Of a stretch of DNA of 64,000 nucleotides, positions 1-64,000 are shown piece after piece; the stretch's first letter is position 1; every line of letters begins with the position of its first letter. Source of the stretch: Candidatus Geocrenenecus huangii (GTDB taxonomy: Archaea; Thermoproteota; Nitrososphaeria_A; Caldarchaeales; Wolframiiraptoraceae); contig JALNKM010000001.1 of assembly GCA_023268155.1 (NCBI GenBank), forward strand, positions 186,001-250,000. Reading direction: 5' to 3'. Both the position numbers and the translations under genes were made by a program. Under the pieces are notes generated by a model. That model was given only the letters and a program-made list of their open reading frames with translations, was not told the origin of the DNA and made no database searches.

Positions 1-422
1 TCTAACGCTTTAGTTGCTGCTTTCTTGTATCCTTCTATTATCAAGGTCGGATGAACTTCTTTCTCGATTAATTCTTCAGCTTTTGCAAGTAGTTCTCCAG
101 CCAGTACAACCGACGTAGTTGTCCCATCGCCGACTTCTGCATCTTGAGCTTTAGCTACCTCTACTAACATCTTGGCTACCGGATGTTCTACGTCCATTTC
201 TTTGAGTATGGTTGCGCCGTCATTGGTTATGACAACGTCTCCAAAACTGTCTACAAGCATCTTATCCATCCCTCTAGGACCTAGAGAAGACTTCATTGTC
301 TCAGCGATGATCTTTGCAACAGTGATGTTTGAGAGTTGTGCTTCTCTACCCCTCGATCTTGTCGTCCCCTCTTTCAAAACTATTACGGGGATACCTCCTG
401 CTGAAGAAGGTGCTGCAGCCAT
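1..422 (-). CDS. Thermosome (group II chaperonin) subunit, 5' part only
   Basis: ATP-dependent cytosolic folding chaperonin. The window holds only the first 140 codons; the gene runs off the left edge. The N-terminal equatorial domain is clear: the reverse-strand protein contains [19 protein letters not shown], then TNDGATIL and the ATPase motif GDGTTSVV, all classic for thermosomes. Start ATG at 422 is supported by a Shine-Dalgarno sequence GAGGGTGA (429-436, spacing 6) and a TATA box at 471-483. The paralogue count cannot be judged here. Confidence 0.96.
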
Positions 423-470
423 ATCACATCACCCTCACACTATATACTTTCTAGAGAAAATAGTTTTTCA

Positions 471-483
471 GCTATATTATAAG
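471..483 (-). promoter_or_regulatory. TATA box of the thermosome gene
   Basis: Reverse strand reads CTTATATAATAGC. It predicts a transcript start near 450, giving a leader of about 28 nt that contains the GAGGGTGA ribosome site at 429-436. A leadered transcript is the exception among the promoters recognised in this window. Confidence 0.6.
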
Positions 484-691
484 CCTTTACTTGTTAAACT
501 TAAATAATAAGCACCTTCTTCAATCACGCCTCTTTTCCACCCATTATTCTTTCTCGAAAAACCATAAATAAGGAGCATATCTTCACAGTGGCAGATGTAG
601 ATCGCTAGAAACCTTCACTTTTGTGTATTTTACGAACTATTTTATCGATCAATTTTTAAAGTGTCGCTTCCCCTATAATAAAGGTTAGAGT

Positions 692-1597
692 ATGTTCAGC
701 ATCAGAAAGTCTACGTTTTCAATGGGCACCATCGTTACAATAACCTTAGTTCACGAAGATATAGGATATGCTAAAAGGATAATAGATGAAGCATTTAGCG
801 AATTAAAGCGTATAGAAAGAATTATGAGCATATATGATGAAGAAAGTGAAGTTAACAAATTAAATAAGGAAGGATTCCTAGAACACGCAAGTGATGAATT
901 AATCTATATCTTGAAAGAGGCTATCAGGATAAGCAAATTAACTAGAGGAGTATACGATGTAACTATACTACCATTAATAGAATACATCGTTAGAAAACGT
1001 GGAGAACTGGATGAGGAAGAATTAGAAAGAATTCTAGAGTTAGTCGATTATTCACTCATCGAGATCAGTGGGAAGAGCATAAGATTCTTAAAGAAAGGCA
1101 TGAAGATCGTCTTAAATAGCGTAGCTAAAGGATATGCCGTTGATTTGGCATCGGAATATTTAATAAAACATGGAGTTAAGCACGCGTTGATTAATGCCGG
1201 AGGAGACCTGAAAGCAGTAGGTGAGAAAACAGATGGAGAACCCTGGAGGATAGCTATTAGAAATCCATTTGAGAAAGATAAGAGTATCTGTAAGTTAATG
1301 ATATATAGTTCTTCTGTAGCAACAAGTGGAAACTATGAACGTAGAATAGGGAGTGGGAACTTTTCTCATATTTTAAATCCTTACCTAAAGAATTCACTGA
1401 GTAGTCAGGTGGTTAGCGCCACAGTAATTACGGAGAGAGCCTTAATAGCTGATGCTCTCGCCACCAGCTTATGCGCCATGAATCCATCTGAGAGCATTCA
1501 CCTCATTGAAGAATTAGGAGAAGCGGAGGCAATGATAATCACAAATAATAGAGACATAATAAAAACTAGAAATTTTCGAATTTACGAAGGCGATTGA
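692..1597 (+). CDS. apbE: FAD:protein FMN transferase (ApbE family)
   Basis: Transfers FMN from FAD to a threonine of the motif (S/T)GAT in target proteins. Family signatures: SMGTIVTITL at 10-19, SVAKGYAVD near 142-150, INAGGDLKAVG near 166-176, and the C-terminal ADALATSLCAMNP near 252-264, which contains the Mg-binding Asp. It is 301 residues long, normal for the family. It lies tail to tail with the FMN-binding cytochrome gene, overlapping 16 nt, and that protein carries the target motif. No signal peptide or lipobox is visible. An in-frame TAG (686-688) six nucleotides upstream rules out an N-terminal extension, so this ApbE is probably cytosolic, unlike the exported bacterial enzymes. 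Confidence 0.93.
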   Translation: MFSIRKSTFSMGTIVTITLVHEDIGYAKRIIDEAFSELKRIERIMSIYDEESEVNKLNKEGFLEHASDELIYILKEAIRISKLTRGVYDVTILPLIEYIVRKRGELDEEELERILELVDYSLIEISGKSIRFLKKGMKIVLNSVAKGYAVDLASEYLIKHGVKHALINAGGDLKAVGEKTDGEPWRIAIRNPFEKDKSICKLMIYSSSVATSGNYERRIGSGNFSHILNPYLKNSLSSQVVSATVITERALIADALATSLCAMNPSESIHLIEELGEAEAMIITNNRDIIKTRNFRIYEGD

Positions 1598-3036
1598 ACT
1601 TCTTCAAGTATTTTTCTTATAGTTTCTACTATCAGAGTCGATGATATCGTTGCTCCAGAAACTGCGTCGATCTTTCCTTCAGGAGACAACCTCATTTCCT
1701 CAATGGTTAAACCTATAAATTGATTTTCAAAATCGGGATCTAATATCTTATCATTCAGAACATGAATGTCCGGTTTTAATTTCTCGACATCTATCATCCT
1801 GACCTTGTAATCTAGGTCAATAATTCCTGTCACGGTAAGTCTATCCGTTGGAGCGTATACTCTTTCATGGAAACCATAGCCTATTAGCATTCCTTCAGCA
1901 TCATATATTTCATAATATACTATTTTGCCGTCTTTCACAACCGGGACAAAATCGTATGCTGTTGGAAATAGTTCTTTGAATTTATCTGCTAACTCTTTCT
2001 CGATTGGTGGAGGCGCCTCTACTACTTCGATCATCTTTGAGACACCATTTACTTCTATTGTATGTCGGCCTATTTCGTTGATGGTTGTCTTGAAATTGAT
2101 CAGATTTGTTTCACCATCGAGTAGAGCAATATTTTTCTCTGCTACTATCTTACCATCTACTGATAATTGAATTGGAAATGAGCTTTCCCTGTAACCCATA
2201 TTCGTTACTTCCACAGATATTACGAATGGTTTACCAACCATGACTTTAGGGGGTTCTACTATTATATCTCCTATCCGACATTGTGGTTTTTGTAGTAATT
2301 CTGAAAAGAGATAGGAAAAACCTATTGCAGGGATAAGCCAGAGAAACGTCTTTATCATTCTACGTCTTGTCAACAATGTTTGCTCTTCCTCCTCGAACAT
2401 TTTCGGATGGTGCTGTTTAACCCATTCTTCTGGCACTTTACCGTTAATGAACATAGCTCTCATTGCTGAACGCTGTTCTGGCAAGATTATGTTCAATATG
2501 AAATGTACCAAGACAAATAACGACAAGATAATAGAAGCAATCCTGTGAAATAGTCTAAGCAAGTTGTAGTCAATATAGAGAAACCTTGTCCACATTATTA
2601 TACCCGTAGAGCCGAGAATGAATAGGCATATTAGTGCAACCCAATACAGCAGCTTCTCTCCAGGGACATGAAACCCGAGAACAGGCTTAGCCTTCCTAAA
2701 GAATTTATGTCCGTAATACGCTACGAGGTCCTTTAAATCTCTGAATGTGAATAATATATGAGATTTTTTCTTCTTCAAACCAAACCCGAAAACGTGAACT
2801 GTAAATGCTAAGCTAATTAAGCCTGTAACGACGTACCTGTGTAGTATTCGTCGTACTCCCTCTCCACCGATTACGTCTGTTATCCATCTGAACTGTGCTC
2901 CTAAATTAAATCCGAATAAAGTAAGATTTAATTGAGGAAGACCAGAAATTATTGCTATAAGTATACCGGATAAATTTATCAGGTGTGAAATTCTATCAAG
3001 AGTATCCCATCGCTGGACAAGATTCTTCCTAAACAT
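1582..3036 (-). CDS. Membrane cytochrome b (FdhI-like) fused to CARDB-like and FMN-binding domains
   Basis: Predicted membrane electron-transfer protein of 484 residues. Five hydrophobic helices lie near 14-34, 72-90, 128-150, 163-185 and 230-250, with candidate heme-ligand histidines in RISHLINLSG, RRILHRYVV, FTVHVFGFG, LRLFHRIAS and VLVHFILN, as in the cytochrome b subunit of formate dehydrogenases. Positive loops (KKKKSH, LLTRRRMIK) suggest N-in and C-out. An Ig-like CARDB-type segment follows (about 258-335), then an FMN-binding domain (about 345-480) ending in DAVSGATIS, where Thr463 is the expected ApbE flavinylation site. TATA sequence at 3054-3066 sits 24 nt before the ATG, so the transcript is likely leaderless. 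Inference: it carries electrons outward to the two adjacent Tat flavoproteins. Confidence 0.85.
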   Translation of the reverse strand: MFRKNLVQRWDTLDRISHLINLSGILIAIISGLPQLNLTLFGFNLGAQFRWITDVIGGEGVRRILHRYVVTGLISLAFTVHVFGFGLKKKKSHILFTFRDLKDLVAYYGHKFFRKAKPVLGFHVPGEKLLYWVALICLFILGSTGIIMWTRFLYIDYNLLRLFHRIASIILSLFVLVHFILNIILPEQRSAMRAMFINGKVPEEWVKQHHPKMFEEEEQTLLTRRRMIKTFLWLIPAIGFSYLFSELLQKPQCRIGDIIVEPPKVMVGKPFVISVEVTNMGYRESSFPIQLSVDGKIVAEKNIALLDGETNLINFKTTINEIGRHTIEVNGVSKMIEVVEAPPPIEKELADKFKELFPTAYDFVPVVKDGKIVYYEIYDAEGMLIGYGFHERVYAPTDRLTVTGIIDLDYKVRMIDVEKLKPDIHVLNDKILDPDFENQFIGLTIEEMRLSPEGKIDAVSGATISSTLIVETIRKILEEVQSPS

Positions 3037-3053
3037 CAGAGAGGTTTATCTAT

Positions 3054-3066
3054 CGTTAAAATATTA
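3054..3066 (-). promoter_or_regulatory. TATA box of the cytochrome b/FMN-binding gene
   Basis: Reverse strand TAATATTTTAACG, centred 24 nt ahead of the ATG at 3036. No ribosome binding site is visible, so a leaderless transcript is likely. Confidence 0.5.
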
Positions 3067-3183
3067 GCCTTATCCATCCTAAGTATAGATATTCTTTACA
3101 ACCTAAGTATTAAGGGTATACATTCTACTGACCAAACGCTAAAATTTCCAGTGTCAGATAATAAGTTTGAGGTCTCTGAAATC

Positions 3184-4941
3184 ATGAGTGAAGAGACTGG
3201 TAAAATTAGTAGGAGAAGTGTTGTTGCATCAATCTCCTCAGGCATAATCGGTTTAATCTTAGGGGGAATAATTGGTAGTCAAGCTTTCCCTAAAGAAGTA
3301 AGAACCACAGAAACGAAAACTGAAACAAGTACTATAACCAAACCCACTACTTTAACTCAAGTATCAACTACTACAACAATTATATCGCCTGAACCGATCT
3401 TCTTAATTCCTCCACCACCTATCCCAGACGAACAGATAGCGCAAACTCTAGAATATGATGTAGTAATAGTCGGTGCTGGTACATCTGGATTAGCTGCAGC
3501 AGTCGCGGCTGCTGAGGAAGGAGTAGAGGTAGTTTTGCTTGAACGTGAGTCTACTTTTTCTGCACGTGGTGGCGACAACACAGCTTTAAATAGCAAGAAA
3601 CATAAACAACTAGGCATTTATATTGAGCCTGAGGAAGTCATTAAAAAGCTAATGGAAATTTCAGGTTATAGAGCTGACGAAAGAATAATCAGATTATGGG
3701 CTTATAATTCTGGCAAGGTAATGGATTGGCTCATAGATATATGTGAAAAGGAGGGCGTGAAGACTTGGCTGGTTATTCCGGATAGAACAGATAAATACAC
3801 TTTCGTGGTTGATAAGTGGCCTCCCACTGAGGCTCCACCTGGATGGGACTACAGAAAGCAGACATATATAGAATATCCAACATGTCATAGATTTGGGGAT
3901 ACACCAACAGCGAATCAGGGTTTACTACTCTCAATTCTGGAAAAGAAAGCAAGAGATCTGGGGGTAGAGATAAGGTATGAGACGAATGCATTAAGGCTTG
4001 AAAGACCTGACAATGGAGGGGTTAAAGCAGTAATAGCTCAGACAAAAGATGGAAAATACATAAGATTTAGGGCTAGAAGGGCCATAATACTTTCAACAGG
4101 GGACTATGGAGGTAACCGAGCAATGGTGGAGTATTTCTTACCTGAGGAATTTGCTAAGTTACCAGACTTAAGAAGCATCTTTGGATTGCCCTCGCCTACC
4201 GGTGATGGGCATTTAATGGCCTATTGGATAGGTGCACAGATTGAGCCGAGACCACATTGTGCAATGGTTCATGCTTGGCATGCAATGGGGACCGCCCCAT
4301 TTTTAATGATCGATAAATTTGGTAAAAGATTCGCCAACGAGGACTTAATCTCGAATGTTCTAGCATTTCCAATACAATGTTTGAGGAATGGAGGCATATG
4401 GGTTGTTTTCGATTCAAATTGGCCAAAGTATACATATAACTTAGGGCCAGGATTTTTCAGAATTTGGAAAGCCGACGATATAACATTGAAAGAATTCCAG
4501 GAGAAGATAGAGTCAGGACAGATAATAGAAGCAAATACTATTGATGAACTTGCAGAAAAAATGAGGGGAATTACTCCGGAATTAGACGTTGCAATATTCA
4601 AGAAAACAGTCGAAAGATACAATGAACTATGTAGGAAAGGAGTAGACGAGGATTTCGGTAAGAGATCGGATTACTTGTTTCCCGTGGACACGAAGCCTTT
4701 TTACGCAAACTGGAACCCTCCTCAAGCAGCATTCCTAGTTACAATGGGCGGGCTAATCACAAATGAAAACCTACAACCGGTGGATAAAGATGGAAAAGCG
4801 ATACCCGGCTTATATGTTACCGGAAACCTCGTTGGAAGAAGGTTTGGATTAGATTATCCACTTATATGTCCAGGGCTAAGTCATAGTATGGCTTGGACGA
4901 CAGGATACATAGCGGGAAAAAACGCTTCAAGAGAAAAATAA
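3184..4941 (+). CDS. Tat-exported FAD-binding fumarate-reductase-like flavoprotein 1
   Basis: FAD-dependent reductase or dehydrogenase of the FAD_binding_2 (fumarate reductase/urocanate reductase/ketosteroid dehydrogenase) family, exported folded by Tat. Twin-arginine signal KISRRSVVASISS is followed by a hydrophobic core and a Thr-rich linker; the dinucleotide fold is VVIVGAGTSGLAAAVAA and the family motif GKRFANEDL is present. The C-terminus has FGLDYPLICPGLSHSMAW in place of the NRLGG stretch of true fumarate reductases, so the substrate is unknown. A GTG at 3151 is possible, but ATG 3184 has GAGGT upstream (3169-3173) and gives the same Tat spacing as the paralogue at 5227. The neighbouring flavinylated cytochrome is the likely electron donor. 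No c-type heme CxxCH motif is present. Confidence 0.9.
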   Translation: MSEETGKISRRSVVASISSGIIGLILGGIIGSQAFPKEVRTTETKTETSTITKPTTLTQVSTTTTIISPEPIFLIPPPPIPDEQIAQTLEYDVVIVGAGTSGLAAAVAAAEEGVEVVLLERESTFSARGGDNTALNSKKHKQLGIYIEPEEVIKKLMEISGYRADERIIRLWAYNSGKVMDWLIDICEKEGVKTWLVIPDRTDKYTFVVDKWPPTEAPPGWDYRKQTYIEYPTCHRFGDTPTANQGLLLSILEKKARDLGVEIRYETNALRLERPDNGGVKAVIAQTKDGKYIRFRARRAIILSTGDYGGNRAMVEYFLPEEFAKLPDLRSIFGLPSPTGDGHLMAYWIGAQIEPRPHCAMVHAWHAMGTAPFLMIDKFGKRFANEDLISNVLAFPIQCLRNGGIWVVFDSNWPKYTYNLGPGFFRIWKADDITLKEFQEKIESGQIIEANTIDELAEKMRGITPELDVAIFKKTVERYNELCRKGVDEDFGKRSDYLFPVDTKPFYANWNPPQAAFLVTMGGLITNENLQPVDKDGKAIPGLYVTGNLVGRRFGLDYPLICPGLSHSMAWTTGYIAGKNASREK

Positions 4942-5164
4942 CCGAGGCATAGATCCCATAAAATTCTACAATTAGTATCTGCTACCTTTCATTTAGTACG
5001 TTAATCCGAAGGATCATCCTACAAGCGGGCTATTGATTTCCCTGCAGTTTAGGTAAGTGCTTTAGCCAGCCAGAGAAACTACCTTTACTTTTTTTGTCAC
5101 GATGAGAACAGTCTCTCCTCTGCTGATATGTTATATATGGAATATACTTAGAAGTTTCTTTTTG

Positions 5165-5178
5165 TATTTATATAATTT
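5165..5178 (+). promoter_or_regulatory. TATA-like sequence before the second Tat flavoprotein gene
   Basis: Sequence GTATTTATATAATT, centred about 55 nt upstream of the ATG at 5227. It suggests this gene can be transcribed separately from its paralogue. A T-run at 5089-5095 (7 T) just upstream could end the preceding transcript. Confidence 0.45.
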
Positions 5179-5226
5179 ACCTAATGTCTCAGAAATCTTA
5201 AATTGAGCTGAGAAGAATTTCTCCAT

Positions 5227-6987
5227 ATGAGTGCACAAGCTCCCGAAAAAGGTGCAAAAGTCTCACGTAGGAGTTTCTTATCCGCGACTGCAACGGGCGT
5301 TGCAGGACTTGTCGTTGGTGGAATAATTGGTAGCCAAGTATTTCCGAAAGAAATAAAGATAACAGAGACAAAAGTTGAGACAACAACGGTTACTAAACCA
5401 ACTACTGTAACTCAAACATCAACAGTTACAGTTGCAGGTGAACCTGCAATACTTACTCCTCCACTGCCAATACCTGATGAAAAAATAGCTGAAAAAATTA
5501 CTGCCGACATCGTAGTCGTTGGTGCTGGTCTAGCTGGACTGATGGCCGCATACTCGGCCGCTGAAGAAGGAGCTAATACTGTTGTTATAGAAAAGCACAA
5601 AGGACCCAATGTCAGAGGAGCCCACATAAATCCTGGTCCAGCCGGCAAGCTCTTCAAAGAGGCGGGAATATCTGTAGACTACGAGAAAGCCATCCGTGAG
5701 CAGATCGATGTAATCTCAGGCAATAAAGTTGATGAATCGCTTGTTAGGTTGTGGTTAGCTAATTCCTCAAGAATCGCAGACTTTATCGCTGACCTTGCGA
5801 GAGCAAATGGTATTCCAGCTCAAGTACTAAAGCCTAAAACATATCTCGAGGATGAATGGAGAGAATGGCCTAGGCCAACCTATAAATTCAGTGATGAAAC
5901 AGATTTTGACGGTGTAGCTCAGCTCGCACCAGTATTGGAGAAACTAGCTAAAGATAAAGGAGCAAAATTCTATTACAATACTAGGGCTGTTCAACTTATC
6001 CGAGAGAACGGTAAGGTTACGGGGGTTGTCGCGCAAGACGCTAACGGTAGATACATAAAATTTACTTCAAATAAGGCAGTGATTCTCTGTACAGGAGACT
6101 ATTCGTCAAATAAGGACCTCCTGAAGCTTTGGGCTCCACCTGAAGTCGCAAGATTAGCAGATATACCCAATAGAATAATCTACCCAATGATTACTCCAAC
6201 TAATACGGGAGACGGACAGTTAATGGGCTTATGGATAGGCGCTGCCCTAGATGAACCACCACACTGCCCACTCTGTTACATAATGACTGGGGGTGACGTA
6301 GGATTCGCTATAAGTTCACTTGCCGGTTTAGGTCCCGGTAAAGGATACATGCTTATATGCAACCCCTTCTTATTCGTAAACACTTTAGGAGAGCGATTCA
6401 CAAATGAGGCGCTTCCGTGGATGTGGACTATTAACAGAGTTTTACAACAACCTAAAGCTATGTATTGGGCGATATTCGACTCTAAGTGGGAGGAGCAAGT
6501 TACTAAACATGGTGGTGGTTATCGAAGAATAACTGATCCAGAGCTGGGTAAAGAGTTTCTACAGGGTGCATTGAATAATGGAGCAGCAGTAACGGCTAAC
6601 ACGATAGAAGAACTTGCAGAGAAGATGGGAGTTCCTATAGAAACCTTCAAGAAGACGATTGAAAGATATAACGAGTTATGTAAGAAAGGAGTTGATGAAG
6701 ATTTCGGTAAACCATCTAGATACATGGCACCTATTGAGAATCCTCCATTTTATGCTATTCAAGGTATAGCAGTACTCCTAAACATGGTTGGCGGAGGATT
6801 AAAAGTAAATAAAGGGCTACAAGTTCTGGATAAAGAGGGTAAACCCATCCCAGGATTATATGCTGCAGGGAATGCTGCAGGAGGCTTCTATGCCCAATAT
6901 TATTCGCTTGTTGTAATTCCAGGTCTTAGCCATAGTAGAGCCGTGACTTTCGGATACCTCGCTGGAAAGAGTGCAGTAAGAAGCTAA
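5227..6987 (+). CDS. Tat-exported FAD-binding fumarate-reductase-like flavoprotein 2
   Basis: Paralogue of the preceding gene, 586 residues, same architecture: Tat signal KVSRRSFLSATATG, Thr-rich linker, then IVVVGAGLAGLMAAYSA (FAD fold), GERFTNEALP, and a C-terminus with VVIPGLSHSRAVTFGYLAGK. The two share segments such as RYNELCKKGVDEDFGK. The sequence between differs considerably (substrate-side loops, for example PPHCPLCYIM here against PRPHCAMVHA there), which suggests different substrates. The Arg of the fumarate-reductase NRLGG motif is missing here too. The 285-nt gap holds its own TATA-like sequence. Part of the ApbE/cytochrome locus. Confidence 0.9.
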   Translation: MSAQAPEKGAKVSRRSFLSATATGVAGLVVGGIIGSQVFPKEIKITETKVETTTVTKPTTVTQTSTVTVAGEPAILTPPLPIPDEKIAEKITADIVVVGAGLAGLMAAYSAAEEGANTVVIEKHKGPNVRGAHINPGPAGKLFKEAGISVDYEKAIREQIDVISGNKVDESLVRLWLANSSRIADFIADLARANGIPAQVLKPKTYLEDEWREWPRPTYKFSDETDFDGVAQLAPVLEKLAKDKGAKFYYNTRAVQLIRENGKVTGVVAQDANGRYIKFTSNKAVILCTGDYSSNKDLLKLWAPPEVARLADIPNRIIYPMITPTNTGDGQLMGLWIGAALDEPPHCPLCYIMTGGDVGFAISSLAGLGPGKGYMLICNPFLFVNTLGERFTNEALPWMWTINRVLQQPKAMYWAIFDSKWEEQVTKHGGGYRRITDPELGKEFLQGALNNGAAVTANTIEELAEKMGVPIETFKKTIERYNELCKKGVDEDFGKPSRYMAPIENPPFYAIQGIAVLLNMVGGGLKVNKGLQVLDKEGKPIPGLYAAGNAAGGFYAQYYSLVVIPGLSHSRAVTFGYLAGKSAVRS

Positions 6988-7309
6988 GACGATTCGAAAA
7001 CGTTATCTTCTACCAACCATTTTTTGAAGAGAAGGATAATTAAATTTAAGGTTTGGATAGCGAGTATGATTTCTGAAGAAGTATCAAACAATTATATTAA
7101 ATCTTCATGTATGTACGAAGGAAAGTACTTGATAGTTAATTTTAGTTAATATTGTTTCGAGGAAAATCGATAAAAAACTATTACTTAGAAACCTAGAAAT
7201 AATTTGGCTCCGAATATTATATTCATACAACGGGAAAAATCTTCATCAGATTAGAACTCCCATTACAAGCAGTAAATCAAATATTTAAGAGAGTATTTCT
7301 TTCTGATAT
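6988..7309 (+). other. Intergenic region, 322 nt
   Basis: AT-rich, no open reading frame of note and no tRNA or structured RNA recognised. Its only supported content is the promoter of the downstream HAD phosphatase gene at its right end. Confidence 0.6.
7281..7289 (+). promoter_or_regulatory. TATA box of the HAD phosphatase gene
   Basis: ATATTTAAG, centred 25 nt before the ATG at 7310, with no ribosome site between. This is the typical spacing of a leaderless archaeal transcript. Confidence 0.6.
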
Positions 7310-8122
7310 ATGATTATGAAAAAGTACAAATGCCTTTTCCTTGATTTGGATGGATGTGTATATCGGGGAAACAAGCTAATATCCGGAGCTAACGAGGCTT
7401 TAGAGAAATTTAGGGAGAAAAATCTCCAGATCCTGTTCATCACCAATAATTCGTCTCTAACCTCCGAAGGCTACTCCAGGAAGCTAAGGGGTCTCAGCAT
7501 TGAAGCTAGACCTGAAGAGATATTGACCTCAGGTGAGGCGACTTCACTATACATACTTAGAGAGTCAGGTCCAAGTAACGTGTTGCCTATAACGGAGAAA
7601 GGATTCAAGGAATATTGCAAGAGGATGAAGCATACCATCATAAAAATAAACGAATGGTGGAAAGCTAACTATGTTGTAGTCGGTATAGATAGGAAGTTCA
7701 ATTACGTGAAGCTGAGAGCCGCTTACAAGGCAATAATGAGTGGTTCAAGATTTCTAGCTACGAATACGGATCCAACTATTCCATCCGATGAAGGTTTTGA
7801 GCCGGGCGCAGGATCAATAGTTGCCGCTATCTCAAAAGCCGTTGGGAAAGACCCTATCGTTATCGGTAAACCTTCTAGAATAATAATGGAGATAGCTTTA
7901 CAAAAGGTTGGCTTCAATCCGAGTGAGGTCTTAGTCGTTGGGGATAGGCTAGATACGGATATTCTTGCAGGCAAGATTATTGGATCTGGCACAGCCCTAG
8001 TCCTTTCCGGAGCAACATCGAAGGATACTGTCGAGGAAGCATCCTCCCAGATTAAACCTGATCATATAGTAGACAACCTACTTGAGCTCTATAGATGCTT
8101 ATTGAATTCTAGTCTAATATAA
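7310..8122 (+). CDS. HAD-superfamily sugar/aryl phosphatase, NagD-like (subclass IIA)
   Basis: Cytosolic phosphohydrolase of 270 residues. Motif I is FLDLDGCVYRG with nucleophile Asp12 and acid/base Asp14; motif II is ITNNSS; the motif III Lys lies in IGKPS; motif IV is VVGDRLDTDILAG. The IIA cap lies between. The family includes p-nitrophenyl phosphatases and phosphoglycolate-type phosphatases; the substrate cannot be told from sequence. The promoter spacing supports the first ATG, though ATG 7316 is possible. It converges with the Lrp regulator, four nucleotides away. Confidence 0.9.
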   Translation: MIMKKYKCLFLDLDGCVYRGNKLISGANEALEKFREKNLQILFITNNSSLTSEGYSRKLRGLSIEARPEEILTSGEATSLYILRESGPSNVLPITEKGFKEYCKRMKHTIIKINEWWKANYVVVGIDRKFNYVKLRAAYKAIMSGSRFLATNTDPTIPSDEGFEPGAGSIVAAISKAVGKDPIVIGKPSRIIMEIALQKVGFNPSEVLVVGDRLDTDILAGKIIGSGTALVLSGATSKDTVEEASSQIKPDHIVDNLLELYRCLLNSSLI

Positions 8123-8126
8123 GCAT

Positions 8127-8579
8127 CTATAATGGTAGGCTATAGGATTCTTTTATTGTTCTTAGAACAATTCTTGTATCGGTTGATATAACACCCTCCA
8201 ATGAACCTATCTTATCAAGTATCTTCGCTAATATTTCCCTGTTCGGCAACCTTAATTTCAGTAAACAATAATAGTCCCCGGTGACATCGTATATTTCCAC
8301 GATCTCGGGGACATTGGACAATTCCTGTAAGAGAGAATCGTACTTGCTTGGTTGAGCTTTTACCGCTACTATTGCTGTAAGATTGTATCCGAGTTTTTCA
8401 GAATCTACAATAGCTTGAATCTTTTTTATGAATCCTTGCTTTATCAATTTCTGGATCCTGGTATATACCGCGGCCTCGCTTAATCCCAGCTTCTTAGCTA
8501 TTTCAGAATAAGATGCTCTCCCGTTCTCCTGAAGTATTCTTAAAATCTCCAAGTCTTTCTCATCATGCAGAGACTTCAT
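8127..8579 (-). CDS. Lrp/AsnC-family transcription regulator
   Basis: 150 residues, the standard Lrp size. N-terminal helix-turn-helix (ILRILQENGRASYSEIAKKL, continuing through AAVYTRIQKLIKQGFI) and a C-terminal RAM ligand-binding domain from about residue 65 (LTAIVAVKAQPSKYDSLL, later VTGDYYCLLKLR). It acts as an oligomeric DNA-binding protein sensing amino acids or other small molecules; the effector is not predictable. An AT-rich TATA-like stretch lies just upstream (about 8604-8617). Targets are unknown; the nearest gene is the GlmU-like enzyme, 56 nt upstream in the same direction. Confidence 0.9.
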   Translation of the reverse strand: MKSLHDEKDLEILRILQENGRASYSEIAKKLGLSEAAVYTRIQKLIKQGFIKKIQAIVDSEKLGYNLTAIVAVKAQPSKYDSLLQELSNVPEIVEIYDVTGDYYCLLKLRLPNREILAKILDKIGSLEGVISTDTRIVLRTIKESYSLPL

Positions 8580-8635
8580 ATCCGTTATTACAATATTGCT
8601 GGAGGGTAATATATTTTCATCATGATAATTAACCT

Positions 8636-9922
8636 CTACTTAAAATCTATTTCTTTCTTCTTTGCTCCAGCTAGACTTCTTTCAGCAGCGGTATCTTCAT
8701 AGATTCTTCTTAGCAATTTCTCTTCTACAGGTCTTAGAGAAATCCTTCTTCTAGCCATCATTCTTTCCACCGACTTCAATACCTTTTCTATATCTAGTTC
8801 AATTAATTCTAATCCAAGGCTTTTTGCGTAAAAAGTAAATGATGGTATATCCTCAAATATGACCCCGTGTATCTGTGATCCAACACCTATCCTCTTAGCT
8901 GTATAGACTAATGCGCCGATGCTTGCTCTAACGTGGTCTCCTATAATGCATCCGAGAAAGGTTCTCCCGGTATTGATATTTCGGCCACCTATATTCATTC
9001 TTATTTCTCCATACGTATTCTTAAGATTGCTATTCGTGAATCCTGCTCCAAGATTAACCCATTCACCTACATATGAGTGACCGAGAAAACCGAAATGCCT
9101 CTTGTTAGAATATTTATGGATTACCGAGTAGGCTACTTCTCCCCCAATTCTACATTCTTCACCAATTATGGATGTTTCAATCCTTGCAGCGAAGACCATG
9201 CTGCTATCACCAATATATGATGGCCCGATGATTCTTGAAGGTGACTCAACCTCAACATTTCTCCCGATGTAGACTGGGCCATTCCTAACGTCTATGATGG
9301 AGCCCGGCTCGATAACTGAGCCATCTTCTACGTAAATATTCTTCTCATCACCCCTAACATATACTCCACTTGGAATGGCTGAATGCTCATTTTCGTATTT
9401 GGATAATTCTTCTCTCAATATCTCGGGAAAATAATTAATGAGCTCCCAAGGATAAGTTATTAGTCTAGCATCTTCAACGAACTCGGCTTTCATATATCTC
9501 TTCAGTAATTCAATATCCTGAAATAATTCTTGTCTTATCTTTCGTAGATTTCTTTCAGATAACTTGGCGACAACCAACCTCCCATCTTTAATTAAAGCCT
9601 TGTCTACCCCCTCGGTAAGTAGGTTTTTTATTAACTCTAACTCTTTTCCACCAATATAGAGGAGCCCGTTAACAATCAATACATCTTCTAAGAGTTCCCT
9701 ATCTAAAGAGACGTAAGGGTATCTTTCTTTTATTACTGGTTCAAGATATTTTCTCGCTGAAACTATTGTCTCCTCAGGTCTTAGTTTCTCAACGATATTT
9801 TCCAAAAATGTTCTAGACCCTACCCTGACTTCAAATGATGCTCTGGTATAGGTTATCGGGAGAAGATTCACGTAGGCATTATCTTCAAAGACGAAAACCT
9901 TCATTACATATCCGCTCTTCAT
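8636..9922 (-). CDS. GlmU-like sugar nucleotidyltransferase/acyltransferase
   Basis: 428-residue two-domain protein. The N-terminal part (VFVFEDNAYVNLLPITYTRA) matches the divergent GlmU N-terminal family, in which FED..n..PLt.TR replaces the usual pyrophosphorylase start. From about 180 onward a left-handed beta-helix of hexapeptide repeats is seen (PVYIGRNVEVESPSRIIG, SYIGDSSMVFAARIETSIIG). It probably makes or modifies a nucleotide sugar for glycans; the exact sugar is uncertain. ATG 9922 is favoured because a TATA-like GATATAAGC lies 23 nt upstream; ATG 9904 would match the usual family start better. Confidence 0.8.
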   Translation of the reverse strand: MKSGYVMKVFVFEDNAYVNLLPITYTRASFEVRVGSRTFLENIVEKLRPEETIVSARKYLEPVIKERYPYVSLDRELLEDVLIVNGLLYIGGKELELIKNLLTEGVDKALIKDGRLVVAKLSERNLRKIRQELFQDIELLKRYMKAEFVEDARLITYPWELINYFPEILREELSKYENEHSAIPSGVYVRGDEKNIYVEDGSVIEPGSIIDVRNGPVYIGRNVEVESPSRIIGPSYIGDSSMVFAARIETSIIGEECRIGGEVAYSVIHKYSNKRHFGFLGHSYVGEWVNLGAGFTNSNLKNTYGEIRMNIGGRNINTGRTFLGCIIGDHVRASIGALVYTAKRIGVGSQIHGVIFEDIPSFTFYAKSLGLELIELDIEKVLKSVERMMARRRISLRPVEEKLLRRIYEDTAAERSLAGAKKKEIDFK

Positions 9923-10016
9923 AGATGCATATTAATCTATGCTTATATCTTGTTTAGAGTAGGTTGGAGTGATAGAACTTATAAATATTCTAGAATATTC
10001 TTTGTAGAATGTAGAT

Positions 10017-10985
10017 GTGGTGATGAAGTGTAGGGTAGGGGTTATTTACGGGGAAGAAGCCTTACTATATTCTTTTCCAGAATTTCATCCATTCAGGTCT
10101 GATAGGGTTGAAAGATTCTACAGAGAGGTTATGCCTACATTCTTAAAACATTATCCAGACCAAGTAATTGCTGTTAAGCCTGAACTGGCTAGTGAGAGTG
10201 AAGTTCTACTATATCATGACCCAGATTACGTTGATTTTGTTAAGAAGAAATCTCAAGACGGATATGGATATCTCGATTATGGTGATACACCTGCTTTTAA
10301 GGGATGTTATGAAGCATCCCTACACGTAGTCGGGTCAACACTTAAGCTTGTAAGAATGATAATGAGAAAAGAGATTGATCATGGTTTTAATCCTGTCGGT
10401 GGACTACATCATGCCAGGAGAGATAGAGCTGGAGGATTCTGCATATTTAACGATGCATCGATAGCGATCAAATACCTGCTTGAAGTAGCTAAGCTTAAAC
10501 AAGTACTGTACGTCGATATTGATGCACATCATGGAGATGGAGTATTCTATGATTTCTACTTTGAAAAGAACGTGATAATAGCAGACATACATCAGGATGG
10601 CAGGACACTATATCCGGGAACAGGCTTCAGTCATGAGAGAGGCGGAGGAGAAGCTGAAGGGACAAAACTAAACATTCCATTAATGCCTGGAGCGGGTGAT
10701 GAAGAATTTATGGAGGCATGGAATAAGATTGAAGAATTCATAGATAATTTTAGCCCGGAATTCATTATTCTGCAAGCAGGAGCAGATGGGTTGGCTGGAG
10801 ACCCTCTCACTGGGTTAATGTATACTGAGAAGGCTCACGAGCATGCGGTGACTAGACTTCACAAAGTCTCTGAAGAAGAATGTGACGGTAGACTATTGGT
10901 GTTGGGAGGTGGGGGATACAATAGAGAGAATGTATTAAAAGCTTGGAGAAAAGTCTTGTCGAATTTACTTAATCCACCAGTATGA
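10017..10985 (+). CDS. Histone deacetylase-family (AcuC/acetylpolyamine amidohydrolase-like) hydrolase
   Basis: Zn-dependent deacetylase fold, 322 residues. Catalytic features: GGLHHARRDRAGGFCIFND (129-147), the zinc-binding DIDAHHGDG (about 167-175), and the third zinc Asp in AGADGLAGDP. It may act on acetylated lysines of proteins or on acetylated small molecules such as polyamines; the sequence does not decide. The GTG at 10017 overlaps GGTG just before ATG 10023, so either start is possible. A TATA box (CTTATAAAT, 9978-9986) lies upstream. Confidence 0.88.
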   Translation: MVMKCRVGVIYGEEALLYSFPEFHPFRSDRVERFYREVMPTFLKHYPDQVIAVKPELASESEVLLYHDPDYVDFVKKKSQDGYGYLDYGDTPAFKGCYEASLHVVGSTLKLVRMIMRKEIDHGFNPVGGLHHARRDRAGGFCIFNDASIAIKYLLEVAKLKQVLYVDIDAHHGDGVFYDFYFEKNVIIADIHQDGRTLYPGTGFSHERGGGEAEGTKLNIPLMPGAGDEEFMEAWNKIEEFIDNFSPEFIILQAGADGLAGDPLTGLMYTEKAHEHAVTRLHKVSEEECDGRLLVLGGGGYNRENVLKAWRKVLSNLLNPPV

Positions 10986-11037
10986 CGTGAACCGGGAATA
11001 CTTTTATGGAGGCCTAACTATGCGAATCTACCTTTTC

Positions 11038-11457
11038 CTACTCTACTCTTATCTTGACCCCTCTAATCTTCTTTTTGGCAATTACTTCTAAGACGCCATC
11101 CTTATATCTCGCTTTTACACTCTCGGGCTCGATCTCCACCGGTAGCCTTACGTGAAGCATGTATTTTCCTTCTCTTGTTCTTCTAGCGGGCGAGCGGCAT
11201 GGTGCCTCAATCTTCAAGTAGTCTTCTCCAACAGTTAAGTCTATCTCCTCTTTGTTTGTCCCAGGCATGTCGGCGGTTATTATTAGCTCATCTCCGGATT
11301 CATAGATGTTGTAGAGAGGGGTTATGCATCCTCTCATGGCTTCCAATCCCTTGATCCTCATGTAGAATTCTTCTTCTATATTCCTTAGCTCTTGCTCTAT
11401 CTTCTTGAATTCGTCGAGCATGATCTTCCAGAGATCCCTTCTATAAGACGTTCTCAA
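11038..11457 (-). CDS. Small heat shock protein, Hsp20/alpha-crystallin family
   Basis: ATP-independent holdase, 139 residues. Alpha-crystallin domain from about residue 48: LYNIYESGDELIITADMPG, DLTVGEDYLKIEA, and YKDGVLEVIAKKK near the end, with an I-x-V tail. The N-terminal arm is helical and charged. It follows the PAC2-family gene by 7 nt and is probably co-transcribed. A second, longer Hsp20 lies at 56680. Confidence 0.93.
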   Translation of the reverse strand: MRTSYRRDLWKIMLDEFKKIEQELRNIEEEFYMRIKGLEAMRGCITPLYNIYESGDELIITADMPGTNKEEIDLTVGEDYLKIEAPCRSPARRTREGKYMLHVRLPVEIEPESVKARYKDGVLEVIAKKKIRGVKIRVE

Positions 11458-11464
11458 TCACCTC

Positions 11465-12229
11465 CTACAAATACACCGCGGGAAGCTCTAGCTCACGAGA
11501 CTTTTGTACGTCTTGCATAGCTTGGCTCGTTCTACGCATCAAGTCTCTCAACCTCAGCTTTAATTCCTCTGCGCTTTCAAGTAGCGGCTTAACATCTATT
11601 TCTATAGATAATAGTTTTGATAGATACTTCAGTATCTCTGCCGCAGACCCCGGGTCTGGATAATTGAAATGTGCTTGTGAGAGTACCAGAAGAGCGTTGA
11701 AATCCCTCTTTATACTCTCTCTCAGAATCATTCCTTTTACACCAGTGATGTATCCATCCGTAAAAGCTTCAACACCATTTATCTTTAATGCATCCTTTGA
11801 GATCTTCTCATTGCTGCCTAGAACGTATACTTTCGGTACATCAATGTTTAACCTTCCAGGCTCAGGCATCCCCGTCAGGCTTACGATCATCTTGGCTTTT
11901 CTAGATATGGCCCATTCTATTATTTTCTGGCTTAAAGGTCTAATAATCGGCAGAGGTATAGGTATCTCAGACAAGAATACAACTATGTTGTTCCTACCAT
12001 ACATCCTTACTATGTCTAATATTTTACCGTTCTTTACGGATATTAGAGGCGGTAGAGCGTCAGACTCTATATAACCTATATCACTCATCTGGAGTTTCTC
12101 GATTAAGAAGGAGGCAGCAATCGTTCCAACTAGACCTACGTCAGGGAACCCTTCAATAATTATTACTCCCTCTCTTATAGGCTCTAACTCTATTATCTTT
12201 ACAATTTCTCCCTCCAATACTTCCGACAT
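11465..12229 (-). CDS. PAC2-family protein (proteasome assembly chaperone-like)
   Basis: About 254 residues. Hallmarks of the archaeal PAC2 (DUF75) family: EGFPDVGLVGTIAASFLIE, GRNNIVVFLSEIPIP, and LTGMPEPGR. Archaeal members such as PbaA relate to proteasome assembly chaperones, but this one is not shown to act there. The C-terminal tail is helical. A TTG at 12235 is possible, but ATG 12229 is preferred; a TATA-like TTTATTTTT lies about 30 nt upstream. It forms a pair with the downstream Hsp20, pointing to protein quality control. Confidence 0.85.
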   Translation of the reverse strand: MSEVLEGEIVKIIELEPIREGVIIIEGFPDVGLVGTIAASFLIEKLQMSDIGYIESDALPPLISVKNGKILDIVRMYGRNNIVVFLSEIPIPLPIIRPLSQKIIEWAISRKAKMIVSLTGMPEPGRLNIDVPKVYVLGSNEKISKDALKINGVEAFTDGYITGVKGMILRESIKRDFNALLVLSQAHFNYPDPGSAAEILKYLSKLLSIEIDVKPLLESAEELKLRLRDLMRRTSQAMQDVQKSRELELPAVYL

Positions 12230-12352
12230 ATCCAAAGTTAAGAGTATTCAGTGAAAAATAAACTTATATTAGTAGTAAACCCTAAGGTTAACCAATTTAG
12301 CATAAACAATAACAACACATAATGGTCTGAGAGTTTTCTAAGTTTTCGTCGG

Positions 12353-13693
12353 TTATTCTGGTGGTGACGGGATGAATCCTTCTCTCATCATCATGTGAAC
12401 TAGTTCTCTGGCGTTCTTGATAGTATTATATGCTGTTTCATAGAGTTCGTCTTCACTCATCTTTACTCTTGCTAGTCCAAGCTCTATCGCCTTCATGCCT
12501 ACTGCCGTAGCTTCCCTGGGATATACTTCCCAATCTTCCATCGTCGGTATAATATAATCTTCAGACAATCCTTTCTCTTCAGCGATTTTAGCTAGCTCAG
12601 TAGCAGCCGCTATACACATTTCATCTGTTATAGTCTTGGCTCTTACATCTAACGCTCCCCTGAATATTCCTGGGAATCCTAGAGAGTTGTTTACTTGGTT
12701 GGGGAAATCGGACCTGCCCGTAGAAACTATCTTGGCTCCAGCTTCTTTTGCCTCCCAAGGCCATATCTCAGGTATAGGGTTGGCGCAGGCGAAGACTATG
12801 GCATCATCTGCCATTGATTTGATCCATTCTTTCTTTATTACTCCTGGCCCCGGCTTAGACATTGCTATAACTACGTCAGCCCCTTTCAATGCTTCAGGAA
12901 TATCTCCTACGATTTTTTCACGATTGGTCTTTATTGCTAGATCGTACTTCCATGGATCAGAGAACTGTAGTTTGTCTACATCTTCTCTCTCTGCATAGAT
13001 TATCCCTTTCGTATCGACTACTCTCATCTTACCAGGATCTACCCCCGCAGAGATAATCAATCTTGCAATAGCTATGTTCGCTGCCCCAGCTCCAATCAAC
13101 GCCACGACTACATCGTTAATCTTCTTTCCAACTAGCTTTAAAGCATTCATCAAAGCTGCAAGAGTAACTGTAGCTGTACCCTGCTGGTCGTCATGCCATA
13201 CGGGGATGTTCATCTCTTTCCTTAGTTTTTCTAGGATGTAGAAACATTTTGGTTTCTCTATATCTTCTAGGTTTATTCCGCCGAAACTTGGTTCTAGAGC
13301 TTTTACCACTCTGATGATCTCTTCCGGGTCTCTTACATTCAAGACTATAGGGAATGCGTCTACGCCCCCCAGATACTTGAATAGTAGTGCTTTGCCCTCC
13401 ATTACTGGGAGACCTGCTTCAGGTCCTATATTGCCCAATCCTAAAACTCTCGTTCCATCGCTTACTACCGCGACGGTGTTAGCTCTATTAGTATATTCGA
13501 AGACTAGGTCGGTGTTGTTTTTTATTTCTTTACATGGTTCAGCAACTCCTGGAGTATACCAGATCGCAAAATCATCGTAGCTCCTAACCGGAACTTTTAA
13601 TGTTACCTGTATCTTGCCTCTATAGAATGGGTGATATTTCATAGCAAGCTGTGAGGGGATTTGAGCTTTTCTTAATAATTCTTCCTTGGTCAA
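12353..13693 (-). CDS. Malic enzyme (oxaloacetate-decarboxylating malate dehydrogenase)
   Basis: NAD(P)-dependent oxidative decarboxylation of malate to pyruvate, cytosolic, 446 residues. The short prokaryotic form is seen: catalytic Tyr in [15 protein letters not shown], catalytic Lys region [16 protein letters not shown], metal site [14 protein letters not shown], and Rossmann [13 protein letters not shown]. The start is TTG at 13693, decided by the strong GGAGGT six nucleotides before it; no ATG is nearby. With the PEP carboxylase at 28017 it could link C3 and C4 pools. Confidence 0.95.
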
Positions 13694-13833
13694 GAACTAA
13701 CCTCCTGACAGAACCTAATATATAGAATTTGATGAGCCTCTTTTAAGTATTTCCTTTGTCGAGTATACGTCAGATGACATATTATTATTGGAAAAACATA
13801 AAAAATATGAGTTGACGTCATTTTTAGAGGAAA

Positions 13834-15111
13834 TTGAGTAGGAGAAGTTCGAGAATTTCTGGTTTTTACAAACTTAGCATAGAAGAGAGACTAAAGATCG
13901 TTTCAGAGTTTGCAGATTTGACTAGCGATGAAATCGGCTCATTGAAGAGGCATGGCGCTCTAGACATAGAGATTGCGAATAGAATGATAGAGAATGTAAT
14001 TTCAACCTATGAGCTCCCCTTAGGCATAGCGGTAAACTTCCTCATAAACGGTAGAGATTACCTTATACCAATGGTTATTGAAGAGCCTTCTGTCGTGGCT
14101 GCTGCATCTAATGCTGCCAGAATGGCTAGAGAAGGTGGTGGAGTATATACTTCTAGCACAGGACCATACATGATAGGCCAGATACAATTAGTAAAAGTTC
14201 CACAGCCCGCTATAGCGAGACTCGAAATACTAAAGAGGAAAGATGAGATCCTAGAATTAGCCAATCAATGTGACCCCGTGCTGGTTAGGCTTGGAGGGGG
14301 AGCAAAAGACCTTGAAGCAAGAATTCTGGAGACTAGAAGCGGAGTCATGCTGATAGTTCATCTAATAGTAGATGTTAGAGATGCTATGGGAGCAAATGCG
14401 GTAAATACGATGGCTGAGACGATAGCTCCGAGGCTCGCCTCGATAGCAGGTGGATACTTTAGGTTAAGAATAATATCGAATCTAGCTGATCGTAGACTTG
14501 TTAGAGCATGGACGAAAATTCCCGTTGAAGCAGTAGGAGGAAGAGAAGTCGCCGAAGGAATCATGGAGGCCTGGGCCTTTGCAGAAGCTGATCCATACAG
14601 GGCTGCAACCCACAATAAAGGTATAATGAATGGCGTGGATGCCGTCGTTATAGCTACCGGAAATGATTGGAGAGCAGTAGAAGCGGGAGCTCATACCTAT
14701 GCAGCTAGAGACGGAAGATATAGGCCTCTTAGTAGATGGGAGACTGATGGAAGCTATCTATATGGTTCTCTAGAGATGCCTATTGCTGTAGGAATTGTTG
14801 GAGGAGCAACCAAGACTCATCCTCTAGCAAAGATATCGCTAAAGATATTGGGAGTCAAGACAAGTCAAGAATTAGCAGAAATTATAGGAGCGGTTGGACT
14901 GGTTCAGAATCTCGCTGCTCTCAGAGCATTGGCCGCTGAAGGAATACAGGCTGGACACATGTCTCTCCATGCGAAGAATATAGCCGTGATGGCGGGAGCG
15001 GTAGGAGGAGAGATAGACTTAGTTGCAGAAGAGATGGTTAGAGAGAAAGCTGTAAGGCTTGATAAAGCTCAAGAGATACTTAGTAGAATAAGAAAGGAAA
15101 GAAAATCATAA
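13834..15111 (+). CDS. hmgA: HMG-CoA reductase, class II type
   Basis: Reduces HMG-CoA to mevalonate for isoprenoid lipids. The sequence is of class II (Pseudomonas mevalonii) type: ENVISTYELPLGIAVNF (54-70) and PMVIEEPSVVAAASNAA. Catalytic residues are present: Glu54, Lys262 in HNKG, Asp269 in GVDAV and His375 in AGHMSLH. It is 425 residues, without the class I membrane or linker regions. Most archaea use class I, so this is noteworthy. The TTG start follows TAGAGGAAA; an upstream ATG at 13808 meets a TGA at once, so TTG is the only fitting start and matches the family N-terminus. Confidence 0.92.
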   Translation: MSRRSSRISGFYKLSIEERLKIVSEFADLTSDEIGSLKRHGALDIEIANRMIENVISTYELPLGIAVNFLINGRDYLIPMVIEEPSVVAAASNAARMAREGGGVYTSSTGPYMIGQIQLVKVPQPAIARLEILKRKDEILELANQCDPVLVRLGGGAKDLEARILETRSGVMLIVHLIVDVRDAMGANAVNTMAETIAPRLASIAGGYFRLRIISNLADRRLVRAWTKIPVEAVGGREVAEGIMEAWAFAEADPYRAATHNKGIMNGVDAVVIATGNDWRAVEAGAHTYAARDGRYRPLSRWETDGSYLYGSLEMPIAVGIVGGATKTHPLAKISLKILGVKTSQELAEIIGAVGLVQNLAALRALAAEGIQAGHMSLHAKNIAVMAGAVGGEIDLVAEEMVREKAVRLDKAQEILSRIRKERKS

Positions 15112-15223
15112 CTTCTCCACTTTCATCATGGTCTGAAATATTTTTATCGGGGCTAGCCTATACGCTGGTCAGTGTATTGTTAGCAGAAGTCGTAGTTAAG
15201 GGAAAACAAGCAAGGAGATGTAG

Positions 15224-17518
15224 ATGATACGAGAAGATATGGGGAAAGACACTGGAAATAGGTCGAATCATATGGACAGCTCGGATATCATGAGTTCATC
15301 GATAATATTGGAGAACCCTCTCCTTCGAAAAGAGAAGATAGAGATCAGGAAATACCAGGTTAAGATAGCTGAATCATCTATTGGGCGGAATACATTGGTT
15401 GTGCTACCTACGGCTCTAGGTAAGACAGTTATCGCTGTATACGTCTCCGCCTATTATTTGTACATTCAGCCCAACTGTAGGATTCTAGTCATGGCCCCTA
15501 CAAAGCCTCTAGTAAACCAGCATAAAGAAAAGTTTGCTCAACTCTTAAGACTAGAAGCACATCAATTGAGGGTCTTGACCGGCGATGTAGCTCCAGAAGA
15601 GAGGAAGCTGTGGTGGAGAAGCAGAGATGTCATGATATTCTTCACTACGCCTGAAGTAGTCAAGAATGATTTAGAAGATGGGCTGAGTCTGGATAATTTC
15701 AGCTTGATCGTATTTGATGAAGCTCATAGAGCTAGGAAAGAGTACGCATATACGAAGGTCGCTAAACATTATGTAAGCTCATGCAAGAATCCCCGTATAC
15801 TGGCTTTAACGGCCTCGCCTGGGTCAGATGCTAACAAAGTTAGAGAGATAGTAAATAAACTATTCATTGAGAATATAATCTACCGTTCAGAATACGATAG
15901 AGATGTTGCCCCATATATTCACAATATCAAGATAGAATATAAGATGATAGAACCTCCTGTAAGCTATCAAAGGATTGCCAACTTGATTAGAGAGATGCTT
16001 GAAGATTGTCTGGCGCAACTTAGAGAAGCTGGGTTGATCAATAAAGACTGTGGCCACATATCTAGAAGAGAACTACTTGAGGTCGGAGAAAAAATACGCG
16101 AAAAGATTAAGCTTGAGAAAAACAAGTATGCTAGAGGCTTGTCATGGAATCTACTGCTTCTACAGAATATCGCTCTTATACTCCTCCATGAATTAGAGCT
16201 TCTACTATCTCAAGGAGCATATACACTTAGGAAATTCTTGGAGAACTCTATAACGTTGGAGAAAAAATCCCATAGGAAGCTCGTGATAGATCCGAGATTC
16301 CGATTACTAATGAATATGGTTGAGAAAGAAGTAAAAGAACATCCGAAAATTCCCGCATTGGTTGAAGAGTTAAGGAAATACTTTAACGATGAGCCGAATG
16401 GAAGAGTGATTGTCTTTACTCAGTATAGAGATACGGCAGAACATTTAGTGGATATCCTGAGAGATAGAGGATTTAGGGTAGAAGTGTTTGTTGGACAGAG
16501 AAAAGAAAAGAACTTCATCTATATGAGTCAGAGAGAACAGCTTCGGACATTGAAGAGATTTAATGATGGGGAGATACAGGTTCTCGTATCGACGAGTATT
16601 GGAGAAGAGGGGCTAGATATTCCACAATGTGGCCTAGTGGTATTTTATGAACCGATAACTTCGGAGATAAGATTTATTCAAAGAAGGGGGAGAACTGGTA
16701 GGCTAAGAACCGGAAGATGCGTGATACTCGTTGCTGAAAATACGTCTGATGAAGTTTATCTTGAATCAGCTTACAGGAAAGTTAAGAAAACAAAAAACAT
16801 ATTAGAGAAGATAAACCAAGAAATTAAGCAAAAGAATCTAACAGATTATACTGGATCAGTCTTTACAAATTCTTTTCCAGAAACTTGCGGAGAAGTCGAC
16901 GGGAATAATGTGTCTGAAAAGAACTCTAACTTAAGCTTCTCTAAGAGCTGTCTCGAAGAAGGCTGGAGAGAAAAACTTGAAGAAGTTCTCAAAAAAGACG
17001 AATCTATGAGGCATCATGCGAATAGGTATATGGAGTGGTTTGAACAGATTACTTCTACAAGCATAAAACCGAAGACGAGTTTACTGAAGCTTTCCAAGAT
17101 AATCTATAAGAGAATACTCAAGATGGGAGATCGAGGCTTTCCTAGAAATCTCCTTGTAGAAGAATTAATCCATGATGGATATAATGCTAGCGAGATCGAG
17201 AAAGCTTTGAAGAAACTATTGAAATCTCGGAGAATATTCGAGGAATGTGGGAGGCTTTACCCCTTCGTCAAAGAAAAACTAAAAAATTCCATAGAAATAG
17301 CTGGAGATCTGAAGAGGTTCAAAATATGTGTCGAGGAACTCTATCCGGGAAAAATTGTAGTTTTGGTCAATGATAGGTGGAGAGCGGTGATACCTGTTGA
17401 GTTAAATGATGAATTAATATCTTTGAAAAAGAAGGCTGAATACATTGTCGTTGGGAAGCTTGTACGCATAGATGGGAGACTACATCTCCGGCTACATGGA
17501 GTAATCAGGGAACTATGA
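15224..17518 (+). CDS. Hef/FANCM-like DEAH helicase without nuclease domain
   Basis: DNA helicase/translocase for stalled forks, 764 residues. Motif I is LPTALGKT (61-68; usually TGLGKT), motif II is VFDEAHRA (163-170), motif III is LTASPG, motif V is TSIGEEGLDIP and motif VI is QRRGRTGR (about 486). A helical insert (about 245-385) between RecA domains is the Hef/FANCM signature. There is no ERCC4 nuclease; instead residues 600-764 carry a winged-helix-like part and an OB-like tail (KIVVLVNDRWRAVIPVEL). GGAG six nucleotides upstream supports ATG 15224. A small Hjc-like nuclease follows 28 nt downstream, suggesting a split helicase/nuclease pair. Confidence 0.88.
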   Translation: MIREDMGKDTGNRSNHMDSSDIMSSSIILENPLLRKEKIEIRKYQVKIAESSIGRNTLVVLPTALGKTVIAVYVSAYYLYIQPNCRILVMAPTKPLVNQHKEKFAQLLRLEAHQLRVLTGDVAPEERKLWWRSRDVMIFFTTPEVVKNDLEDGLSLDNFSLIVFDEAHRARKEYAYTKVAKHYVSSCKNPRILALTASPGSDANKVREIVNKLFIENIIYRSEYDRDVAPYIHNIKIEYKMIEPPVSYQRIANLIREMLEDCLAQLREAGLINKDCGHISRRELLEVGEKIREKIKLEKNKYARGLSWNLLLLQNIALILLHELELLLSQGAYTLRKFLENSITLEKKSHRKLVIDPRFRLLMNMVEKEVKEHPKIPALVEELRKYFNDEPNGRVIVFTQYRDTAEHLVDILRDRGFRVEVFVGQRKEKNFIYMSQREQLRTLKRFNDGEIQVLVSTSIGEEGLDIPQCGLVVFYEPITSEIRFIQRRGRTGRLRTGRCVILVAENTSDEVYLESAYRKVKKTKNILEKINQEIKQKNLTDYTGSVFTNSFPETCGEVDGNNVSEKNSNLSFSKSCLEEGWREKLEEVLKKDESMRHHANRYMEWFEQITSTSIKPKTSLLKLSKIIYKRILKMGDRGFPRNLLVEELIHDGYNASEIEKALKKLLKSRRIFEECGRLYPFVKEKLKNSIEIAGDLKRFKICVEELYPGKIVVLVNDRWRAVIPVELNDELISLKKKAEYIVVGKLVRIDGRLHLRLHGVIREL

Positions 17519-17546
17519 TGGAGGAGATCCGTATGACGGTGTTGTA

Positions 17547-17846
17547 GTGTTGAGTTATAGGAAAGGTAGAAGATTCGAATGGGAAGTTAGACGAATATTA
17601 GAGGATAAGGGCTGGCTAACGGTTAGAGTTGCTAGAAGTAAACCTCTAGACTTGATTGCTCTAAAGAATGGGTCAATACTCTTGATCGAATGTAAATACA
17701 GTTCGAGAATCAGCGATAAAGATAGGTCTAAGCTGATTGAGATGGCTAAGATCACATCAGGTAAACCGATATTGGCCTTGAGGAAGAAGTACGAACGAAG
17801 AATACATTTCATAAACTTGGAAGATGGAGAACAATTCAATCCTTAA
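17547..17846 (+). CDS. Small Hjc-like Holliday junction resolvase
   Basis: 99 residues, shorter than usual Hjc (about 120-140). The PD-(D/E)xK core is intact: YRKGRRFEWEVRRILEDKG with the leading Glu, SKPLDLIALKNG with Asp35, and LLIECKYSS with Glu48 and Lys50. It expectedly cuts four-way junctions as a dimer. The start is GTG 17547, or TTG 17550. It is sandwiched between the FANCM/Hef-like helicase and DUF99, whose start overlaps its 3' end by 23 nt, so the three form an operon. Confidence 0.82.
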   Translation: MLSYRKGRRFEWEVRRILEDKGWLTVRVARSKPLDLIALKNGSILLIECKYSSRISDKDRSKLIEMAKITSGKPILALRKKYERRIHFINLEDGEQFNP

Positions 17847-18519
17847 AGTTCCGCTCCAACTACTTCTCTCTAGAGATAAAATAATTATAGCATCCTTTAA
17901 CGAGTATTCACTAGGGAGTTTGTTGAGGCTGAGTCTAGAAAAGAAAGCAATCAGGGTTCTGGGGATAGCTGAGAGCTATAGGAGAGGGGCTGGACAGTAT
18001 GCTTTTCTGGCTGGAGTCGTAATGAGGAGCGATCTACTAGTTGATGGAGTTGTCTTGGGAAGATGTAAGATAGGCGGAATGGATGTAACCGATTCCATCC
18101 TCGAAATGTATCATAGACTAGAGAGAGAAGACATATCTGCATTAATAATTAATGGATGTATTATTAGCTGGTTTAACGTAGTGGACCTGAATAGATTACA
18201 TAGAGAAACACGTCTACCATCCATATGCTTAACCTACTATCCATCAACCGGTCTCAGAGAATATTTTATCAAGTATTTCCCAGACGATTGGGAGGAGAGA
18301 TTCAAAGTATACGAAGAGAATGGACCTAGAATCGAGCTTGTTAACAAGAATGGATTCAAAGTCTATCTTAGAGCTGTGGGATTAGATGTGGATAAAGCTC
18401 TCGATCTAGTAAATAAGTATACGGTATCTGGTAGGATACCTGAACCACTTAAGTTGGCGAGATCGATCGCTTATGCGGTGATGGAGGAGGCATATCGTGC
18501 TGAGACTAGACCATGCTGA
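17824..18519 (+). CDS. DUF99 family protein
   Basis: 231 residues, conserved archaeal DUF99 (UPF0215), a fold related to endonuclease V/RNase H. Visible: VLGIAESYRRGAGQYAFLAG, the Asp-rich VDGVVLGRCKIGGMDVTDSI, ALIINGCIISWFNVVDLN and TRLPSICLTYYPSTG. Its role is unknown; operon placement after a fork helicase and a Holliday nuclease suggests nucleic acid repair. It starts inside the upstream gene and its last 14 nt overlap the convergent nucleotidyltransferase gene. Confidence 0.82.
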   Translation: MENNSILKVPLQLLLSRDKIIIASFNEYSLGSLLRLSLEKKAIRVLGIAESYRRGAGQYAFLAGVVMRSDLLVDGVVLGRCKIGGMDVTDSILEMYHRLEREDISALIINGCIISWFNVVDLNRLHRETRLPSICLTYYPSTGLREYFIKYFPDDWEERFKVYEENGPRIELVNKNGFKVYLRAVGLDVDKALDLVNKYTVSGRIPEPLKLARSIAYAVMEEAYRAETRPC

Positions 18520-19555
18520 TCTTGCTGCTGTCTCCTATTTCCGTTCTAGGAGAGATGACGAATACTTCTTGGCCACCTTCGACACTCACTTTGTCGCCTA
18601 TCTTTACATATTCTCCTATAATCACATTCCTCAGAACTGAGCTTCTACCGATGATGGACCCTTCGAGGAGGATGGAGTTTTCTATTATAGTATTCGAGCC
18701 TATTCTTACATTCTTCATTATAAATGTGTTCGGACCTATTACAGTATCTCTCTCTACTTCGACTTCTTCAAGTATCATGGACGGAGGTTTCACGACTACT
18801 TTTTCACCTACTTCAGAATTGCATATTACTCTGTTCCCATACTCTTCTATGAATTTCTTAATGTTTGCTTTCAGGTAATCCCTCGGAGAACCTATGTCCA
18901 TCCACCAATCTTGATCAGTAGTATGAACCAGTATCTCGTAATTTCTAGAAACAAGGATGTTCAAGACATCCGTTAACTCGTATTCACCTCTTCTAGATAG
19001 GTTTATCTGTCTGGAAAACTCTAATGCATCATGTGGAAGGATGTATAGACCAGTATTCACTAATCCAGGGCCACCAGCTGTTTTTTCTTCTATCTTTTCT
19101 AGTCTACCATTTCTAGAAATTATTCTACCGAATCTAAGCGTATCTTCAACTAATACTCCTTCGACTACTCCATCACAAATATTTTCATTGAAGAATCGGA
19201 TAATGTTTCCGAGAATTACAGTGTTTAAAGTTATATCTCCGTAAACAACTATGAAGTAATCTTCGTTACATAGAAATTCTTCGCAGACTCTGAGAGCATC
19301 ACCTGTTCCTAGAGGTTCTTTCTGATGAATCCATTCGACCTTCATGCTTAACCCGTAATTCTTCACATCTTCAATGATTAGGTCAGGCATATATGAGACG
19401 ACTATACCGACTTCTTCGATGCCATTTAGTAGAAGAGATTCGAGGATTCTTCTCAGAATCGGTTTACCACTGATAGGTAGAAGATGCTTGGGTCTCGTAT
19501 TTGTGAGAGGTCTAAGCCTTTTACCTAATCCAGCAGCGAATACTACAGCTTTCAC
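18506..19555 (-). CDS. Sugar-1-phosphate nucleotidylyltransferase with hexapeptide-repeat tail
   Basis: Makes NDP-sugars for glycosylation; cytosolic. The pyrophosphorylase signature AAGLGKRLRPLTNTRPKHLL begins a few residues after the start; later VYGDITLN, EEKTAGGPGLVNTGLYIL and DWWMDIGSPRDYLKANI. From about residue 250 a left-handed beta-helix of hexapeptides is seen (DTVIGPNTFIMKNVRIG). The sugar could be glucose, mannose or GlcN/GlcNAc. An upstream ATG at 19588 is possible, but GTG 19555 fits the family N-terminus and has a TATA-like TTAAATTTAATTC 23 nt upstream. Confidence 0.9.
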   Translation of the reverse strand: MKAVVFAAGLGKRLRPLTNTRPKHLLPISGKPILRRILESLLLNGIEEVGIVVSYMPDLIIEDVKNYGLSMKVEWIHQKEPLGTGDALRVCEEFLCNEDYFIVVYGDITLNTVILGNIIRFFNENICDGVVEGVLVEDTLRFGRIISRNGRLEKIEEKTAGGPGLVNTGLYILPHDALEFSRQINLSRRGEYELTDVLNILVSRNYEILVHTTDQDWWMDIGSPRDYLKANIKKFIEEYGNRVICNSEVGEKVVVKPPSMILEEVEVERDTVIGPNTFIMKNVRIGSNTIIENSILLEGSIIGRSSVLRNVIIGEYVKIGDKVSVEGGQEVFVISPRTEIGDSSKISMV

Positions 19556-19758
19556 CGTATATCGTTGTAGCGAATTAAATTTAACCATGTCCCTTTGATG
19601 GTTTGGCCATCCAGATGTTTCAAAAAGATCTATAATAGAGAAAATCTAGGAGAGTTTTGAACCACCTAATGAAAGCTCTTATACTGTTATAATTGTCCTC
19701 ATTATTATCCAGTTTAGCCTATAAATTGTCGCTAGACTCAATATGTTTAGGTCAAGTC

Positions 19759-20787
19759 ATGGCATTATATTTAATCGGTTTAGGTTTAGGCTCCCTAGAT
19801 TATACGAGCTTGAAAGCGATTAGAGAGATCATGAAATGCCATATTGCCTACCTGGATACTTATACAGGTTTAATATCTGAGGAACTGGTGGATTGGTTAA
19901 GGAAGAAACTTGATGGAAGATTGAAGCTAGCATGCAGGAGAGACCTCGAAGATAATTTAGAGAAGATTGTAGAGGAGGCTAGGAATATCGATGTAGCTAT
20001 ACTCGTTCCAGGAGATCCCTTGATCGCGACGACCCATATGTCTCTATTAGTTGAGGCTTCCAGAAGAAGAACTCCTTATAAAATAGTCCATGGAATCTCA
20101 ATATATTCGGCAGCTGTAAGTATCACAGGCTTACACGTATACAAGTTTGGAAAAACTACAACTCTACCATTAATTGGAGATCCTGCTGAAACGTACATGA
20201 TAATTAAAGAAAATCAAGAAAGAGGTCTACATACCATGATACTTCTAGATACGGCGGATGGAGGTTTAACTATCCCAAACGCATTAAGAAGACTCTTAGA
20301 AGCTGAAGATCGACTTAATCAAGGGATCTTAGGAGAAGATACTTTAGCTATAGGTTTATCGAGGGTCGGTCTAGAGGACCAGTACATCAAAGTAGGAATG
20401 GTCAAGGAATTGATATCTGTTAATTATCCTCCGCCTCCCCATGCACTTATCTTTCCGGGAGAGCTACATTTCATGGAGGTTGAAGCATTGAGCAAGATGT
20501 ACAATATAAGTGAAGAAGTAGTTAGAAGACACAAACCAGCCAGATATGAAAAAGAAAGAATACGGAGATACATTGTAAAGACTAGAGAAGTGATGGAGAA
20601 TCTCAAAATGATGAAACCATGCAAAAAGGTAGATAAAATATTAGAGATTGCTTCAAGTTATTTAGAGGACGCTGAGAGGTTCTGGTCTTCTGGAGAACTT
20701 TTCAATGCCTTAGGAGCTATAACGTACGCAGAAGGTTTACTTGACAGCTTGAGAATGATGAGCCTGATAGATTTCCAATGGCCTTAA
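19759..20787 (+). CDS. dphB: Diphthine synthase (DphB/Dph5) fused to a C-terminal DUF357 domain
   Basis: S-adenosylmethionine-dependent methyltransferase in diphthamide synthesis on translation factor EF-2. The tetrapyrrole-methylase-type fold is recognisable: ALYLIGLGLGSLDYTSLKAI, VAILVPGDPLIATTH, YKIVHGISIYSAAVSITGLH, FPGELHFMEVEAL. Normal enzymes end near there; here a helical DUF357 domain follows (about 265-335; IASSYLEDAERFWSSGELFN, then AITYAEGLLDSL). A TTG at 19693 would add 22 residues, but ATG 19759 matches the family start and has AGGTCA upstream and a TATA-like TATAAATT about 30 nt before. The FAD synthase gene follows after 29 nt. Confidence 0.9.
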   Translation: MALYLIGLGLGSLDYTSLKAIREIMKCHIAYLDTYTGLISEELVDWLRKKLDGRLKLACRRDLEDNLEKIVEEARNIDVAILVPGDPLIATTHMSLLVEASRRRTPYKIVHGISIYSAAVSITGLHVYKFGKTTTLPLIGDPAETYMIIKENQERGLHTMILLDTADGGLTIPNALRRLLEAEDRLNQGILGEDTLAIGLSRVGLEDQYIKVGMVKELISVNYPPPPHALIFPGELHFMEVEALSKMYNISEEVVRRHKPARYEKERIRRYIVKTREVMENLKMMKPCKKVDKILEIASSYLEDAERFWSSGELFNALGAITYAEGLLDSLRMMSLIDFQWP

Positions 20788-20816
20788 ATTCTGATTAAAT
20801 AATTATAGGAGTAGCC

Positions 20817-21266
20817 ATGGCGGAGAAGACTACAATTTTAACTTCTGGAGCATTCGACATAGTCCACCCAGGACATATTAAGATGTTATGGGAGGCTAAG
20901 AAGCTGGGTGGCAAAAACTCTAAGCTCGTGGTCGTCCTAGCTAGAGATGAGACAATCAAGAAAAGAAAAAATAGAAAACCGTTGTTCGATGAGAAGTCAA
21001 GAGTCTACATAGTTTCTAATCTCAAGCCAGTGGACCAAGTCATATTGGGGTTCAAGAAGTTTTCATTTGATAAGGTAATCAAGAAGGTTAGACCAGATAT
21101 AGTTGTATTCGGATATGACCAAATAGAGCTTATGAGAGAATTTGAAAAATTTGTTAAAGAAAGGAATCTAAGGATAAAGATATATAAAGCTAGACGATAC
21201 CGAACCGGCAGCATAAACAGTACGACAGATATTATTAAAAAGTTAAAGAAGATTAAAGTGCGGTAG
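20817..21266 (+). CDS. ribL: Archaeal FAD synthase (RibL), cytidylyltransferase fold
   Basis: Adenylates FMN to FAD. 149 residues: SGAFDIVHPGHIKML with the HxGH site (His17, His20), RDETIKKRKNRKPLFDE, and VVFGYDQIE. Related nucleotidyltransferases use other phosphates, so assignment rests on size, the TSGAFDIVHPGH signature and context: it lies 4 nt tail to tail with the riboflavin kinase. GGAG before the ATG supports the start. It supplies FAD to the flavoproteins and ApbE at the left end of the window. Confidence 0.85.
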   Translation: MAEKTTILTSGAFDIVHPGHIKMLWEAKKLGGKNSKLVVVLARDETIKKRKNRKPLFDEKSRVYIVSNLKPVDQVILGFKKFSFDKVIKKVRPDIVVFGYDQIELMREFEKFVKERNLRIKIYKARRYRTGSINSTTDIIKKLKKIKVR

Positions 21267-21270
21267 GAAT

Positions 21271-21996
21271 CTATCTTGCCTCTGCTGTTAAGATATTGTT
21301 ATCTTGAGTTGGGCTTTTTTGAACCACCTTCAAGTATACTTTATCACCATCTTTCAAACCGTACTTTCCTCTAAGATAAACTGGTGAGATAACTTCTACA
21401 ACATCCTTACCGTAATGAGTTCTCTCAACAAATATAATAGCTGCTTCCTGCTCTCCATTAAACAAGGCTCTTATGCATTTTGCTTTCCCATACGTTCTCT
21501 GACCATTACTGAATCCATTTATAGGTATGTCGGCGATCTTTTCTAATAACATTCTATTATCTATCGAGTCTTTAGAGAGTAGCTGGACATTAAGTGTTCC
21601 AGGATATGGGGTAAACCCTAATTTCTCTTTTATTTGTTCAAAGTATTGAGGGAGACTAATATAGTAGAATCCTTCTCCTAACCCTGAGAATACTCTACCC
21701 TCCAAGATTATCTCCATTGGTTTCTCAAATATACTCTTCAGGATCGCGTACAGATTTCTTAATTCATCAATTCCTTTGTTTGTTAATCTCATCAAGGTTG
21801 ATTTACCTATTACTATCTTTTCTATATATCCATTTTGCTCTAACTGTATCAGTATCCTAGAAACTGATTGTTGAGATGTATTAAGATGTTGAGCAATAGT
21901 TGAAGTAGACATCCTAAGCCTCTTAGTATATGCTCCATTTTGAGCTAGAAATATTAGTAATTTCTCCTTCATGTTCAATATGCCTTGGGCATTCAT
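21271..21996 (-). CDS. rbkR: HTH-type regulator/CTP-dependent riboflavin kinase (RbkR)
   Basis: Bifunctional protein: N-terminal winged helix (STIAQHLNTSQQSVSRILI, then QLEQNGYIEKI) and C-terminal archaeal riboflavin kinase that makes FMN with CTP (GRVFSGLGEGFYYISLPQY, FTPYPGTLNVQL, VISPVYLRGKYGLKDGD). In archaea such RbkR proteins both sense FMN and control riboflavin genes. A TTG at 22041 is open upstream, but a TATA box (22021-22028) 27 nt before ATG 21996 makes the latter the likely leaderless start. A palindrome lies between TATA and start. Confidence 0.9.
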   Translation of the reverse strand: MNAQGILNMKEKLLIFLAQNGAYTKRLRMSTSTIAQHLNTSQQSVSRILIQLEQNGYIEKIVIGKSTLMRLTNKGIDELRNLYAILKSIFEKPMEIILEGRVFSGLGEGFYYISLPQYFEQIKEKLGFTPYPGTLNVQLLSKDSIDNRMLLEKIADIPINGFSNGQRTYGKAKCIRALFNGEQEAAIIFVERTHYGKDVVEVISPVYLRGKYGLKDGDKVYLKVVQKSPTQDNNILTAEAR

Positions 21997-21998
21997 CA

Positions 21999-22014
21999 CA
22001 CCGTTATATCGGTG
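21999..22014. promoter_or_regulatory. Palindrome CACCGTTATATCGGTG at the rbkR promoter, candidate operator
   Basis: 16-nt near-perfect inverted repeat (CACCG at 21999-22003 and CGGTG at 22010-22014, spacer TTATAT) placed between the TATA box and the ATG of the HTH-riboflavin kinase gene. This position would block RNA polymerase, so autorepression by the encoded winged-helix protein is the simplest reading. Not tested against known RbkR motifs. Confidence 0.5.
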
Positions 22015-22020
22015 GACTCC

Positions 22021-22028
22021 TTTATAAA
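22021..22028 (-). promoter_or_regulatory. TATA box of rbkR
   Basis: TTTATAAA (symmetric), centred about 28 nt upstream of ATG 21996. It decides the start codon of the gene. Confidence 0.6.
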
Positions 22029-22103
22029 TTTTACTCAACAACTCAGCATACTACTCTAAAAATTGTAGATCAACTTTAAGAGAATATCCTATAAGCCGAA
22101 TAA

Positions 22104-22730
22104 CTATAAGGTGACCGTCTCTAATGCTTTAACACCATCGTTGGTTATTATCAATATATCTATACCATTACCGCTTGCTGCATCTCTAGCTATAGAAGCT
22201 CTTATGGCTTTAGCTGCGAGCTCTCTTAATTCATCTGTATTCATTTCTGGTTTGTAGGATGTCTCTATTACGCCGATGGCTATCTCTGCACCCGAGCCGA
22301 CTACTGCATAATCATCTTCAATTATTGAGCCTAATGGGTCTAATACTAGTATATGGCCTCCTGTTTCATCGAATCCACCCACAATTGTCTCGGCAAGATA
22401 TGGAAAGAATCTACTACTGAATAAGTAGTTTGAAAGTACTTTGGCTACTGTTCTAACTTCAGGTTCTCTCTGATACATGAATCTATACAGATTAATCTCT
22501 GCTTGAGCATCGCGGATAAGGTTCTGCATGTCGCCTATGAAGCCTGCGCATGCTGCACCAATCTTTGATGTAATTTGGAAAACCTTTCTGACAGTCTTAC
22601 TCACAACAAAGTATCCATAAGTAAGCCTCTTCTCCGCAGCTAATACCACCGCATCTCTACCTTTTATGCCGAGAGTCGTAGCTCCAGGGTAAGGATATTG
22701 GAAAGACATACGACCACCTACTCTAACCAT
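22104..22730 (-). CDS. psmB: Proteasome beta subunit, probably non-catalytic type
   Basis: 20S core beta subunit. PYPGATTLGIKGRDAVVL begins the mature fold; AAEKRLTYGYFVVSKTVRKV holds the Glu17 and Lys33 equivalents (residues 33 and 49). Counting back from Gly21 and Lys49, position 1 is Ala17, not Thr, so the catalytic nucleophile and self-processing are likely lost, as in the inactive beta of crenarchaeal proteasomes; an active beta should be encoded elsewhere. ATG 22730 is 25 nt from a TATA-like ACATTTAAG; ATG 22709 has AGGTGGT before it. It lies 20 nt after the SAM hydrolase gene. Confidence 0.93.
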   Translation of the reverse strand: MVRVGGRMSFQYPYPGATTLGIKGRDAVVLAAEKRLTYGYFVVSKTVRKVFQITSKIGAACAGFIGDMQNLIRDAQAEINLYRFMYQREPEVRTVAKVLSNYLFSSRFFPYLAETIVGGFDETGGHILVLDPLGSIIEDDYAVVGSGAEIAIGVIETSYKPEMNTDELRELAAKAIRASIARDAASGNGIDILIITNDGVKALETVTL

Positions 22731-22750
22731 AAAACATTCTTCCCCACTTC

Positions 22751-23569
22751 TTAAATGTTTTTAACCACCCTAACTTTTATTTTATCTCCAGCTCTAAGTC
22801 TTAGTTCTTCATTAGCAGACCCCATATTTCTAGAGATTTCGATGTACCCTGACCCCCCGATAGTTGTCAGAAAAGAGCCCTCTACCACTTCGCTGTAAGT
22901 CTTAACGAATGGACAGTTAACCGCTAAGCCCGTGAAGGTAGAAATCTCGATAATGTCTGTGAAAACTATTCCTATGTCTAAAGGTTTAAGGTTAGTTATT
23001 ATGTTTCCAAATCTATCAACGTGTAGTACAGTCGCTTCAATGTAATCTTCCCTCTTTACAGGATTGGGTAACGTGAACTTTCTGTATTCTACTAGTTCTC
23101 TACCCAACCGACTCAGAGGCACATCTGAAACTATCATACCTACGACGTGTGCGAAAACATCTCTACCATGAAAGGTTTCACCAGTCCTCCTAGGAAGATT
23201 GGATTCGTCAATCTCATAGGCAGACACTATTCCTAACTGTTCTGCGGCCGGGATCATGACCCCAGTATCTGGTCCGACGAATAGATCACCTCTAGATGTC
23301 TGTATTATTATTGGTTTTCTCATTCCACCCACATATGGGTCAATTATGCATAGATGGATTGTTCCAGGAGGCATATACTGAACATAAGTTGTAAGCAAGA
23401 ATGCGGCTTCGAGCTCGTTGAATGGTTCAACTTCATGTGTAACATCGATTATCACTGTATCGATCCTATAACTTAATATCACCGCTTTTACCTGGGCGAC
23501 ATACGTATCCCTTAAACCGTAATCCGTCATAAAAGCAACTAAACGTCTATTACTCGGGCCAAGCATCAT
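22751..23569 (-). CDS. SAM hydroxide adenosyltransferase (SAM hydrolase), DUF62 family
   Basis: Splits S-adenosylmethionine to adenosine and methionine using hydroxide; related to fluorinases. Family motifs: AFMTDYGLRDTYVAQVKAV, DVTHEVEPFNELEAAFLL, FVGPDTGVMIPAA, TFHGRDVFAHV, DRFGNIITNL. About 272 residues. A TTG at 23611 is open, but ATG 23569 is favoured: a TATA-like CTATATTAAAT lies about 29 nt upstream and the family starts near there. It is divergent from rtcA and upstream of psmB on the same strand. Confidence 0.92.
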   Translation of the reverse strand: MMLGPSNRRLVAFMTDYGLRDTYVAQVKAVILSYRIDTVIIDVTHEVEPFNELEAAFLLTTYVQYMPPGTIHLCIIDPYVGGMRKPIIIQTSRGDLFVGPDTGVMIPAAEQLGIVSAYEIDESNLPRRTGETFHGRDVFAHVVGMIVSDVPLSRLGRELVEYRKFTLPNPVKREDYIEATVLHVDRFGNIITNLKPLDIGIVFTDIIEISTFTGLAVNCPFVKTYSEVVEGSFLTTIGGSGYIEISRNMGSANEELRLRAGDKIKVRVVKNI

Positions 23570-23657
23570 AAAAATAATACTGCAACCTTGGTATTTAATA
23601 TAGAATTGCAATAACGAATTATGCTTAAAAACAAGAAGTCAAAGGAATTACACAGAG

Positions 23658-24728
23658 ATGTTCATTGAGATCGATGGATCGATGGGTGAAGGAGGAGGTC
23701 AGATACTTAGAAACGCCGTAGCGTTATCTGCGGTCTTACTTAAGCCAGTCCGAATAAAGAATATTCGAGTCAAGAGGAGTAACCCTGGACTAAGACCTCA
23801 ACATTTAACGGCTGTTAAGGCGGTGGGAGCACTATGTTCAGCGGAGGTCTCAGGTCTATCTGTAGGGTCTCTGGAAATATTCTTTAAGCCTTCAAAGAGA
23901 CCTCAGGGGGGTTTCCTAAATTTTGATGCGGGCACAGCTGGATCCACTACATTAATGCTTCAGAGCTTGATGCCTACAATGTGTTATGCTTCAAAACCTG
24001 TTAACGTAGAGCTTAGAGGCGGAACAAATAATCCCATGGCCCCGCCCGTCGAGTATCTTCAACAAGTCCTCCTGCCTATAATAGAGAAGATGGGTGGAAG
24101 ATTCAATGTCGAGCTTGTCAAGAGAGGATTCTATCCGAGAGGTGGGGGAATAGTTAGAGCCAGCTCTATTCCGGTAGATGTTCTCAAACCTTTAAAACTG
24201 GTTGAAATCAGAAAGGTTAGAAAGATAAGTGGGCTAAGCTATAGCTGTAGGCTTCCAGGACATATTGTTGAAAGGATGGCGAACACAGCAGAAAATATCT
24301 TGAGAAGAGAAGGCTACGATGTAGAGATAATTAGGGAGGCTCTCCAACCTGACAATCCTAGATGCTCAGTAGACCCTGGATGTGGAATAATACTTTTAGC
24401 AGAAACAGAGGATGGAACCGTAATTGGTGTAGATAGGTTAGGTGAGAAAGGAGTTCCCTCAGAAAGGATTGGAGAGGAAGCTGCAAAAGATCTGCTAGAT
24501 GAATTGAGTAGAAACGCTCCTGTTGATAAGCATCTGGGAGACCAGTTAGTGATATGGGCATGTCTTGCAGAAGGCATATCCCAATACAGAGTAACGAATC
24601 TTACAAGACATACTATCACCAGCTTAGAGCTATGTAGAATTCTAACTAATGCCAAGATAAAGGTGGATGGAGTTGAGGGGGAACCTGCAACAATAACTAT
24701 CGAGGGGATAGGTCTTAAGAGACGGTGA
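23658..24728 (+). CDS. rtcA: RNA 3'-terminal phosphate cyclase
   Basis: Converts RNA 3'-phosphate to 2',3'-cyclic phosphate with ATP. 356 residues, full length: IDGSMGEGGGQILRNAVALS at the N-terminus, VKRSNPGLRPQHLTAVKAV, ELRGGTNNPMAPPVEYLQQV, FYPRGGGIV, and the adenylated His in DKHLGDQLVIWA. It acts in RNA repair or processing. A single gene with its own upstream region; divergent from the SAM hydrolase gene. Confidence 0.96.
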   Translation: MFIEIDGSMGEGGGQILRNAVALSAVLLKPVRIKNIRVKRSNPGLRPQHLTAVKAVGALCSAEVSGLSVGSLEIFFKPSKRPQGGFLNFDAGTAGSTTLMLQSLMPTMCYASKPVNVELRGGTNNPMAPPVEYLQQVLLPIIEKMGGRFNVELVKRGFYPRGGGIVRASSIPVDVLKPLKLVEIRKVRKISGLSYSCRLPGHIVERMANTAENILRREGYDVEIIREALQPDNPRCSVDPGCGIILLAETEDGTVIGVDRLGEKGVPSERIGEEAAKDLLDELSRNAPVDKHLGDQLVIWACLAEGISQYRVTNLTRHTITSLELCRILTNAKIKVDGVEGEPATITIEGIGLKRR

Positions 24729-24863
24729 GATGAAGTTCCCCAGCACAATGTTGAACAGATGGAACCCGTAGAGGAGCAAGATAATTCAACATCCGTTTGA
24801 ATAGTTATCCTTTTCTTATGTTAATATAAATATACTGGGCTCACCCCATTAACTTGGTGGTCT

Positions 24864-25439
24864 TTGAGGCGTGGGTTATTTGTAGGAAGATTCCAGCCTC
24901 CACATATAGGTCATTTAACGGCAATCAAGAACATATTGAAAGAGTGTGATGAATTGAATATAGTAGTGGGAAGCGCTCAATATAGTTACACTTTCAAGAA
25001 TCCTTTTACAGCCGGAGAGAGAATTGAAATGATTAGATTGATGCTAAAAGAAGAGAACATATCATTAGACAAAGTAATTATCGTACCTATACCAGATATC
25101 GGTGAACATTCTTTATGGGTTTCAAGAGTAAAGACTTTTGTGCCAAAATTTGATATCGTATACTCTAATAATCCTCTAGTTCAAAGATTGTTCGCCGATG
25201 CGGGATACCAAGTTAAACAAATTGAACTATATAGAAGAGAAGAAGTGATAGGGACGCTCATCAGAAAAAAGATGATTAAAGATGAAGACTGGAAACAATA
25301 CATTCCAAGGATAGTTGTAGAGTATATTGATTCCATTAGAGGGGTTGAGAGGATAAAACAAATATGCAAGACAGATTATCCAGAAGAGAATATATCTTCG
25401 GCAACCTGCCAATCTCCGGAAGATTCTATAGAATCCTGA
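24864..25439 (+). CDS. nadM: NMN adenylyltransferase (NadM)
   Basis: Makes NAD from NMN and ATP. 191 residues with LFVGRFQPPHIGHLTAI (HxGH site), NPFTAGERIEMI, and the C-terminal VIGTLIRKKM equivalent of ISGTxIR. A helical C-terminal tail beyond 165 is somewhat long and acidic. Start is TTG 24864, the only one giving the family N-terminus; a TATA-like stretch TTAATATAAATA lies at about 24820-24831. No neighbours of the same pathway. Confidence 0.93.
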   Translation: MRRGLFVGRFQPPHIGHLTAIKNILKECDELNIVVGSAQYSYTFKNPFTAGERIEMIRLMLKEENISLDKVIIVPIPDIGEHSLWVSRVKTFVPKFDIVYSNNPLVQRLFADAGYQVKQIELYRREEVIGTLIRKKMIKDEDWKQYIPRIVVEYIDSIRGVERIKQICKTDYPEENISSATCQSPEDSIES

Positions 25440-25475
25440 AGAATGATATTCTATGAAGAACTTTCTCCTTTCAGC

Positions 25476-25907
25476 TTATTGAGTCAGTTCTACTTTCTGT
25501 GACAAGTCCTCCATAGCTCTATACAGCCACTTAGCCTTTCTTCCTCTTTTCTTCTTCGAAGACCTAATCCTCTCTATTAAACCTAGAGATACAAGATGTT
25601 CTAGTACTGGTCTTACATGCTTGAAGTCCTTAGGTGCCCAACCTCTTCTCACAAGCTCGGAGGCGATGTCTCCCGCTGTTTTCCAATCGTCTAAGAAACC
25701 TTCCATAGCAAGAAGCATTATTCTCCCATGAAGCTCGCTCGCCTTTATTTTTATGTGTATCGGCTTCTTTTCTAGAACTATTCTCGGAACCTCAACATTT
25801 ATCCTGATCTCAGGCATCTTCTTCAAAATGGTGTCCAGAGCAAGTTCAAGTGTTTCTACTCTATGTCTTAATTCTTCTATAGTCTTCTCCAGATTCTGCG
25901 ACTTCAT
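25476..25907 (-). CDS. Unknown protein with coiled-coil start and winged-helix end
   Basis: 143 residues. Residues 1-30 form a heptad-like coiled coil (TIEELRHRVETLELALDTIL), a beta segment follows, and 65-125 look like a winged helix (DWKTAGDIASELVRRGWAPK, then VRPVLEHLVSLGLIERI) followed by a basic patch KKKRGRKAK. It probably binds DNA as a dimer. I do not recognise the family. It is convergent with nadM. Confidence 0.65.
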   Translation of the reverse strand: MKSQNLEKTIEELRHRVETLELALDTILKKMPEIRINVEVPRIVLEKKPIHIKIKASELHGRIMLLAMEGFLDDWKTAGDIASELVRRGWAPKDFKHVRPVLEHLVSLGLIERIRSSKKKRGRKAKWLYRAMEDLSQKVELTQ

Positions 25908-26152
25908 TTCAAGTTAATCAAGTAGATTGTAGGCTTTATGGATTAACACCTTACTGAAAATGAACTTAAACTAAAATAGCATAAAATCAAAAACAATAAA
26001 TAATAGAATATTCGGGTGCTATATACTTCGAGTAAAAACCGAGTAGAAAAAGCATTAAATTATTTAAGAGCCTATTTATATGCTCGCCTTTTAACCTGCT
26101 CAGCATATATTTAAAAATAGGAAAATCAGGATAATCTTGAACACATTAGTTG

Positions 26153-27232
26153 ATGGGTATGAGAAGTGAAGACTACCATAATCTACTGGATAATAGTGAA
26201 GTATACCGCAGAGAACCATACATGAAAGCTTTCTCTATCGTTGATAGATATCTTGAATGTTTTTCCAAATACTATCATTTAGGGTTGGAAGTCGGAGAGA
26301 AGATAAAGGATTTCATACCATCTAGAATAGTTTACCTAGGCATTGGTGGATCAGCGATTGCAGGAGACTTCATCAATATTATAACCGAAGAGGTTCCAGT
26401 GATAGTTCACAGAGATTACATGGTTTTTAGATCTAATCCAGATGACTTGATAATAGCCGTCAGCTATTCAGGGGATACTGCAGAGATATTTCCAACGCTC
26501 CTAAAAAATCTAGAACTAAATCGTAGAATGATCATGATCACTTCAGATGGAAGATTAAGAAAGCTAGCTGAGAAAATGAATTTTCCTTCAATTATCCTAG
26601 AACCTGGTATCCCGCCTAGATATGCTTTCCCACATACTCTAGGAGCCCTTCTTGGATTGATTCAATCTCTAGGTATAAAAATTGAAACTTTGTCGGGAAG
26701 TATTGTAGAGACCGGGAAGATTAAAGAGAATTTTGTTCCTGAAACTCCTACAGCTAAGAACCTGGCAAAGAAATCTGCTTCCAAAATAGTTGGTATGCTT
26801 CCAATAGTGTATGGGTATGGTAAAGCGGTTCCGATAGCATATCGTCTGAAATGCCAGTTAAACGAGAATAGTAAGATTTTTTCACACTTCTGTGAAGTCC
26901 CTGAAGCTTTCCATAATGATGTTGAAATACTTAATGAGAAAACGGTCCTTCTGGCTCCGAGACTTTCTAATGAACCAAATGAGATTGATGAGGTTTATAG
27001 AGCTCTTTCGAGCTTCCTCAGAGAAAACTATATCGAGTTGAAAGTTCCAGCTGGAAATTTTTTGAGTGAGATACTTTCTCTACTTATCTTAGTCGATTAT
27101 ATTAGCTTATATGCTGCTATACTTAGGAATGTTGACCCACTGGCTCTTTATGTAATCCCTAAATTGAAGGATAACAATAGAAACTATCAAGAAATATTGA
27201 AGAATGTTGATGAGAGACTTGGAAAGATATAG
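26153..27232 (+). CDS. Bifunctional phosphoglucose/phosphomannose isomerase
   Basis: Interconverts glucose-6-P, mannose-6-P and fructose-6-P; archaeal PGI/PMI family, about 359 residues. SIS-domain motifs YLGIGGSAIAGDFIN and AVSYSGDTAEIFPT, ILEPGIPPRYAFPHTLGALL, and catalytic His/Glu region FCEVPEAFHNDVEIL. Starts TTG 26150, ATG 26153 and ATG 26159 are all possible. A TATA-like ATATATTTAAAA lies near 26104-26115. Its 3' end overlaps the SpoIIM-like gene by 29 nt. Confidence 0.94.
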   Translation: MGMRSEDYHNLLDNSEVYRREPYMKAFSIVDRYLECFSKYYHLGLEVGEKIKDFIPSRIVYLGIGGSAIAGDFINIITEEVPVIVHRDYMVFRSNPDDLIIAVSYSGDTAEIFPTLLKNLELNRRMIMITSDGRLRKLAEKMNFPSIILEPGIPPRYAFPHTLGALLGLIQSLGIKIETLSGSIVETGKIKENFVPETPTAKNLAKKSASKIVGMLPIVYGYGKAVPIAYRLKCQLNENSKIFSHFCEVPEAFHNDVEILNEKTVLLAPRLSNEPNEIDEVYRALSSFLRENYIELKVPAGNFLSEILSLLILVDYISLYAAILRNVDPLALYVIPKLKDNNRNYQEILKNVDERLGKI

Positions 27233-27803
27233 ATGGATCGTCTCGACAGGCATAGTAGACGTAAAGAAGAGAGTTATAATAGTATTGATTTTTACTTTCA
27301 CCTTGTATTCTCTTTTATACATTGCATCAACGATACCTTTATCGAGTGAAGAAGCCGATTTATTGATGAAGGAGGCAGAAGAAATCTTTAAACAACGCTT
27401 TACAATCATAGACATCTTCTTAAACAATTTCCTGATCTCATTGATAATGTTAATCCCCGTAGCTGGACCGATCGTCGGAGGCTACATAATCTTTACCACT
27501 GGGAGATTATTAGGAGCCTTATCGGTCTCCACAGGTTTTCCCCCCATACTCCTAATATCCTTAACCATTATAACAATCTATGGATTGATAGAATTCTTAG
27601 CGTATGGGACAGCATTCACAGAAAGCATATTGTTTACTTACAGCATATTCAAGAAGAAGACTAGAATAGAGTCGAGATGGTTGATAATATCAATTGCAGG
27701 GACTGCGATACTATTATTAGCCGCCGCTGCATTAGAGTATACGTTAATTCAATTCTTCGGACAAGTGTATCCAGGCGTAGAAGAGTTTGCAGCAAGAATA
27801 TAA
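27204..27803 (+). CDS. SpoIIM-like (DUF95) integral membrane protein
   Basis: 199 residues with about five membrane helices: near 23-42 (VIIVLIFTFTLYSLLYIAST), 72-95, 100-115, 118-138 and 160-180. The conserved GPIVGGYIIFTTGRLLGAL and the EFLAYGTAFTESI helix match the stage II sporulation protein M family, widespread in archaea with unknown role (some sit beside ABC transporters). Translation starts inside the PGI/PMI gene. Confidence 0.75.
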   Translation: MLMRDLERYRWIVSTGIVDVKKRVIIVLIFTFTLYSLLYIASTIPLSSEEADLLMKEAEEIFKQRFTIIDIFLNNFLISLIMLIPVAGPIVGGYIIFTTGRLLGALSVSTGFPPILLISLTIITIYGLIEFLAYGTAFTESILFTYSIFKKKTRIESRWLIISIAGTAILLLAAAALEYTLIQFFGQVYPGVEEFAARI

Positions 27804-27848
27804 TCGTCTTCTTAAAGATAAATAGCTCCAGATGGAGATATACATCGA

Positions 27849-27982
27849 GCCGGGGTACCTTAGCCAGGTAGAGGGTCGGCCTCGAGATCAATAATAAGCA
27901 TGGTCAGACTGAGAAGAGTTAGCCGATGCCCCATTAATTATTGGGGAAACGGGGCTCGTGGGTTCAAATCCCACCCCCGGCG
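27849..27982 (+). tRNA. tRNA-Ser(CGA) with intron and oversized variable arm
   Basis: Acceptor GCCGGGG (27849-27855) pairs with CCCCGGC (27975-27981), discriminator G. T arm GTGGG-TTCAAAT-CCCAC (27958-27974). Anticodon stem TCGGC/GCCGA with loop C-T-CGA-G and A38 at 27921; a 34-nt intron (27887-27920) sits at the canonical 37/38 site. The variable region (27927-27957) is 31 nt: stem GCCCC/GGGGC with an 18-nt loop, far larger than usual, and it contains a second GGGG that could pair instead. CCA is not encoded. Confidence 0.85.
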
Positions 27983-28016
27983 TACATTCGTTTAATAGGT
28001 GTTTGAAAATCTTCGG

Positions 28017-29591
28017 CTATCCTATGGATCTCCGAAGTCTTGCTGCTTCAACTAGTTCATGCTTAGCTCTATCGTATTCTTCTTCTAAAATCGAGATCAA
28101 GAAGTTCTCTATAATGTTAGCGTATCTTCTATCTGAGAAGCTCCTTCCACCTATCTTTATCCCAAATAACTCCGAGGTCGTTTCTAAGTCTTCCATGTAT
28201 GAGGGAATAAACTCTTCATAGAACTCTTTAGAGAAGTGTTTGAGAAGATTTCCTCTATTTTCTACAAGGAGAGAAAATGCTTCCCATACAACTCTTCTAG
28301 CTGCTTCTTCTAGGTCATCTCTCAATCTTACATGAACTTCTCTAAGAACATCATATTCTTCTTCACCTAGACCCTTCAATACTCTCATGCCTATGAATTC
28401 TGGGGGGATCCCGAGAGAGTAGAATGCTCCAGTAAATGGAATTGCACGGGGAAGAGATTTTCCTATCAATCTCCTTGAGTATCCATATAACCCGATGTGT
28501 AGCTTTCTACTCCTGCGAGGTGGGATGAAAGACGCCACATAATTTACAGCGTCTATGGCTGATTCGAGAGTCTCCTGATATTTTCGTGAAAATTTCTGAA
28601 TGACGTTAACAATGGTTTCTTCGACTTCAGTAAGGTCTCTAGGCTCACCGTATGGTAGCATGTTGTTCAATTTCTTTACAGCCTCTACGACTTCATTCTC
28701 AGGGTAATCATATCTGTATGCAGACTGAATCGTAACAGTCCATGTTCCCTTATATTCTTCAACGAACCCCTCGATGTTTATGGGAGAGTTATGGCCTCTG
28801 AACGGTAAGCATCCTGCCCCGATTATAGGGTATATGTCTATGCCTGTCTGGTTTCTAATATTCCAGAGCTTTGATAAAGCTAATTTTGCGAGGAGCGTGG
28901 CGGCCACATATCCATAGTTTAATGCAGGGTCAGACCTCGCTAGGAAAACTCTAAGATAGCTTGGTGAGACAAGCTCTATATATCTCATTATTATTTCGTC
29001 ACATGATATCAGGGAGTTCATATCCTCAATCAACGGTATAACTTCTATTTCTTTTGGATAAACTTCTCCTACCAGTTCTTTCAATTTTAATCCTTGGTAG
29101 TCTATCTGTTCATTAAATGGTTCAACGATGACTTTCCTATATGTCTCCCTAACTCTAATTAGGTCAACATGGCTTACTGTAAAAGGCAGGATTACTTCGA
29201 AGATAGATTTACGGGGATGCTCGTTGTAGAAGGTCATTGCAACATCATTATGTTTAGGTATAGATTGAAGAGTCTCCAAGAATATCTTCTTCTCAGCTAC
29301 TTCTATTAATGGGTTAGGAATTCTAAGAGTTAAGAATATATCTTCTCCTAGTTTATTCTCAATGAAGTACTCGGGATAATTTGTTAAGAGTTTTCTAACT
29401 ACTTGCGGGTCTATGTCTTTGCCCTCAGCGTCCCACATAGCTTCTCTACACCCTAGGAAAACGTAGGCATGATATGCTTCGTAGACTTCATCTTCCCCAG
29501 CTATAACCTCGTTCTTACACCACTTCGGTATAGAAGCATTATCAGGATGTTGAGAGGCCATTGTCTTAGGGATCAGTCTATCTCTTTTCAT
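28017..29591 (-). CDS. ppcA: Archaeal-type phosphoenolpyruvate carboxylase
   Basis: Makes oxaloacetate from PEP and bicarbonate. 524 residues, the short archaeal PEPC (bacterial ones are about 900). Signatures: PKTMASQHPDNASIPKW at the N-terminus, LIEDMNSL, FLARSDPALNYGYVAATLLA, GAGCLPFRGHNSP and TIQSAYRYDYP. Likely anaplerotic. The ATG start is unambiguous. It converges with tRNA-Ser. Confidence 0.97.
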   Translation of the reverse strand: MKRDRLIPKTMASQHPDNASIPKWCKNEVIAGEDEVYEAYHAYVFLGCREAMWDAEGKDIDPQVVRKLLTNYPEYFIENKLGEDIFLTLRIPNPLIEVAEKKIFLETLQSIPKHNDVAMTFYNEHPRKSIFEVILPFTVSHVDLIRVRETYRKVIVEPFNEQIDYQGLKLKELVGEVYPKEIEVIPLIEDMNSLISCDEIIMRYIELVSPSYLRVFLARSDPALNYGYVAATLLAKLALSKLWNIRNQTGIDIYPIIGAGCLPFRGHNSPINIEGFVEEYKGTWTVTIQSAYRYDYPENEVVEAVKKLNNMLPYGEPRDLTEVEETIVNVIQKFSRKYQETLESAIDAVNYVASFIPPRRSRKLHIGLYGYSRRLIGKSLPRAIPFTGAFYSLGIPPEFIGMRVLKGLGEEEYDVLREVHVRLRDDLEEAARRVVWEAFSLLVENRGNLLKHFSKEFYEEFIPSYMEDLETTSELFGIKIGGRSFSDRRYANIIENFLISILEEEYDRAKHELVEAARLRRSIG

Positions 29592-29733
29592 CTTTTGAAT
29601 ATGCTTTCATTTGCTTATTATTATTTATTAAGGGAGAAGCATCCGTAGAAAAGGTTTTTAGAGAATCTGTAGATTGGAGATTTTGAGAAAGGTTAAAGTA
29701 GTCTCTGAAAAATCTTAACGCAGGTGTAAAGTC

Positions 29734-31593
29734 TTGAAAGTACTTCAACTACATGTTGATCTTGTCGAGTATGAGCCAATCCAGGTGGAGAGCTCAGTCT
29801 ATGAAGAGGTGGAAAAAAAGGCATATAGAGTAGATGATGCTCTCCTACTTCTTGTATGCGTGGAGAAAGATGACGTCGTGGATTTGGCAAGCGAGGTTGT
29901 TAGGGACTCTCTTGAATTCATGAATAGGATGAAGATAAGAAGGCTAGTCATATACCCGTATGCTCATCTAAGCACTGAGCTCGCTCCACCACATAAAGCA
30001 TTAGGCATACTAAATAAGATTAGGACTGAAGCATCGTCAAACAACATAGAAGTACATTATGCTCCATTCGGCTGGAATAAACGTTTGGTTATTGCAGTTA
30101 AAGGTCATCCACTAGCTGAGCAGTTGAAGAGTTATGGAGCCCGAGAGGGGTCAAAAGAAGAACCCGTATCGAAAGCATTACTGATGGAGGAAAAATTGAG
30201 GTCCTACTGGTTTATCCTTACTCCAGAGGGTCGGATGATCCCGGTGGAGCAGTTCGACTTTACAGGTCGCAGCAACCTTGAATTCTTAACACGATATGAG
30301 ATCGCTAAATCTAGGGCCGTTTTGGAGCAGCCTCCACACGTCCAGTTAATGAAGAAGCTTGAGATAGCAGATTATGAGAATGGAAGTGATCCAGGGAATA
30401 TGCGGTGGCCCGCTAAAGGTAGATTGATAAAATCTCTGCTTGAACAATACGTTACATCCAAGGTTATCGATTATGGCGGCGTGGAGGTTGAGACCCCGAT
30501 AATGTATGATATGCATCATCCAAGCCTCGAAAAATATCTACATAGATTTCCTGCAAGGCAATACGTTATCAAAACAGAGGATAAAGAATATTTCTTAAGG
30601 TTCGCAGCATGTTTCGGCCAATTCTTGATGGCGAGCGACATGGTTTTATCATATCGTCATCTACCTTTCTGGCTCTATGAGCTAACCAGATATAGCTTTA
30701 GGAGGGAGAAAAGTGGAGAGTTAGCAGGGCTTAGAAGACTTAGAGCATTCACGATGCCTGACGTCCATGCATTTGTAAAAGATGTAGAACAAGCTAAGAG
30801 AGAAATGAAGAAGAGGCTTAAGCTAAGTCTCGAAGTACTTGAGGGAATCGGTTTAACCCGAGACGATGTAGAGATGGCTATAAGATTTACAAAAGAATTT
30901 TATGAAGAAAACAAGGATTTCATCTATGACATGGTGAGAACTTTTGGGAAGCCTGTCCTCGCCGAGATGTGGGAGGAAAGATTCTTCTACTTCATATTGA
31001 AGTGGGAGTTCAACTTCATCGACAGCCAGAAGAAGGCCGCAGCCCTATCCACGGACCAGATAGATATCGAGAATGCTAAACAATATGGTATAACCTATGT
31101 AGATGAAGACGGAGCCAGGAAACATCCTATCATCCTTCATTGTTCTCCAAGCGGTGCAATAGAAAGAGTAATCTATGCATTACTCGAGAAAGCATATATG
31201 ACTATGGAAAAAGGAGGTAAACCGATGCTTCCAGTATGGCTTTCCCCAACGCAGGTTAGATTAATACCTGTTGCTGAAAGGCATTTAGAAGATTGCTTAA
31301 ATCTCATGAGCAGGATCGAAGGAGAAAAGATTAGAGTCGACCTAGATGATAGGGAGGAAACAGTTGATAAGAAGATCAAAGATGCTGAGACTGAATGGAT
31401 ACCGTATGTGGTAGTCTATGGAGATAGAGAAAAGGAAAGAGGAGAACTAGCCGTAAGGATTAGAGAATCAGGGAGGATAGAGTACATGAAGTTAGAAAAG
31501 TTAATCGAAGAAGTAAAGAAGCATAATGAAGGAAAACCTTTCAAACCTCTTAGCCTCCCAAAGCTATTGTCAAGGAGACCTAGCTTCAAGTGA
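29734..31593 (+). CDS. thrS: Threonyl-tRNA synthetase, archaeal type with N-terminal editing domain
   Basis: 619 residues. The N-terminal 140 residues are the archaeal D-aminoacyl-tRNA deacylase-like editing domain (LQLHVDLVEYEPIQ, YPYAHLSTELAPPHKAL). The class II catalytic core follows: motif 2-like YELTRYSFRREKSGELAGL and motif 3-like HCSPSGAIERVIYALLE; the anticodon-binding domain starts near 505 (LPVWLSPTQVRLIPV). Start TTG 29734 has AGGTG about 8 nt upstream. The stop overlaps the GTG of the TenA gene (GTGA), so the two are translationally coupled. Confidence 0.96.
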   Translation: MKVLQLHVDLVEYEPIQVESSVYEEVEKKAYRVDDALLLLVCVEKDDVVDLASEVVRDSLEFMNRMKIRRLVIYPYAHLSTELAPPHKALGILNKIRTEASSNNIEVHYAPFGWNKRLVIAVKGHPLAEQLKSYGAREGSKEEPVSKALLMEEKLRSYWFILTPEGRMIPVEQFDFTGRSNLEFLTRYEIAKSRAVLEQPPHVQLMKKLEIADYENGSDPGNMRWPAKGRLIKSLLEQYVTSKVIDYGGVEVETPIMYDMHHPSLEKYLHRFPARQYVIKTEDKEYFLRFAACFGQFLMASDMVLSYRHLPFWLYELTRYSFRREKSGELAGLRRLRAFTMPDVHAFVKDVEQAKREMKKRLKLSLEVLEGIGLTRDDVEMAIRFTKEFYEENKDFIYDMVRTFGKPVLAEMWEERFFYFILKWEFNFIDSQKKAAALSTDQIDIENAKQYGITYVDEDGARKHPIILHCSPSGAIERVIYALLEKAYMTMEKGGKPMLPVWLSPTQVRLIPVAERHLEDCLNLMSRIEGEKIRVDLDDREETVDKKIKDAETEWIPYVVVYGDREKERGELAVRIRESGRIEYMKLEKLIEEVKKHNEGKPFKPLSLPKLLSRRPSFK

Positions 31594-32306
31594 AAACTTC
31601 TTTTAGCGAATCTCTAAAATACTTCTTTTACGATATTTACGTTTTGATGGTGATGACTAATTCATCTATCCTCAGAAAGAAGGCTTCAAACCTATGGGAT
31701 AAAATACTGGACCACCCCTTCGTAGTAGAGCTCTACACAGGCAAGCTGCCATTCTCTAAGTTCAAGTACTATATCCTTCAGGACTATAACTATCTGGTTA
31801 CTATGGTGAGAGTACTGAGTATAGTTGCTGCGAAAGCACCGAGTGTTAGGCATAGCAGAAGAGCTCTCCAACTCGCATACATGACCGTAACAGGCGAAAT
31901 GGAGAATTATGAGAAACTTTTATCAGAGATCAATCTCACTACTGAAGATGCTGTATCAACTATTCCTAATCCATCAAATATCGCATACATGAATTTCCTC
32001 CTTTCTACAAGTTTTGCCACGGATTACTACACCACTATGGCCGCCCTACTACCATGTTTCTGGACATATCTCGAAATCGCTGAGAGACATAAAGATAAAC
32101 TTGAGTCGAACCCCTCGACGCTCTACAGAAAATGGGCCTCGACTTATCTATCTAAAGAGTATCGGGAGATAGTCAACATGTTTAAGGAGGAAGTTGATTC
32201 ATCCAGGTTGTCAGTAGATGAGATGTGGCCATACTTCCAGCTAGCCTCTAAATATGAATACATGTTTTGGAGCGCAGCATATGGTGAGGAAGAATGGACA
32301 ATATAA
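31590..32306 (+). CDS. TenA-family thiaminase II-like protein
   Basis: TenA/THI-4 helical bundle; salvages thiamine pyrimidines or hydrolyses related amines. Core: LWDKILDHPFVVELYTGKLP, FKYYILQDYNYLV, LLPCFWTYLEIAE (probable catalytic Cys of the TenA-C group) and YEYMFWSAAYGEE. Conserved sequence starts about residue 24, so starts at ATG 31647 or 31653 are also possible; the GTG at 31590 overlaps the thrS stop. A TenA-like partner follows with a 13-nt overlap. ThiL at 45956 is the only other thiamine gene seen. Confidence 0.88.
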   Translation: MKTSFSESLKYFFYDIYVLMVMTNSSILRKKASNLWDKILDHPFVVELYTGKLPFSKFKYYILQDYNYLVTMVRVLSIVAAKAPSVRHSRRALQLAYMTVTGEMENYEKLLSEINLTTEDAVSTIPNPSNIAYMNFLLSTSFATDYYTTMAALLPCFWTYLEIAERHKDKLESNPSTLYRKWASTYLSKEYREIVNMFKEEVDSSRLSVDEMWPYFQLASKYEYMFWSAAYGEEEWTI

Positions 32307-32896
32307 TCGGGAGACTTAGGGAAGAATTAAGAGACTTGAATCAGAAGATAATAAACCATCAGTCATTACAGAAGCCTAGTAGAATGGTATTAAACAAGTT
32401 TGTAGAAAACCAGCTCTACATTATACCACATGACTTGAAAGCCTTATCCTACACATTGTCTAGATCTATACTACCAGATGAAATAGAGTTCTTCAAGATG
32501 CTTGTAGATGGAGATTACGAAGCATTGAAAGCATTACAGAATCTAGCAGATGAATTGAGAATTAGGCTAGACTATGGTAAGCTTTCTATAAAAGCTGTCT
32601 CCTATACCCATTTTCTTTCATGGCTTGGGTTGAATGGCTCCGCCGGAGACGTTGCGGTAGCGTTGACAGTGAACTTACCCGTTTGGGGAGAGAACGTTAA
32701 AAAGCTCGGAGAACACGCTCTAAGCCTAGGTATAAAGTCTACGAAAATCTTTACTTTGTTCTCTGGACCATTTGATCTGTTAGAAGAGAAAGCTGAAAAG
32801 ATTGCTGAGAGATATCTTGACTGGGAGAGATATAGGTTTATCTCCAAAGCAATCCAGCAATATGAATTAGATTTCTGGGATAGCCTCATAGAATAA
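32294..32896 (+). CDS. TenA-like protein lacking the active-site Cys
   Basis: 200 residues, all helical. Weak but consistent similarity to the upstream TenA: LYIIPHDLKALSYTLSRSI matches the TenA helix around the substrate Asp, and YELDFWDSLIE matches its YEYMFWSAAYG end. The PCFW cysteine is replaced (LPVWGENVKKL). It may be a non-catalytic partner or have a new ligand. It overlaps the TenA gene by 13 nt, so the pair is co-translated. Confidence 0.6.
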   Translation: MDNIIGRLREELRDLNQKIINHQSLQKPSRMVLNKFVENQLYIIPHDLKALSYTLSRSILPDEIEFFKMLVDGDYEALKALQNLADELRIRLDYGKLSIKAVSYTHFLSWLGLNGSAGDVAVALTVNLPVWGENVKKLGEHALSLGIKSTKIFTLFSGPFDLLEEKAEKIAERYLDWERYRFISKAIQQYELDFWDSLIE

Positions 32897-32991
32897 GTTG
32901 AAAACAGATAATTTAGAAGAAAACATAAGAATCCTTGTTAAGGCTAGTGTATCATTTTAACCTTAAATCATTCTTCGAAGTCTGTAAGAAT

Positions 32992-33858
32992 ATGAATGGC
33001 GAACTCGATCTCGGATTCCTTTTTTGGTTATTCTTAATCCTTTTTATCTTCCTATGGCCCCAGTATCGGATTAAGGCTCTACAAAATGCTAGGATGGAAC
33101 TTATGAGGAGATGTGAAAAGAAGATTGGGTGCAGAATTATCACTTTAATACATAGACAAGAGAGGATAGGGTTATTTGGTATCCCATTCTACAAGTACAT
33201 AGATATTGAGGACTCAGAACAAGTTTTAAGAGCTATAAGAATGACTCCTCCCGACATGCCTGTAGCTCTCATAATCCATACGCCGGGTGGTCTCGTCCTA
33301 GCAGCGACTCAGATAGCTTTAGCACTTAAGGAACATAAAGCAAAAACGATCGCAATAATACCGCACTACGCTATGAGTGGCGGGACGTTAATAGCTCTCG
33401 CAGCAGACGAGATATGGATGGACCAGAATGCAGTTCTCGGACCTGTAGACCCACAGATAGCAGACCAAAGGCTAGGAATACTGCCGGCAGCCTCTATACT
33501 TAAAATAGTAAATGAGAAGGGAAGAGAGAAGGTAAGAGAAGAATACTTGATTCTAGCAGACATATCAGAGAAGGCAATACGCCAGATGGAGCAACTCGTG
33601 TACAACTTGACTGTAGAGAAGTTCGGAGAAGAAAAAGCTAGAGAACTAGCTAGGACGATGGTTGAAGGTAGATGGACTCACGACTACCCGATGACAGTTG
33701 ATGAAATCAAGAAGCTCGGTATAGATGTAAAAACAGAAATACCTGAAGAAGTCTATAAGCTAATGGAGCTTTATCCACAACCGACCGCGATGCGTCCAAG
33801 CGTTGAGTTTGTACCTCTACCCTATGTTCCCGAGAGGCAGAGGAGAGCTAAACCATGA
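32992..33858 (+). CDS. Membrane-anchored Clp-fold serine protease (SDH family, DUF114)
   Basis: ClpP/crotonase-fold protease anchored by one N-terminal helix (LGFLFWLFLILFIFLW). Core: VALIIHTPGGLVLAATQIAL, IPHYAMSGGTLIALAADEIW with the catalytic Ser, and DQNAVLGPVDPQIAD. Homologues are called SDH for a Ser-Asp-His triad. About 288 residues. A TTG at 32935 would extend it, but ATG 32992 places the helix at the start and has ACCTTAAATC about 27 nt upstream. Confidence 0.85.
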   Translation: MNGELDLGFLFWLFLILFIFLWPQYRIKALQNARMELMRRCEKKIGCRIITLIHRQERIGLFGIPFYKYIDIEDSEQVLRAIRMTPPDMPVALIIHTPGGLVLAATQIALALKEHKAKTIAIIPHYAMSGGTLIALAADEIWMDQNAVLGPVDPQIADQRLGILPAASILKIVNEKGREKVREEYLILADISEKAIRQMEQLVYNLTVEKFGEEKARELARTMVEGRWTHDYPMTVDEIKKLGIDVKTEIPEEVYKLMELYPQPTAMRPSVEFVPLPYVPERQRRAKP

Positions 33859-33940
33859 AGAATGGAATACTCGTGAAGTGCTTAGGTAAAGCCGACGCTA
33901 ACATACATGACATATAACAGGATAACAGTCTATGATAACA

Positions 33941-34825
33941 TCAATGTGTCTGCCGATGTAGAAGCTCATACGGGTAATTCTCTATTTTTCTTAAAGCTTC
34001 ATCTAGGAAGACTCTTGGAGTATGGAAGCCTAGGTTAGAGATATAGCTGGAGACGTAGCCTGATTCTATCTTCTCGAATACTTGGAACCGCATTTCTTCC
34101 TCTTCAAATGTGTACAGCCATGTTTCAGGATTCCAAAAAGATCGGAAATCAAGCTTCATAGAATCGCAGACAATGTAAAGAGGAATCGATAAATCATGGC
34201 AGATCAATGCAACTGCCTTGGAGCCAGACCTGTTAACAGATGAGCCATCCATAAGAACTGCGTCGCATCCGAGGATAACGGCCTCCGATGATGATATGGC
34301 TTCATATATTGAAGAATCTGGGTAGATTTTCGCTCCCAACCCTTTTGACCTGAATTCTCTGAAAGCTCTATAACCATCTAGCAAAGGCCAGCCAGTGGTT
34401 ATACATACTTCAACCGCCGGAGTCCTCTCAAGTATTCTCGTTATCTGTGAACTATAACTTAAAGTAAAGATTCTCTTACAATCTTTAAGAACTTCTACTG
34501 AGTTTTCCACTGCTTTCGTAGTGTCTTCTACATAAGATGAGAGAAGCAGTTTAGAAATCTTCACTATATCGGTTTTCTCTTCTATGGAAGAAGATAATTC
34601 AATGGTCTTCTTCAAGACATAGATTAGGTTGGATGGCAGGACCATTGAAGATCTTTCCTCCACTATTCTCTGTACCTCGTCTATAATTCTTATAGCCTTA
34701 TTCAAGTCCACATACATTAATTCATCAGATAAGAAAGTTAATAGATTGACAGCAATAGTGGTTGAACCATGGATTTTATCATTAATAATCTCTCTTACTC
34801 TACTATATAACTTGGTTTCAGGCAT
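33941..34825 (-). CDS. eIF2B-like protein (translation initiation factor 2B family)
   Basis: About 294 residues of the IF-2B alpha/beta/delta superfamily: helical N-terminal half, then Rossmann-like half with ILGCDAVLMDGSSVNRSGSK and ALICHDLSIPLYIVCDS. Archaeal members may be eIF2B-like proteins or sugar isomerases such as ribose-1,5-bisphosphate isomerase; the sequence is divergent and I cannot choose. ATG 34825 (TTG 34828 just before) with a TATA-like TTTATAAAG about 30 nt upstream. Confidence 0.75.
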   Translation of the reverse strand: MPETKLYSRVREIINDKIHGSTTIAVNLLTFLSDELMYVDLNKAIRIIDEVQRIVEERSSMVLPSNLIYVLKKTIELSSSIEEKTDIVKISKLLLSSYVEDTTKAVENSVEVLKDCKRIFTLSYSSQITRILERTPAVEVCITTGWPLLDGYRAFREFRSKGLGAKIYPDSSIYEAISSSEAVILGCDAVLMDGSSVNRSGSKAVALICHDLSIPLYIVCDSMKLDFRSFWNPETWLYTFEEEEMRFQVFEKIESGYVSSYISNLGFHTPRVFLDEALRKIENYPYELLHRQTH

Positions 34826-35020
34826 CAATCTCCAATATGATGATTTGGAATACTTTATAAAGTTCTCTATTGGGCTAGAGACAACATTGATAAATCCCTT
34901 GATACTTGATGTAAGTAATCTATTCTTGGGAAGTATACCTAAGCATTATCTCGATAATATTCGCTCAGACTATGTGCTCAATATTTTTAGAGCAACTACA
35001 TAGATTTTCTTTGATCTGTT

Positions 35021-36832
35021 TTGAATGAGGCGAGCGTAGGTATTGATGTTATCTTAGGGGCTATCTCGTCCACGACTAGGTTAAAGATGCTGAAGCTTCT
35101 CTCAAAGAAAGAGTCAGGGTACTCGGAGATAATGGATTCATTGGGGATGGAGAAGAATAAGGATGCTGGAAAATTCTCATATCATTTGAAAAAACTTCTA
35201 GATTCAAGGTTAATAGAAGTAAACAAGGAAACAGGCAAATACAAAATATCGAGAATAGGTTTAACGGTACTCGAATACTTGGATAAGCTTGAGAAGACTC
35301 TAGGATTCAAGAAGATACTCATAGTCAGGAGAAGTGAAAACATTGTTGAGCCATTCGATAAAGCTAAGATCATAAACTCGCTCGTAAAAGAAGCAAACGT
35401 GACTCCTAGGCTTGCATCAGAGATCGCCTCAACAGTTGAAGAAAAGCTATACAATCTCAGAATAGAATACCTGACGGCCCCTCTTATTAGAGAGCTCGTC
35501 AACACGGTGCTCCTCGATATGGGACTTGAAAAATACAGGCATAAGCTTTCGAGAATAGGTATGCCAATCTACGATGTATCGAAGCATCTATCTAGAATCT
35601 CAAGTACGGGAGATCCTAGAGAATTCATTGAAGTGTCGTCGAGATCAATAATGAGAGAATACTGTCTACAAGATTTTCTAAATAGGAATATCGCGGAAAC
35701 ATACCTTATGGGTAGGCTAGACCTGTATCCTCTGGATAATTGGCTTACAGGGGTGATCGCTAGAAGTTATCAAGTACCAAGCGATGAAGAAGAACTACTT
35801 GAAGTCGTTACAGATGTTGCTTCGTCAATGATGAATATCAAACATGAGATAAACTTGAGAATAATGGAGGCGAGACAAGTGGAGGCCACCTTCAGATTTC
35901 TAAGATACCTACTTTCTAAAAGCTTCTTGAGGAAGAGATATTTTTCTATAACTTTAACAGCCGATGAATTTGTTAAAAATTATGCTAGAATTTCTGAATT
36001 AGGAAAAATGATTGAAGAACCGAGTGGAAAGATAAGAATCGTGGTCGTAGTTCAGGAACCCACGTATTCTGAACTGTTTAAACTCGATGAGCTCGCTAGG
36101 AGTCTTAGATTCCCTTACGTAGTTACAAACTCTAATGATTCATTGTACTGCGGTCTCCGATTACCTCTAGAAAAAGCCTCCTCAGATATCCACGGATTCT
36201 TTTCCGTAAACTTGATATCGATTGTCCTGGAATCCAATAGAGACATAGACTACATATTGAAGAGAATAAAAGAATTAACTAGCTGCGGTCTCTCAGCTCT
36301 AAATAAGAGAACTAGCGTTTTCCAACAAATGTACGGTAAGAGATACATCTCTGAAATCTATTACTCCTGTTCTATCTGGGGATTATTTGAAGCGGTAAAG
36401 ATCGTGTATGGTGTTAGTCCACAAATCTCGAAAGAATCTTTCTCCCTCTTCACCGACATCATACAATGTTTCATTGATTCTCTCAAAAAGTATACAGGCG
36501 GGAAGGGTAGATTGTATATGTCTTCTAGGGTCCCGAGTTCCTCAGCTAGAAGAATGCTTAGGTCGGTATATCATAAATTAGAGTTGGACGAAATCAAGAA
36601 TAATAGCGATTATAGTTACTTGATGGTTCCGCCAATGATAAAATTCAGGAACATTGAGGAAAGGGCATTACTCGAATCTAGGATTGCTTCATATTTCGAT
36701 GGTGGGCATCTATCGATTGTTAAAGGATATAGGAGAAGGAAAGTAATCGAGGAGGCTATAGTCTTATTCCAACACTTGGAGAAGACGGGTATCCCTTTCG
36801 TGATAAGGTTTGATGAAGACCAGCGAGGTTAG
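35021..36832 (+). CDS. HTH/ATP-cone/NrdD-like regulator without glycyl-radical domain
   Basis: 603 residues, three parts. 1-90: ArsR-like winged helix (SSTTRLKMLKLLSKKESGYS, FSYHLKKLLDSRLIEV). About 97-186: ATP-cone (ILIVRRSENIVEPFDKAKII, APLIRELVNTVLLDMGLEKY), the nucleotide-sensing module of ribonucleotide reductases and NrdR. About 200-600: an anaerobic ribonucleotide reductase (NrdD) core, seen as AETYLMGRLDLYPLDNW, SLYCGLRLPLEKA (Cys377), FFSVNLISIVLES and SYFDGGHLSIVKGY. The Zn-binding and glycyl-radical C-terminus is absent, so no radical catalysis is expected. It is probably a dNTP/ATP-responsive repressor. TTG start; convergent with NAC, 4-nt overlap. Confidence 0.8.
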   Translation: MNEASVGIDVILGAISSTTRLKMLKLLSKKESGYSEIMDSLGMEKNKDAGKFSYHLKKLLDSRLIEVNKETGKYKISRIGLTVLEYLDKLEKTLGFKKILIVRRSENIVEPFDKAKIINSLVKEANVTPRLASEIASTVEEKLYNLRIEYLTAPLIRELVNTVLLDMGLEKYRHKLSRIGMPIYDVSKHLSRISSTGDPREFIEVSSRSIMREYCLQDFLNRNIAETYLMGRLDLYPLDNWLTGVIARSYQVPSDEEELLEVVTDVASSMMNIKHEINLRIMEARQVEATFRFLRYLLSKSFLRKRYFSITLTADEFVKNYARISELGKMIEEPSGKIRIVVVVQEPTYSELFKLDELARSLRFPYVVTNSNDSLYCGLRLPLEKASSDIHGFFSVNLISIVLESNRDIDYILKRIKELTSCGLSALNKRTSVFQQMYGKRYISEIYYSCSIWGLFEAVKIVYGVSPQISKESFSLFTDIIQCFIDSLKKYTGGKGRLYMSSRVPSSSARRMLRSVYHKLELDEIKNNSDYSYLMVPPMIKFRNIEERALLESRIASYFDGGHLSIVKGYRRRKVIEEAIVLFQHLEKTGIPFVIRFDEDQRG

Positions 36833-37209
36833 GATTTCCTCGATTTCAGTAGAAGTATAGCTTTTGCAAGATCTCCAGCTGTCTCTACCAACGCATTTTT
36901 TGCTTCCTCTTCTGAAACCCCTGCCTGCATAGCTACAATCATTACATCTTCATCTGAGGGCGTATAAGCTTGCTCAACCTTCTCTTCGATAGAGGAGACC
37001 GATTCTTCGACCTCGCCTCCGATAATCTGGTAGATCCCTTCATTCTCAAGCTTCATAAACATCACTGATGGGCTCTTTATCCTAAGTTCTCTACCTTGTA
37101 ATCGGATAATTACCTCTTCAGCTACTCCTAACTCTTTCAAATTTAATCCAAGACTTTCAAGCATACGTGACTGCATTCTCCTCAGCTGTCTAGCAGGAAT
37201 CTTCTTCAT
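36829..37209 (-). CDS. nac: Nascent polypeptide-associated complex protein (archaeal NAC)
   Basis: Ribosome-bound chaperone for nascent chains. 126 residues: basic N-terminus (RQLRRMQSRMLESLGLNL), NAC beta-barrel (EEVIIRLQGRELRIKSPSVM), and a C-terminal UBA domain (VMIVAMQAGVSEEEAKNAL). It forms a homodimer in archaea. GAGGTCC about nine nucleotides before the ATG serves as ribosome site. Confidence 0.96.
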   Translation of the reverse strand: MKKIPARQLRRMQSRMLESLGLNLKELGVAEEVIIRLQGRELRIKSPSVMFMKLENEGIYQIIGGEVEESVSSIEEKVEQAYTPSDEDVMIVAMQAGVSEEEAKNALVETAGDLAKAILLLKSRKS

Positions 37210-37304
37210 ACCGTAAGGACCTCACCTACTATTCCAATAATTTTGATCGATGAGGTTGTATAATATCTTTCTCATTCACAGAACAAATGAAGATACATAA
37301 TTTA

Positions 37305-37781
37305 CTATTCTATCTGCTTCTTCACGTCTCTGACCTTGACTGCAGTACCTCTTCTTGAGCTTATAATTGTCTGACCTGAAACTTGGGTTTTACCTACACC
37401 GATTACCTTCTTATCCGATGTGCAAATTAGGACTTCTTCATTTGGGTAGAGTAATTCATCTACTTCTTTAACCCAGTTTACTTTTACTATTTTCATCTTT
37501 AATACCTTATCTATGTAACTTTCATGGACGACGACCCTGAACCGTGGCCACTCGATTATCTCTGCAAGCCTCTCTCCACCTTCAAGAGTTAGTGCAAGCA
37601 TTCCATCATTGCTTCTCAGTGTTGCCAATAGTTTCCCGTTTAGAAGAATGTATCTAGGTCTTCCAGTTCTCCTGGACACTTCGATTACTGTTTCGTTAGG
37701 GAATAGTTTGAGACCGACGTTATAGCCGAACTGGTAGTCTGCAACCATCCTAACAATATCCAGTAATTCTGTTTTATCCAA
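37305..37781 (-). CDS. PUA-domain RNA-binding protein (TGT C-terminus-like)
   Basis: 158 residues. The N-terminal half resembles the pre-PUA region of archaeal tRNA-guanine transglycosylase (VADYQFGYNVGLKLFPN, SRRTGRPRYILLNGKLLATL), the C-terminal half is a PUA fold (EVLICTSDKKVIGVGKTQVS). Probably binds tRNA or rRNA; catalytic parts are absent. Start TTG 37781 has GGAG upstream and overlaps the hflX 3' end by 8 nt, so it is co-transcribed with hflX. Confidence 0.8.
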   Translation of the reverse strand: MDKTELLDIVRMVADYQFGYNVGLKLFPNETVIEVSRRTGRPRYILLNGKLLATLRSNDGMLALTLEGGERLAEIIEWPRFRVVVHESYIDKVLKMKIVKVNWVKEVDELLYPNEEVLICTSDKKVIGVGKTQVSGQTIISSRRGTAVKVRDVKKQIE

Positions 37782-39024
37782 CTCTGAACTCTCCTCCCTC
37801 TGAAAGCTTACGGATCCTTTCAGCCAGTTCTATGGTTGTCTCTACATCAACCTTGACGCAACTATCATCATACTCTATGTTTATCACCTTAGACTTATTG
37901 TAGATTTCCTTGATCATCTTCATCGACGTTGAATTGAATGGTATAGTGGCTTTTACCCTTATGAAGCCTTTGAGCATACGTGAGACTTTTTCTTCCAAAC
38001 TCTTAATATTCCATCCGGTTTTCGCAGATATCGCAACATACTCATATGGTAGATTCAGTCTTTTTATCTTCTTTTCTATTTCGTCGAGATCCGTAAGGTC
38101 TATCTTGTTGAAGACTAGTAGTATTGGGACCCCTCCAGCCCCGATACTGCTTAATGTGTCTAGAGATGTCTCGAGCTTTTTTTCAACGATCTGTAGTGGT
38201 TCAGATGCATCAACCATTAACAGTATCAAGTCTGATAATGCAATCTCTCTAAGAGTTGCATAGAATGCTTCTATCAGCAATGTCGGGAGGTTGTTGATGA
38301 ACCCTACTGTATCTGAGAGGAAAACAGGCTTCCCGTCAAGCCTTACTATTCTAGTTGTTGGAGTTAAGGTTGTGAATAGCTGTGAGTTGACTTCGACATC
38401 TTCAAAGGTTAGCAGATTAAATAACGTTGATTTGCCAGCATTTGTGTATCCTGCAAGTGATATTATGGGTAGCCCAAGTTTCTTCCTTTCAACTCTTATC
38501 AGATCCATATGTTTCTTGATTGCTTCAAGCTTCTTATTTATGTAAACTATTCTCCTATGGATTTCATCATAGTAGACGTCTGCTTCGTATGCTCCTAAAC
38601 CATGGAATCCTGGCTGTTCACCTTTCTTGGCTAACCTAACCTTCTCTTTAGCCCTAGGCAACTCGTACTTTAATTCAGCAAGCTTTATCTGAAGTCTAGC
38701 TTCAATACTACTTGCATGAAGTGTAAATATCTCAAGTATAAGCTGGGTACGTGTAATAACTTGAACACCCAGCTTCTTAGCTAGATTGTATTCTTGGATA
38801 GGCTTCAACTCGTTCTCGAATACTACCTTCTCTATTCCGAGCTCTCTTACAGCCTTCGCTAGTTCTTCAACTTTACCCGGACCAATATTGTACTCCGGGT
38901 GAGGTGGCCTCTCTTGTTTGACCCTGTAGACTACATTGTACCCTGCGGTACGACAAAGCTCGCTAAGCTCTTCTAGATTATCTTCTTCTCCTACGTTCGT
39001 TCTATGGATTATCGCCACCCTCAA
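37774..39024 (-). CDS. hflX: HflX-family GTPase
   Basis: Ribosome-associated GTPase, 416 residues. N-terminal HflX domain (HPEYNIGPGKVEELAKAV, FENELKPIQEYNLAKKLG), coiled linker, then G1 AGYTNAGKSTLFN, G3 DTVGFI and G4 FNKID. The GQKGPGE-like family stretch appears as KGEQPGFHGLGAYE. TTG start at 39024 (GTG 39018 possible). The PUA gene overlaps its end. Confidence 0.94.
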   Translation of the reverse strand: MRVAIIHRTNVGEEDNLEELSELCRTAGYNVVYRVKQERPPHPEYNIGPGKVEELAKAVRELGIEKVVFENELKPIQEYNLAKKLGVQVITRTQLILEIFTLHASSIEARLQIKLAELKYELPRAKEKVRLAKKGEQPGFHGLGAYEADVYYDEIHRRIVYINKKLEAIKKHMDLIRVERKKLGLPIISLAGYTNAGKSTLFNLLTFEDVEVNSQLFTTLTPTTRIVRLDGKPVFLSDTVGFINNLPTLLIEAFYATLREIALSDLILLMVDASEPLQIVEKKLETSLDTLSSIGAGGVPILLVFNKIDLTDLDEIEKKIKRLNLPYEYVAISAKTGWNIKSLEEKVSRMLKGFIRVKATIPFNSTSMKMIKEIYNKSKVINIEYDDSCVKVDVETTIELAERIRKLSEGGEFRVG

Positions 39025-39088
39025 CTTACTTTTACCCTTCTAGAAAAATGTATGTGTAAGCTCTTTAAAACCATTTACATTAACTTAA

Positions 39089-39454
39089 CTATGCTCCTCC
39101 TACTTTTTCTTCACTCTTCCTAAGATACAATCCGAGAGATACACTCTTAGATGTCTCTCCTTTCTCCAAGTATCTCGATAAGTCCTCCAACTCTTCTTCG
39201 GCTGGAACTATTATTACGATCTTTAGTAGCTTCTCAATCTTTCTCGCAAGATCTACAGGTGGTTTGAATTCTCCCGATTCTATTTTCTTTATTACCGTAA
39301 TCCTCTCATTTAATTGCCTGGCTAGATCTTCTTGTGTTAAACCAATCTTCTCTCTAGCTTCTCGTATAATCTTACCGAAATCCTCAATATACTCAAATTC
39401 TTCAACAGGCAGATGAGAAGTAGACTTTCTCCTCCCGATAGGAGTTTTCTTCAT
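39089..39454 (-). CDS. MBF1-like HTH (XRE) protein lacking the zinc ribbon
   Basis: 121 residues. The HTH (FGKIIREAREKIGLTQEDLA, then RQLNERITVIKKIESGEFKP) and C-terminal stretch match archaeal multiprotein bridging factor 1. Archaeal MBF1 normally starts with a Cys4 zinc ribbon; here the protein has no Cys at all and begins MKKTPIGRRKST. A TATA-like stretch near 39490-39500 argues against a hidden upstream exon. Likely a transcription or ribosome-linked DNA/RNA-binding protein. Confidence 0.8.
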   Translation of the reverse strand: MKKTPIGRRKSTSHLPVEEFEYIEDFGKIIREAREKIGLTQEDLARQLNERITVIKKIESGEFKPPVDLARKIEKLLKIVIIVPAEEELEDLSRYLEKGETSKSVSLGLYLRKSEEKVGGA

Positions 39455-39623
39455 CTTATAAATTAATGGCGGAGGATGATATTAATCTTTCTAAATATAA
39501 CGTGAGTCGAAAAACTATACATTATCTATGAACGATACTCCATGTAAGTTGACCGAATCTTGAAAAAAGGAGATTAAGAAGTCGTATTGAGCGCATCATT
39601 GACTATAATGCTCAAATATTTTC

Positions 39624-41102
39624 ATGTCATTAAATTATTTGAGTAAAATAGTTGAAATGATGGGTGTGGTTGCTGAGAAGTTTACTGTTAAGAAGAAGGT
39701 TAGAAGAAAGTTTAGAATAGCGCTCGTCTACCCTAACGTCTACAAGGTTGCTATATCGAATCTCGGGTTTAGGATACTGTATCATCTCCTGAATCTCTAT
39801 GAAAGAGCATATTGTGAGAGATTTACTAGTGAGAGTGGTAGGAGCCTCGAGACAGGCTCATCTATAAGTGAATTCAATCTGATAATGTTTACCTATCAGT
39901 ATGAGCCAGACTTGTTCGAGATTGTCAGATGGGTTGTTAGACAAAACTTGTCAAATAGGATGAAGATTGTAGGTGGACCATGCGTCTATAATCCGTTTCC
40001 ATTAAAAGGATTAACCGATTATGTCTACGTGGGAGAAGCAGAGGCCAGCATAATCGATTTCATTAATGAAGTTATCGATGAGGTTGGGGAAGACGTCTTA
40101 ACAACTTTAAAGGGGGTATTAGACTTAGAAAACATGAAGTATTCTGGTAAAGGATTTCCTGAACCTTTAGATACTTTTCTACCCTCCTTGCAGGCCTCGA
40201 GTAAATTATCTGTATTCGGAGATGCTCTACTTGTAGACGTCAGTAGAGGTTGTAGATGGTCATGCAAATTCTGTTTTGGAAGATATGTCTACTCACCGTA
40301 TCGTGAACGCTCGATAGAACAATTAACTCAAGTAATCGAAGAAGGCTTGAAGGCTGGAAGATACGAGTCACTCGTATTGATCTCTGCTGACTTGAATAGC
40401 TACTCAAGATTGAACGAACTAATAGAATACCTGAATGAACTTCAAAAAAGATCGTACAAGTTTAAAGTTGTGGCCCCATCTCTAAGAATAGACAATCTAA
40501 ACGAGGAACTAATAGAATTCTTGGTGGAGAGTGGTGAGAAGACAATAACGTTAGCCCCAGAGAGCAGTGAAGACCTTCGATATATGATCGGGAAAAAATT
40601 CACTGATGAAGACCTACTTAAAGCGTGTACAATCTTCAAGAGATATGGTGTGAAGAAGATCAAGCTATATTTCATGTTCGGTCTACCTGGTGAAACGATG
40701 CAAGACCTAGAATCTATAATCGGCTTGGTTAGGGAGATAATGAAGATGGGCTTCCTAGTAAGAGTTAGTGCTAATCCCTTCGTACCGAAGCCTCATACAC
40801 CATTCGAAGATGAAGAATTCGGAGATGTAAAGGAGCTTAAAGAAAGACTCCGATTTCTCAAGAAAGAGCTTAAAGATGCTTTATCCACTGATGGTATAAG
40901 GCAGGCTTTCCTACAATCAATAATTGCCAGAGGAGATGAAGAAATAGGTAAGCTAGTTGTAGAATGTGTAAAGTCTGGAGAGCCGCCAACAATAACTCAA
41001 TTAAAAAGGAATGCGGAAAGACTTGGAATAGACTTGAAGGAATATGCTAAACATGGTTCTGAGGCAAAGCCTTGGAAAAGATTAAGAACACACTATCTAT
41101 AA
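39624..41102 (+). CDS. B12-binding-like radical SAM protein
   Basis: 492 residues. N-terminal cobalamin-binding-like domain (RIALVYPNVYKVAISNLGFR, FTYQYEPDLFEIV, VGGPCVYNPFPL) and a radical SAM core with the 4Fe-4S motif CRWSCKFC, GRY after it, and APESSEDLRYMIGKKFTD, FMFGLPGETMQDLESI. A conserved archaeal family of unknown substrate. A TATA-like CTATAATG about 23 nt before ATG 39624 supports that start; ATG 39657 is possible. Confidence 0.88.
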   Translation: MSLNYLSKIVEMMGVVAEKFTVKKKVRRKFRIALVYPNVYKVAISNLGFRILYHLLNLYERAYCERFTSESGRSLETGSSISEFNLIMFTYQYEPDLFEIVRWVVRQNLSNRMKIVGGPCVYNPFPLKGLTDYVYVGEAEASIIDFINEVIDEVGEDVLTTLKGVLDLENMKYSGKGFPEPLDTFLPSLQASSKLSVFGDALLVDVSRGCRWSCKFCFGRYVYSPYRERSIEQLTQVIEEGLKAGRYESLVLISADLNSYSRLNELIEYLNELQKRSYKFKVVAPSLRIDNLNEELIEFLVESGEKTITLAPESSEDLRYMIGKKFTDEDLLKACTIFKRYGVKKIKLYFMFGLPGETMQDLESIIGLVREIMKMGFLVRVSANPFVPKPHTPFEDEEFGDVKELKERLRFLKKELKDALSTDGIRQAFLQSIIARGDEEIGKLVVECVKSGEPPTITQLKRNAERLGIDLKEYAKHGSEAKPWKRLRTHYL

Positions 41103-41703
41103 AAAGATGCAATATTAATCCATGAATCAGGTCATTTCTGCTTTCAATATTTAAACAATAAATGCTTCCCACATCCCTAATGTAGATAGACTTTTCTTGG
41201 AGAAGTAGAGTTTAAAGAGCGGGTTCCCTGAATCTATCTTTCTCCTCATTCCCCAGATATCTTTCGGCTATTTCATACACTGACACTTGATTATCATAAC
41301 CCATAATGATATTAATGTTAGACTATAGATCAGAAGAAGCAGCAATAGTTTATCGAGAGTGAAGATAGCTTGTTGAGCCAACTATTCATTAACCTTGATA
41401 TATTCATAAGCATCAATTTTTGAGTTTACTATACTCCATATAGTGTTTCCTATCATATCTCAGTCAAGAGAAGATGTAACAGCCTCAAAGGCCAAAGAGA
41501 TAGAAGGACCCGCAACAAACCTATAATACCTAAGACCAAAACTAGAAAGTTAAGTGTTCGGCATAGCCTATACATAGTGGAGCACCATAAGGTAGCTTGA
41601 CTAATTATGGAACCTATATTCTCTACCTTTATTCTGTGGTCGCTTACATTGTTCTAGATTTTAGAGTCGAAGATATGAAGAGAGCCAGAACTAAGAGAAG
41701 TAA
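41103..41703. other. Intergenic region, about 600 nt, apparently non-coding
   Basis: AT-rich. Scattered stops in all frames. The only notable item is a 30-codon reverse open frame at 41212-41304 whose peptide ends YEIAERYLGNEEKDRFREP, with protein-like composition; it has no clear ribosome site and could be a gene remnant. The right end adjoins the tRNA 3'-end copy that marks the islet. Confidence 0.5.
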
Positions 41704-41705
41704 GT

Positions 41706-41743
41706 CCCGGGCGGGATTTGAACCTCCGACCTCAGGCTCTCTC
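41706..41743 (-). repeat. tRNA 3'-end-like direct repeat (candidate att site, left)
   Basis: 33 of 38 positions match 44153-44190, the 3' half of the intact tRNA-Thr, in the same orientation; the first 19 nt (41706-41724) are identical. No 5' acceptor half pairing with it is present, and its T stem has two mismatches, so it is not a complete tRNA. This layout, 3' fragment on the far side and intact tRNA on the other, is what site-specific integration into a tRNA leaves. The alternative is an unrelated degraded tRNA. Confidence 0.6.
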
Positions 41744-41755
41744 CAACCCTCTGAT

Positions 41756-42613
41756 CTAGGGTTTCCGAAGACCTACGCTATTCTTACTGCGCCCTCTCAA
41801 ATCTAAGCCACTTGGGTTCTCGGATTCATGGAAGAAAATGCCCAGAATGTAGAAGAAGATGAACCAGCTGATGAATAGGCTGATGTTCAGGATCAATTCG
41901 CTTGTATAAATGGATAGAAACGTGTAGGAGGTCATTATGCCTCCGTGCAGTGAAGCCGAAACATAAATGTCTGATGCCTCCCTTAGAGCCCCGGCCAGGC
42001 ATCCGAAGGCGAAGGCTCCTAGGATGTGTATGGGCATCCACCAAGCCGGCTCCCACCTTGATATAATCGGGTTCCAGTAATTGACTATGTGCATCAAAGC
42101 GAAGATTATGGAGGTTAGAGGTAAACTCATTCCATAATCGACTTTCCAAGCCTTAAAGATGAGCCTCCGCCAGTGCCTCTCAAAGGCCTCATTAAGCCTA
42201 GACTGCACATAACCCCTAAAATAAGCCTCCTCAACAAGCCCGATGAAGACCATGTTGAAGATCACGTTTAGAATTATGCTGAGCGGCGACAGCCCAGCAG
42301 GCTTAGCCACGCCCAGAGCCGCCGACACCCCAATTGAGAACGCCGAGGGTAGGATAAAGATCGCTATAAATACTGAGCTCCACTTCAATGTGAAGCGCGG
42401 GCTTCTGGGCAGGAAGCCGTAAATCCTAAAACTCCTCCTGGGCAAGATGATGGCGAGTAGGGCTAAGAGCATCATAATAAATTTTGGAAGGCCAAAATAC
42501 CAGAACATATTACGCTTTAAGTAAGCCTCGTAAAACCACCAAACAAAAGTTAGAATTAGAGAAGCTAGGCAGACCTCAAATAAAGCCGCATACCGCTTAT
42601 CTAAGGAGGCCAT
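41756..42613 (-). CDS. CPBP/CAAX-type intramembrane metalloprotease
   Basis: 285 residues, multiple membrane helices. Abi/Rce1 family motifs: LVEEAYFRGYVQSRL (EExxxR), IIFALMHIVN (FxxxH), and ASLHGGIM. Members cleave prenylated or other membrane substrates, or serve in defence and peptide immunity. Its DNA is clearly GC-richer than the flanks (many GCC, GGC, CCC codons), which suggests transfer. Its last residues run close to the tRNA-like repeat, so the C-terminus may be altered by the integration. Confidence 0.82.
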   Translation of the reverse strand: MASLDKRYAALFEVCLASLILTFVWWFYEAYLKRNMFWYFGLPKFIMMLLALLAIILPRRSFRIYGFLPRSPRFTLKWSSVFIAIFILPSAFSIGVSAALGVAKPAGLSPLSIILNVIFNMVFIGLVEEAYFRGYVQSRLNEAFERHWRRLIFKAWKVDYGMSLPLTSIIFALMHIVNYWNPIISRWEPAWWMPIHILGAFAFGCLAGALREASDIYVSASLHGGIMTSYTFLSIYTSELILNISLFISWFIFFYILGIFFHESENPSGLDLRGRSKNSVGLRKP

Positions 42614-42684
42614 ACCAACTATATCCTACAATTGAGATGATAAATCTTAGCAGCCTTGCAGTGATAGTGTCCAAATAAGCATTC

Positions 42685-42897
42685 TTAACCACATCCCAAT
42701 CCATGGTTTGGTAGTATAGTGTGAATTAGGTTTAGGAATATGTTCAGGTTAGTTATTCTCTGTATAGGGTCTCTTGTACTTAGCTTATTATAGAATACTG
42801 CTATTCTCTCCTTTAGACATCTGAAGAATCTCTCAACTCTATTTCTCATTCCAAACTTCTGATACTCGTAATCTAATCCTAGTCTTAGAGAAACCAT
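42685..42897 (-). pseudogene. IS6/IS240-like transposase, C-terminal fragment
   Basis: 70-codon remnant. KFGMRNRVERFFRCLKERIA, then VFYNKLSTRDPIQRITNLNI matches the last part of IS6-family-like DDE transposases (the final catalytic Glu is in RVERFF). The first two acidic residues and DNA-binding part are missing. No full insertion sequence ends are recognised. Confidence 0.6.
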
Positions 42898-42943
42898 TAT
42901 CTGGAGAAGTAATAAGATATAACTAAAGATTATCTAATAAAAA

Positions 42944-43011
42944 TTCTGATTCTTCTAGCAATGATAGTTATTGGAGGGATGATAGCATTAGACATGATAG
43001 AAGAATCAGAA
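42944..43011. repeat. Perfect 14-bp inverted repeat around a short hydrophobic open frame
   Basis: TTCTGATTCTTCTA (42944-42957) is the exact reverse complement of TAGAAGAATCAGAA (42998-43011), 40 nt apart. Between and beyond lies a 26-codon frame (42961-43041) with peptide MIVIGGMIALDMIEESEELD and five more codons, one membrane-like segment then acidic. It could be a mobile-element end, a transcript hairpin, or a gene remnant. Confidence 0.45.
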
Positions 43012-43063
43012 GAATTAGATGAGGTGAGGTACATTGACTAACATTACTGGAGTGTGAGAAGTG

Positions 43064-44086
43064 ATGGTGCAGAGAAAGCCACCACTAGAAGTCAAGGAGA
43101 AGCTGGAAGAAGCATTAAAGACAGGAGTAGCGAAGGGTTACGGCTATCACAGGATCTGGAGAATACTAAAAGAAAGCGGTGTTGAGATATCGGAGTCTAC
43201 AGTCAAAAAATATTATCACGAAATTTTTCGAGAGGGTTTGAAGAAGAGAGGACCATGTTTGCCAAGAGAACTAAGGATTAAGCTATACGATGAAGTTAGA
43301 AGGCTGAGGAAGAAGGGACTATCATACAGTATGATCATTGATGAGGTATGCAAGTCTCATGGTGTGCGACTGAAGAAGTCGGTGATCAGCTATTGGTGCA
43401 AGGATATCCATAACCCATTCAATGGGATAAGAATACCCTCAGTAGAATTTCTAGAACCGTCTCCAGAGCTCGCCTACATAATAGGTGTTGTTGCTGGTGA
43501 TGGATGGACAGTCAAGAAGAAGAATGGCATATACGAAGTAGTAGCTGAGGTAAAGGACGAGGACTTCATAGAAGAATTCTCTAGATGTCTAGGAAAAGTT
43601 CTTAGAAGAGATCCGCCTAGACCGAGACAAAGGAAATATAATATGCTAGTAGTAAGTGTTAAATCTAAAGCTCCATATGAACTGCTTCAGAAGCCAATAG
43701 ACATAAGTAGAATAGCACCTTTCGTAGAACATTGCGAAGAGTGTATGAGGAGGTTCATAAGAGGATTCTTCGATAGTGAAGGAAGTGTGGGTGGAAATAA
43801 ATGGATTTCCTGCTATAACAGCAACATACAGCTTCTCCAATATGTCAGGAAGATTCTAAATCTTCTTGGGATAAGAACGACTGAGCCAAAGATATATCTG
43901 AGGAAAGGAACTACATTCTTCGACAGAAGAAAAGGGAAAATATATGTAGTAAAGAAAGATGCATGCTACATATATGTTAGAATGTCGGATGCACTAAGAT
44001 TTTATAAACTGATTGGATTCATCATTCAAAGGAAGCAGAAAAGACTCGAAAACTATCTTAAGAAACGTGGATTACTAACAATATAG
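43064..44086 (+). CDS. Free-standing LAGLIDADG homing endonuclease
   Basis: 340 residues. Two helix-turn-helix-like repeats at the N-terminus (KGYGYHRIWRILKESGVEIS, KKGLSYSMIIDEVCKSHGVR), then two LAGLIDADG motifs, AYIIGVVAGDGWT (138-150) and FIRGFFDSEGSVGG (232-245), so a single-chain enzyme. It cuts a long specific DNA site and spreads introns or itself. Not in an intron here; it lies about 65 nt from the 3' end of intron-bearing tRNA-Thr. GTG 43061 or ATG 43064, GGAG about 11 nt upstream. Confidence 0.88.
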   Translation: MVQRKPPLEVKEKLEEALKTGVAKGYGYHRIWRILKESGVEISESTVKKYYHEIFREGLKKRGPCLPRELRIKLYDEVRRLRKKGLSYSMIIDEVCKSHGVRLKKSVISYWCKDIHNPFNGIRIPSVEFLEPSPELAYIIGVVAGDGWTVKKKNGIYEVVAEVKDEDFIEEFSRCLGKVLRRDPPRPRQRKYNMLVVSVKSKAPYELLQKPIDISRIAPFVEHCEECMRRFIRGFFDSEGSVGGNKWISCYNSNIQLLQYVRKILNLLGIRTTEPKIYLRKGTTFFDRRKGKIYVVKKDACYIYVRMSDALRFYKLIGFIIQRKQKRLENYLKKRGLLTI

Positions 44087-44149
44087 CCCCCATAACCTCA
44101 CTCTATTTTTCAACCCACTCACACTTGCCATAAATGTAGAATAATGTAG

Positions 44150-44244
44150 AGCCCCGGGCGGGATTTGAACCCGCGACCTGCGGCTTTCTCAAGTTTTGTA
44201 ATTTTGATACGAGGCCGCCGCTCTACCCGCTGAGCTACCGGGGC
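44150..44244 (-). tRNA. tRNA-Thr(CGT) with intron
   Basis: Acceptor GCCCCGG (44238-44244) with CCGGGGC (44151-44157), discriminator U. D arm GCTC/GAGC, anticodon stem GCGGC/GCCGC, T arm GCGGG-TTCAAAT-CCCGC. Loop C-T-CGT-A then a 22-nt intron (44186-44207) at the 37/38 site, then A38. CCA not encoded. The 3' half is repeated at 41706, marking this gene as the likely integration target. Confidence 0.88.
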
Positions 44245-44370
44245 ACACATACGATATATTGATTATTCTTCTTTGATATAGATTTTAATCTGTTCTCGTA
44301 TATTATGGTTTTTCCTATAGCCTCATTTCTGAGCTTTATTTATTCTACGGTTGCCTGAATTATTTCAAGA

Positions 44371-44381
44371 AGATTTTTATT
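44371..44381 (+). promoter_or_regulatory. TATA-like box of the dolichol kinase-like gene
   Basis: AGATTTTTATT, centred 27 nt before ATG 44404; leaderless spacing. Confidence 0.5.
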
Positions 44382-44403
44382 TCTCATATGGCTTTTACTG
44401 TCT

Positions 44404-45081
44404 ATGCAGTTATCCGTTTTCGAGATAGGAGTTACTGTGGTCTTATTTGCTTGGGTTGTCTTCCTCGTCACTCTTCTGACCAAGAAGACATATCTATACA
44501 TGAGGGGGATAGGGCTTCCTGAGAATGTTGCAGTCTACTATAATAGGAAGATCATCCACATACTAGCTGGGGGGCTTGTAGCAGTAATCATTCCGTATGT
44601 TTTCTCCACTCCGCTCCTTCCACTTGTTATGGCTTTTTTGCTGGGAGTCTTCACGTATATACCTCACAAGACGGGTAAGTTGATGTACTGGTTCCAAGTT
44701 GAGAAGAACATGTATGAAGTGTCGTTCTGTATCATGTGGGGGTTGATAATAGCGGTTGGCTGGGTGATCTCGAATGGCAATTACTGGGTAGGTATACTTC
44801 CAGTATTATTTATGTCGGTAGGTGATGCTGTTACAGGATTAGTAAGAAATACTCTATTCAAGAAGAGAACGAAGTCGTGGTGGGGGAACCTGGCCATGGC
44901 CATGGTATCCATACCGATGGGAGCGATACTTGGAATAGCAGGAGTCATAGCAGGTGCATTAGCATCACTAGTAGAACACTTCGAGTATCATCCAATTGAC
45001 GATAATATAACGGTCCCGTTAACATCATTCACAGTCCTAGCCCTTGCAATATATTACGCACCATCACTTCTAACGTTTTAG
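44404..45081 (+). CDS. Dolichol kinase-like membrane protein
   Basis: 225 residues, about seven membrane helices. CTP-dependent polyprenol kinase family motifs: YYNRKIIHILAGGLVAVI, MSVGDAVTGLVRNTLFKKR and KSWWGNLAMAMVSIPMG. It phosphorylates a dolichol-like lipid carrier at the membrane. Followed 137 nt later by a dolichol-phosphate sugar transferase, a fitting neighbour for N-glycan or lipid-linked sugar synthesis. Confidence 0.85.
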   Translation: MQLSVFEIGVTVVLFAWVVFLVTLLTKKTYLYMRGIGLPENVAVYYNRKIIHILAGGLVAVIIPYVFSTPLLPLVMAFLLGVFTYIPHKTGKLMYWFQVEKNMYEVSFCIMWGLIIAVGWVISNGNYWVGILPVLFMSVGDAVTGLVRNTLFKKRTKSWWGNLAMAMVSIPMGAILGIAGVIAGALASLVEHFEYHPIDDNITVPLTSFTVLALAIYYAPSLLTF

Positions 45082-45218
45082 AATCTACCAACTTAGAATA
45101 AAGACTCCCAATTGCTTAGAGCAAGCCGGAACTCTGCCAGGCATTAATATCGTTTCAGCATCGATTAGCCATATATGGTTGAGATAGTTTTATTGTAGTT
45201 GTTGGACTTGTCTATTGG

Positions 45219-45959
45219 ATGTCTGAGGTTATAATCGTTATGCCCACATATAACGAAGCTGAGAACATTAGAAAGTTAGTACCGAGCATCTTGCAGGTAC
45301 TTGCAGAAAACAGAATAGATGGATACATACTAGTCGTCGATGATTCAAGCCCCGATGGAACGGCCGATGTAGCAGAACAAATGGGGAGAGAAACTGGAAA
45401 GGTTAGAGTTTTGAAGAGACCTGGAAAACTCGGGTTAGGGTCAGCATATGTTGACGGCTTTAAGTATGTTTTCGACAACATGGTTACGGCGAAGTATGTT
45501 TGCGAGATGGATGCTGATGGAAGTCATCCCCCGGAGATTCTTCCACAGATGGTCTCTCTAGCCGAGAAAGGAGGATACGATGTGATAATCGCGTCAAGAT
45601 ATATTCATGGAGGAAGATGGGGGGAGAGAAGCCTCACTAGAAGTATGATTAGTAGGGGTGCAAACATTCTAGCCAGGGCATCTACAGGCATCAACGTTAA
45701 AGATTTAACATCTGGATATAGAATTATAAGGCTAGATATCTTGAAACGAGTGGTGGATAAGCTTTCAAAACTGCATTCTGGATACGTTTTCCAAGTAGAA
45801 TTACTATACTTTCTACATAAAGCTGGGGCAAAGATAAGCGAGTATCCCTTCATCTTCAAGCCTAGAATGCATGGAAGATCCAAGCTCGGGAGGGGGGAGA
45901 TAATATCTTTCGCTTTATGGTGTTTGAGAAGTATGCTCACGAGGTTGATTCACCAATGA
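45219..45959 (+). CDS. Dolichyl-phosphate mannosyl/glucosyltransferase (GT2)
   Basis: 246 residues, soluble DPM1-type without the C-terminal membrane helices. GT-A motifs: VIIVMPTYNEAENIRKLVPS, VVDDSSPDGTADVA, EMDADGSHPPEILP (DxD-like), DVIIASRYIHGG, and DLTSGYRIIRLDIL. Transfers a sugar from a nucleotide donor to dolichyl phosphate; sugar uncertain. It overlaps thiL by 4 nt (ATGA). Confidence 0.93.
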   Translation: MSEVIIVMPTYNEAENIRKLVPSILQVLAENRIDGYILVVDDSSPDGTADVAEQMGRETGKVRVLKRPGKLGLGSAYVDGFKYVFDNMVTAKYVCEMDADGSHPPEILPQMVSLAEKGGYDVIIASRYIHGGRWGERSLTRSMISRGANILARASTGINVKDLTSGYRIIRLDILKRVVDKLSKLHSGYVFQVELLYFLHKAGAKISEYPFIFKPRMHGRSKLGRGEIISFALWCLRSMLTRLIHQ

Positions 45960-46939
45960 GGCTTAAAGACCTTGGGGAGAAATGGATTGTAAATTATATC
46001 AATTCCACTCTAAAGAAGCTTCCAGAAACATTTCTGCCCATAGGAGATGACGCAATAGATCTTGCCTGTTCAAGTAGACTCCTAGTCTCGGTTGACATGA
46101 TGGTTCAGAACACAGATATACCTGAAGGCATGAAGTGGAGAGACGTTGGATACAGAGCTATTACAAGCACAACTAGTGACGTTGCTTCTAAAGGAGGAAG
46201 ACCGCTCATGTACTTAACATCTCTCGCACTTCCCCCAGAGATGGAGACAGAGCATTTCAAGGAATTATGGAGTGGGATCTTAGAAGCAGTAGAACTATAT
46301 GGTGGAGTCGTAGCTGGAGGGGATACAAATGCTGGAGACCAAGTAATCATAGATGTAATCTGTCTTGCGGAGGCGCCTAAGAAGATTGTTTCGAGGAGCG
46401 GTGCTAGTCCTGGAGACGTAGTTGCTGTAACAGGATTATTCGGTGTGGAAGCTGCAGGGCTCCATGCATTGATAAACAATGTTAAGAAACCTATTTCATG
46501 CAAGGTTATCGAGAAGATGACCCGCCCGATAGCACGAGTTAAAGAAGGACGTATACTATCTGAGTATGCTTCTGCCTCGATAGATTCAAGTGATGGTTTA
46601 GCTGAATCTCTCCACCTAATCTCTGAAGCGAGCAGTGTCGGTTTTAGAATTAATAATCCACCGATCGACCCTCTCGCATTAGAATATTCGAGAGAAGTAG
46701 AGGTGGACTTATTGGACTTAGTATTTTATGGTGGAGAGGAATATGAACTAGTTGTAACTATACCTAGAGAATCTTGGAGTAGAGCTCGCGTAGAAATCGA
46801 AGAGGCTGGTGGAAGACTGATCGAGATCGGCTACGTGATAGATGAGCCGGGGGTCATAGAAGTACTGTGGGGCAGCCAATATATACGTTTATCTAAAAGA
46901 GGCTACCAACACTTTACACCAATTCAGGATCTTCGATAG
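45956..46939 (+). CDS. thiL: Thiamine-monophosphate kinase
   Basis: Phosphorylates thiamine monophosphate to the diphosphate. 327 residues from ATG 45956: LPIGDDAIDLACSSRLLVSV, GYRAITSTTSDVASKGGRP, YGGVVAGGDTNAGDQVIID, ASIDSSDGLAESLHLI, FYGGEEYELVVTIP. A longer reading from GTG 45917 exists, but the ATGA overlap with the GT2 stop and the GAGGTTGATT before it favour 45956. Convergent with the Nudix gene, 16-nt overlap. Confidence 0.94.
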   Translation: MRLKDLGEKWIVNYINSTLKKLPETFLPIGDDAIDLACSSRLLVSVDMMVQNTDIPEGMKWRDVGYRAITSTTSDVASKGGRPLMYLTSLALPPEMETEHFKELWSGILEAVELYGGVVAGGDTNAGDQVIIDVICLAEAPKKIVSRSGASPGDVVAVTGLFGVEAAGLHALINNVKKPISCKVIEKMTRPIARVKEGRILSEYASASIDSSDGLAESLHLISEASSVGFRINNPPIDPLALEYSREVEVDLLDLVFYGGEEYELVVTIPRESWSRARVEIEEAGGRLIEIGYVIDEPGVIEVLWGSQYIRLSKRGYQHFTPIQDLR

Positions 46940-47448
46940 ACGTATTTGTAGTAGAGTAGCGTGATAAAGGTTTTCCCATCTACTTCGCCATTCCTAGACA
47001 ATTCCTTTATCGCTTCATCTAACCCCAATTCAACTATTGTTATCTGTTCATCTTCCTCCAGCCTCTGAGTAGACTTCTCCAATCCAGACGCAAGATATAT
47101 GTGGATCACTTCAGTAGAATAGCCTGGAGAAGGATAGATCGTCAACATCTTCTTTAATCTTCTAGCTTTGTAGCCTACCTCTTCTTCCAGTTCTCTTAAA
47201 GCGCATTCTTCTGGAGATTCTCCTTCCTTCAATGTTCCCGCGGGGACTTCCAGTATCCATCTACCTATCGGATATCTGTATTGATTAACTAGGATTACCT
47301 TATCTTCCGAGATTAATGGTAGGATCGCGACTGCTCCTGGATGCTGGATAACTTCTCTGACCTTGTTCTCCCCATCTCCAAGATAGTCTATTCTCAGTTT
47401 TACAACTTTACCATTATAGATTATCTTGCTTTCTTTTGTCTCCCACAT
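46924..47448 (-). CDS. Nudix hydrolase, ADP-ribose pyrophosphatase-like
   Basis: About 174 residues. Nudix box GTLKEGESPEECALRELEEE followed by VGY; preceded by VILVNQYRYPIGRWILEVPA, typical for ADP-sugar pyrophosphatases. Likely hydrolyses ADP-ribose to AMP and ribose-5-phosphate. A TTG at 47490 would add 14 hydrophobic residues, but ATG 47448 (MWETKESKIIYNGKVV) matches the family start. Confidence 0.92.
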   Translation of the reverse strand: MWETKESKIIYNGKVVKLRIDYLGDGENKVREVIQHPGAVAILPLISEDKVILVNQYRYPIGRWILEVPAGTLKEGESPEECALRELEEEVGYKARRLKKMLTIYPSPGYSTEVIHIYLASGLEKSTQRLEEDEQITIVELGLDEAIKELSRNGEVDGKTFITLLYYKYVYRRS

Positions 47449-47512
47449 GTTATAGTATCGGTTTACTAGGTAGGCAAAAAAGATTAACAATAGGTTCTAC
47501 ATTCTTCTATCT

Positions 47513-48607
47513 ATGCGTGTGAGAGAATTACTTAATTATTTTAAACCATATGGCTTCGAGACACCTGACTGGATGATTGTAGAAGAATACGGTCTTAGGC
47601 CTGACCAAATTATCAGAATGGACTTGAATACTTCTCCTTACTTACCCCAGAAATGGTTGAACAGTCTTGGATCAAGAATTTCTAAATTGAGGTTTAACCG
47701 ATACCCCGATACTACCTATAGAGAGTTGGTTGGAGAGATATCTCGGTACACCAATGTTAAGCCTGAGAAGATAATCCCTACGAACGGGGCGGATGAAGCG
47801 ATTGATGTTATCGTCAAAGCGTTAATAGATTGTGGTAATGAAGCAATAATCTCTTCTCCAACATATGATTACTTCAGGGTGTCTGTAGAGCTTCAGGGAG
47901 GAAGGGTAGTGAGTATTCCCAGGAAGAAGAACTTTGCAGACAATGTAGAAGGTATCCTTTCTTCTATAAATGATAAGACGCGGTTGATTTTCTTGTGTAG
48001 TCCGAATAATCCAACTGGGAACACAACCTCCTACGACGATGTCTTGAATATTCTTGATAAAGCATCAGACGTAGCTGTTGTTGTGGACGAAGCCTATTAT
48101 GAGTACTGTGGCGAAACATTCATAGAGTTAACTGAAACCTATGATAACTTGATCATTGTTAGAACATTATCTAAAGCTTTTGGCTTAGCGGGTGCGAGAG
48201 TAGGGTATATAGTAGCTTCGAAGGGGACAATCAAGATGCTGAATAAAACTAGACCTCCGAATAGCTTAAGCTTAGCATCGATCGAGTTAGCCAAGATAGC
48301 TTTAAGAGATTACGAGACTGTTTCTAGAAATGTAAGAAAAATAGTTAAGGAGAGAGAAAGAGTCAAAGAACTGCTCTCTACTCTGCCTAGAATCTATGCC
48401 TATCCCTCTAAGGCTAACTTCATCTTATTCGAGTTACTAGAAGGTGACGCAAAAACACTTCATAAAAAGCTCATGGAGAAAGGAATAGTTATCAGACATA
48501 TAGAGCTTAATTGGGTTCAACGATATCTTAGGGTAACGATATCTCTCCCAGAACACAATGATAGATTCTTGAAGATCCTAGAAAAGATACTTAAAGAGAA
48601 AACATGA
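47513..48607 (+). CDS. hisC: Histidinol-phosphate aminotransferase-like PLP enzyme
   Basis: Fold-type I aminotransferase, 364 residues. RMDLNTSPYLPQ, PTNGADEAIDVIVKALI, FLCSPNNPTGNTTSYDDV, DEAYYEYCG and the PLP lysine in RTLSKAFGLAGARVGYIVAS agree with HisC. No other histidine genes are near, and related enzymes (CobD, aromatic transaminases) are possible. Divergent from the Nudix gene. Confidence 0.85.
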   Translation: MRVRELLNYFKPYGFETPDWMIVEEYGLRPDQIIRMDLNTSPYLPQKWLNSLGSRISKLRFNRYPDTTYRELVGEISRYTNVKPEKIIPTNGADEAIDVIVKALIDCGNEAIISSPTYDYFRVSVELQGGRVVSIPRKKNFADNVEGILSSINDKTRLIFLCSPNNPTGNTTSYDDVLNILDKASDVAVVVDEAYYEYCGETFIELTETYDNLIIVRTLSKAFGLAGARVGYIVASKGTIKMLNKTRPPNSLSLASIELAKIALRDYETVSRNVRKIVKERERVKELLSTLPRIYAYPSKANFILFELLEGDAKTLHKKLMEKGIVIRHIELNWVQRYLRVTISLPEHNDRFLKILEKILKEKT

Positions 48608-48710
48608 CTTACGGCTTTTTACCTGCTCACAGGTCAAGGAAGAATCTAAGTTGATGATTGACGGTAATAAGATGTAAAGCATATTTAGATCCCGTATGAC
48701 CAGCGTAAAA

Positions 48711-48724
48711 GTTTATTTATTAAT
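48711..48724 (+). promoter_or_regulatory. TATA box of the TackOD1 protein gene
   Basis: GTTTATTTATTAAT, centred about 24 nt before ATG 48740; supports a leaderless start at that ATG. Confidence 0.5.
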
Positions 48725-48739
48725 TAGCCAAAAAAGAAG

Positions 48740-49885
48740 ATGCTCTGGAGAATAAGAGGGATGTCGGCTGACGTCATCAAGTGCGTAAAATGCAGAGGCA
48801 GTAATGTTGTAGGGTATAGAGGCACATATGAGTGCATGGATTGCGGGCATGTTTTCACTTTATCTGAAAGTTCTAAAAGTCTATCTATTGAAGAAGTAAA
48901 GGCCTACGCTGGAAGAATCTATATCCAGAAGCTACTCCACAAAATAAAAGATGAAAACCTAGATGTTATAGAGTCTGAGTTTACTCACGCTGAGGGGATT
49001 AAATACCCAGCACTCAAGGATACTGGATTATCCCCGCAGGCGGCTGAATCCGCCTTAGAAGATTTAAGCAGGTCTGAGATCCTTGTGAAAGAAGTTTCAG
49101 GCAACATCGCAACATGCCCGGTATGTAATTCACATAGGCTTTCGATGCATTCTGTCTGTCCTGTATGCGGATCATTCAATCTGAAGAAGGGTCAAGTCCT
49201 CGAACATCTAACGTGTGGTTATGTGGGTTTTGAAAAAGATTTCCAAAGAAACGGCCAGCTAACATGCCCGAAGTGTAGAAAATCGCTAAAAGCATTAGGT
49301 GTAGATTATAAGAGACAGAAAAATGTTTACAGATGTCTAGACTGCGGGTCTCTCCTACCTTTTCCAGATAGGAGGTATAGTTGTGAGAATAATCACATCT
49401 TCAAAGAAGAAGAACTAATCCTGAAGAATATTTATAGGTATAGAGTAAATCCATCTAGTAGAAGCTTGATAGAACAATTGACAATGGATTTGAGACCTAT
49501 TATAGTTGAAGGAGTAAAGCTGGGTTTACATGTTCGTTCTCCAGCTATCGTTAAAGGTAAGAGTGGAGTCGAGCACGAATTCTTGATTGCTTTCTGGAAG
49601 GGTGTAAGATATACGGATAGCCCGGACATCATCGTAGAGATTTCTCTATCGGATGAGCCAGTGGATGAGATGATGGTGTTGGCGCTATATGCTAAGATTA
49701 TAGATGTTGGAGTGAAGAAGGCCATTTTAGCTGTTACACCAGAGCTAAATGAGAATGCAAGAAAGCTGGCGAGAATTTATGGGATAGAAGTTGTTGAGTC
49801 AAGAGACTTTGACAAGATCACCGATGATATTAAAAAGAACTTACAACACATTATAGAAACTTTGAAGTTGTCTGGAACGTATTAA
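48740..49885 (+). CDS. Multi-zinc-ribbon protein with TackOD1-like domain and nuclease-like C-terminus
   Basis: 381 residues. N-terminal Cys4 ribbon (Cys15, 18, 32, 35), winged-helix-like region (55-120), then a Cys-rich block (about 125-225; CPVCNSHRLSMHSVCPVCGS, EHLTCGYVGFEKDF, LTCPKCRKSLKALGVDYKRQ, YRCLDCG) that strongly resembles TackOD1, an output domain of TACK signalling proteins. The C-terminal 120 residues (EFLIAFWKGVRY, VLALYAKIIDVGVKKAILAV) look like a restriction-endonuclease-like fold, though a full PD-(D/E)xK is not certain. Function unknown; a transcription or defence-related DNA protein is possible. Confidence 0.75.
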   Translation: MLWRIRGMSADVIKCVKCRGSNVVGYRGTYECMDCGHVFTLSESSKSLSIEEVKAYAGRIYIQKLLHKIKDENLDVIESEFTHAEGIKYPALKDTGLSPQAAESALEDLSRSEILVKEVSGNIATCPVCNSHRLSMHSVCPVCGSFNLKKGQVLEHLTCGYVGFEKDFQRNGQLTCPKCRKSLKALGVDYKRQKNVYRCLDCGSLLPFPDRRYSCENNHIFKEEELILKNIYRYRVNPSSRSLIEQLTMDLRPIIVEGVKLGLHVRSPAIVKGKSGVEHEFLIAFWKGVRYTDSPDIIVEISLSDEPVDEMMVLALYAKIIDVGVKKAILAVTPELNENARKLARIYGIEVVESRDFDKITDDIKKNLQHIIETLKLSGTY

Positions 49886-49916
49886 CACCTCTTTCGTTAT
49901 GAGTCTGGATCAGAAA

Positions 49917-49929
49917 AATTTTTTAAGAT
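49917..49929 (+). promoter_or_regulatory. TATA box of the ACT-V4R gene
   Basis: AATTTTTTAAGAT, centred about 28 nt before ATG 49951; leaderless spacing. Confidence 0.5.
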
Positions 49930-49950
49930 CTTATTAGGCATAGTTGTATC

Positions 49951-50751
49951 ATGAAGTCCTTAGAAAGATTCTACGAAAGAGACTTAGTCCTCGGCGTATA
50001 CTCTCCCGGAAGAAAACTGGCAGAATTCTTAGTCAAGCTTAGGAATGTTCCAGGAGCATTGGCATCTGTTTCGAGAGTACTCTCAGAACTTAATTTGAAT
50101 ATTCTGTCTGGGCATCATTTTGCAAGCCCCAGAGAAGAAGAAGGTTTATGGATATTCTTCGTGGACTTAACTGGGAAAGAGCTTTCAGAAGAAGATGTCG
50201 CTTCGCGTCTTAGAGAAGCTGAGCTAGTTCTCGATGTAAAGTTTTCCCGTGAAGCCTTGGATGGCGTAATAATCGATACTTTCCTATTTCCATTGATCGT
50301 TCTCGAGGAGAGAAGCATAATCTTCAGAGTGGAAACCTTCGCAAACATGTTTAAGAGACTGTATAGAGCGTTCGGTTCCGGCGCCCCAGTCTTACTATAT
50401 GAGATGGGGTTAAGTGCAGGGTTAAATAAGATAGAGAACCTAGTGAAGAAGTACAGGGTAGACGGTTTCTCCGCCATTAAGATCGCGCTTGCTGAACGTA
50501 TCCCGAAAGGCTGGGGGATACCTATAATAGATGAATTTGATAAAGAAAGCCTCCAAGCATCGATAACTGTATATGAGTTATTCGAATGCTTACCATTCAA
50601 GGATGCTGAGAGAAAAACTACGAGCCACTTCTTCAGAGGATACCTTACAGGGTTGTTTACTAAAGCATTCGATAAACAATTCCAAACTAAAGAAACTGAA
50701 TGTATATCAAAAGGAGATCCCCACTGTCGATTCATAATAAAACCAACTTGA
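49951..50751 (+). CDS. ACT domain plus V4R (4-vinyl reductase) sensor protein
   Basis: 266 residues. An ACT domain (about 25-100; KLRNVPGALASVSRVLSELN) is joined to a V4R domain (about 115-264) ending KETECISKGDPHCRFIIKP, the usual Cys-rich V4R end for small ligands or metal. No HTH or catalytic domain is present, so it is likely a ligand sensor acting through partners. It follows the TackOD1 protein but has its own promoter. Confidence 0.82.
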   Translation: MKSLERFYERDLVLGVYSPGRKLAEFLVKLRNVPGALASVSRVLSELNLNILSGHHFASPREEEGLWIFFVDLTGKELSEEDVASRLREAELVLDVKFSREALDGVIIDTFLFPLIVLEERSIIFRVETFANMFKRLYRAFGSGAPVLLYEMGLSAGLNKIENLVKKYRVDGFSAIKIALAERIPKGWGIPIIDEFDKESLQASITVYELFECLPFKDAERKTTSHFFRGYLTGLFTKAFDKQFQTKETECISKGDPHCRFIIKPT

Positions 50752-50908
50752 AGTAACAACATTGTCGAACAATAGATAGATAACGCACATATATCATGGT
50801 TACATATTGTTAACATCAATTAACTCTAAAATTGGACATAAGGCTATATGCCATTCTGCGTTAGAATCTGTTTGTTAAGAATGGCCACGTATCATCGTTA
50901 ATGGATAT

Positions 50909-51430
50909 TTGACTCTTATTTTGCTGGCATTAGGATTATCAATAGATGATTTTGGTCTTGCTCTATGCCTGATAGTGCCAAGCAAAACCCCTTAAAAACG
51001 AATCGTCTACGCAGGTAAAATGGCGGTTGCATTCTCCATATCAACTGTGTTGCTGTCTTCGTTAGGCTGGTTAGTGGGATTAGTAATTTACGGATGGGTC
51101 ACATCTTTTAGTAATTAAGTGGTTTTAATTGTTTTCTGCAGAGTAGGGGTATGGATTATTAAAGAAGCTTTTTAGGATGAACAGTCTAAATCGATGAAGA
51201 ATGTTTCGTCTTCTTGGGTAATATTGTCCACCAGCATCCTAGGAAGTCTTGATGAAGAGGCTGTAGGAGTTGGTTATCCGTTTTTGGAAATCCCATTTTT
51301 GTGCATAATTGTCGCTGTGGTTCTAGAAAACATTATTGTAGTATATTTCTCGATGTTCGCAGCTAACTGGATAAAGAATTTAAATAAAAACTTCCTTCCA
51401 TCCTCTCCGGCATCATTCTGGTCGTGTTAG
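50909..51430 (+). pseudogene. Decayed MntP-like manganese efflux pump gene
   Basis: Three fragments in different frames span 522 nt, close to the size of intact mntP. 50909-50995: LTLILLALGLSIDDFGLALC resembles the first MntP helix with its Asp. 51020-51118: ISTVLLSSLGWLVGLVIYGW matches the conserved GW helix. 51194-51430: LDEEAVGVGYPFLEIPF region matches the second-half helix (usual DALAVG). Several stops and frame changes separate them. Similarity was judged by eye. Confidence 0.5.
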
Positions 51431-51970
51431 GAATATTCAACTTTCTCGAACTGTAAGCTCTGAGTAGAGGAGAGCACTCACCGATATTATAAAGAATAAT
51501 AAGCGGAAAGAAGGTGTTGGTTAAGTTATTGTTCTTCTCATATGCTACTACTTCGGACATTCATCGCCGAATGAGCGGTAGAACCTTTCCTCCAGGATGC
51601 AAATAAGTGAGACTGGTGAAGAATCATGAACAGACATTCGAAAAGCTGGAGACCAGGGATGAAAATAATGAATAAATGTGTAGATAAGGACGGTACAAAA
51701 GACTATCAGGTTCAAGCTTTTTCCCGTGAGAAATCTTCTAAGCTTATACAATATTGAGATAAGTTCCAAGAAGATGAAGAACCCAAAAATCAGAGTGCTC
51801 CGGGATCATTGATAAAGTGAGTATCATCATTTCTTCATGAGGACAAGTTAAGCTCTAAATAATCCCCACTGCATTTCTTTGGTGTGGCGACGTTACATCC
51901 GTTTTTAAGCCTCAGAATACTAAGAAAATGTAATACTAAAATATACAGATAGCCAGCTTACTGATGGGGT
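51431..51970. other. Non-coding region between pseudogene and tRNA-Arg
   Basis: AT-rich, no supported gene. Short open frames here, such as a hydrophobic 73-codon reverse frame at 51548-51769, have no family resemblance or ribosome site. Probably further decayed sequence. Confidence 0.5.
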
Positions 51971-52045
51971 GGGCCCGTAGCTCAGCATGGATAGAGCATC
52001 GGCCTTCTAAGCCGGGGGTCGGGGGTTCGAGTCCCCCCGGGCCCG
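51971..52045 (+). tRNA. tRNA-Arg(TCT)
   Basis: Acceptor GGGCCCG (51971-51977) with CGGGCCC (52038-52044), discriminator G. D arm GCTC/GAGC, anticodon stem TCGGC/GCCGG (one U-G pair), loop C-T-TCT-A-A, T arm GGGGG-TTCGAGT-CCCCC. No intron, no CCA. Confidence 0.95.
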
Positions 52046-52489
52046 AACTTTCCTTCTCTCTGCAGAGTGTTAAAGCCTGCTTTTACTTTTTTGTTAAAGT
52101 CTGCGTTAACAACTACTCTTGGATTATTAAATCATTTAAAAACTCAAAGTGATTCGGCCCTCAAATCACTTTCTCTAAGACTTTTTCTTTATAGGTATGT
52201 TCTCTCATGTTGAAAATTCTCTAACGTTCGGTGGATGATGTTTAGGTTCTATCTTATTTCTGGTAATAAATGATAAAGTCGTATTACTATTTTGTCGACC
52301 TTTTTAAATCTATGAAAACTTCTAAACTATATTCAAGAATCTGAGAAAACTTCTCAACCTAGATGGTGATCAAGTCTCGATGCATCCTTTCAAAATTCTT
52401 GCAAGAATTGTTATACTACTTATTGAGAGCGTGATCGCTCTAGGTAAAGGTTTAACACTTGCTATAATGAATTTTACTAGGAAATAGGA
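52046..52489. other. Region between tRNA-Arg and argS, 444 nt
   Basis: Contains the hairpin at 52146-52172 and, near the right end, a 35-codon open frame at 52380-52487 on the plus strand (peptide begins MHPFKILARIVILLIESVIA), ending two nucleotides before the argS ATG. The latter could be a small membrane peptide but has no clear ribosome site. Nothing else is recognised. Confidence 0.45.
52146..52172. repeat. 9-bp perfect hairpin AAAGTGATT/AATCACTTT
   Basis: AAAGTGATT (52146-52154), 9-nt loop, AATCACTTT (52164-52172), followed by a T-rich run (ACTTTTTCTTT, from about 52180). It lies 100 nt past tRNA-Arg. Possibly a processing or termination signal; T-runs, rather than stems, end transcription in archaea. 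Confidence 0.4.
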
Positions 52490-54373
52490 ATGGTGTTGAA
52501 GAAGCTTATCTCTGAGGCTGAAGCTCTGCTACGTTGGGTGGGAGTTGAGAAGCCCCTCATCCAGCCTGCGAGAGATCCTAGATTCGGGGAAGTAACATCT
52601 ACATCTGCATTCGCTTTAGCTAAGAGCCTGAGAAGAGATCCTAGGAAGATCGCTGAAGAATTTGCTGCTAAGATAGATCTATCTAATGCAAGATTGATAA
52701 ACTCGGTTGTGGCTGTTGATGGATATCTTAATTTTAAAGTTGATTGGCAGAGATATTCTGAAGAGATCTTAAAGACGGTTATTGGACAAGGCGAAGATTA
52801 TGGTAAAAGCAATATAGGTCTTGGAAAGAAGATAATCATCGAGCATACAAGCGTTAACCCGAACAAGGCTCTACACGTAGGTCATGCTAGAAACGTCTGT
52901 CTAGGAGACACACTCTATAGATTATTCAGCTTCCTAGGATACGACGTCGTCGTCTTAAACTACATAGACGATAGTGGAACCCAGATGGCCGACGTGATAC
53001 TTGGATTCAAGGAACTCGGCTACCCCCTCGAGCCTCCAGATGGAGCAAGATTTGATGCCTACTGTGGAGACACCGTTTATGTTGAGGTTTCTAGAAGAAT
53101 TGAAGAAGACCCCTTACTAGCGGAGAAGAGAAGAAGAATCGCTAAGTTGATTGAAGAAAGAGATGATGAATATTATAGGTTGAATAGAGAAATAGTTGAG
53201 AAGGTGCTGAAAGAGCAATTGAAGACCTGCTGGAGGCTTGGAGCAAGATACCATATCCTAAACATGGAGAGCGACATACTCTCGTACGATCTCTGGAGCG
53301 AAGTCTTCAAGAAGTTAATCAGAGTAGGAGCAGTATACAAAGCTGAATCTGGCCAGAAAGCTGGGTGCTGGCTTCTAAACCTATCCGGCCATCCAGTGTT
53401 AGGTAGAGAGGGAGACGAGATACTCGTAAAAAGCGATGGCTCAACCACTTATGTTGCTAGAGATATTGCTTACGGAGCTTGGAAACTTGGAGATACATCT
53501 AGAGACTTCAAGTATAAGGTATGGATGAGGGACCCGTGGAGTGGAGAGATCCTGATAACAGATGTTAAGGGAGATATTGAGAAACCTCTAGGAGAAGCTG
53601 AGAAAGTCATAAACGTGATAGACATACGTCAGAAGAGACCTCAAGAAGTCGTTAGATATGCTTTAGAGTTGATGGGATTGAAGTCTGACAAGTACATCCA
53701 CTTTGGGTATGAGGTGGTCGCTCTAAGTATTAAGGACGCCGTCAAGATAGGATATGAGCCAGAGCCGGGTCAAGAATTCGTGCATATGAGTGGTAGAAGA
53801 GGCCTATATGTTAAAACTGATACACTACTAGACATGTTGAAAGAAAAGATTAAACTGGAAGTTCGGGAGAAACACCCAGGATGGTCTGAAGAGAAGGTTG
53901 AAGAGGTATCAGAAAAGATTGCTGTAGGAGCCTTAAGATACTCTCTCATAAAGCCGGACACAGATAAAATGATAATCTTGGACGCAGACGAAATGCTGAA
54001 ACTGGAAGGGGATACTGGACCATACCTACAATACTCTTATGCAAGAGCGTGCAGAATACTTGAGAAAACAACTCGAGAATATTCCACCAAGGCCCCGGTA
54101 GAGCTAGTAGAAGAGGAAAAACAATTATTGAGGAGGATCGCCTACTTCCCAGAAGTAGTAGAAGACGTAGGTGAAAGTCTCCTTATCAAAACCCTGTCAA
54201 ACTATGCCTATATGCTCGCATCAGATTTTAGTAGATTCTATGAGAAGGTACCTGTCCTCCACGTAGATGATGTTGAGCTTAGAAAATTCAGGGTCGCAGA
54301 GGTCCTTGCATTCAAGATAGTGCTAGGCAACGTGCTAAGATTAATCGGCGTCCAACCCGTTGAAGAAATGTAG
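52490..54373 (+). CDS. argS: Arginyl-tRNA synthetase
   Basis: Class I synthetase, 627 residues. N-terminal Arg-S additional domain (1-85), HIGH-like NPNKALHVGHARNVCLGDTL, YIDDSGTQMADV, and in place of KMSKS the family stretch HMSGRRGLYVKTD; the DALR anticodon domain ends the protein. The 3' end abuts the convergent cdc48 gene with one nucleotide between. Confidence 0.97.
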   Translation: MVLKKLISEAEALLRWVGVEKPLIQPARDPRFGEVTSTSAFALAKSLRRDPRKIAEEFAAKIDLSNARLINSVVAVDGYLNFKVDWQRYSEEILKTVIGQGEDYGKSNIGLGKKIIIEHTSVNPNKALHVGHARNVCLGDTLYRLFSFLGYDVVVLNYIDDSGTQMADVILGFKELGYPLEPPDGARFDAYCGDTVYVEVSRRIEEDPLLAEKRRRIAKLIEERDDEYYRLNREIVEKVLKEQLKTCWRLGARYHILNMESDILSYDLWSEVFKKLIRVGAVYKAESGQKAGCWLLNLSGHPVLGREGDEILVKSDGSTTYVARDIAYGAWKLGDTSRDFKYKVWMRDPWSGEILITDVKGDIEKPLGEAEKVINVIDIRQKRPQEVVRYALELMGLKSDKYIHFGYEVVALSIKDAVKIGYEPEPGQEFVHMSGRRGLYVKTDTLLDMLKEKIKLEVREKHPGWSEEKVEEVSEKIAVGALRYSLIKPDTDKMIILDADEMLKLEGDTGPYLQYSYARACRILEKTTREYSTKAPVELVEEEKQLLRRIAYFPEVVEDVGESLLIKTLSNYAYMLASDFSRFYEKVPVLHVDDVELRKFRVAEVLAFKIVLGNVLRLIGVQPVEEM

Positions 54374-54374
54374 C

Positions 54375-56558
54375 TTAACCCAGCATCCTAAATCTCTCAA
54401 TGGCTTCCCGGTAGGCCTCCATTTCTTTCTTGGAGAGCGGCTTAACCTTGTTTAAAGCATCTTGAAGATGTCTCAAGCCGACCTTCAATTCATTTACATG
54501 CTTCTTTGCCTCATCATGATCCTTATATTTCTCCAAGTGTTCTCTAACTGCAAGCATCTTAGCCGTACTACATACTCCAGCAATATCTGCACCCGTGTAT
54601 CCTTCAGTTTTCTCTGCCAGATAATCCAAGTCCACATCCCCATCTAGAGGCGTATTCCTTAAATGTATCTTGAAGATTTCTTTCCTAGCATTCTTGTCTG
54701 GAGGAGGTACGTAGATTAGCTTGTCGAATCTCCCGGGTCTTAGGAGGGCGGGGTCTATAATATCTGGACGGTTCGTAGCAGCTATCACCACTACATCTCT
54801 AAGTTCTTCTAATCCATCCATCTCTGTTAAGAGTTGACTGATAATCCTCTCGGTTACTCTCGCATCTCCTAGCCCGCTTCCACGTGTTGGAGCTATAGCA
54901 TCAAATTCGTCGAAGAAAACAACGCATGGGGCAGCTTGCTTAGCTTTCCTAAATATTTCTCTTACGGCTTTCTCCGATTCTCCAACCCATTTACTTAGTA
55001 TCTCCGGACCCTTAATACTTATGAAGTTTGCTTCAGATTCTGTGGCCACAGCTTTAGCGAGGAGGGTCTTCCCCGTTCCTGGTGGACCGTAGAGAAGGAT
55101 ACCTTTAGGAGGTTTAGCATCCACGTGTCTAAGTATATCTTTGTATTTAAGAGGCCATATGACTGCTTCCTTCAATTCTTGTTTTACTTCTTCAAGGTCT
55201 CCGACATCTTCCCATCTTACTTCCGGAACCTCTACGGCGACCTCCCTCATAACGCTCGGCTGAATATCTCCTAAAGCATCTATGAAGTCTCTCATCGTAA
55301 CTTTCAATTCATTTAAAACTTCAGCAGGTATCCTACTTGAGGATAGATCAATCTTCGGAAGTATTCTTCTCAAAGCCCTCATAGCGGCTTCCTTGACTAG
55401 CGCTGCGAGGTCTGCTCCAACAAACCCATGAGTTATTTCTGCTATCTTCTTCAAGTCTACATCATCTGCTAAGGGCACTCCTCTCACGTGAACTTGGAGG
55501 ATCTCGTATCTAGCCTCGGTATTCGGTATACCTATTTCTATCTCTCTATCGAATCTTCCCGGTCTCCTGAGAGCTGGATCCACAGCGTTAGGTCTATTCG
55601 TAGCCCCTATCACCACCACCTTTCCACGAGCCTGCAATCCATCCATAAGTGTTAGCAGTTGGGCCACAACTCTCTTTTCTACTTCTCCTGTTACTTCTTC
55701 TCTTCTCGGAGCTATCGCATCAATTTCATCTATGAAGATTATGCTTGGAGCATTCTCTTGTGCTTGCCTAAATATCTCTCTAAGTCTTTCTTCACTTTCA
55801 CCATAGAATTTACTCATAATCTCTGGACCGTTTATCGCGTAGAAGTTTGCGTTAACCTCGTTTGCCACGGCTTTTGCTAACAGCGTTTTGCCTGTTCCAG
55901 GCGGACCATACAGTAGAACACCTTTAGGTGCTTCTATACCTAGCCTCTCAAACAATTCAGGATACTTCAACGGTAGTTCAACCATCTCTCTAATCTTCTG
56001 GATCGCTTCTTTCAAGTCTCCGATATCTTCGTATGTTACTCTCGGTATTGATGGGGGAGCTATCTTCACAGGCTCTTCAGTTACCTCTATAGATGTTTCT
56101 TCTCCAACGATTACGGGTCCAGCTGGACTTGTCGTCACAATCCTTAATCCTATCTTTCTACCAAGTATGTTCAGGAATATCGTGTCTCCTTGTGCTACAA
56201 CCCTGTTGAATAATTCTTTTGTAAGATAATGTTCGACCCCCATTAAGAATAATGGTTCATCAGGGCTTAACATGATCGATTTAGCAGGTTTAGCTTCAGC
56301 TTTCCTGATCTTGACCCTATCATCGATTCCTACTCCAGCGTTAAATCTTGTTTGAGAATCCAGCCTAATAATATCTCTTCCCCTATCCTGAGGGTAAGCA
56401 GGCCAGTATATCGCGTAAGTACTTCTCTTACCAGTTATCTCTACCACATCCCCACTATGGATTCCAAGCTTAGATGCTACATCAGGGTCTATTCTAGCAA
56501 TACCCCTTCCAACATCTCTACCCGCAGCTTCAGCAACCTTTAGATATACTTCATTCAT
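54375..56558 (-). CDS. cdc48: CDC48/VCP-type double AAA+ ATPase
   Basis: Hexameric unfoldase feeding the proteasome, about 727 residues. N-terminal double-psi barrel/CDC48 domain (1-175); D1 Walker [18 protein letters not shown] and Walker [15 protein letters not shown]2 [17 protein letters not shown] and [13 protein letters not shown]; second region of homology [20 protein letters not shown]. No HbYX end (C-terminus RFRMLG). ATG 56558 is favoured over GTG 56561 by TATA at 56582-56592. Confidence 0.97.
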
Positions 56559-56581
56559 CACACTAAGATTACTGAACAGGT

Positions 56582-56592
56582 TTCTTTAAACT
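56582..56592 (-). promoter_or_regulatory. TATA box of cdc48
   Basis: Reverse strand AGTTTAAAGAA, centred 29 nt before ATG 56558; leaderless spacing. Confidence 0.5.
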
Positions 56593-56679
56593 TTAGTCCC
56601 AAGTTCTACCTATGAACTTGCAGATCTAATAATAAGTCGAGAGATCCTTCTCGACTAACACTAATGGAGAAGTTGAGAT

Positions 56680-57264
56680 CTAATCTACTTTGATTTTTAC
56701 TCCTTTTTCTTCTTTTGCTCCTTCCTTCTTCTTCAGTGTTACTTCTAGTACGCCGTTCTTATACGATGCTTTGGCACTATTCGGATCGACATGGGCCGGC
56801 AGTTCTACTTCTTTGTAGTACTTCCTTTGAGATGTCTTTACAGAGATCGTCAACATATCTTCAGTAGCATTTAGGTTTATGTCTTCCTTTTCTACTCCTG
56901 GAACTTCCGCGACTACTTTCACTACATCATTTTCCTCGAACACGTCTACTAAAGGTTCCCTCGCTTCCGTCAATTCAACTATTTCGGGTTTATGCCTTGT
57001 AGGTTTAATGTTTCCGAACTCTCTTATTTCTGGCTTACCATCCGGACCTATCTTTATCGAGTATCCATAGATTATTGGACCATACTCTCGAACAGTACTT
57101 CCATCTTTTAACTTCTTCTCACGTATAAGATCTCTTGGAAGTCCTCTCTCAAATTCTTCAAAGGATTTAGAAAACATCTCATCTAGTTCCCTCATCATTT
57201 CTTCCATTTCCTCGAAGATCCTACCAAAAGGCGACCTTCTCCTCCACCATCTCTCCCAGGACAT
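56680..57264 (-). CDS. Small heat shock protein, Hsp20 family, long N-terminal arm
   Basis: 194 residues. The N-terminal half carries acidic and basic segments (EEMEEMMRELDEMFSKSFEE; RREYGPIIYGYS-like stretch near 55) and the alpha-crystallin domain runs from about 105 (LVDVFEENDVVKVVAEVPGV, then YKNGVLEVTLKKKEG and the end KIKVD). Longer than the one at 11038. It is 117 nt upstream of cdc48 on the same strand. Confidence 0.93.
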   Translation of the reverse strand: MSWERWWRRRSPFGRIFEEMEEMMRELDEMFSKSFEEFERGLPRDLIREKKLKDGSTVREYGPIIYGYSIKIGPDGKPEIREFGNIKPTRHKPEIVELTEAREPLVDVFEENDVVKVVAEVPGVEKEDINLNATEDMLTISVKTSQRKYYKEVELPAHVDPNSAKASYKNGVLEVTLKKKEGAKEEKGVKIKVD

Positions 57265-57457
57265 AAACTCTTACCCAATTCATTCTTTGTTAGACCAAGA
57301 TATAACTTTTAGTCCTGAACCTAAACTCCTCATAAACGAGGTCGCTACACTATCTCAAAAATCATCGTTTTTGAACGAAATACCTATACTTTCTTTTCAT
57401 GTCACAACAGGATCTTATCTATCCAGCCCTGAAGGGTGATCTCAAGTTTCAGATATA

Positions 57458-57549
57458 CGGGCCCGGGGGGACTTGAACCCCCGTTCTCCGGCTTTCTTCA
57501 AGATGTCGTTCCGGAGGCCGGCGCCATATCCATTCTAGGCCACGGGCCC
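57458..57549 (-). tRNA. tRNA-Arg(CCG) with intron
   Basis: Acceptor GGGCCCG (57543-57549) with CGGGCCC (57459-57465), discriminator G. Anticodon stem CCGGC/GCCGG, loop C-T-CCG-G then a 17-nt intron (57494-57510) at the 37/38 site, then A38. T arm GGGGG-TTCAAGT-CCCCC. It shares acceptor and T-stem sequence with tRNA-Arg(TCT) at 51971. Confidence 0.9.
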
Positions 57550-57580
57550 ATCCGAGAATAGTTAATCTCTCTGATATGCA

Positions 57581-59248
57581 TTATATCCTGTTCTCTGCTT
57601 TCTTCTTCTTGTTTCCTAAGATGTTTCTTATGTATTCTAGATAGACTGGGGATGGCTTGTTCGGTCTACTCTTAAATTCTGGATGGAATTGGACTCCTAC
57701 TATCCATGAATCTTCTAATTCTATCCCGCATATCGAGTTATCTTCTTCACCGTATGCTGAGATTATGAGACCTTTCGCTTCAGCCATTTTCGCATAAGCT
57801 GGAACTATCTGGTATCTATGCCTGAATCTTTCAACTATCTCGGTTGATCCGTATGCTTTGTAGAGTTTAGTGCCTCTGATAACCCTCATTCTCTTAGATG
57901 AAAGCTTCATCGTGCCACCGATCGCCTGAATATTTTTTTGTTCTTCCATTAAGTCTACTACCAGGTGAGCCGCATCTGGCTTCACTTCACTACTATTAGC
58001 ATCTCTTAATCCGATGAATTCTCTAATAAAAGCGATGAATAGTAATTGTGCGCCGAAGCATATCCCTAGGAGTGGGATCTTCTTTCTCATAGCGTATTGT
58101 GCGGACATTATCATTCCTTCTACTCCTCTAACTCCGAATCCCGGTGTGAGGAGTATTCCATCATAATTGTCTAGCACGGAGAGCCTCATAGGGTCTTCTT
58201 CGAATTCTTCAGATTCTATAAAGCTTAACCTAATCTTAGTGCCAAGATATGCTCCGGCATGTCTAAGCGCCTCATTTATACTTATGTAACTATCTATTAT
58301 CTTACAGTATTTCCCAATCATCGCTATATTTACGAGCTCTCTATGATTCTTGAATCGTTCAACAAGAGTTCTCCATTCTTCTATCTTCTCATTTATAGAA
58401 TTTGCCTTGATTTCAAGGAGTTGACACAATAGCTCTCCCAATCCCTGTTCCTCAAATATTAGTGGGAGGTCGTAGATTGTTTCGAGGTCTGGGTCTGAGA
58501 TAACGGCCCTACTTGGAACGTTACAGAATAGGCTTATCTTTTCTTTAACATCCTCGGGTAGGGGTTTATTGCTTCTGCCGATGATTATGTCTGGTTGCAG
58601 ACCCATGCTTTGCAGATTCTTTACGCTGTGCTGGGTAGGCTTGGTTTTATGCTGTCCAACTGTTCCAAGGTATGGTATTAGGGTTACATGAACCAGGACT
58701 GTCCAGCTTCTTCCAAGCTCTAATCTTAACTGCCTTATAGCTTCGAGATACGGCATTGTCTCGATATCGCCTACTGTTCCCCCCACCTCGACGACGAATA
58801 CGTCTGGGTTTCTTCTATGTGAAGCTTCAATAATCCTCTTCTTAATCTCGCTCGTCACATGCGGTATGACTTGAACCGTTTTCCCGAGATATTCTCCGAA
58901 CCTCTCCTTCAAGACCACCGATAGATATATCTGACCAGATGTAATATTGTTCTGGGGATGCATATCTACGTCTAGAAATCTCTCATACGTTCCGAAGTCC
59001 TGGTCTACTTCAGCGATAATAAATGTCTGACCCGGAACTGGCTGGAACCTCCAAACTTCTTCGCATACAAAGACTTCTCCATGCTCGATGGGATTCAGCG
59101 TTCCTGGATCAACGTTAAGGTATGGATCTATCTTCATTGCATCGACGGTCAATCCTCTGAACTGGAATATCTTTCCTATGGAGGCAGTTACAACACCTTT
59201 TCCGATCCCGCTTAGGACCCCGCCCGTTACGAAGACATACTTCACCAT
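57581..59248 (-). CDS. pyrG: CTP synthase
   Basis: Converts UTP to CTP with glutamine, 555 residues. N-terminal amidoligase: KYVFVTGGVLSGIGKGVVTA, DPYLNVDPGTLNPIEHGEVF. C-terminal class I glutamine amidotransferase: TPGFGVRGVEGMI, nucleophile Cys in LGICFGAQLLFIAF, and VGVQFHPEFKSRP. GGAGAGGT lies ahead of the ATG. Separate from other pyrimidine genes. Confidence 0.97.
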   Translation of the reverse strand: MVKYVFVTGGVLSGIGKGVVTASIGKIFQFRGLTVDAMKIDPYLNVDPGTLNPIEHGEVFVCEEVWRFQPVPGQTFIIAEVDQDFGTYERFLDVDMHPQNNITSGQIYLSVVLKERFGEYLGKTVQVIPHVTSEIKKRIIEASHRRNPDVFVVEVGGTVGDIETMPYLEAIRQLRLELGRSWTVLVHVTLIPYLGTVGQHKTKPTQHSVKNLQSMGLQPDIIIGRSNKPLPEDVKEKISLFCNVPSRAVISDPDLETIYDLPLIFEEQGLGELLCQLLEIKANSINEKIEEWRTLVERFKNHRELVNIAMIGKYCKIIDSYISINEALRHAGAYLGTKIRLSFIESEEFEEDPMRLSVLDNYDGILLTPGFGVRGVEGMIMSAQYAMRKKIPLLGICFGAQLLFIAFIREFIGLRDANSSEVKPDAAHLVVDLMEEQKNIQAIGGTMKLSSKRMRVIRGTKLYKAYGSTEIVERFRHRYQIVPAYAKMAEAKGLIISAYGEEDNSICGIELEDSWIVGVQFHPEFKSRPNKPSPVYLEYIRNILGNKKKKAENRI

Positions 59249-59451
59249 TTTGTTAACCTCTCCATGGAGGGGAGTCGATGACTGGGTTTTTGAGAGAAGG
59301 AGAATTGAAGACTTCTATACCTCTTGCCTCGAGCCACTAATCGCCCGTCTCTACACTGCGTATAGCAACTTAATATCTATTACTTTAAAGGTAGACTTAA
59401 TTTGTGAATACGTTACCTCTTTGATCCTGCACTATAATTTTTGGCCATAGT

Positions 59452-60123
59452 CTACAGAGCACATAATTTTACATTTTTCAATTTATTGGTTATTATGTAG
59501 CCTGCTAGGTCGAAGAAGCGCTTGCATGCTGAAAGTATTATTGAGTCACTAGTGCATACTATGGCATCTGTCTTGGAGAGTAGTGAGTCCACAGTCTTAA
59601 CTGTTTCAGCATCTCCTCTTAAGCCGAGGCTAAATATAATCTCCCTAGTCATCTCAGCTGCCTCCCCACTCCTACTTATCTGAGAATCATACAATACTCT
59701 AACATACGATGCGTTCAGAATCTTCAACTCTTCTAATACGAGTTTGAGAGAATATGATGTCAGTGGGCTGAGTCTATATTTTCCATATACTTGAGAGAAG
59801 TCTCTGACTACTCCATCATCACAGATTACTAGGAGATCCATCTTTAAGGCTGCTTCAACAGTATTCAAAACGTTGAATCCATCAACCCAGGCTTCTTCAT
59901 TAGCGATCCTTGACGGCTCGAGCATCTTCTTCCTAATACATTCTACTTCACTTCTTGAATGGATAGATCGGTACAAGATTAGACGTTCATCCTTATCGAG
60001 CTGATATTTATCTCCAACAAATCTCAATACGGACTCTTTACGGTATCCTCTCTCTAGAAGGTATCTGATATCTACTGCGGCTTCTCTTAGTATTTCTAAA
60101 CGACTGTGCATTCTACTCGACAT
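59452..60123 (-). CDS. DUF434 family protein
   Basis: 223 residues, conserved archaeal family with a helical N-terminal part (EAAVDIRYLLERGYRKESVL, RFVGDKYQLDKDERLILYRS) and a PIN-like or nucleotidase-like second part (EEAWVDGFNVLNTVEAAL, DDGVVRDFSQVYGKYR, VRVLYDSQISRSGE). Acidic residues at DGFN, DDG and DSQ could bind metal. Function unknown, maybe RNA-related. It overlaps the leuS 3' end by 11 nt and is co-transcribed. Confidence 0.8.
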   Translation of the reverse strand: MSSRMHSRLEILREAAVDIRYLLERGYRKESVLRFVGDKYQLDKDERLILYRSIHSRSEVECIRKKMLEPSRIANEEAWVDGFNVLNTVEAALKMDLLVICDDGVVRDFSQVYGKYRLSPLTSYSLKLVLEELKILNASYVRVLYDSQISRSGEAAEMTREIIFSLGLRGDAETVKTVDSLLSKTDAIVCTSDSIILSACKRFFDLAGYIITNKLKNVKLCAL

Positions 60124-63031
60124 AGATGCCTGGTCGGAATGGTAGAGCCATATCAGCCTTCTTTAATGGGTCGTATATCTCGATCGACCCCTCCCGGTAG
60201 ATCGTGATATTGGTTGATAGCTCTCTGGAAAGGAAGGTGGCCGCATCTCTATAGACTTCTTCTTCCATCTTCGCAACGTTCATTATGGTTCTATGCTTAT
60301 AGTTAGAGATCAGAGATGAGATAGTATCTAAAAGTACTCTAGCTATCGTGGGAGCCTGTTTTTCCTTGGCTGGCAGTTTCTTGATTATCTTCGGTATGAG
60401 CATACCCATGCTTTTCTGTCCACCTTCCCTGATTATGTTCAGAGTTTCCTCCAAGAGCTCGAGCTTATCTTGCGAGGCCACATAGATGAATACCTTAGTG
60501 GGCTTCTTCTCTAAGACTTCTATTATGCTTCTAATATCATCCATAAGCTTGGTAATGAGTTCTTCCGAAAGTTCTGCTTCAGGGTTTATTAACTCCCCTA
60601 ACACAACGGGCCACGACTCTATCGATACGAAACTGTCTTTCCCAAGTATTCTCCAAGCTTCTTCGCATGTAAACGGTATGAAGGGCGCTAGAAGCTTAAC
60701 CCAATTTTCTATAAAGATTCTAGCATTCCTGCTTATCACATTGTTTGTCCTTCTAAGATACCATCTCCAATCCGAGTACATTCCATATAATGCTTCATGG
60801 CATGCTTTCCTAGTCTTAAGAGACTCCATGTAAGCAGTGATATTCTTAATCTTTCTCTGTAGCCTAGACATTAACCATTTATCGACTGAGGTCTCCTCCA
60901 CTAGAGAGGCTTCAGAAACTTCTTTAACTATTTTGAGGAACTGCTCGATCATCAACTTAACTTCCTGTGCGTTTTTCTCTCTCCAGTCTGGGTCATCCAT
61001 GTCTTCTGCAGCTAGCAGAAGAGTACACCGGGTGGTATCTGCTCCATACTTCGATATCGAGGTCTTAAGAGGTATAAATTTCCCCTTACTCTTACTCATC
61101 TTCTCGCCTTCTATCGTTATTAGACCATTGACAGAGATCCCCCTAGGCCAAAGTTTTTCATCAAATATTGCAACGTGATGGAATATGTAGAATGTTAGGT
61201 GGTTCGGGACAAGCTCTTTCGCCGAAATTCTCATGTCTACTGGATACCAGTATAGAAATTCTTCTCTCATCATCTTCAACAATTTTGCATCTATCTTATT
61301 CTTAGAGGAAATCTTCACAGGGTCTCCTATCCCTAAGTAGATGTAATCTAATACTTCGGGGGTAAGATGGTCAGGCTTGACATCCTCCCTATTCAGATAC
61401 TTGCTTATAGTGTAGAGTGCAGGATAAATCGTTGAGTCACTAAGTGTCTCAACTATCCATTCCGAGTTCCATGGCAGCTTCGTGCCTAAACCTGTCTTCC
61501 TTGTGCATGCCCAGTCTTTAAGCCAGTCTACAACATTCAAGAACCATTGTCTAGCTTCTTCAGGATGTATTTTCATTGTAGCGATATGATTCTTCACTTT
61601 ATTCTTCCACTCTACATCAGAGTATTTTAGAAACCATTGGTCTTCAACTATCTTGACTAGGCATTCAGTTCCACATCTACATACAACCCTCTCCGGGAGC
61701 TCCCACATAACATCTCCCAAGCCTTTGCTTATAAGCGCTTTTCTCACATTCTCTCTAGCCTCGCTTACTTTCTGGTTCGAGAATTCTCCACAATTGTTTT
61801 TCAATACTCCATTATGGAATTCCTTCGAGTAAATTTCTCTAGTAGCTTCTTCAAGCCTTGGGTCTGTGTCATCGATTATCTTCATCTTTCCGACTATCTC
61901 TACAGCCGGATAATCTCCATAATCTGTCACATGGATAATCGAGATAGGCTTAATCTCTTCAACGATCTCACGTATACCGTACTCATCTCTCTCCCTCAAT
62001 CTCTTCTTTAGGGCGATTAGACCTGCATAATCGTAGGGTGCATGTCCAGGTACACTGTATACTACTCCCGTACCAAAGTTGGGGTCGACAAAGTCTGCTG
62101 GAAGAATCGGTACGAGCACCCCTGTAAGCGGGGTCTCCACCATTTTACCGATAAATTTTGTAGGGTCGACCTCTGACAAAATCCTACTATTCTTCTTTTG
62201 TTGAGAAAGCTTGTCTGCAGCCTTTGTAGATACTAAGAGCCTCTTTCCATCGACCTCCATGATAACGTATTGACTTTTCGGGTTTATCCATACGTTCGTT
62301 ACTCCGAAGATCGTTTCTGGTCTAAGAGTTGCAGCGGCTAGATACAGGTCACCTACCTTGAAGTATACCAAGGTATATTCTTCAGGGGAGACCCCCTCCC
62401 CAACTAATCTATCATGGTCTCCAGTAGCGCTACTACAATGCGGACACCATACCACTGGATGCTTACCTTTTATAACGTATCCTTTCTTCTTCAAGGTAAG
62501 GTATTGCCAAGTGATAAATCTACCATAGTATGGGTGGAGGTCTGTGGTGTAGAATTCCCTTCTAAAATCTACTGAGAACCCGATTGCTTTTACAACTTTT
62601 CTATTCTCATCAGTGTAATATCTGCTGATGTATTCGGGGTCTGTGAACTTTTCAACTATTTCAGGAGGAACAGCATCAATCTCTATTAGAACTTTTCTAA
62701 TGAGTTGGTCTCCTTGCTTTAGCCTCTCACTTGTTCCTGCAACTGCTTCGCCAGTCCAATGCCAAGCCCATGGGAATAAAACATTGTATCCCTGCATTCT
62801 CTTGAATCGTGCGTATGCGTCGCCTCTCGTGAAGGTGAATCCATGACCAATATGTAATGGGCCGTTCTGATATGAGTATGGAACACATACGAAAAACTTC
62901 GGTTTCGATGGGTCTGGGTCTGCTTCAAATATTCTAGCTTCACTCCACTTTTCAGCCCACTTCTTCTCATACTCTAAACATGGTTCTATTATTGACTCTC
63001 CTCTACCTGGCTCCATTCCGCCTCTAATCAA
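60113..63031 (-). CDS. leuS: Leucyl-tRNA synthetase, archaeal/eukaryotic type
   Basis: 972 residues. HIGH region PLHIGHGFTFTRGDAYARFK, the CP1 editing domain (AATLRPETIFGVTNVWI, GTGVVYSVPGHAPYD), and KMSKS in EGEKMSKSKGKFIPLK; C-terminal anticodon and extension domains follow. Start TTG 63031 is decided by AGGAGG 5 nt upstream; ATG 63016 would lose only five residues. DUF434 follows in the operon. Confidence 0.96.
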   Translation of the reverse strand: MIRGGMEPGRGESIIEPCLEYEKKWAEKWSEARIFEADPDPSKPKFFVCVPYSYQNGPLHIGHGFTFTRGDAYARFKRMQGYNVLFPWAWHWTGEAVAGTSERLKQGDQLIRKVLIEIDAVPPEIVEKFTDPEYISRYYTDENRKVVKAIGFSVDFRREFYTTDLHPYYGRFITWQYLTLKKKGYVIKGKHPVVWCPHCSSATGDHDRLVGEGVSPEEYTLVYFKVGDLYLAAATLRPETIFGVTNVWINPKSQYVIMEVDGKRLLVSTKAADKLSQQKKNSRILSEVDPTKFIGKMVETPLTGVLVPILPADFVDPNFGTGVVYSVPGHAPYDYAGLIALKKRLRERDEYGIREIVEEIKPISIIHVTDYGDYPAVEIVGKMKIIDDTDPRLEEATREIYSKEFHNGVLKNNCGEFSNQKVSEARENVRKALISKGLGDVMWELPERVVCRCGTECLVKIVEDQWFLKYSDVEWKNKVKNHIATMKIHPEEARQWFLNVVDWLKDWACTRKTGLGTKLPWNSEWIVETLSDSTIYPALYTISKYLNREDVKPDHLTPEVLDYIYLGIGDPVKISSKNKIDAKLLKMMREEFLYWYPVDMRISAKELVPNHLTFYIFHHVAIFDEKLWPRGISVNGLITIEGEKMSKSKGKFIPLKTSISKYGADTTRCTLLLAAEDMDDPDWREKNAQEVKLMIEQFLKIVKEVSEASLVEETSVDKWLMSRLQRKIKNITAYMESLKTRKACHEALYGMYSDWRWYLRRTNNVISRNARIFIENWVKLLAPFIPFTCEEAWRILGKDSFVSIESWPVVLGELINPEAELSEELITKLMDDIRSIIEVLEKKPTKVFIYVASQDKLELLEETLNIIREGGQKSMGMLIPKIIKKLPAKEKQAPTIARVLLDTISSLISNYKHRTIMNVAKMEEEVYRDAATFLSRELSTNITIYREGSIEIYDPLKKADMALPFRPGIYVE

Positions 63032-63197
63032 GAATGCCTCCTACTATTTAAGATTCCAAAATATTCTAAACTCGTATTATCGTATGTCTCCTTAACCTCA
63101 TCAATTCAAGTTACTTGATTGCCTACCTCCTTCCTACTATTCCTCTCTATGGAGACTAAATTTCATTCATGATCACGGGTAGACCGAAGATTGTGCA

Positions 63198-63728
63198 CTA
63201 TCCTTGCAGGGCATATGTCTTGATAGCATTAAGAATTTTTTCATGTCTCCTTTCATCCTCAACAATATATTCAAGTATATCCTTTAGAAAGCCTATCTCG
63301 ATCCCTTCATGTTCTATGAGAGTGCCCAGTAGCTTGATCTGGATCAAGTTAAAGTATTCTTCTCCGAAGTATTTCTCGAGATTGACTAGATCATCGAATT
63401 CTGAAGCAAGCTCTTTTAAAGAAATCTTCTCTATCCCCATCATGGACTTCTTAGAATCTTCGATTATACGGATTGCAGTTATTCCTAGAAGTTCCCCGCA
63501 CTCCTCTATGTCGACCTCATCAACTCCTAGATACTTAGAGACTCCTTGAAGAATCTTTGAATGTTTAAGTGAATCTTCAGCTATGTACTCTAGTAAGACT
63601 CTGACTACTTCATCATCAATTCTAGAAGCAATAGACTCATACGCCTGGGAAATCTTTTCCTCAATCAAACCACAACAGAAGAGAATCTTAACTAAATCCT
63701 TCCTCTCACTCAAATTCTCGAAATCCAT
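63198..63728 (-). CDS. Ferritin-like di-iron protein of unknown role
   Basis: 176 residues, all helical, two-fold repeat. Paired ExxH-type sites: EDSLKHSKILQGV in the first half and VEDERRHEKILNAI in the second, with Glu residues in LIEEKISQAYE and TLIEHEGIE as partners. This resembles rubrerythrin/erythrin ferritin-like domains without a rubredoxin part. Likely iron or peroxide handling; not assigned to a named family. The region upstream of the ATG holds no recognised promoter. Confidence 0.7.
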   Translation of the reverse strand: MDFENLSERKDLVKILFCCGLIEEKISQAYESIASRIDDEVVRVLLEYIAEDSLKHSKILQGVSKYLGVDEVDIEECGELLGITAIRIIEDSKKSMMGIEKISLKELASEFDDLVNLEKYFGEEYFNLIQIKLLGTLIEHEGIEIGFLKDILEYIVEDERRHEKILNAIKTYALQG

Positions 63729-63906
63729 AGATTATCATAGAAGGTTAAATGTCCAAAGATAAAAAGATTTTCCAAGAATAGAACAGCTTCTTGATCGCAC
63801 TTGTGAAGATGAATCTTCATGTGATTCTTAGGTTTGAAAGCTTCCGGAAAAATTTAACCTTTAAACTAACCGTTATCATCTTCTAATTAGGCTTGGTGAG
63901 TTTTCG

Positions 63907-64000
63907 ATGCCTACGAATCTCCCAGTAGAAGCACAGAAAGCACTTGCAAGGTATCAGCTAGCTAGGTCGATCCCTGAAAAGATAAAAGCATTAGAAGAAG
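63907..64000 (+). CDS. Prefoldin beta subunit, 5' part only
   Basis: First 31 codons, running off the right edge: LPVEAQKALARYQLARSIPE matches the N-terminal coiled-coil start of archaeal prefoldin beta. GGTGAG (63895-63900) is six nucleotides before the ATG, and TATA-like sequence TTTAACCTTTAAAC lies about 40-50 nt upstream. It passes unfolded chains to the thermosome. Confidence 0.75.
   Translation, partial: MPTNLPVEAQKALARYQLARSIPEKIKALEE

Follow-up and report, generated by a model that had tools for sequence, protein, structure and literature searches.

The protein encoded at positions 35021..36832 (+ strand) of the window, the whole stretch of 64,000 nucleotides from Candidatus Geocrenenecus huangii that was analysed here, represents a family that probably regulates transcription of ribonucleotide reductase genes and derives from a class III reductase; we place the probability of this reading at about 0.72. 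A preliminary description, made from the sequence of the window alone, had proposed that a reductase was turned into a regulator. This idea is now supported by three features of the family: the catalytic site has been lost family-wide, the HTH is conserved, and in several lineages the gene is coupled to that of a reductase, nrdJ or nrdD.

The gene starts with TTG and encodes a protein of 603 residues. Its three-part build of winged helix, ATP-cone, and degenerate NrdD core, as first described, is borne out by Pfam together with profile and fold comparisons, and the Pfam matches to HTH_5 and DUF7347 at the N-terminus confirm that a DNA-binding domain lies ahead of the core. This domain, an ArsR-type winged helix (residues 13-85; 35057..35275, + strand), corresponds to DUF7347 over residues 13-85 (E 4.2e-8) and to HTH_5 over residues 19-66 (E 1.4e-6). 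Within the winged helix is the signature GKFxYHLK (residues 50-57, + strand), in which G50, K51, F52, Y54, H55, L56, and K57 are invariant in a 41-row alignment. The head is like that of ArsR/SmtB proteins (HTH_5; NCBIfam NF033788, 32.6 bits, below the cut-off of 55), but the window protein differs from them in having no cysteine within residues 1-95 and in having nucleotide-sensor and reductase domains attached. The metal-binding cysteine motif of ArsR/SmtB proteins is itself not universal in that family. The second domain, the ATP-cone (residues 101-172; 35321..35536, + strand; Pfam ATP-cone, E 2.9e-8), is an element established as a reader of ATP and dATP in reductases and in NrdR. The third, identified from an AlphaFold model and from fold and profile comparisons, is the degenerate class III reductase (NrdD) core, which spans residues 197-599 (35609..36817, + strand).

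Taken as a single sequence, the window protein offers weak support for a relation to NrdD. The Pfam NRDD match (residues 391-593, E 5.5e-6) scores 25.8 bits against a cut-off of 26.2, and 27.2 bits, above that cut-off, when neighbouring residues of the frame are included. A sequence search of the PDB with the window protein alone returned no NrdD, the sole match being an ArsR protein at E 0.67, and a search for related loci with the same single query found no relatives; with the alignment as query, 42 loci were found.

At the level of profiles and predicted folds, the NrdD relation is settled. Compared with a profile built from 12 true NrdDs, the 41-row alignment that the window protein heads gives a probability of 100 and an E value of 1.2e-52 over 522 columns. 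In the AlphaFold model of the window protein (mean pLDDT 86.6, pTM 0.75), residues 197-599 align with 8p27_A over 390 residues (Z 25.7, rmsd 4.0 Å); the model aligns with 1h7b over 387 residues (Z 24.1, rmsd 3.6 Å), and its top match in Foldseek is 9d3x_A (E 1.9e-15). These lengths agree with the earlier statement that an NrdD core is recognisable over about 400 residues. A relation limited to the cone had been named as the outcome that would speak against this origin; the profile search and the AlphaFold comparison with NrdD instead found the relation to extend through the core. A longer relative from Bathyarchaeota (L084, 737 residues; AlphaFold pLDDT 81.3) is closer in fold than the window protein, with 449 residues aligned to 8p27_A at Z 32.9 and rmsd 2.5 Å, and its C-terminal residue falls opposite residue 585 of 1h7b. 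The models were built without templates. NrdD was possibly learned in training, and thus it is the profile comparison that provides independent support; in addition, the fold comparison barely probes whatever lies beyond the reductase and cone regions of the models.

The catalytic site was compared between 107 members of the family and 20 sequences of the NrdD type, one of which (L278) is truncated. The catalytic residues, labelled according to the biochemistry of the NrdD family, were located by alignment with the NrdD of the window's own genome. The first active-site cysteine is present in none of the 107 members versus all 17 of the NrdDs aligned there. At the CCRL pair, no member has cysteine in the first column and 3 have it in the second; anywhere along the CCRL stretch, cysteine occurs in 8. 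The cysteine that had been read as occupying the catalytic CCRL position is C377 (in YCGLRL; 36149..36151, + strand). It lies one alignment column before the pair and is common to just 3 of the 107 members, and it is therefore not a retained catalytic residue; both the earlier assignment and a retained catalytic cysteine in the window protein are rejected. The column of the radical glycine contains G in 4 members versus 19 of the 20 NrdD-type sequences, the remaining one being the truncated sequence, and none of these 4 members has a cysteine in the CCRL stretch.

The window protein also lacks the glycyl-radical motif at its C-terminus and the four zinc cysteines, just as the preliminary description had stated. 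Across the family, however, all four zinc cysteines are kept in 80 of 107 members. The 27 members without them all come from the window's class, where two sequences outside the set of 107 (L029 and L030) still have CxxC...CxxC. Some members end at the radical loop, such as L084, which terminates in CPSCGSISTLTTFNRFAFT. The loss was thus staged. Other parts of the reductase have been retained. The Asn of the reductase INLPR motif, N397 in the window protein (36209..36211, + strand), is present in 107 of 107 members, and the first and second glycines of the GG strand are found in 103 and 101, respectively; the window protein has the GG of FDGG, so that the strand is recognisable, as noted at the outset. 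The ATP-cone is kept in most members. In L041-L046 (genus g12) the cone has lost its VRR and EPFD motifs, whereas the HTH and the core can still be recognised, and judging from this worn sequence, these members may respond to something else.

Thus, the family is like NrdD in its core fold, the order of its elements, its ATP-cone, Asn, and GG strand, and, in the 80 members, its zinc knuckle, but differs in being without the catalytic residues, in a radical segment that is missing or altered, and in the HTH in front. The retained fold and Asn, the 4 members with an aligned glycine, and the 8 whose CCRL stretch contains a cysteine (in its second column in 3 and one column before the pair in 3) might be taken to mean that the protein is an active reductase, with radical chemistry of another kind or with its glycyl-radical piece supplied by a separate gene. 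This is very improbable given the universal loss of the first active-site cysteine and the finding that a CCRL-stretch cysteine and an aligned glycine occur together in 0 of 107 members. Furthermore, a live reductase of the class I/II type (PF02867) is encoded by 43 of the 44 genomes of the window's class and by 72 of 72 ammonia oxidisers.

The family is widespread. Within the 44 genomes of its class, the window protein alone finds a match at E 1e-5 or better in 40. The four others constitute genus g11, in which a profile search gave HTH-sized matches only in three genomes and none in the fourth, with no full member detectable. Among the class matches listed, only that of G041 has an internal stop. 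Across 398 genomes, all of them from Thermoproteota, a 20-row profile at E 1e-15 or better matches 285; this is an upper bound, since the tally takes in genomes matched only through true NrdD-like sequences. The phylum matches listed begin at profile positions 1-11 and therefore include the HTH. Archaeal AmoA is encoded by 72 of the 398 genomes (families f7, f41, and f45), and the regulator profile matches every one of these. True NrdD is present in 7 of the 44 class genomes, a further 6 in the NRDD tally having been matched through the regulator itself. The window's own genome (1,697,407 bases in 21 contigs) is among those that encode a separate full NrdD (C12:209523-211250, 657.5 bits), and the ORF adjoining this true nrdD is read, from its sequence, as nrdG.

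In a tree of the core, a single branch divides 48 members from 19 NrdDs (97/92; 98% of bootstrap trees), although certain rows have long branches or odd composition. The tree fits a family that is one clan with a single origin. An oddity or pseudogene confined to the window was considered and rejected, given the matches in 40 of 44 class genomes and the phylum-wide distribution. That the whole family is a decaying, functionless relic is scarcely credible. The cores are very divergent and the branches long, the ATP-cone of genus g12 is worn, and g11 is without a full member; but long open frames persist in those 40 genomes and across numerous further families of the phylum, and both the HTH and the gene order are conserved.

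The gene order is most uniform in the ammonia oxidisers. In 61 of the 72 genomes the coordinates of the regulator are available, and in all 61 nrdJ (the PF02867 gene) lies directly downstream on the same strand, with 944-1417 bp (median 1071) between the regulator match and the PF02867 domain; at two loci the gap from gene to gene is 262 and 214 bp. Elsewhere, a true nrdD is found 233-511 bp downstream on the same strand at four loci (L083, L244, L245, and L253), and an nrdJ-like gene, again downstream on the same strand, at two (L236, 83 bp; L248, 159 bp). Of 19 usable representative loci, 7 have a reductase neighbour; the other 12, some of them cut by contig ends, have none in the flanks examined. 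The flanks of the loci from the window's class, examined to up to about 8 kb, contain no reductase gene, and in the window's own genome nrdJ lies about 40 kb from the regulator gene on the same contig. The 12 loci without a neighbour and the lack of any in the window's class count against a regulator of reductase genes.

Two other features of these genomes were observed. A separate ORF of 94 residues in Ca. Geocrenenecus dongiae (L064:5124-5405) encodes an ATP-cone on its own and is located a short distance upstream of the regulator. The nrdJ frames of G026, G028, G021, G042, G010, and G097 are 1266-1306 residues long, about 400 more than elsewhere, and the match of the G028 frame is split; these over-long frames probably carry inteins.

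The pairing with genes for live reductases, like the retained reductase fold, would also suit a regulatory partner, in which the dead core associates with a live NrdJ or NrdD to tune its activity while the HTH functions mainly in assembly or self-control. However, the HTH signature is among the best-conserved parts of the protein, and nrdJ belongs to a different class from the core. Consequently, a partner of this type is improbable.

The preliminary description had suggested a search for an operator upstream of the nrd genes. In the window, a candidate operator, CTCAATATTTTTAGAGCAA (34977..34995, + strand), lies 26 bp before the start codon and is conserved in five species; a block resembling CTCAATATTTTTAGAG precedes the regulator in these five species of Geocrenenecus, and an inverted relative of it is found about 150-170 bp before nrdJ. 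When a matrix of the regulator block was used, the best site was the nrdJ block in 4 of the 5 species, which 3 of 5000 column permutations equalled, the regulator block having been picked after the nrdJ block was seen. A choice-free scan finds the same pair of blocks; at width 18 each of the two shuffles gave 0 of 200, and at width 14 they gave 4 and 2 of 200. Larger choice-free runs at widths 16, 18, and 20 gave 6, 8, and 12 of 1500, and 19, 11, and 23 of 1500 with block shuffles. Within the class, a block shared before regulator and nrdJ is not significant in 8 of 9 genus groups; it is significant in the remaining one, at a level uncorrected for the nine groups and two widths tried.

Sites with the genus pattern number 17, 20, 27, 15, and 39 in five genomes versus 7, 12, 12, 11, and 16 with the reversed control. 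Good matches at the regulator and nrdJ are partly circular because the pattern was designed from both blocks, and in G027 the regulator and nrdJ sites are both beyond 3 mismatches of it. The sole perfect match to the genus pattern in the window's own genome falls within an ORF. Together, the sequence comparisons are suggestive of an operator shared by the regulator and nrdJ in this genus; the block before the regulator, given its position 26 bp from the start codon, may be a core promoter element. A different sequence, the palindrome TGGCCA, is found within 400 bp upstream of nrdJ in 25 of 41 class genomes (e.g. L160, L136, and L152) and before the regulator gene in 7 of 40. It is also present before nrdJ in genus g11, where no regulator is detectable, and is possibly a further control site of nrdJ.

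In the ammonia oxidisers, the candidate elements are clusters of GATC. For 16 species of family f7, the 250 bp before the regulator contain a mean of 4.4 GATC (range 2-9) and the 250 bp after it a mean of 3.8 (2-5), versus a control mean of 0.85; the species sampled are relatives of one another, and the region before the regulator may overlap the end of the preceding gene. The control comprised 246 overlapping windows from 129 intergenic stretches in five of the 16 genomes, and four or more GATC occurred in two of them. With the two regions pooled, GATC tops the 256 tetramers in enrichment (16.5 vs 3.7 per kb). When the regions are taken singly, it ranks first before the regulator and second in the regulator-nrdJ gap, or first and third, respectively, when the set is seven species that differ in genus or group. 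Successive sites are most often 10-12 and 18-22 bp apart, corresponding to one and two helical turns. From these counts, the GATC clusters are shared candidate elements before the regulator and nrdJ.

Clusters of three GATC are also found elsewhere. In two genomes searched throughout, 3 of 22 (G167) and 4 of 39 (G055) fall in the two regions and 19 and 35 outside them. These outside clusters, and the loci described above that are without a reductase neighbour, would be explained by a DNA-binding regulator whose wider regulon covers replication or cell-cycle genes and includes the reductase genes as only some of its targets. Nevertheless, triple clusters of the reversed control pattern number 18 and 26, almost as high as the GATC counts, and most of the outside clusters therefore look like chance; moreover, the pairing with nrdJ or nrdD recurs. 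A wider regulon is thus unlikely, though it merits some weight beside the preferred reading of a regulator of reductase genes.

The nearest functional analogue is NrdR. According to two reports (PMC9110341, PMC12176259), NrdR is an RNR-specific repressor and is rare in archaea. The window family is like NrdR in having a DNA-binding head joined to an ATP-cone and in its placement with reductase genes; as proposed here, self-control would likely be shared, and ATP/dATP sensing is presumed. In contrast, the head of NrdR is a zinc ribbon whereas that of the window protein is an ArsR-type winged helix without cysteines, and NrdR has no reductase core whereas the window protein carries a whole dead one. 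The 8 NCBIfam families listed for the window protein (up to E 1) do not include the NrdR family TIGR00244, which has no match in the protein's own genome either. In the 398 genomes, TIGR00244 scores above cut-off in 35, of which 34 belong to family f5 and one to f34; any match at E 1e-5 brings the number to 39 genomes, none of them from the window's class or the ammonia-oxidiser families. The lack of a listed NrdR match for the class and for the ammonia oxidisers supports the earlier idea of a regulator built independently of NrdR.

All 35 of the genomes with NrdR also match the regulator profile, and thus the two coexist there; a strict replacement of NrdR as the rule is rejected. In family f5, where 34 genomes have NrdR over the cut-off beside the regulator of the new type, the two may share the work. 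On defining features that were tested, the window family falls outside both NrdD and NrdR. In the literature searched, which leaves most subscription journals outside and constitutes no proof of absence, neither a description of an HTH-fused NrdD nor an account of the control of reductase genes in Thermoproteota was found; term searches of PMC9110341, PMC12176259, PMC3019208, PMC4390871, PMC2795772, PMC9669993, and PMC9531940 brought up no mention of an HTH-fused NrdD.

How might a dead reductase work as a regulator? The winged helix would bind sites before the reductase genes and before its own gene, and the ATP-cone would sense ATP versus dATP, as in reductases and NrdR. Binding of nucleotide would then alter the assembly of the dead core, and the DNA-binding heads would move. 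In this proposal the core would supply the assembly and perhaps old allosteric pockets, and therefore nucleotides would alter the grip on DNA. By analogy with NrdR, the likeliest direction of control would be repression when dATP is high. A more far-reaching and rather doubtful idea is that Thermoproteota recruited a class III reductase, on a single occasion, as a gauge of DNA precursors. The cone would then read dATP/ATP and the old specificity and substrate pockets the dNTP balance, and in ammonia oxidisers, as in many other archaea, the live reductase's promoter would be informed of both amount and balance.

Ammonia oxidisers with archaeal AmoA have an aerobic lifestyle. For these organisms, the family provides a concrete candidate regulator of reductase genes in 72 of 72 amoA-bearing genomes, paired with nrdJ in 61 of 61 for which coordinates are available. 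If the reading is true, it would explain why aerobic ammonia oxidisers have a gene resembling that of an anaerobic reductase, and it would caution against annotating members of the family as anaerobic reductase. It would also mean that an essential enzyme has been reused as a sensor for its own product.

Follow-up and report, generated by a model that had tools for sequence, protein, structure and literature searches.

tRNA genes are classic landing sites of integrase-borne islands. Islands of tyrosine integrases (Islander, PMC4383910; archaeal tyrosine recombinases, PMC8371274) leave a split and restored tRNA gene and a displaced 3' end, as does the element described here, but the latter differs in having no integrase, in consisting of endonuclease-only units of 1-2 kb, in a restored T stem that is not the displaced one and in a short breakpoint core. 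The archaeal LAGLIDADG enzymes I-DmoI, PI-PfuI and I-Tsp061I share its fold and two motifs with conserved acids, and are the best sequence and structure matches to its protein. However, I-DmoI-type enzymes sit in spliced-out rRNA introns or inteins, whereas the endonuclease of the element is free-standing, has an N-terminal HTH region, lies at or in tRNA genes and comes with a substitute 3' end. SegB of phages T4 and T6 is a free-standing GIY-YIG homing endonuclease associated with tRNAs across isotypes, and it cuts inside tRNA genes, its motif RAWTSGAAC being T-loop sequence (PMC13096335). SegB of phage T6 is thus a precedent for an endonuclease cutting in many tRNA isotypes, as we propose for the element, but it belongs to another nuclease family and to phage genomes, and the available part of PMC13096335 does not report insertion into tRNA genes with restoration. 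Synthetic Cleave-and-Rescue or home-and-rescue drives (PMC7968924) likewise turn a nuclease against an essential gene and provide a recoded rescue end, but those are engineered with Cas9, whereas for the element we infer the rescue role of the recoded end. LAGLIDADG enzymes, tRNA islands with displaced ends and the tRNA-associated SegB are already known. The spread of such an element through cellular genomes does not appear to have been described: the open-licence papers searched, whose silence is no proof, contained no endonuclease element that sits inside tRNA genes, lacks an integrase and substitutes the 3' end.

The window, by which we mean the whole 64-kb stretch analysed here, comes from a 1.7-Mb, 21-contig MAG of a hot-spring archaeon. 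We think it likely that an endonuclease-driven element inserts itself into tRNA genes and exchanges their 3' ends for its own, and that the window holds a 5'-truncated copy of it, at the tRNA-Thr(CGT) gene listed last among the following features:

41706..41785, minus strand: degenerate 3' half of a tRNA, with anticodon arm, intron-like stretch, T arm and 3' acceptor strand, continuous with the 3' end of the CAAX gene; best whole-length match to tRNA-Arg
41756..42613, minus strand: CAAX/CPBP-type intramembrane protease, a separate unit; PF02517, E 7e-12; orthologues in G012 and G002:C7
42685..42897, minus strand: transposase fragment, repeated in the genome; IS6/ISC774 profile, E 0.004 (weak)
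42916..43041, plus strand: small membrane-type ORF, open tail (ATG 42961, stop 43039-43041), read from the sequence
43061..44086, plus strand: predicted LAGLIDADG endonuclease, 341 aa, intact, convergent with the tRNA, stop 62 bp from the tRNA 3' end; PF14528, E 7.9e-17
44087..44148, plus strand: element 3' tail between endonuclease and tRNA (C-rich, T run, CTCACA..ATA motif); comparable tails at other tRNAs
44149..44244, minus strand: intact tRNA-Thr(CGT) gene that hosts the element, 22-nt intron; Rfam RF00005, 63 bits; ARAGORN with introns

The original prediction started from a repeat of the tRNA-Thr(CGT) 3' end about 2.45 kb away in the same orientation (33/38 matches), and read the layout as integration at a tRNA, with mobilisation by the endonuclease as an alternative. 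Our recount of the repeat agrees: copies of CCCGGGCGGGATTTGAACC start at 41706 and 44153, 2,447 bp apart and without a third copy in the window, with the first 19 positions identical and 33 of 38 matching over the longer stretch, and a match score of 47 against at most 20 in shuffled sequence. The right-hand copy is part of the intact minus-strand tRNA-Thr(CGT), on whose identity Rfam and ARAGORN concur with the prediction. Around 41706 neither program scores a tRNA.

The left-hand copy may have a different pedigree. A same-genus tRNA-Arg scores 57 against the 41706 fragment, the adjacent tRNA-Thr 51 and a dozen other tRNAs 40-51. It is tRNA-Arg(CCG) of the same genus that the fragment best resembles over its whole length, with an Arg-like anticodon arm and intron and a T-arm identity that is generic to tRNAs; read as a displaced 3' end of tRNA-Thr, it fits in the T arm and acceptor at 25 of 28 positions, but its 5' part resembles tRNA-Arg. 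With a 151-bp stretch from here as the query, G012 matches at 87% over 127 nt and G002 in two parts; at both places (loci L197 and L198) the CAAX gene 3' end is followed by a degenerate tRNA 3' half, while the endonuclease search found no copy at either site. The CAAX unit of G012 lies directly 3' of tRNA-Thr(TGT). Because the relic is fused to the CAAX gene in two relatives and the identity is common to many tRNAs, the repeat is weak evidence for integration here, and the fragment may have been left by an earlier, independent event in which the CAAX gene arrived. The tRNA-integration layout therefore stands for the endonuclease family, which inserts at tRNA genes and leaves displaced 3' ends, but is not supported for the 41706 repeat, given its Arg-like 5' part, its generic T arm and the relics in G012 and G002, where the search found no endonuclease. 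We also considered 41706 as an unrecognised multi-intron or split tRNA and rejected this candidate, as Rfam and ARAGORN give no score, the T stem is unpaired and the same CAAX-fused relic occurs in relatives.

The islet is a composite of a 5'-truncated endonuclease element, a scrap of transposase and a separate CAAX unit. Its predicted gene content was borne out by Pfam and NCBIfam profiles: the CAAX protease is indeed GC-richer than the window (47.6% vs 40.4%) and matches its family at E 7e-12, the LAGLIDADG enzyme matches PF14528 at E 8e-17, and the transposase fragment, despite a weak profile match, has similar copies elsewhere in the genome. These genes had been called accessory, and comparison with a relative supports this. 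At the tRNA-Thr(CGT) locus of the sister species G004 the order is MBF1, permease, tRNA-Thr and SEC59-like gene, and the interval holds a TauE-like permease and no endonuclease, CAAX gene or radical SAM gene. DNA similarity between G004 and G000 ends at the MBF1 promoter and restarts exactly at the tRNA 3' end; this break, together with the missing islet genes, marks the islet as accessory. The radical SAM gene (TIGR03960-like, window positions 39624-41102) is likewise absent from the G004 site, which means that the variable interval extends past the islet. Two-sided synteny with the host's own tRNA loci alone gave no informative pair.

The window protein has two N-terminal HTH-like regions followed by two LAGLIDADG domains (PF14528 twice); a Pfam scan found LAGLIDADG_3 and no GIY-YIG domain. 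Its presumed catalytic acids D147 and E240 are invariant in 26 diverse copies, as are G146, D238 and G241. The AF2 model has a pLDDT of 88.6, a structure search with it returned I-DmoI at the top and also PI-PfuI and I-SceI, and the profile match to I-DmoI has an E of 1e-11, all of which is consistent with a LAGLIDADG endonuclease. The 3' tail is conserved up to the tRNA in same-genome paralogues. The ORF tail at 42916..43041, next to the transposase scrap, is what is left of a gene that precedes the endonuclease in some copies, and marks the 5' truncation. In the KUA_Bin06 genome the small ORFs ahead of the endonuclease are intact; at L233, L237 and L246 there, a small membrane-type ORF (MKKIVEYLEKTYNLLADL...LLLIPILLKLLG) overlaps the start of the endonuclease or lies immediately ahead of it. 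Its anatomy (intact endonuclease, conserved tail and the usual 62-bp gap) places the window copy in the family, and the insertion mechanism is seen in its relatives rather than in this copy. The T arm of the window tRNA-Thr is that of endonuclease-free G004 and of G001, so that no recoding is visible; recoding of the T stem is thus not universal, since this endonuclease-bearing tRNA-Thr(CGT) keeps the stem of an endonuclease-free one. The same genome holds two further endonuclease copies, both decayed, one of which (C15) faces tRNA-Cys and the other adjoins degraded tRNA-like sequence.

Insertion is best seen where relatives with and without the element can be aligned at the same site, as for tRNA-Lys, tRNA-Pro, tRNA-Thr(GGT) and tRNA-Val; the tRNA-Thr(CGT) site is empty in G004. 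In the four comparisons, insertions of 1-2 kb lie inside the tRNA gene at the boundary of variable loop and T arm; the displaced original 3' end is on the far side, and in Lys, Pro and Thr the new, element-supplied 3' end has a different T stem. At tRNA-Lys, the alignment of G016 with G005 runs for 2,074 bp up to tRNA nucleotide 60 and, after an insertion of 1.93 kb, resumes at that nucleotide for another 464 bp; G012 against G016 gives the same break, and synteny is otherwise unbroken on both sides. GGTCGCGGGTTCAAAGCCCGCCGGGCCCG and the native trailer lie on the far side in G016 and agree with endonuclease-free orthologues, while the restored gene carries GTCCCGGGTTCAAATCCCGGCGGGCCCG, with a T arm unlike those orthologues. 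At tRNA-Pro(CGG), G038 compared with G032, G022 and G034 has a 2.18-kb insertion with its break at nucleotide 47, and its displaced end is identical to the G032 3' end at 32 of 32 positions; both T-stem types, including the 'new' one, occur in endonuclease-free relatives. At tRNA-Thr(GGT), G014 compared with G021 has a displaced T stem GCGGG, as in four orthologues, and a restored GTGGG, and the unit has space for the endonuclease only. At tRNA-Val(CAC), G029 has a 1.04-kb insertion in the tRNA relative to G033; the near tRNA-Val is replaced over its whole length, and the original 3' end and trailer are displaced. A pair of ends within one genome was found at tRNA-Ala of G025, where the far fragment has the same acceptor and another T arm. 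The breakpoint is constant at the variable loop and T arm. The two ends have different T-stem pairs 49-65 or 50-64 in Lys, Thr, Pro and Ala but agree in the acceptor strand; at the breakpoint, the restored and the displaced end have 3 bp in common in Lys and Thr, and 7-8 bp in Pro and Ala. Comparison thus shows that the element is associated with tRNA 3' ends and lies inserted inside tRNA genes, that the original end has been displaced and that an end with another T stem has taken its place.

The pairing of a displaced with a restored tRNA 3' end is also the hallmark of tyrosine-integrase islands (Islander, PMC4383910), and the units could in principle be integrase-made islands that have lost the integrase, with the endonuclease as a passenger and the 41706 repeat as attR. 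The 7-8 shared breakpoint bases in Pro and Ala leave room for an integrase acting in trans there. We nevertheless consider this origin unlikely. Both T-stem strands are replaced together, whereas an integrase crossover in the T loop would keep the 5' strand, so the crossover was not in the T loop, and the shared core in Lys and Thr is only 3 bp. Minimal units contain the endonuclease only, and gap and orientation to the tRNA are constant across dozens of loci. A PF00589 search of six genomes found no tyrosine integrase near the units (none at all in G014, G002 and G005, and those of G000, G016 and G038 on other contigs), in accord with the lack of an integrase noted by the original prediction. 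Mobilisation by the endonuclease, its alternative, is now the leading reading, because the minimal units are endonuclease only and no integrase is near.

The association with tRNA genes extends well beyond these loci. An Rfam tRNA faces the endonuclease stop within 160 bp at 40 of 71 assessable named loci against 0.17 expected, a count that uses Rfam gathering scores alone and in which copies from one genome are related, so that any probability attached to it is a guide only. The gene is free-standing and convergent with the tRNA, not inside an intron or intein, and in most copies the tRNA 3' end follows about 35-140 bp past the stop in the DNA read from there. Flanking tRNAs include Thr, Tyr, Met, His, Arg, Ile, Ala, Glu, Ser, Pro, Asp, Cys, Val, Lys, Gly and Leu, with isoacceptor labels partly read by eye because ARAGORN mislabels intron-bearing tRNAs. 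In the tree, copies cluster by host lineage, and the tRNA differs within genome-specific clades; the tRNA-flanked euryarchaeal copies are all at tRNA-Met(CAT). Some members have no recognisable neighbouring tRNA, and in G023 and G026 it is just upstream of the copy, and in the same direction, that a tRNA-like 3' end lies. It might be argued that the endonuclease merely tolerates insertion in safe, variable DNA 3' of tRNA genes, as a hitch-hiker in a hotspot and without targeting the tRNA; turnover there is indeed fast, G004 and G000 having no genes in common in the interval. But a hotspot would fix neither the orientation nor the gap of about 60 bp, and would not produce insertions that interrupt the tRNA gene and come with a replaced 3' end, which makes this explanation improbable.

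Several loci depart from the common arrangement or add to it. At L208/L119, a rare copy faces the 5' end of tRNA-Ser in the same direction rather than a 3' end. In archaeon HR02 (L169/L257) an apparent tRNA-Gly is split by an endonuclease copy with its 3' end unrestored, and an intact tRNA-Gly(TCC) lies nearby. Endonuclease-bearing tRNA-Met(CAT) genes of Thermococcus, Archaeoglobaceae and Methanocaldococcus (L255, L256, L262, L267, L269, L273, L275 and L279) have the T stems GGAGG, CGAGG, CCTGG, GGTGG and GGCCG, a set drawn from endonuclease-bearing genes only. The pattern GGCCGATARGGTTC (L344-L357) picks out tRNAs with a T-arm intron of 20-35 nt, and the endonuclease is at the 3' end in 5 of the 13 assessable. 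A second hairpin and acceptor-like strand (e.g. GGGGTTTCAAAACCCCCCGGCCCA) can directly follow the tRNA 3' end, like a tandem 3' end; this was seen at L344, L348 and L352-L355 (tRNA-Ala), L346-L347 (tRNA-Lys) and L349 (tRNA-Asn). The 0-300 nt upstream of the endonuclease (L214, L223, L210, L220, L206-L208), at the 5' end of the element, are GC-rich, very stably folding and partly conserved (CCCCGACAGGAGG...CTGTCGGGG, GGCCTCCCGGGAAGGCCA). This region is possibly a structured RNA; an Rfam search of it, group I introns included, returned only tRNAs and weak chance hits with E up to 1.

The endonuclease was found in 26 of 121 related genomes, mostly fragmented MAGs, with up to 17 hits in one genome; many of the copies are decayed and contain stops. 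In KUA_Bin06 and the S1_Bin_127 MAG, contig ends are often near such elements. Across 84,980 species-level genomes the scan found 80 loci, mostly in Aigarchaeota/Caldarchaeia and otherwise labelled Thaumarchaeota, Geothermarchaeota, Thermococcus, Archaeoglobaceae, Methanocaldococcus, Diapherotrites and Bathyarchaeota. The family is archaeal and multicopy, with members in Caldarchaeia, Thaumarchaeota, Thermococci and others. A viral origin was considered and dropped, IMG/VR having given one weak match only. That the enzyme is domesticated, with a host role at tRNA genes such as tRNA or intron maintenance, might account for the fixed position beside tRNAs and the confinement of the tRNA-flanked euryarchaeal copies to tRNA-Met, but the patchy presence (none in G004), the many decayed copies and the paralogues at different tRNAs in one genome make it very improbable.

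We therefore return to an element mobilised by its own endonuclease. The nuclease would cut near the boundary of variable loop and T arm, at about positions 43-49, in sequence common to many tRNAs, and repair from an element-bearing tRNA allele would insert the element. Its tRNA-proximal end would bring a substitute T arm and acceptor 3' strand that restore the tRNA, stranding the original 3' end on the far side. The changed T stem, or a T-arm intron in other hosts, might then block re-cutting. We speculate, more tentatively, that this could amount to natural cleave-and-rescue, in which T-arm cutting is paired with a functional recoded 3' end such that infected tRNA genes resist and uninfected ones are destroyed or converted, with T-arm introns as a second form of resistance.

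A lone endonuclease apparently does the job of an integrase island with 1-2 kb, and does so among the tRNA genes of one genome and across archaeal classes. Should the changed T stem act as a rescue, this would be a natural version of an engineered gene drive and would give selection grounds for varying T stems and keeping T-arm introns, which bears on the question why introns arise in unusual positions of archaeal tRNA genes. If cleave-and-rescue is indeed at work, the resistance conferred by T-arm introns would be a reason for the spread of odd archaeal tRNA introns.
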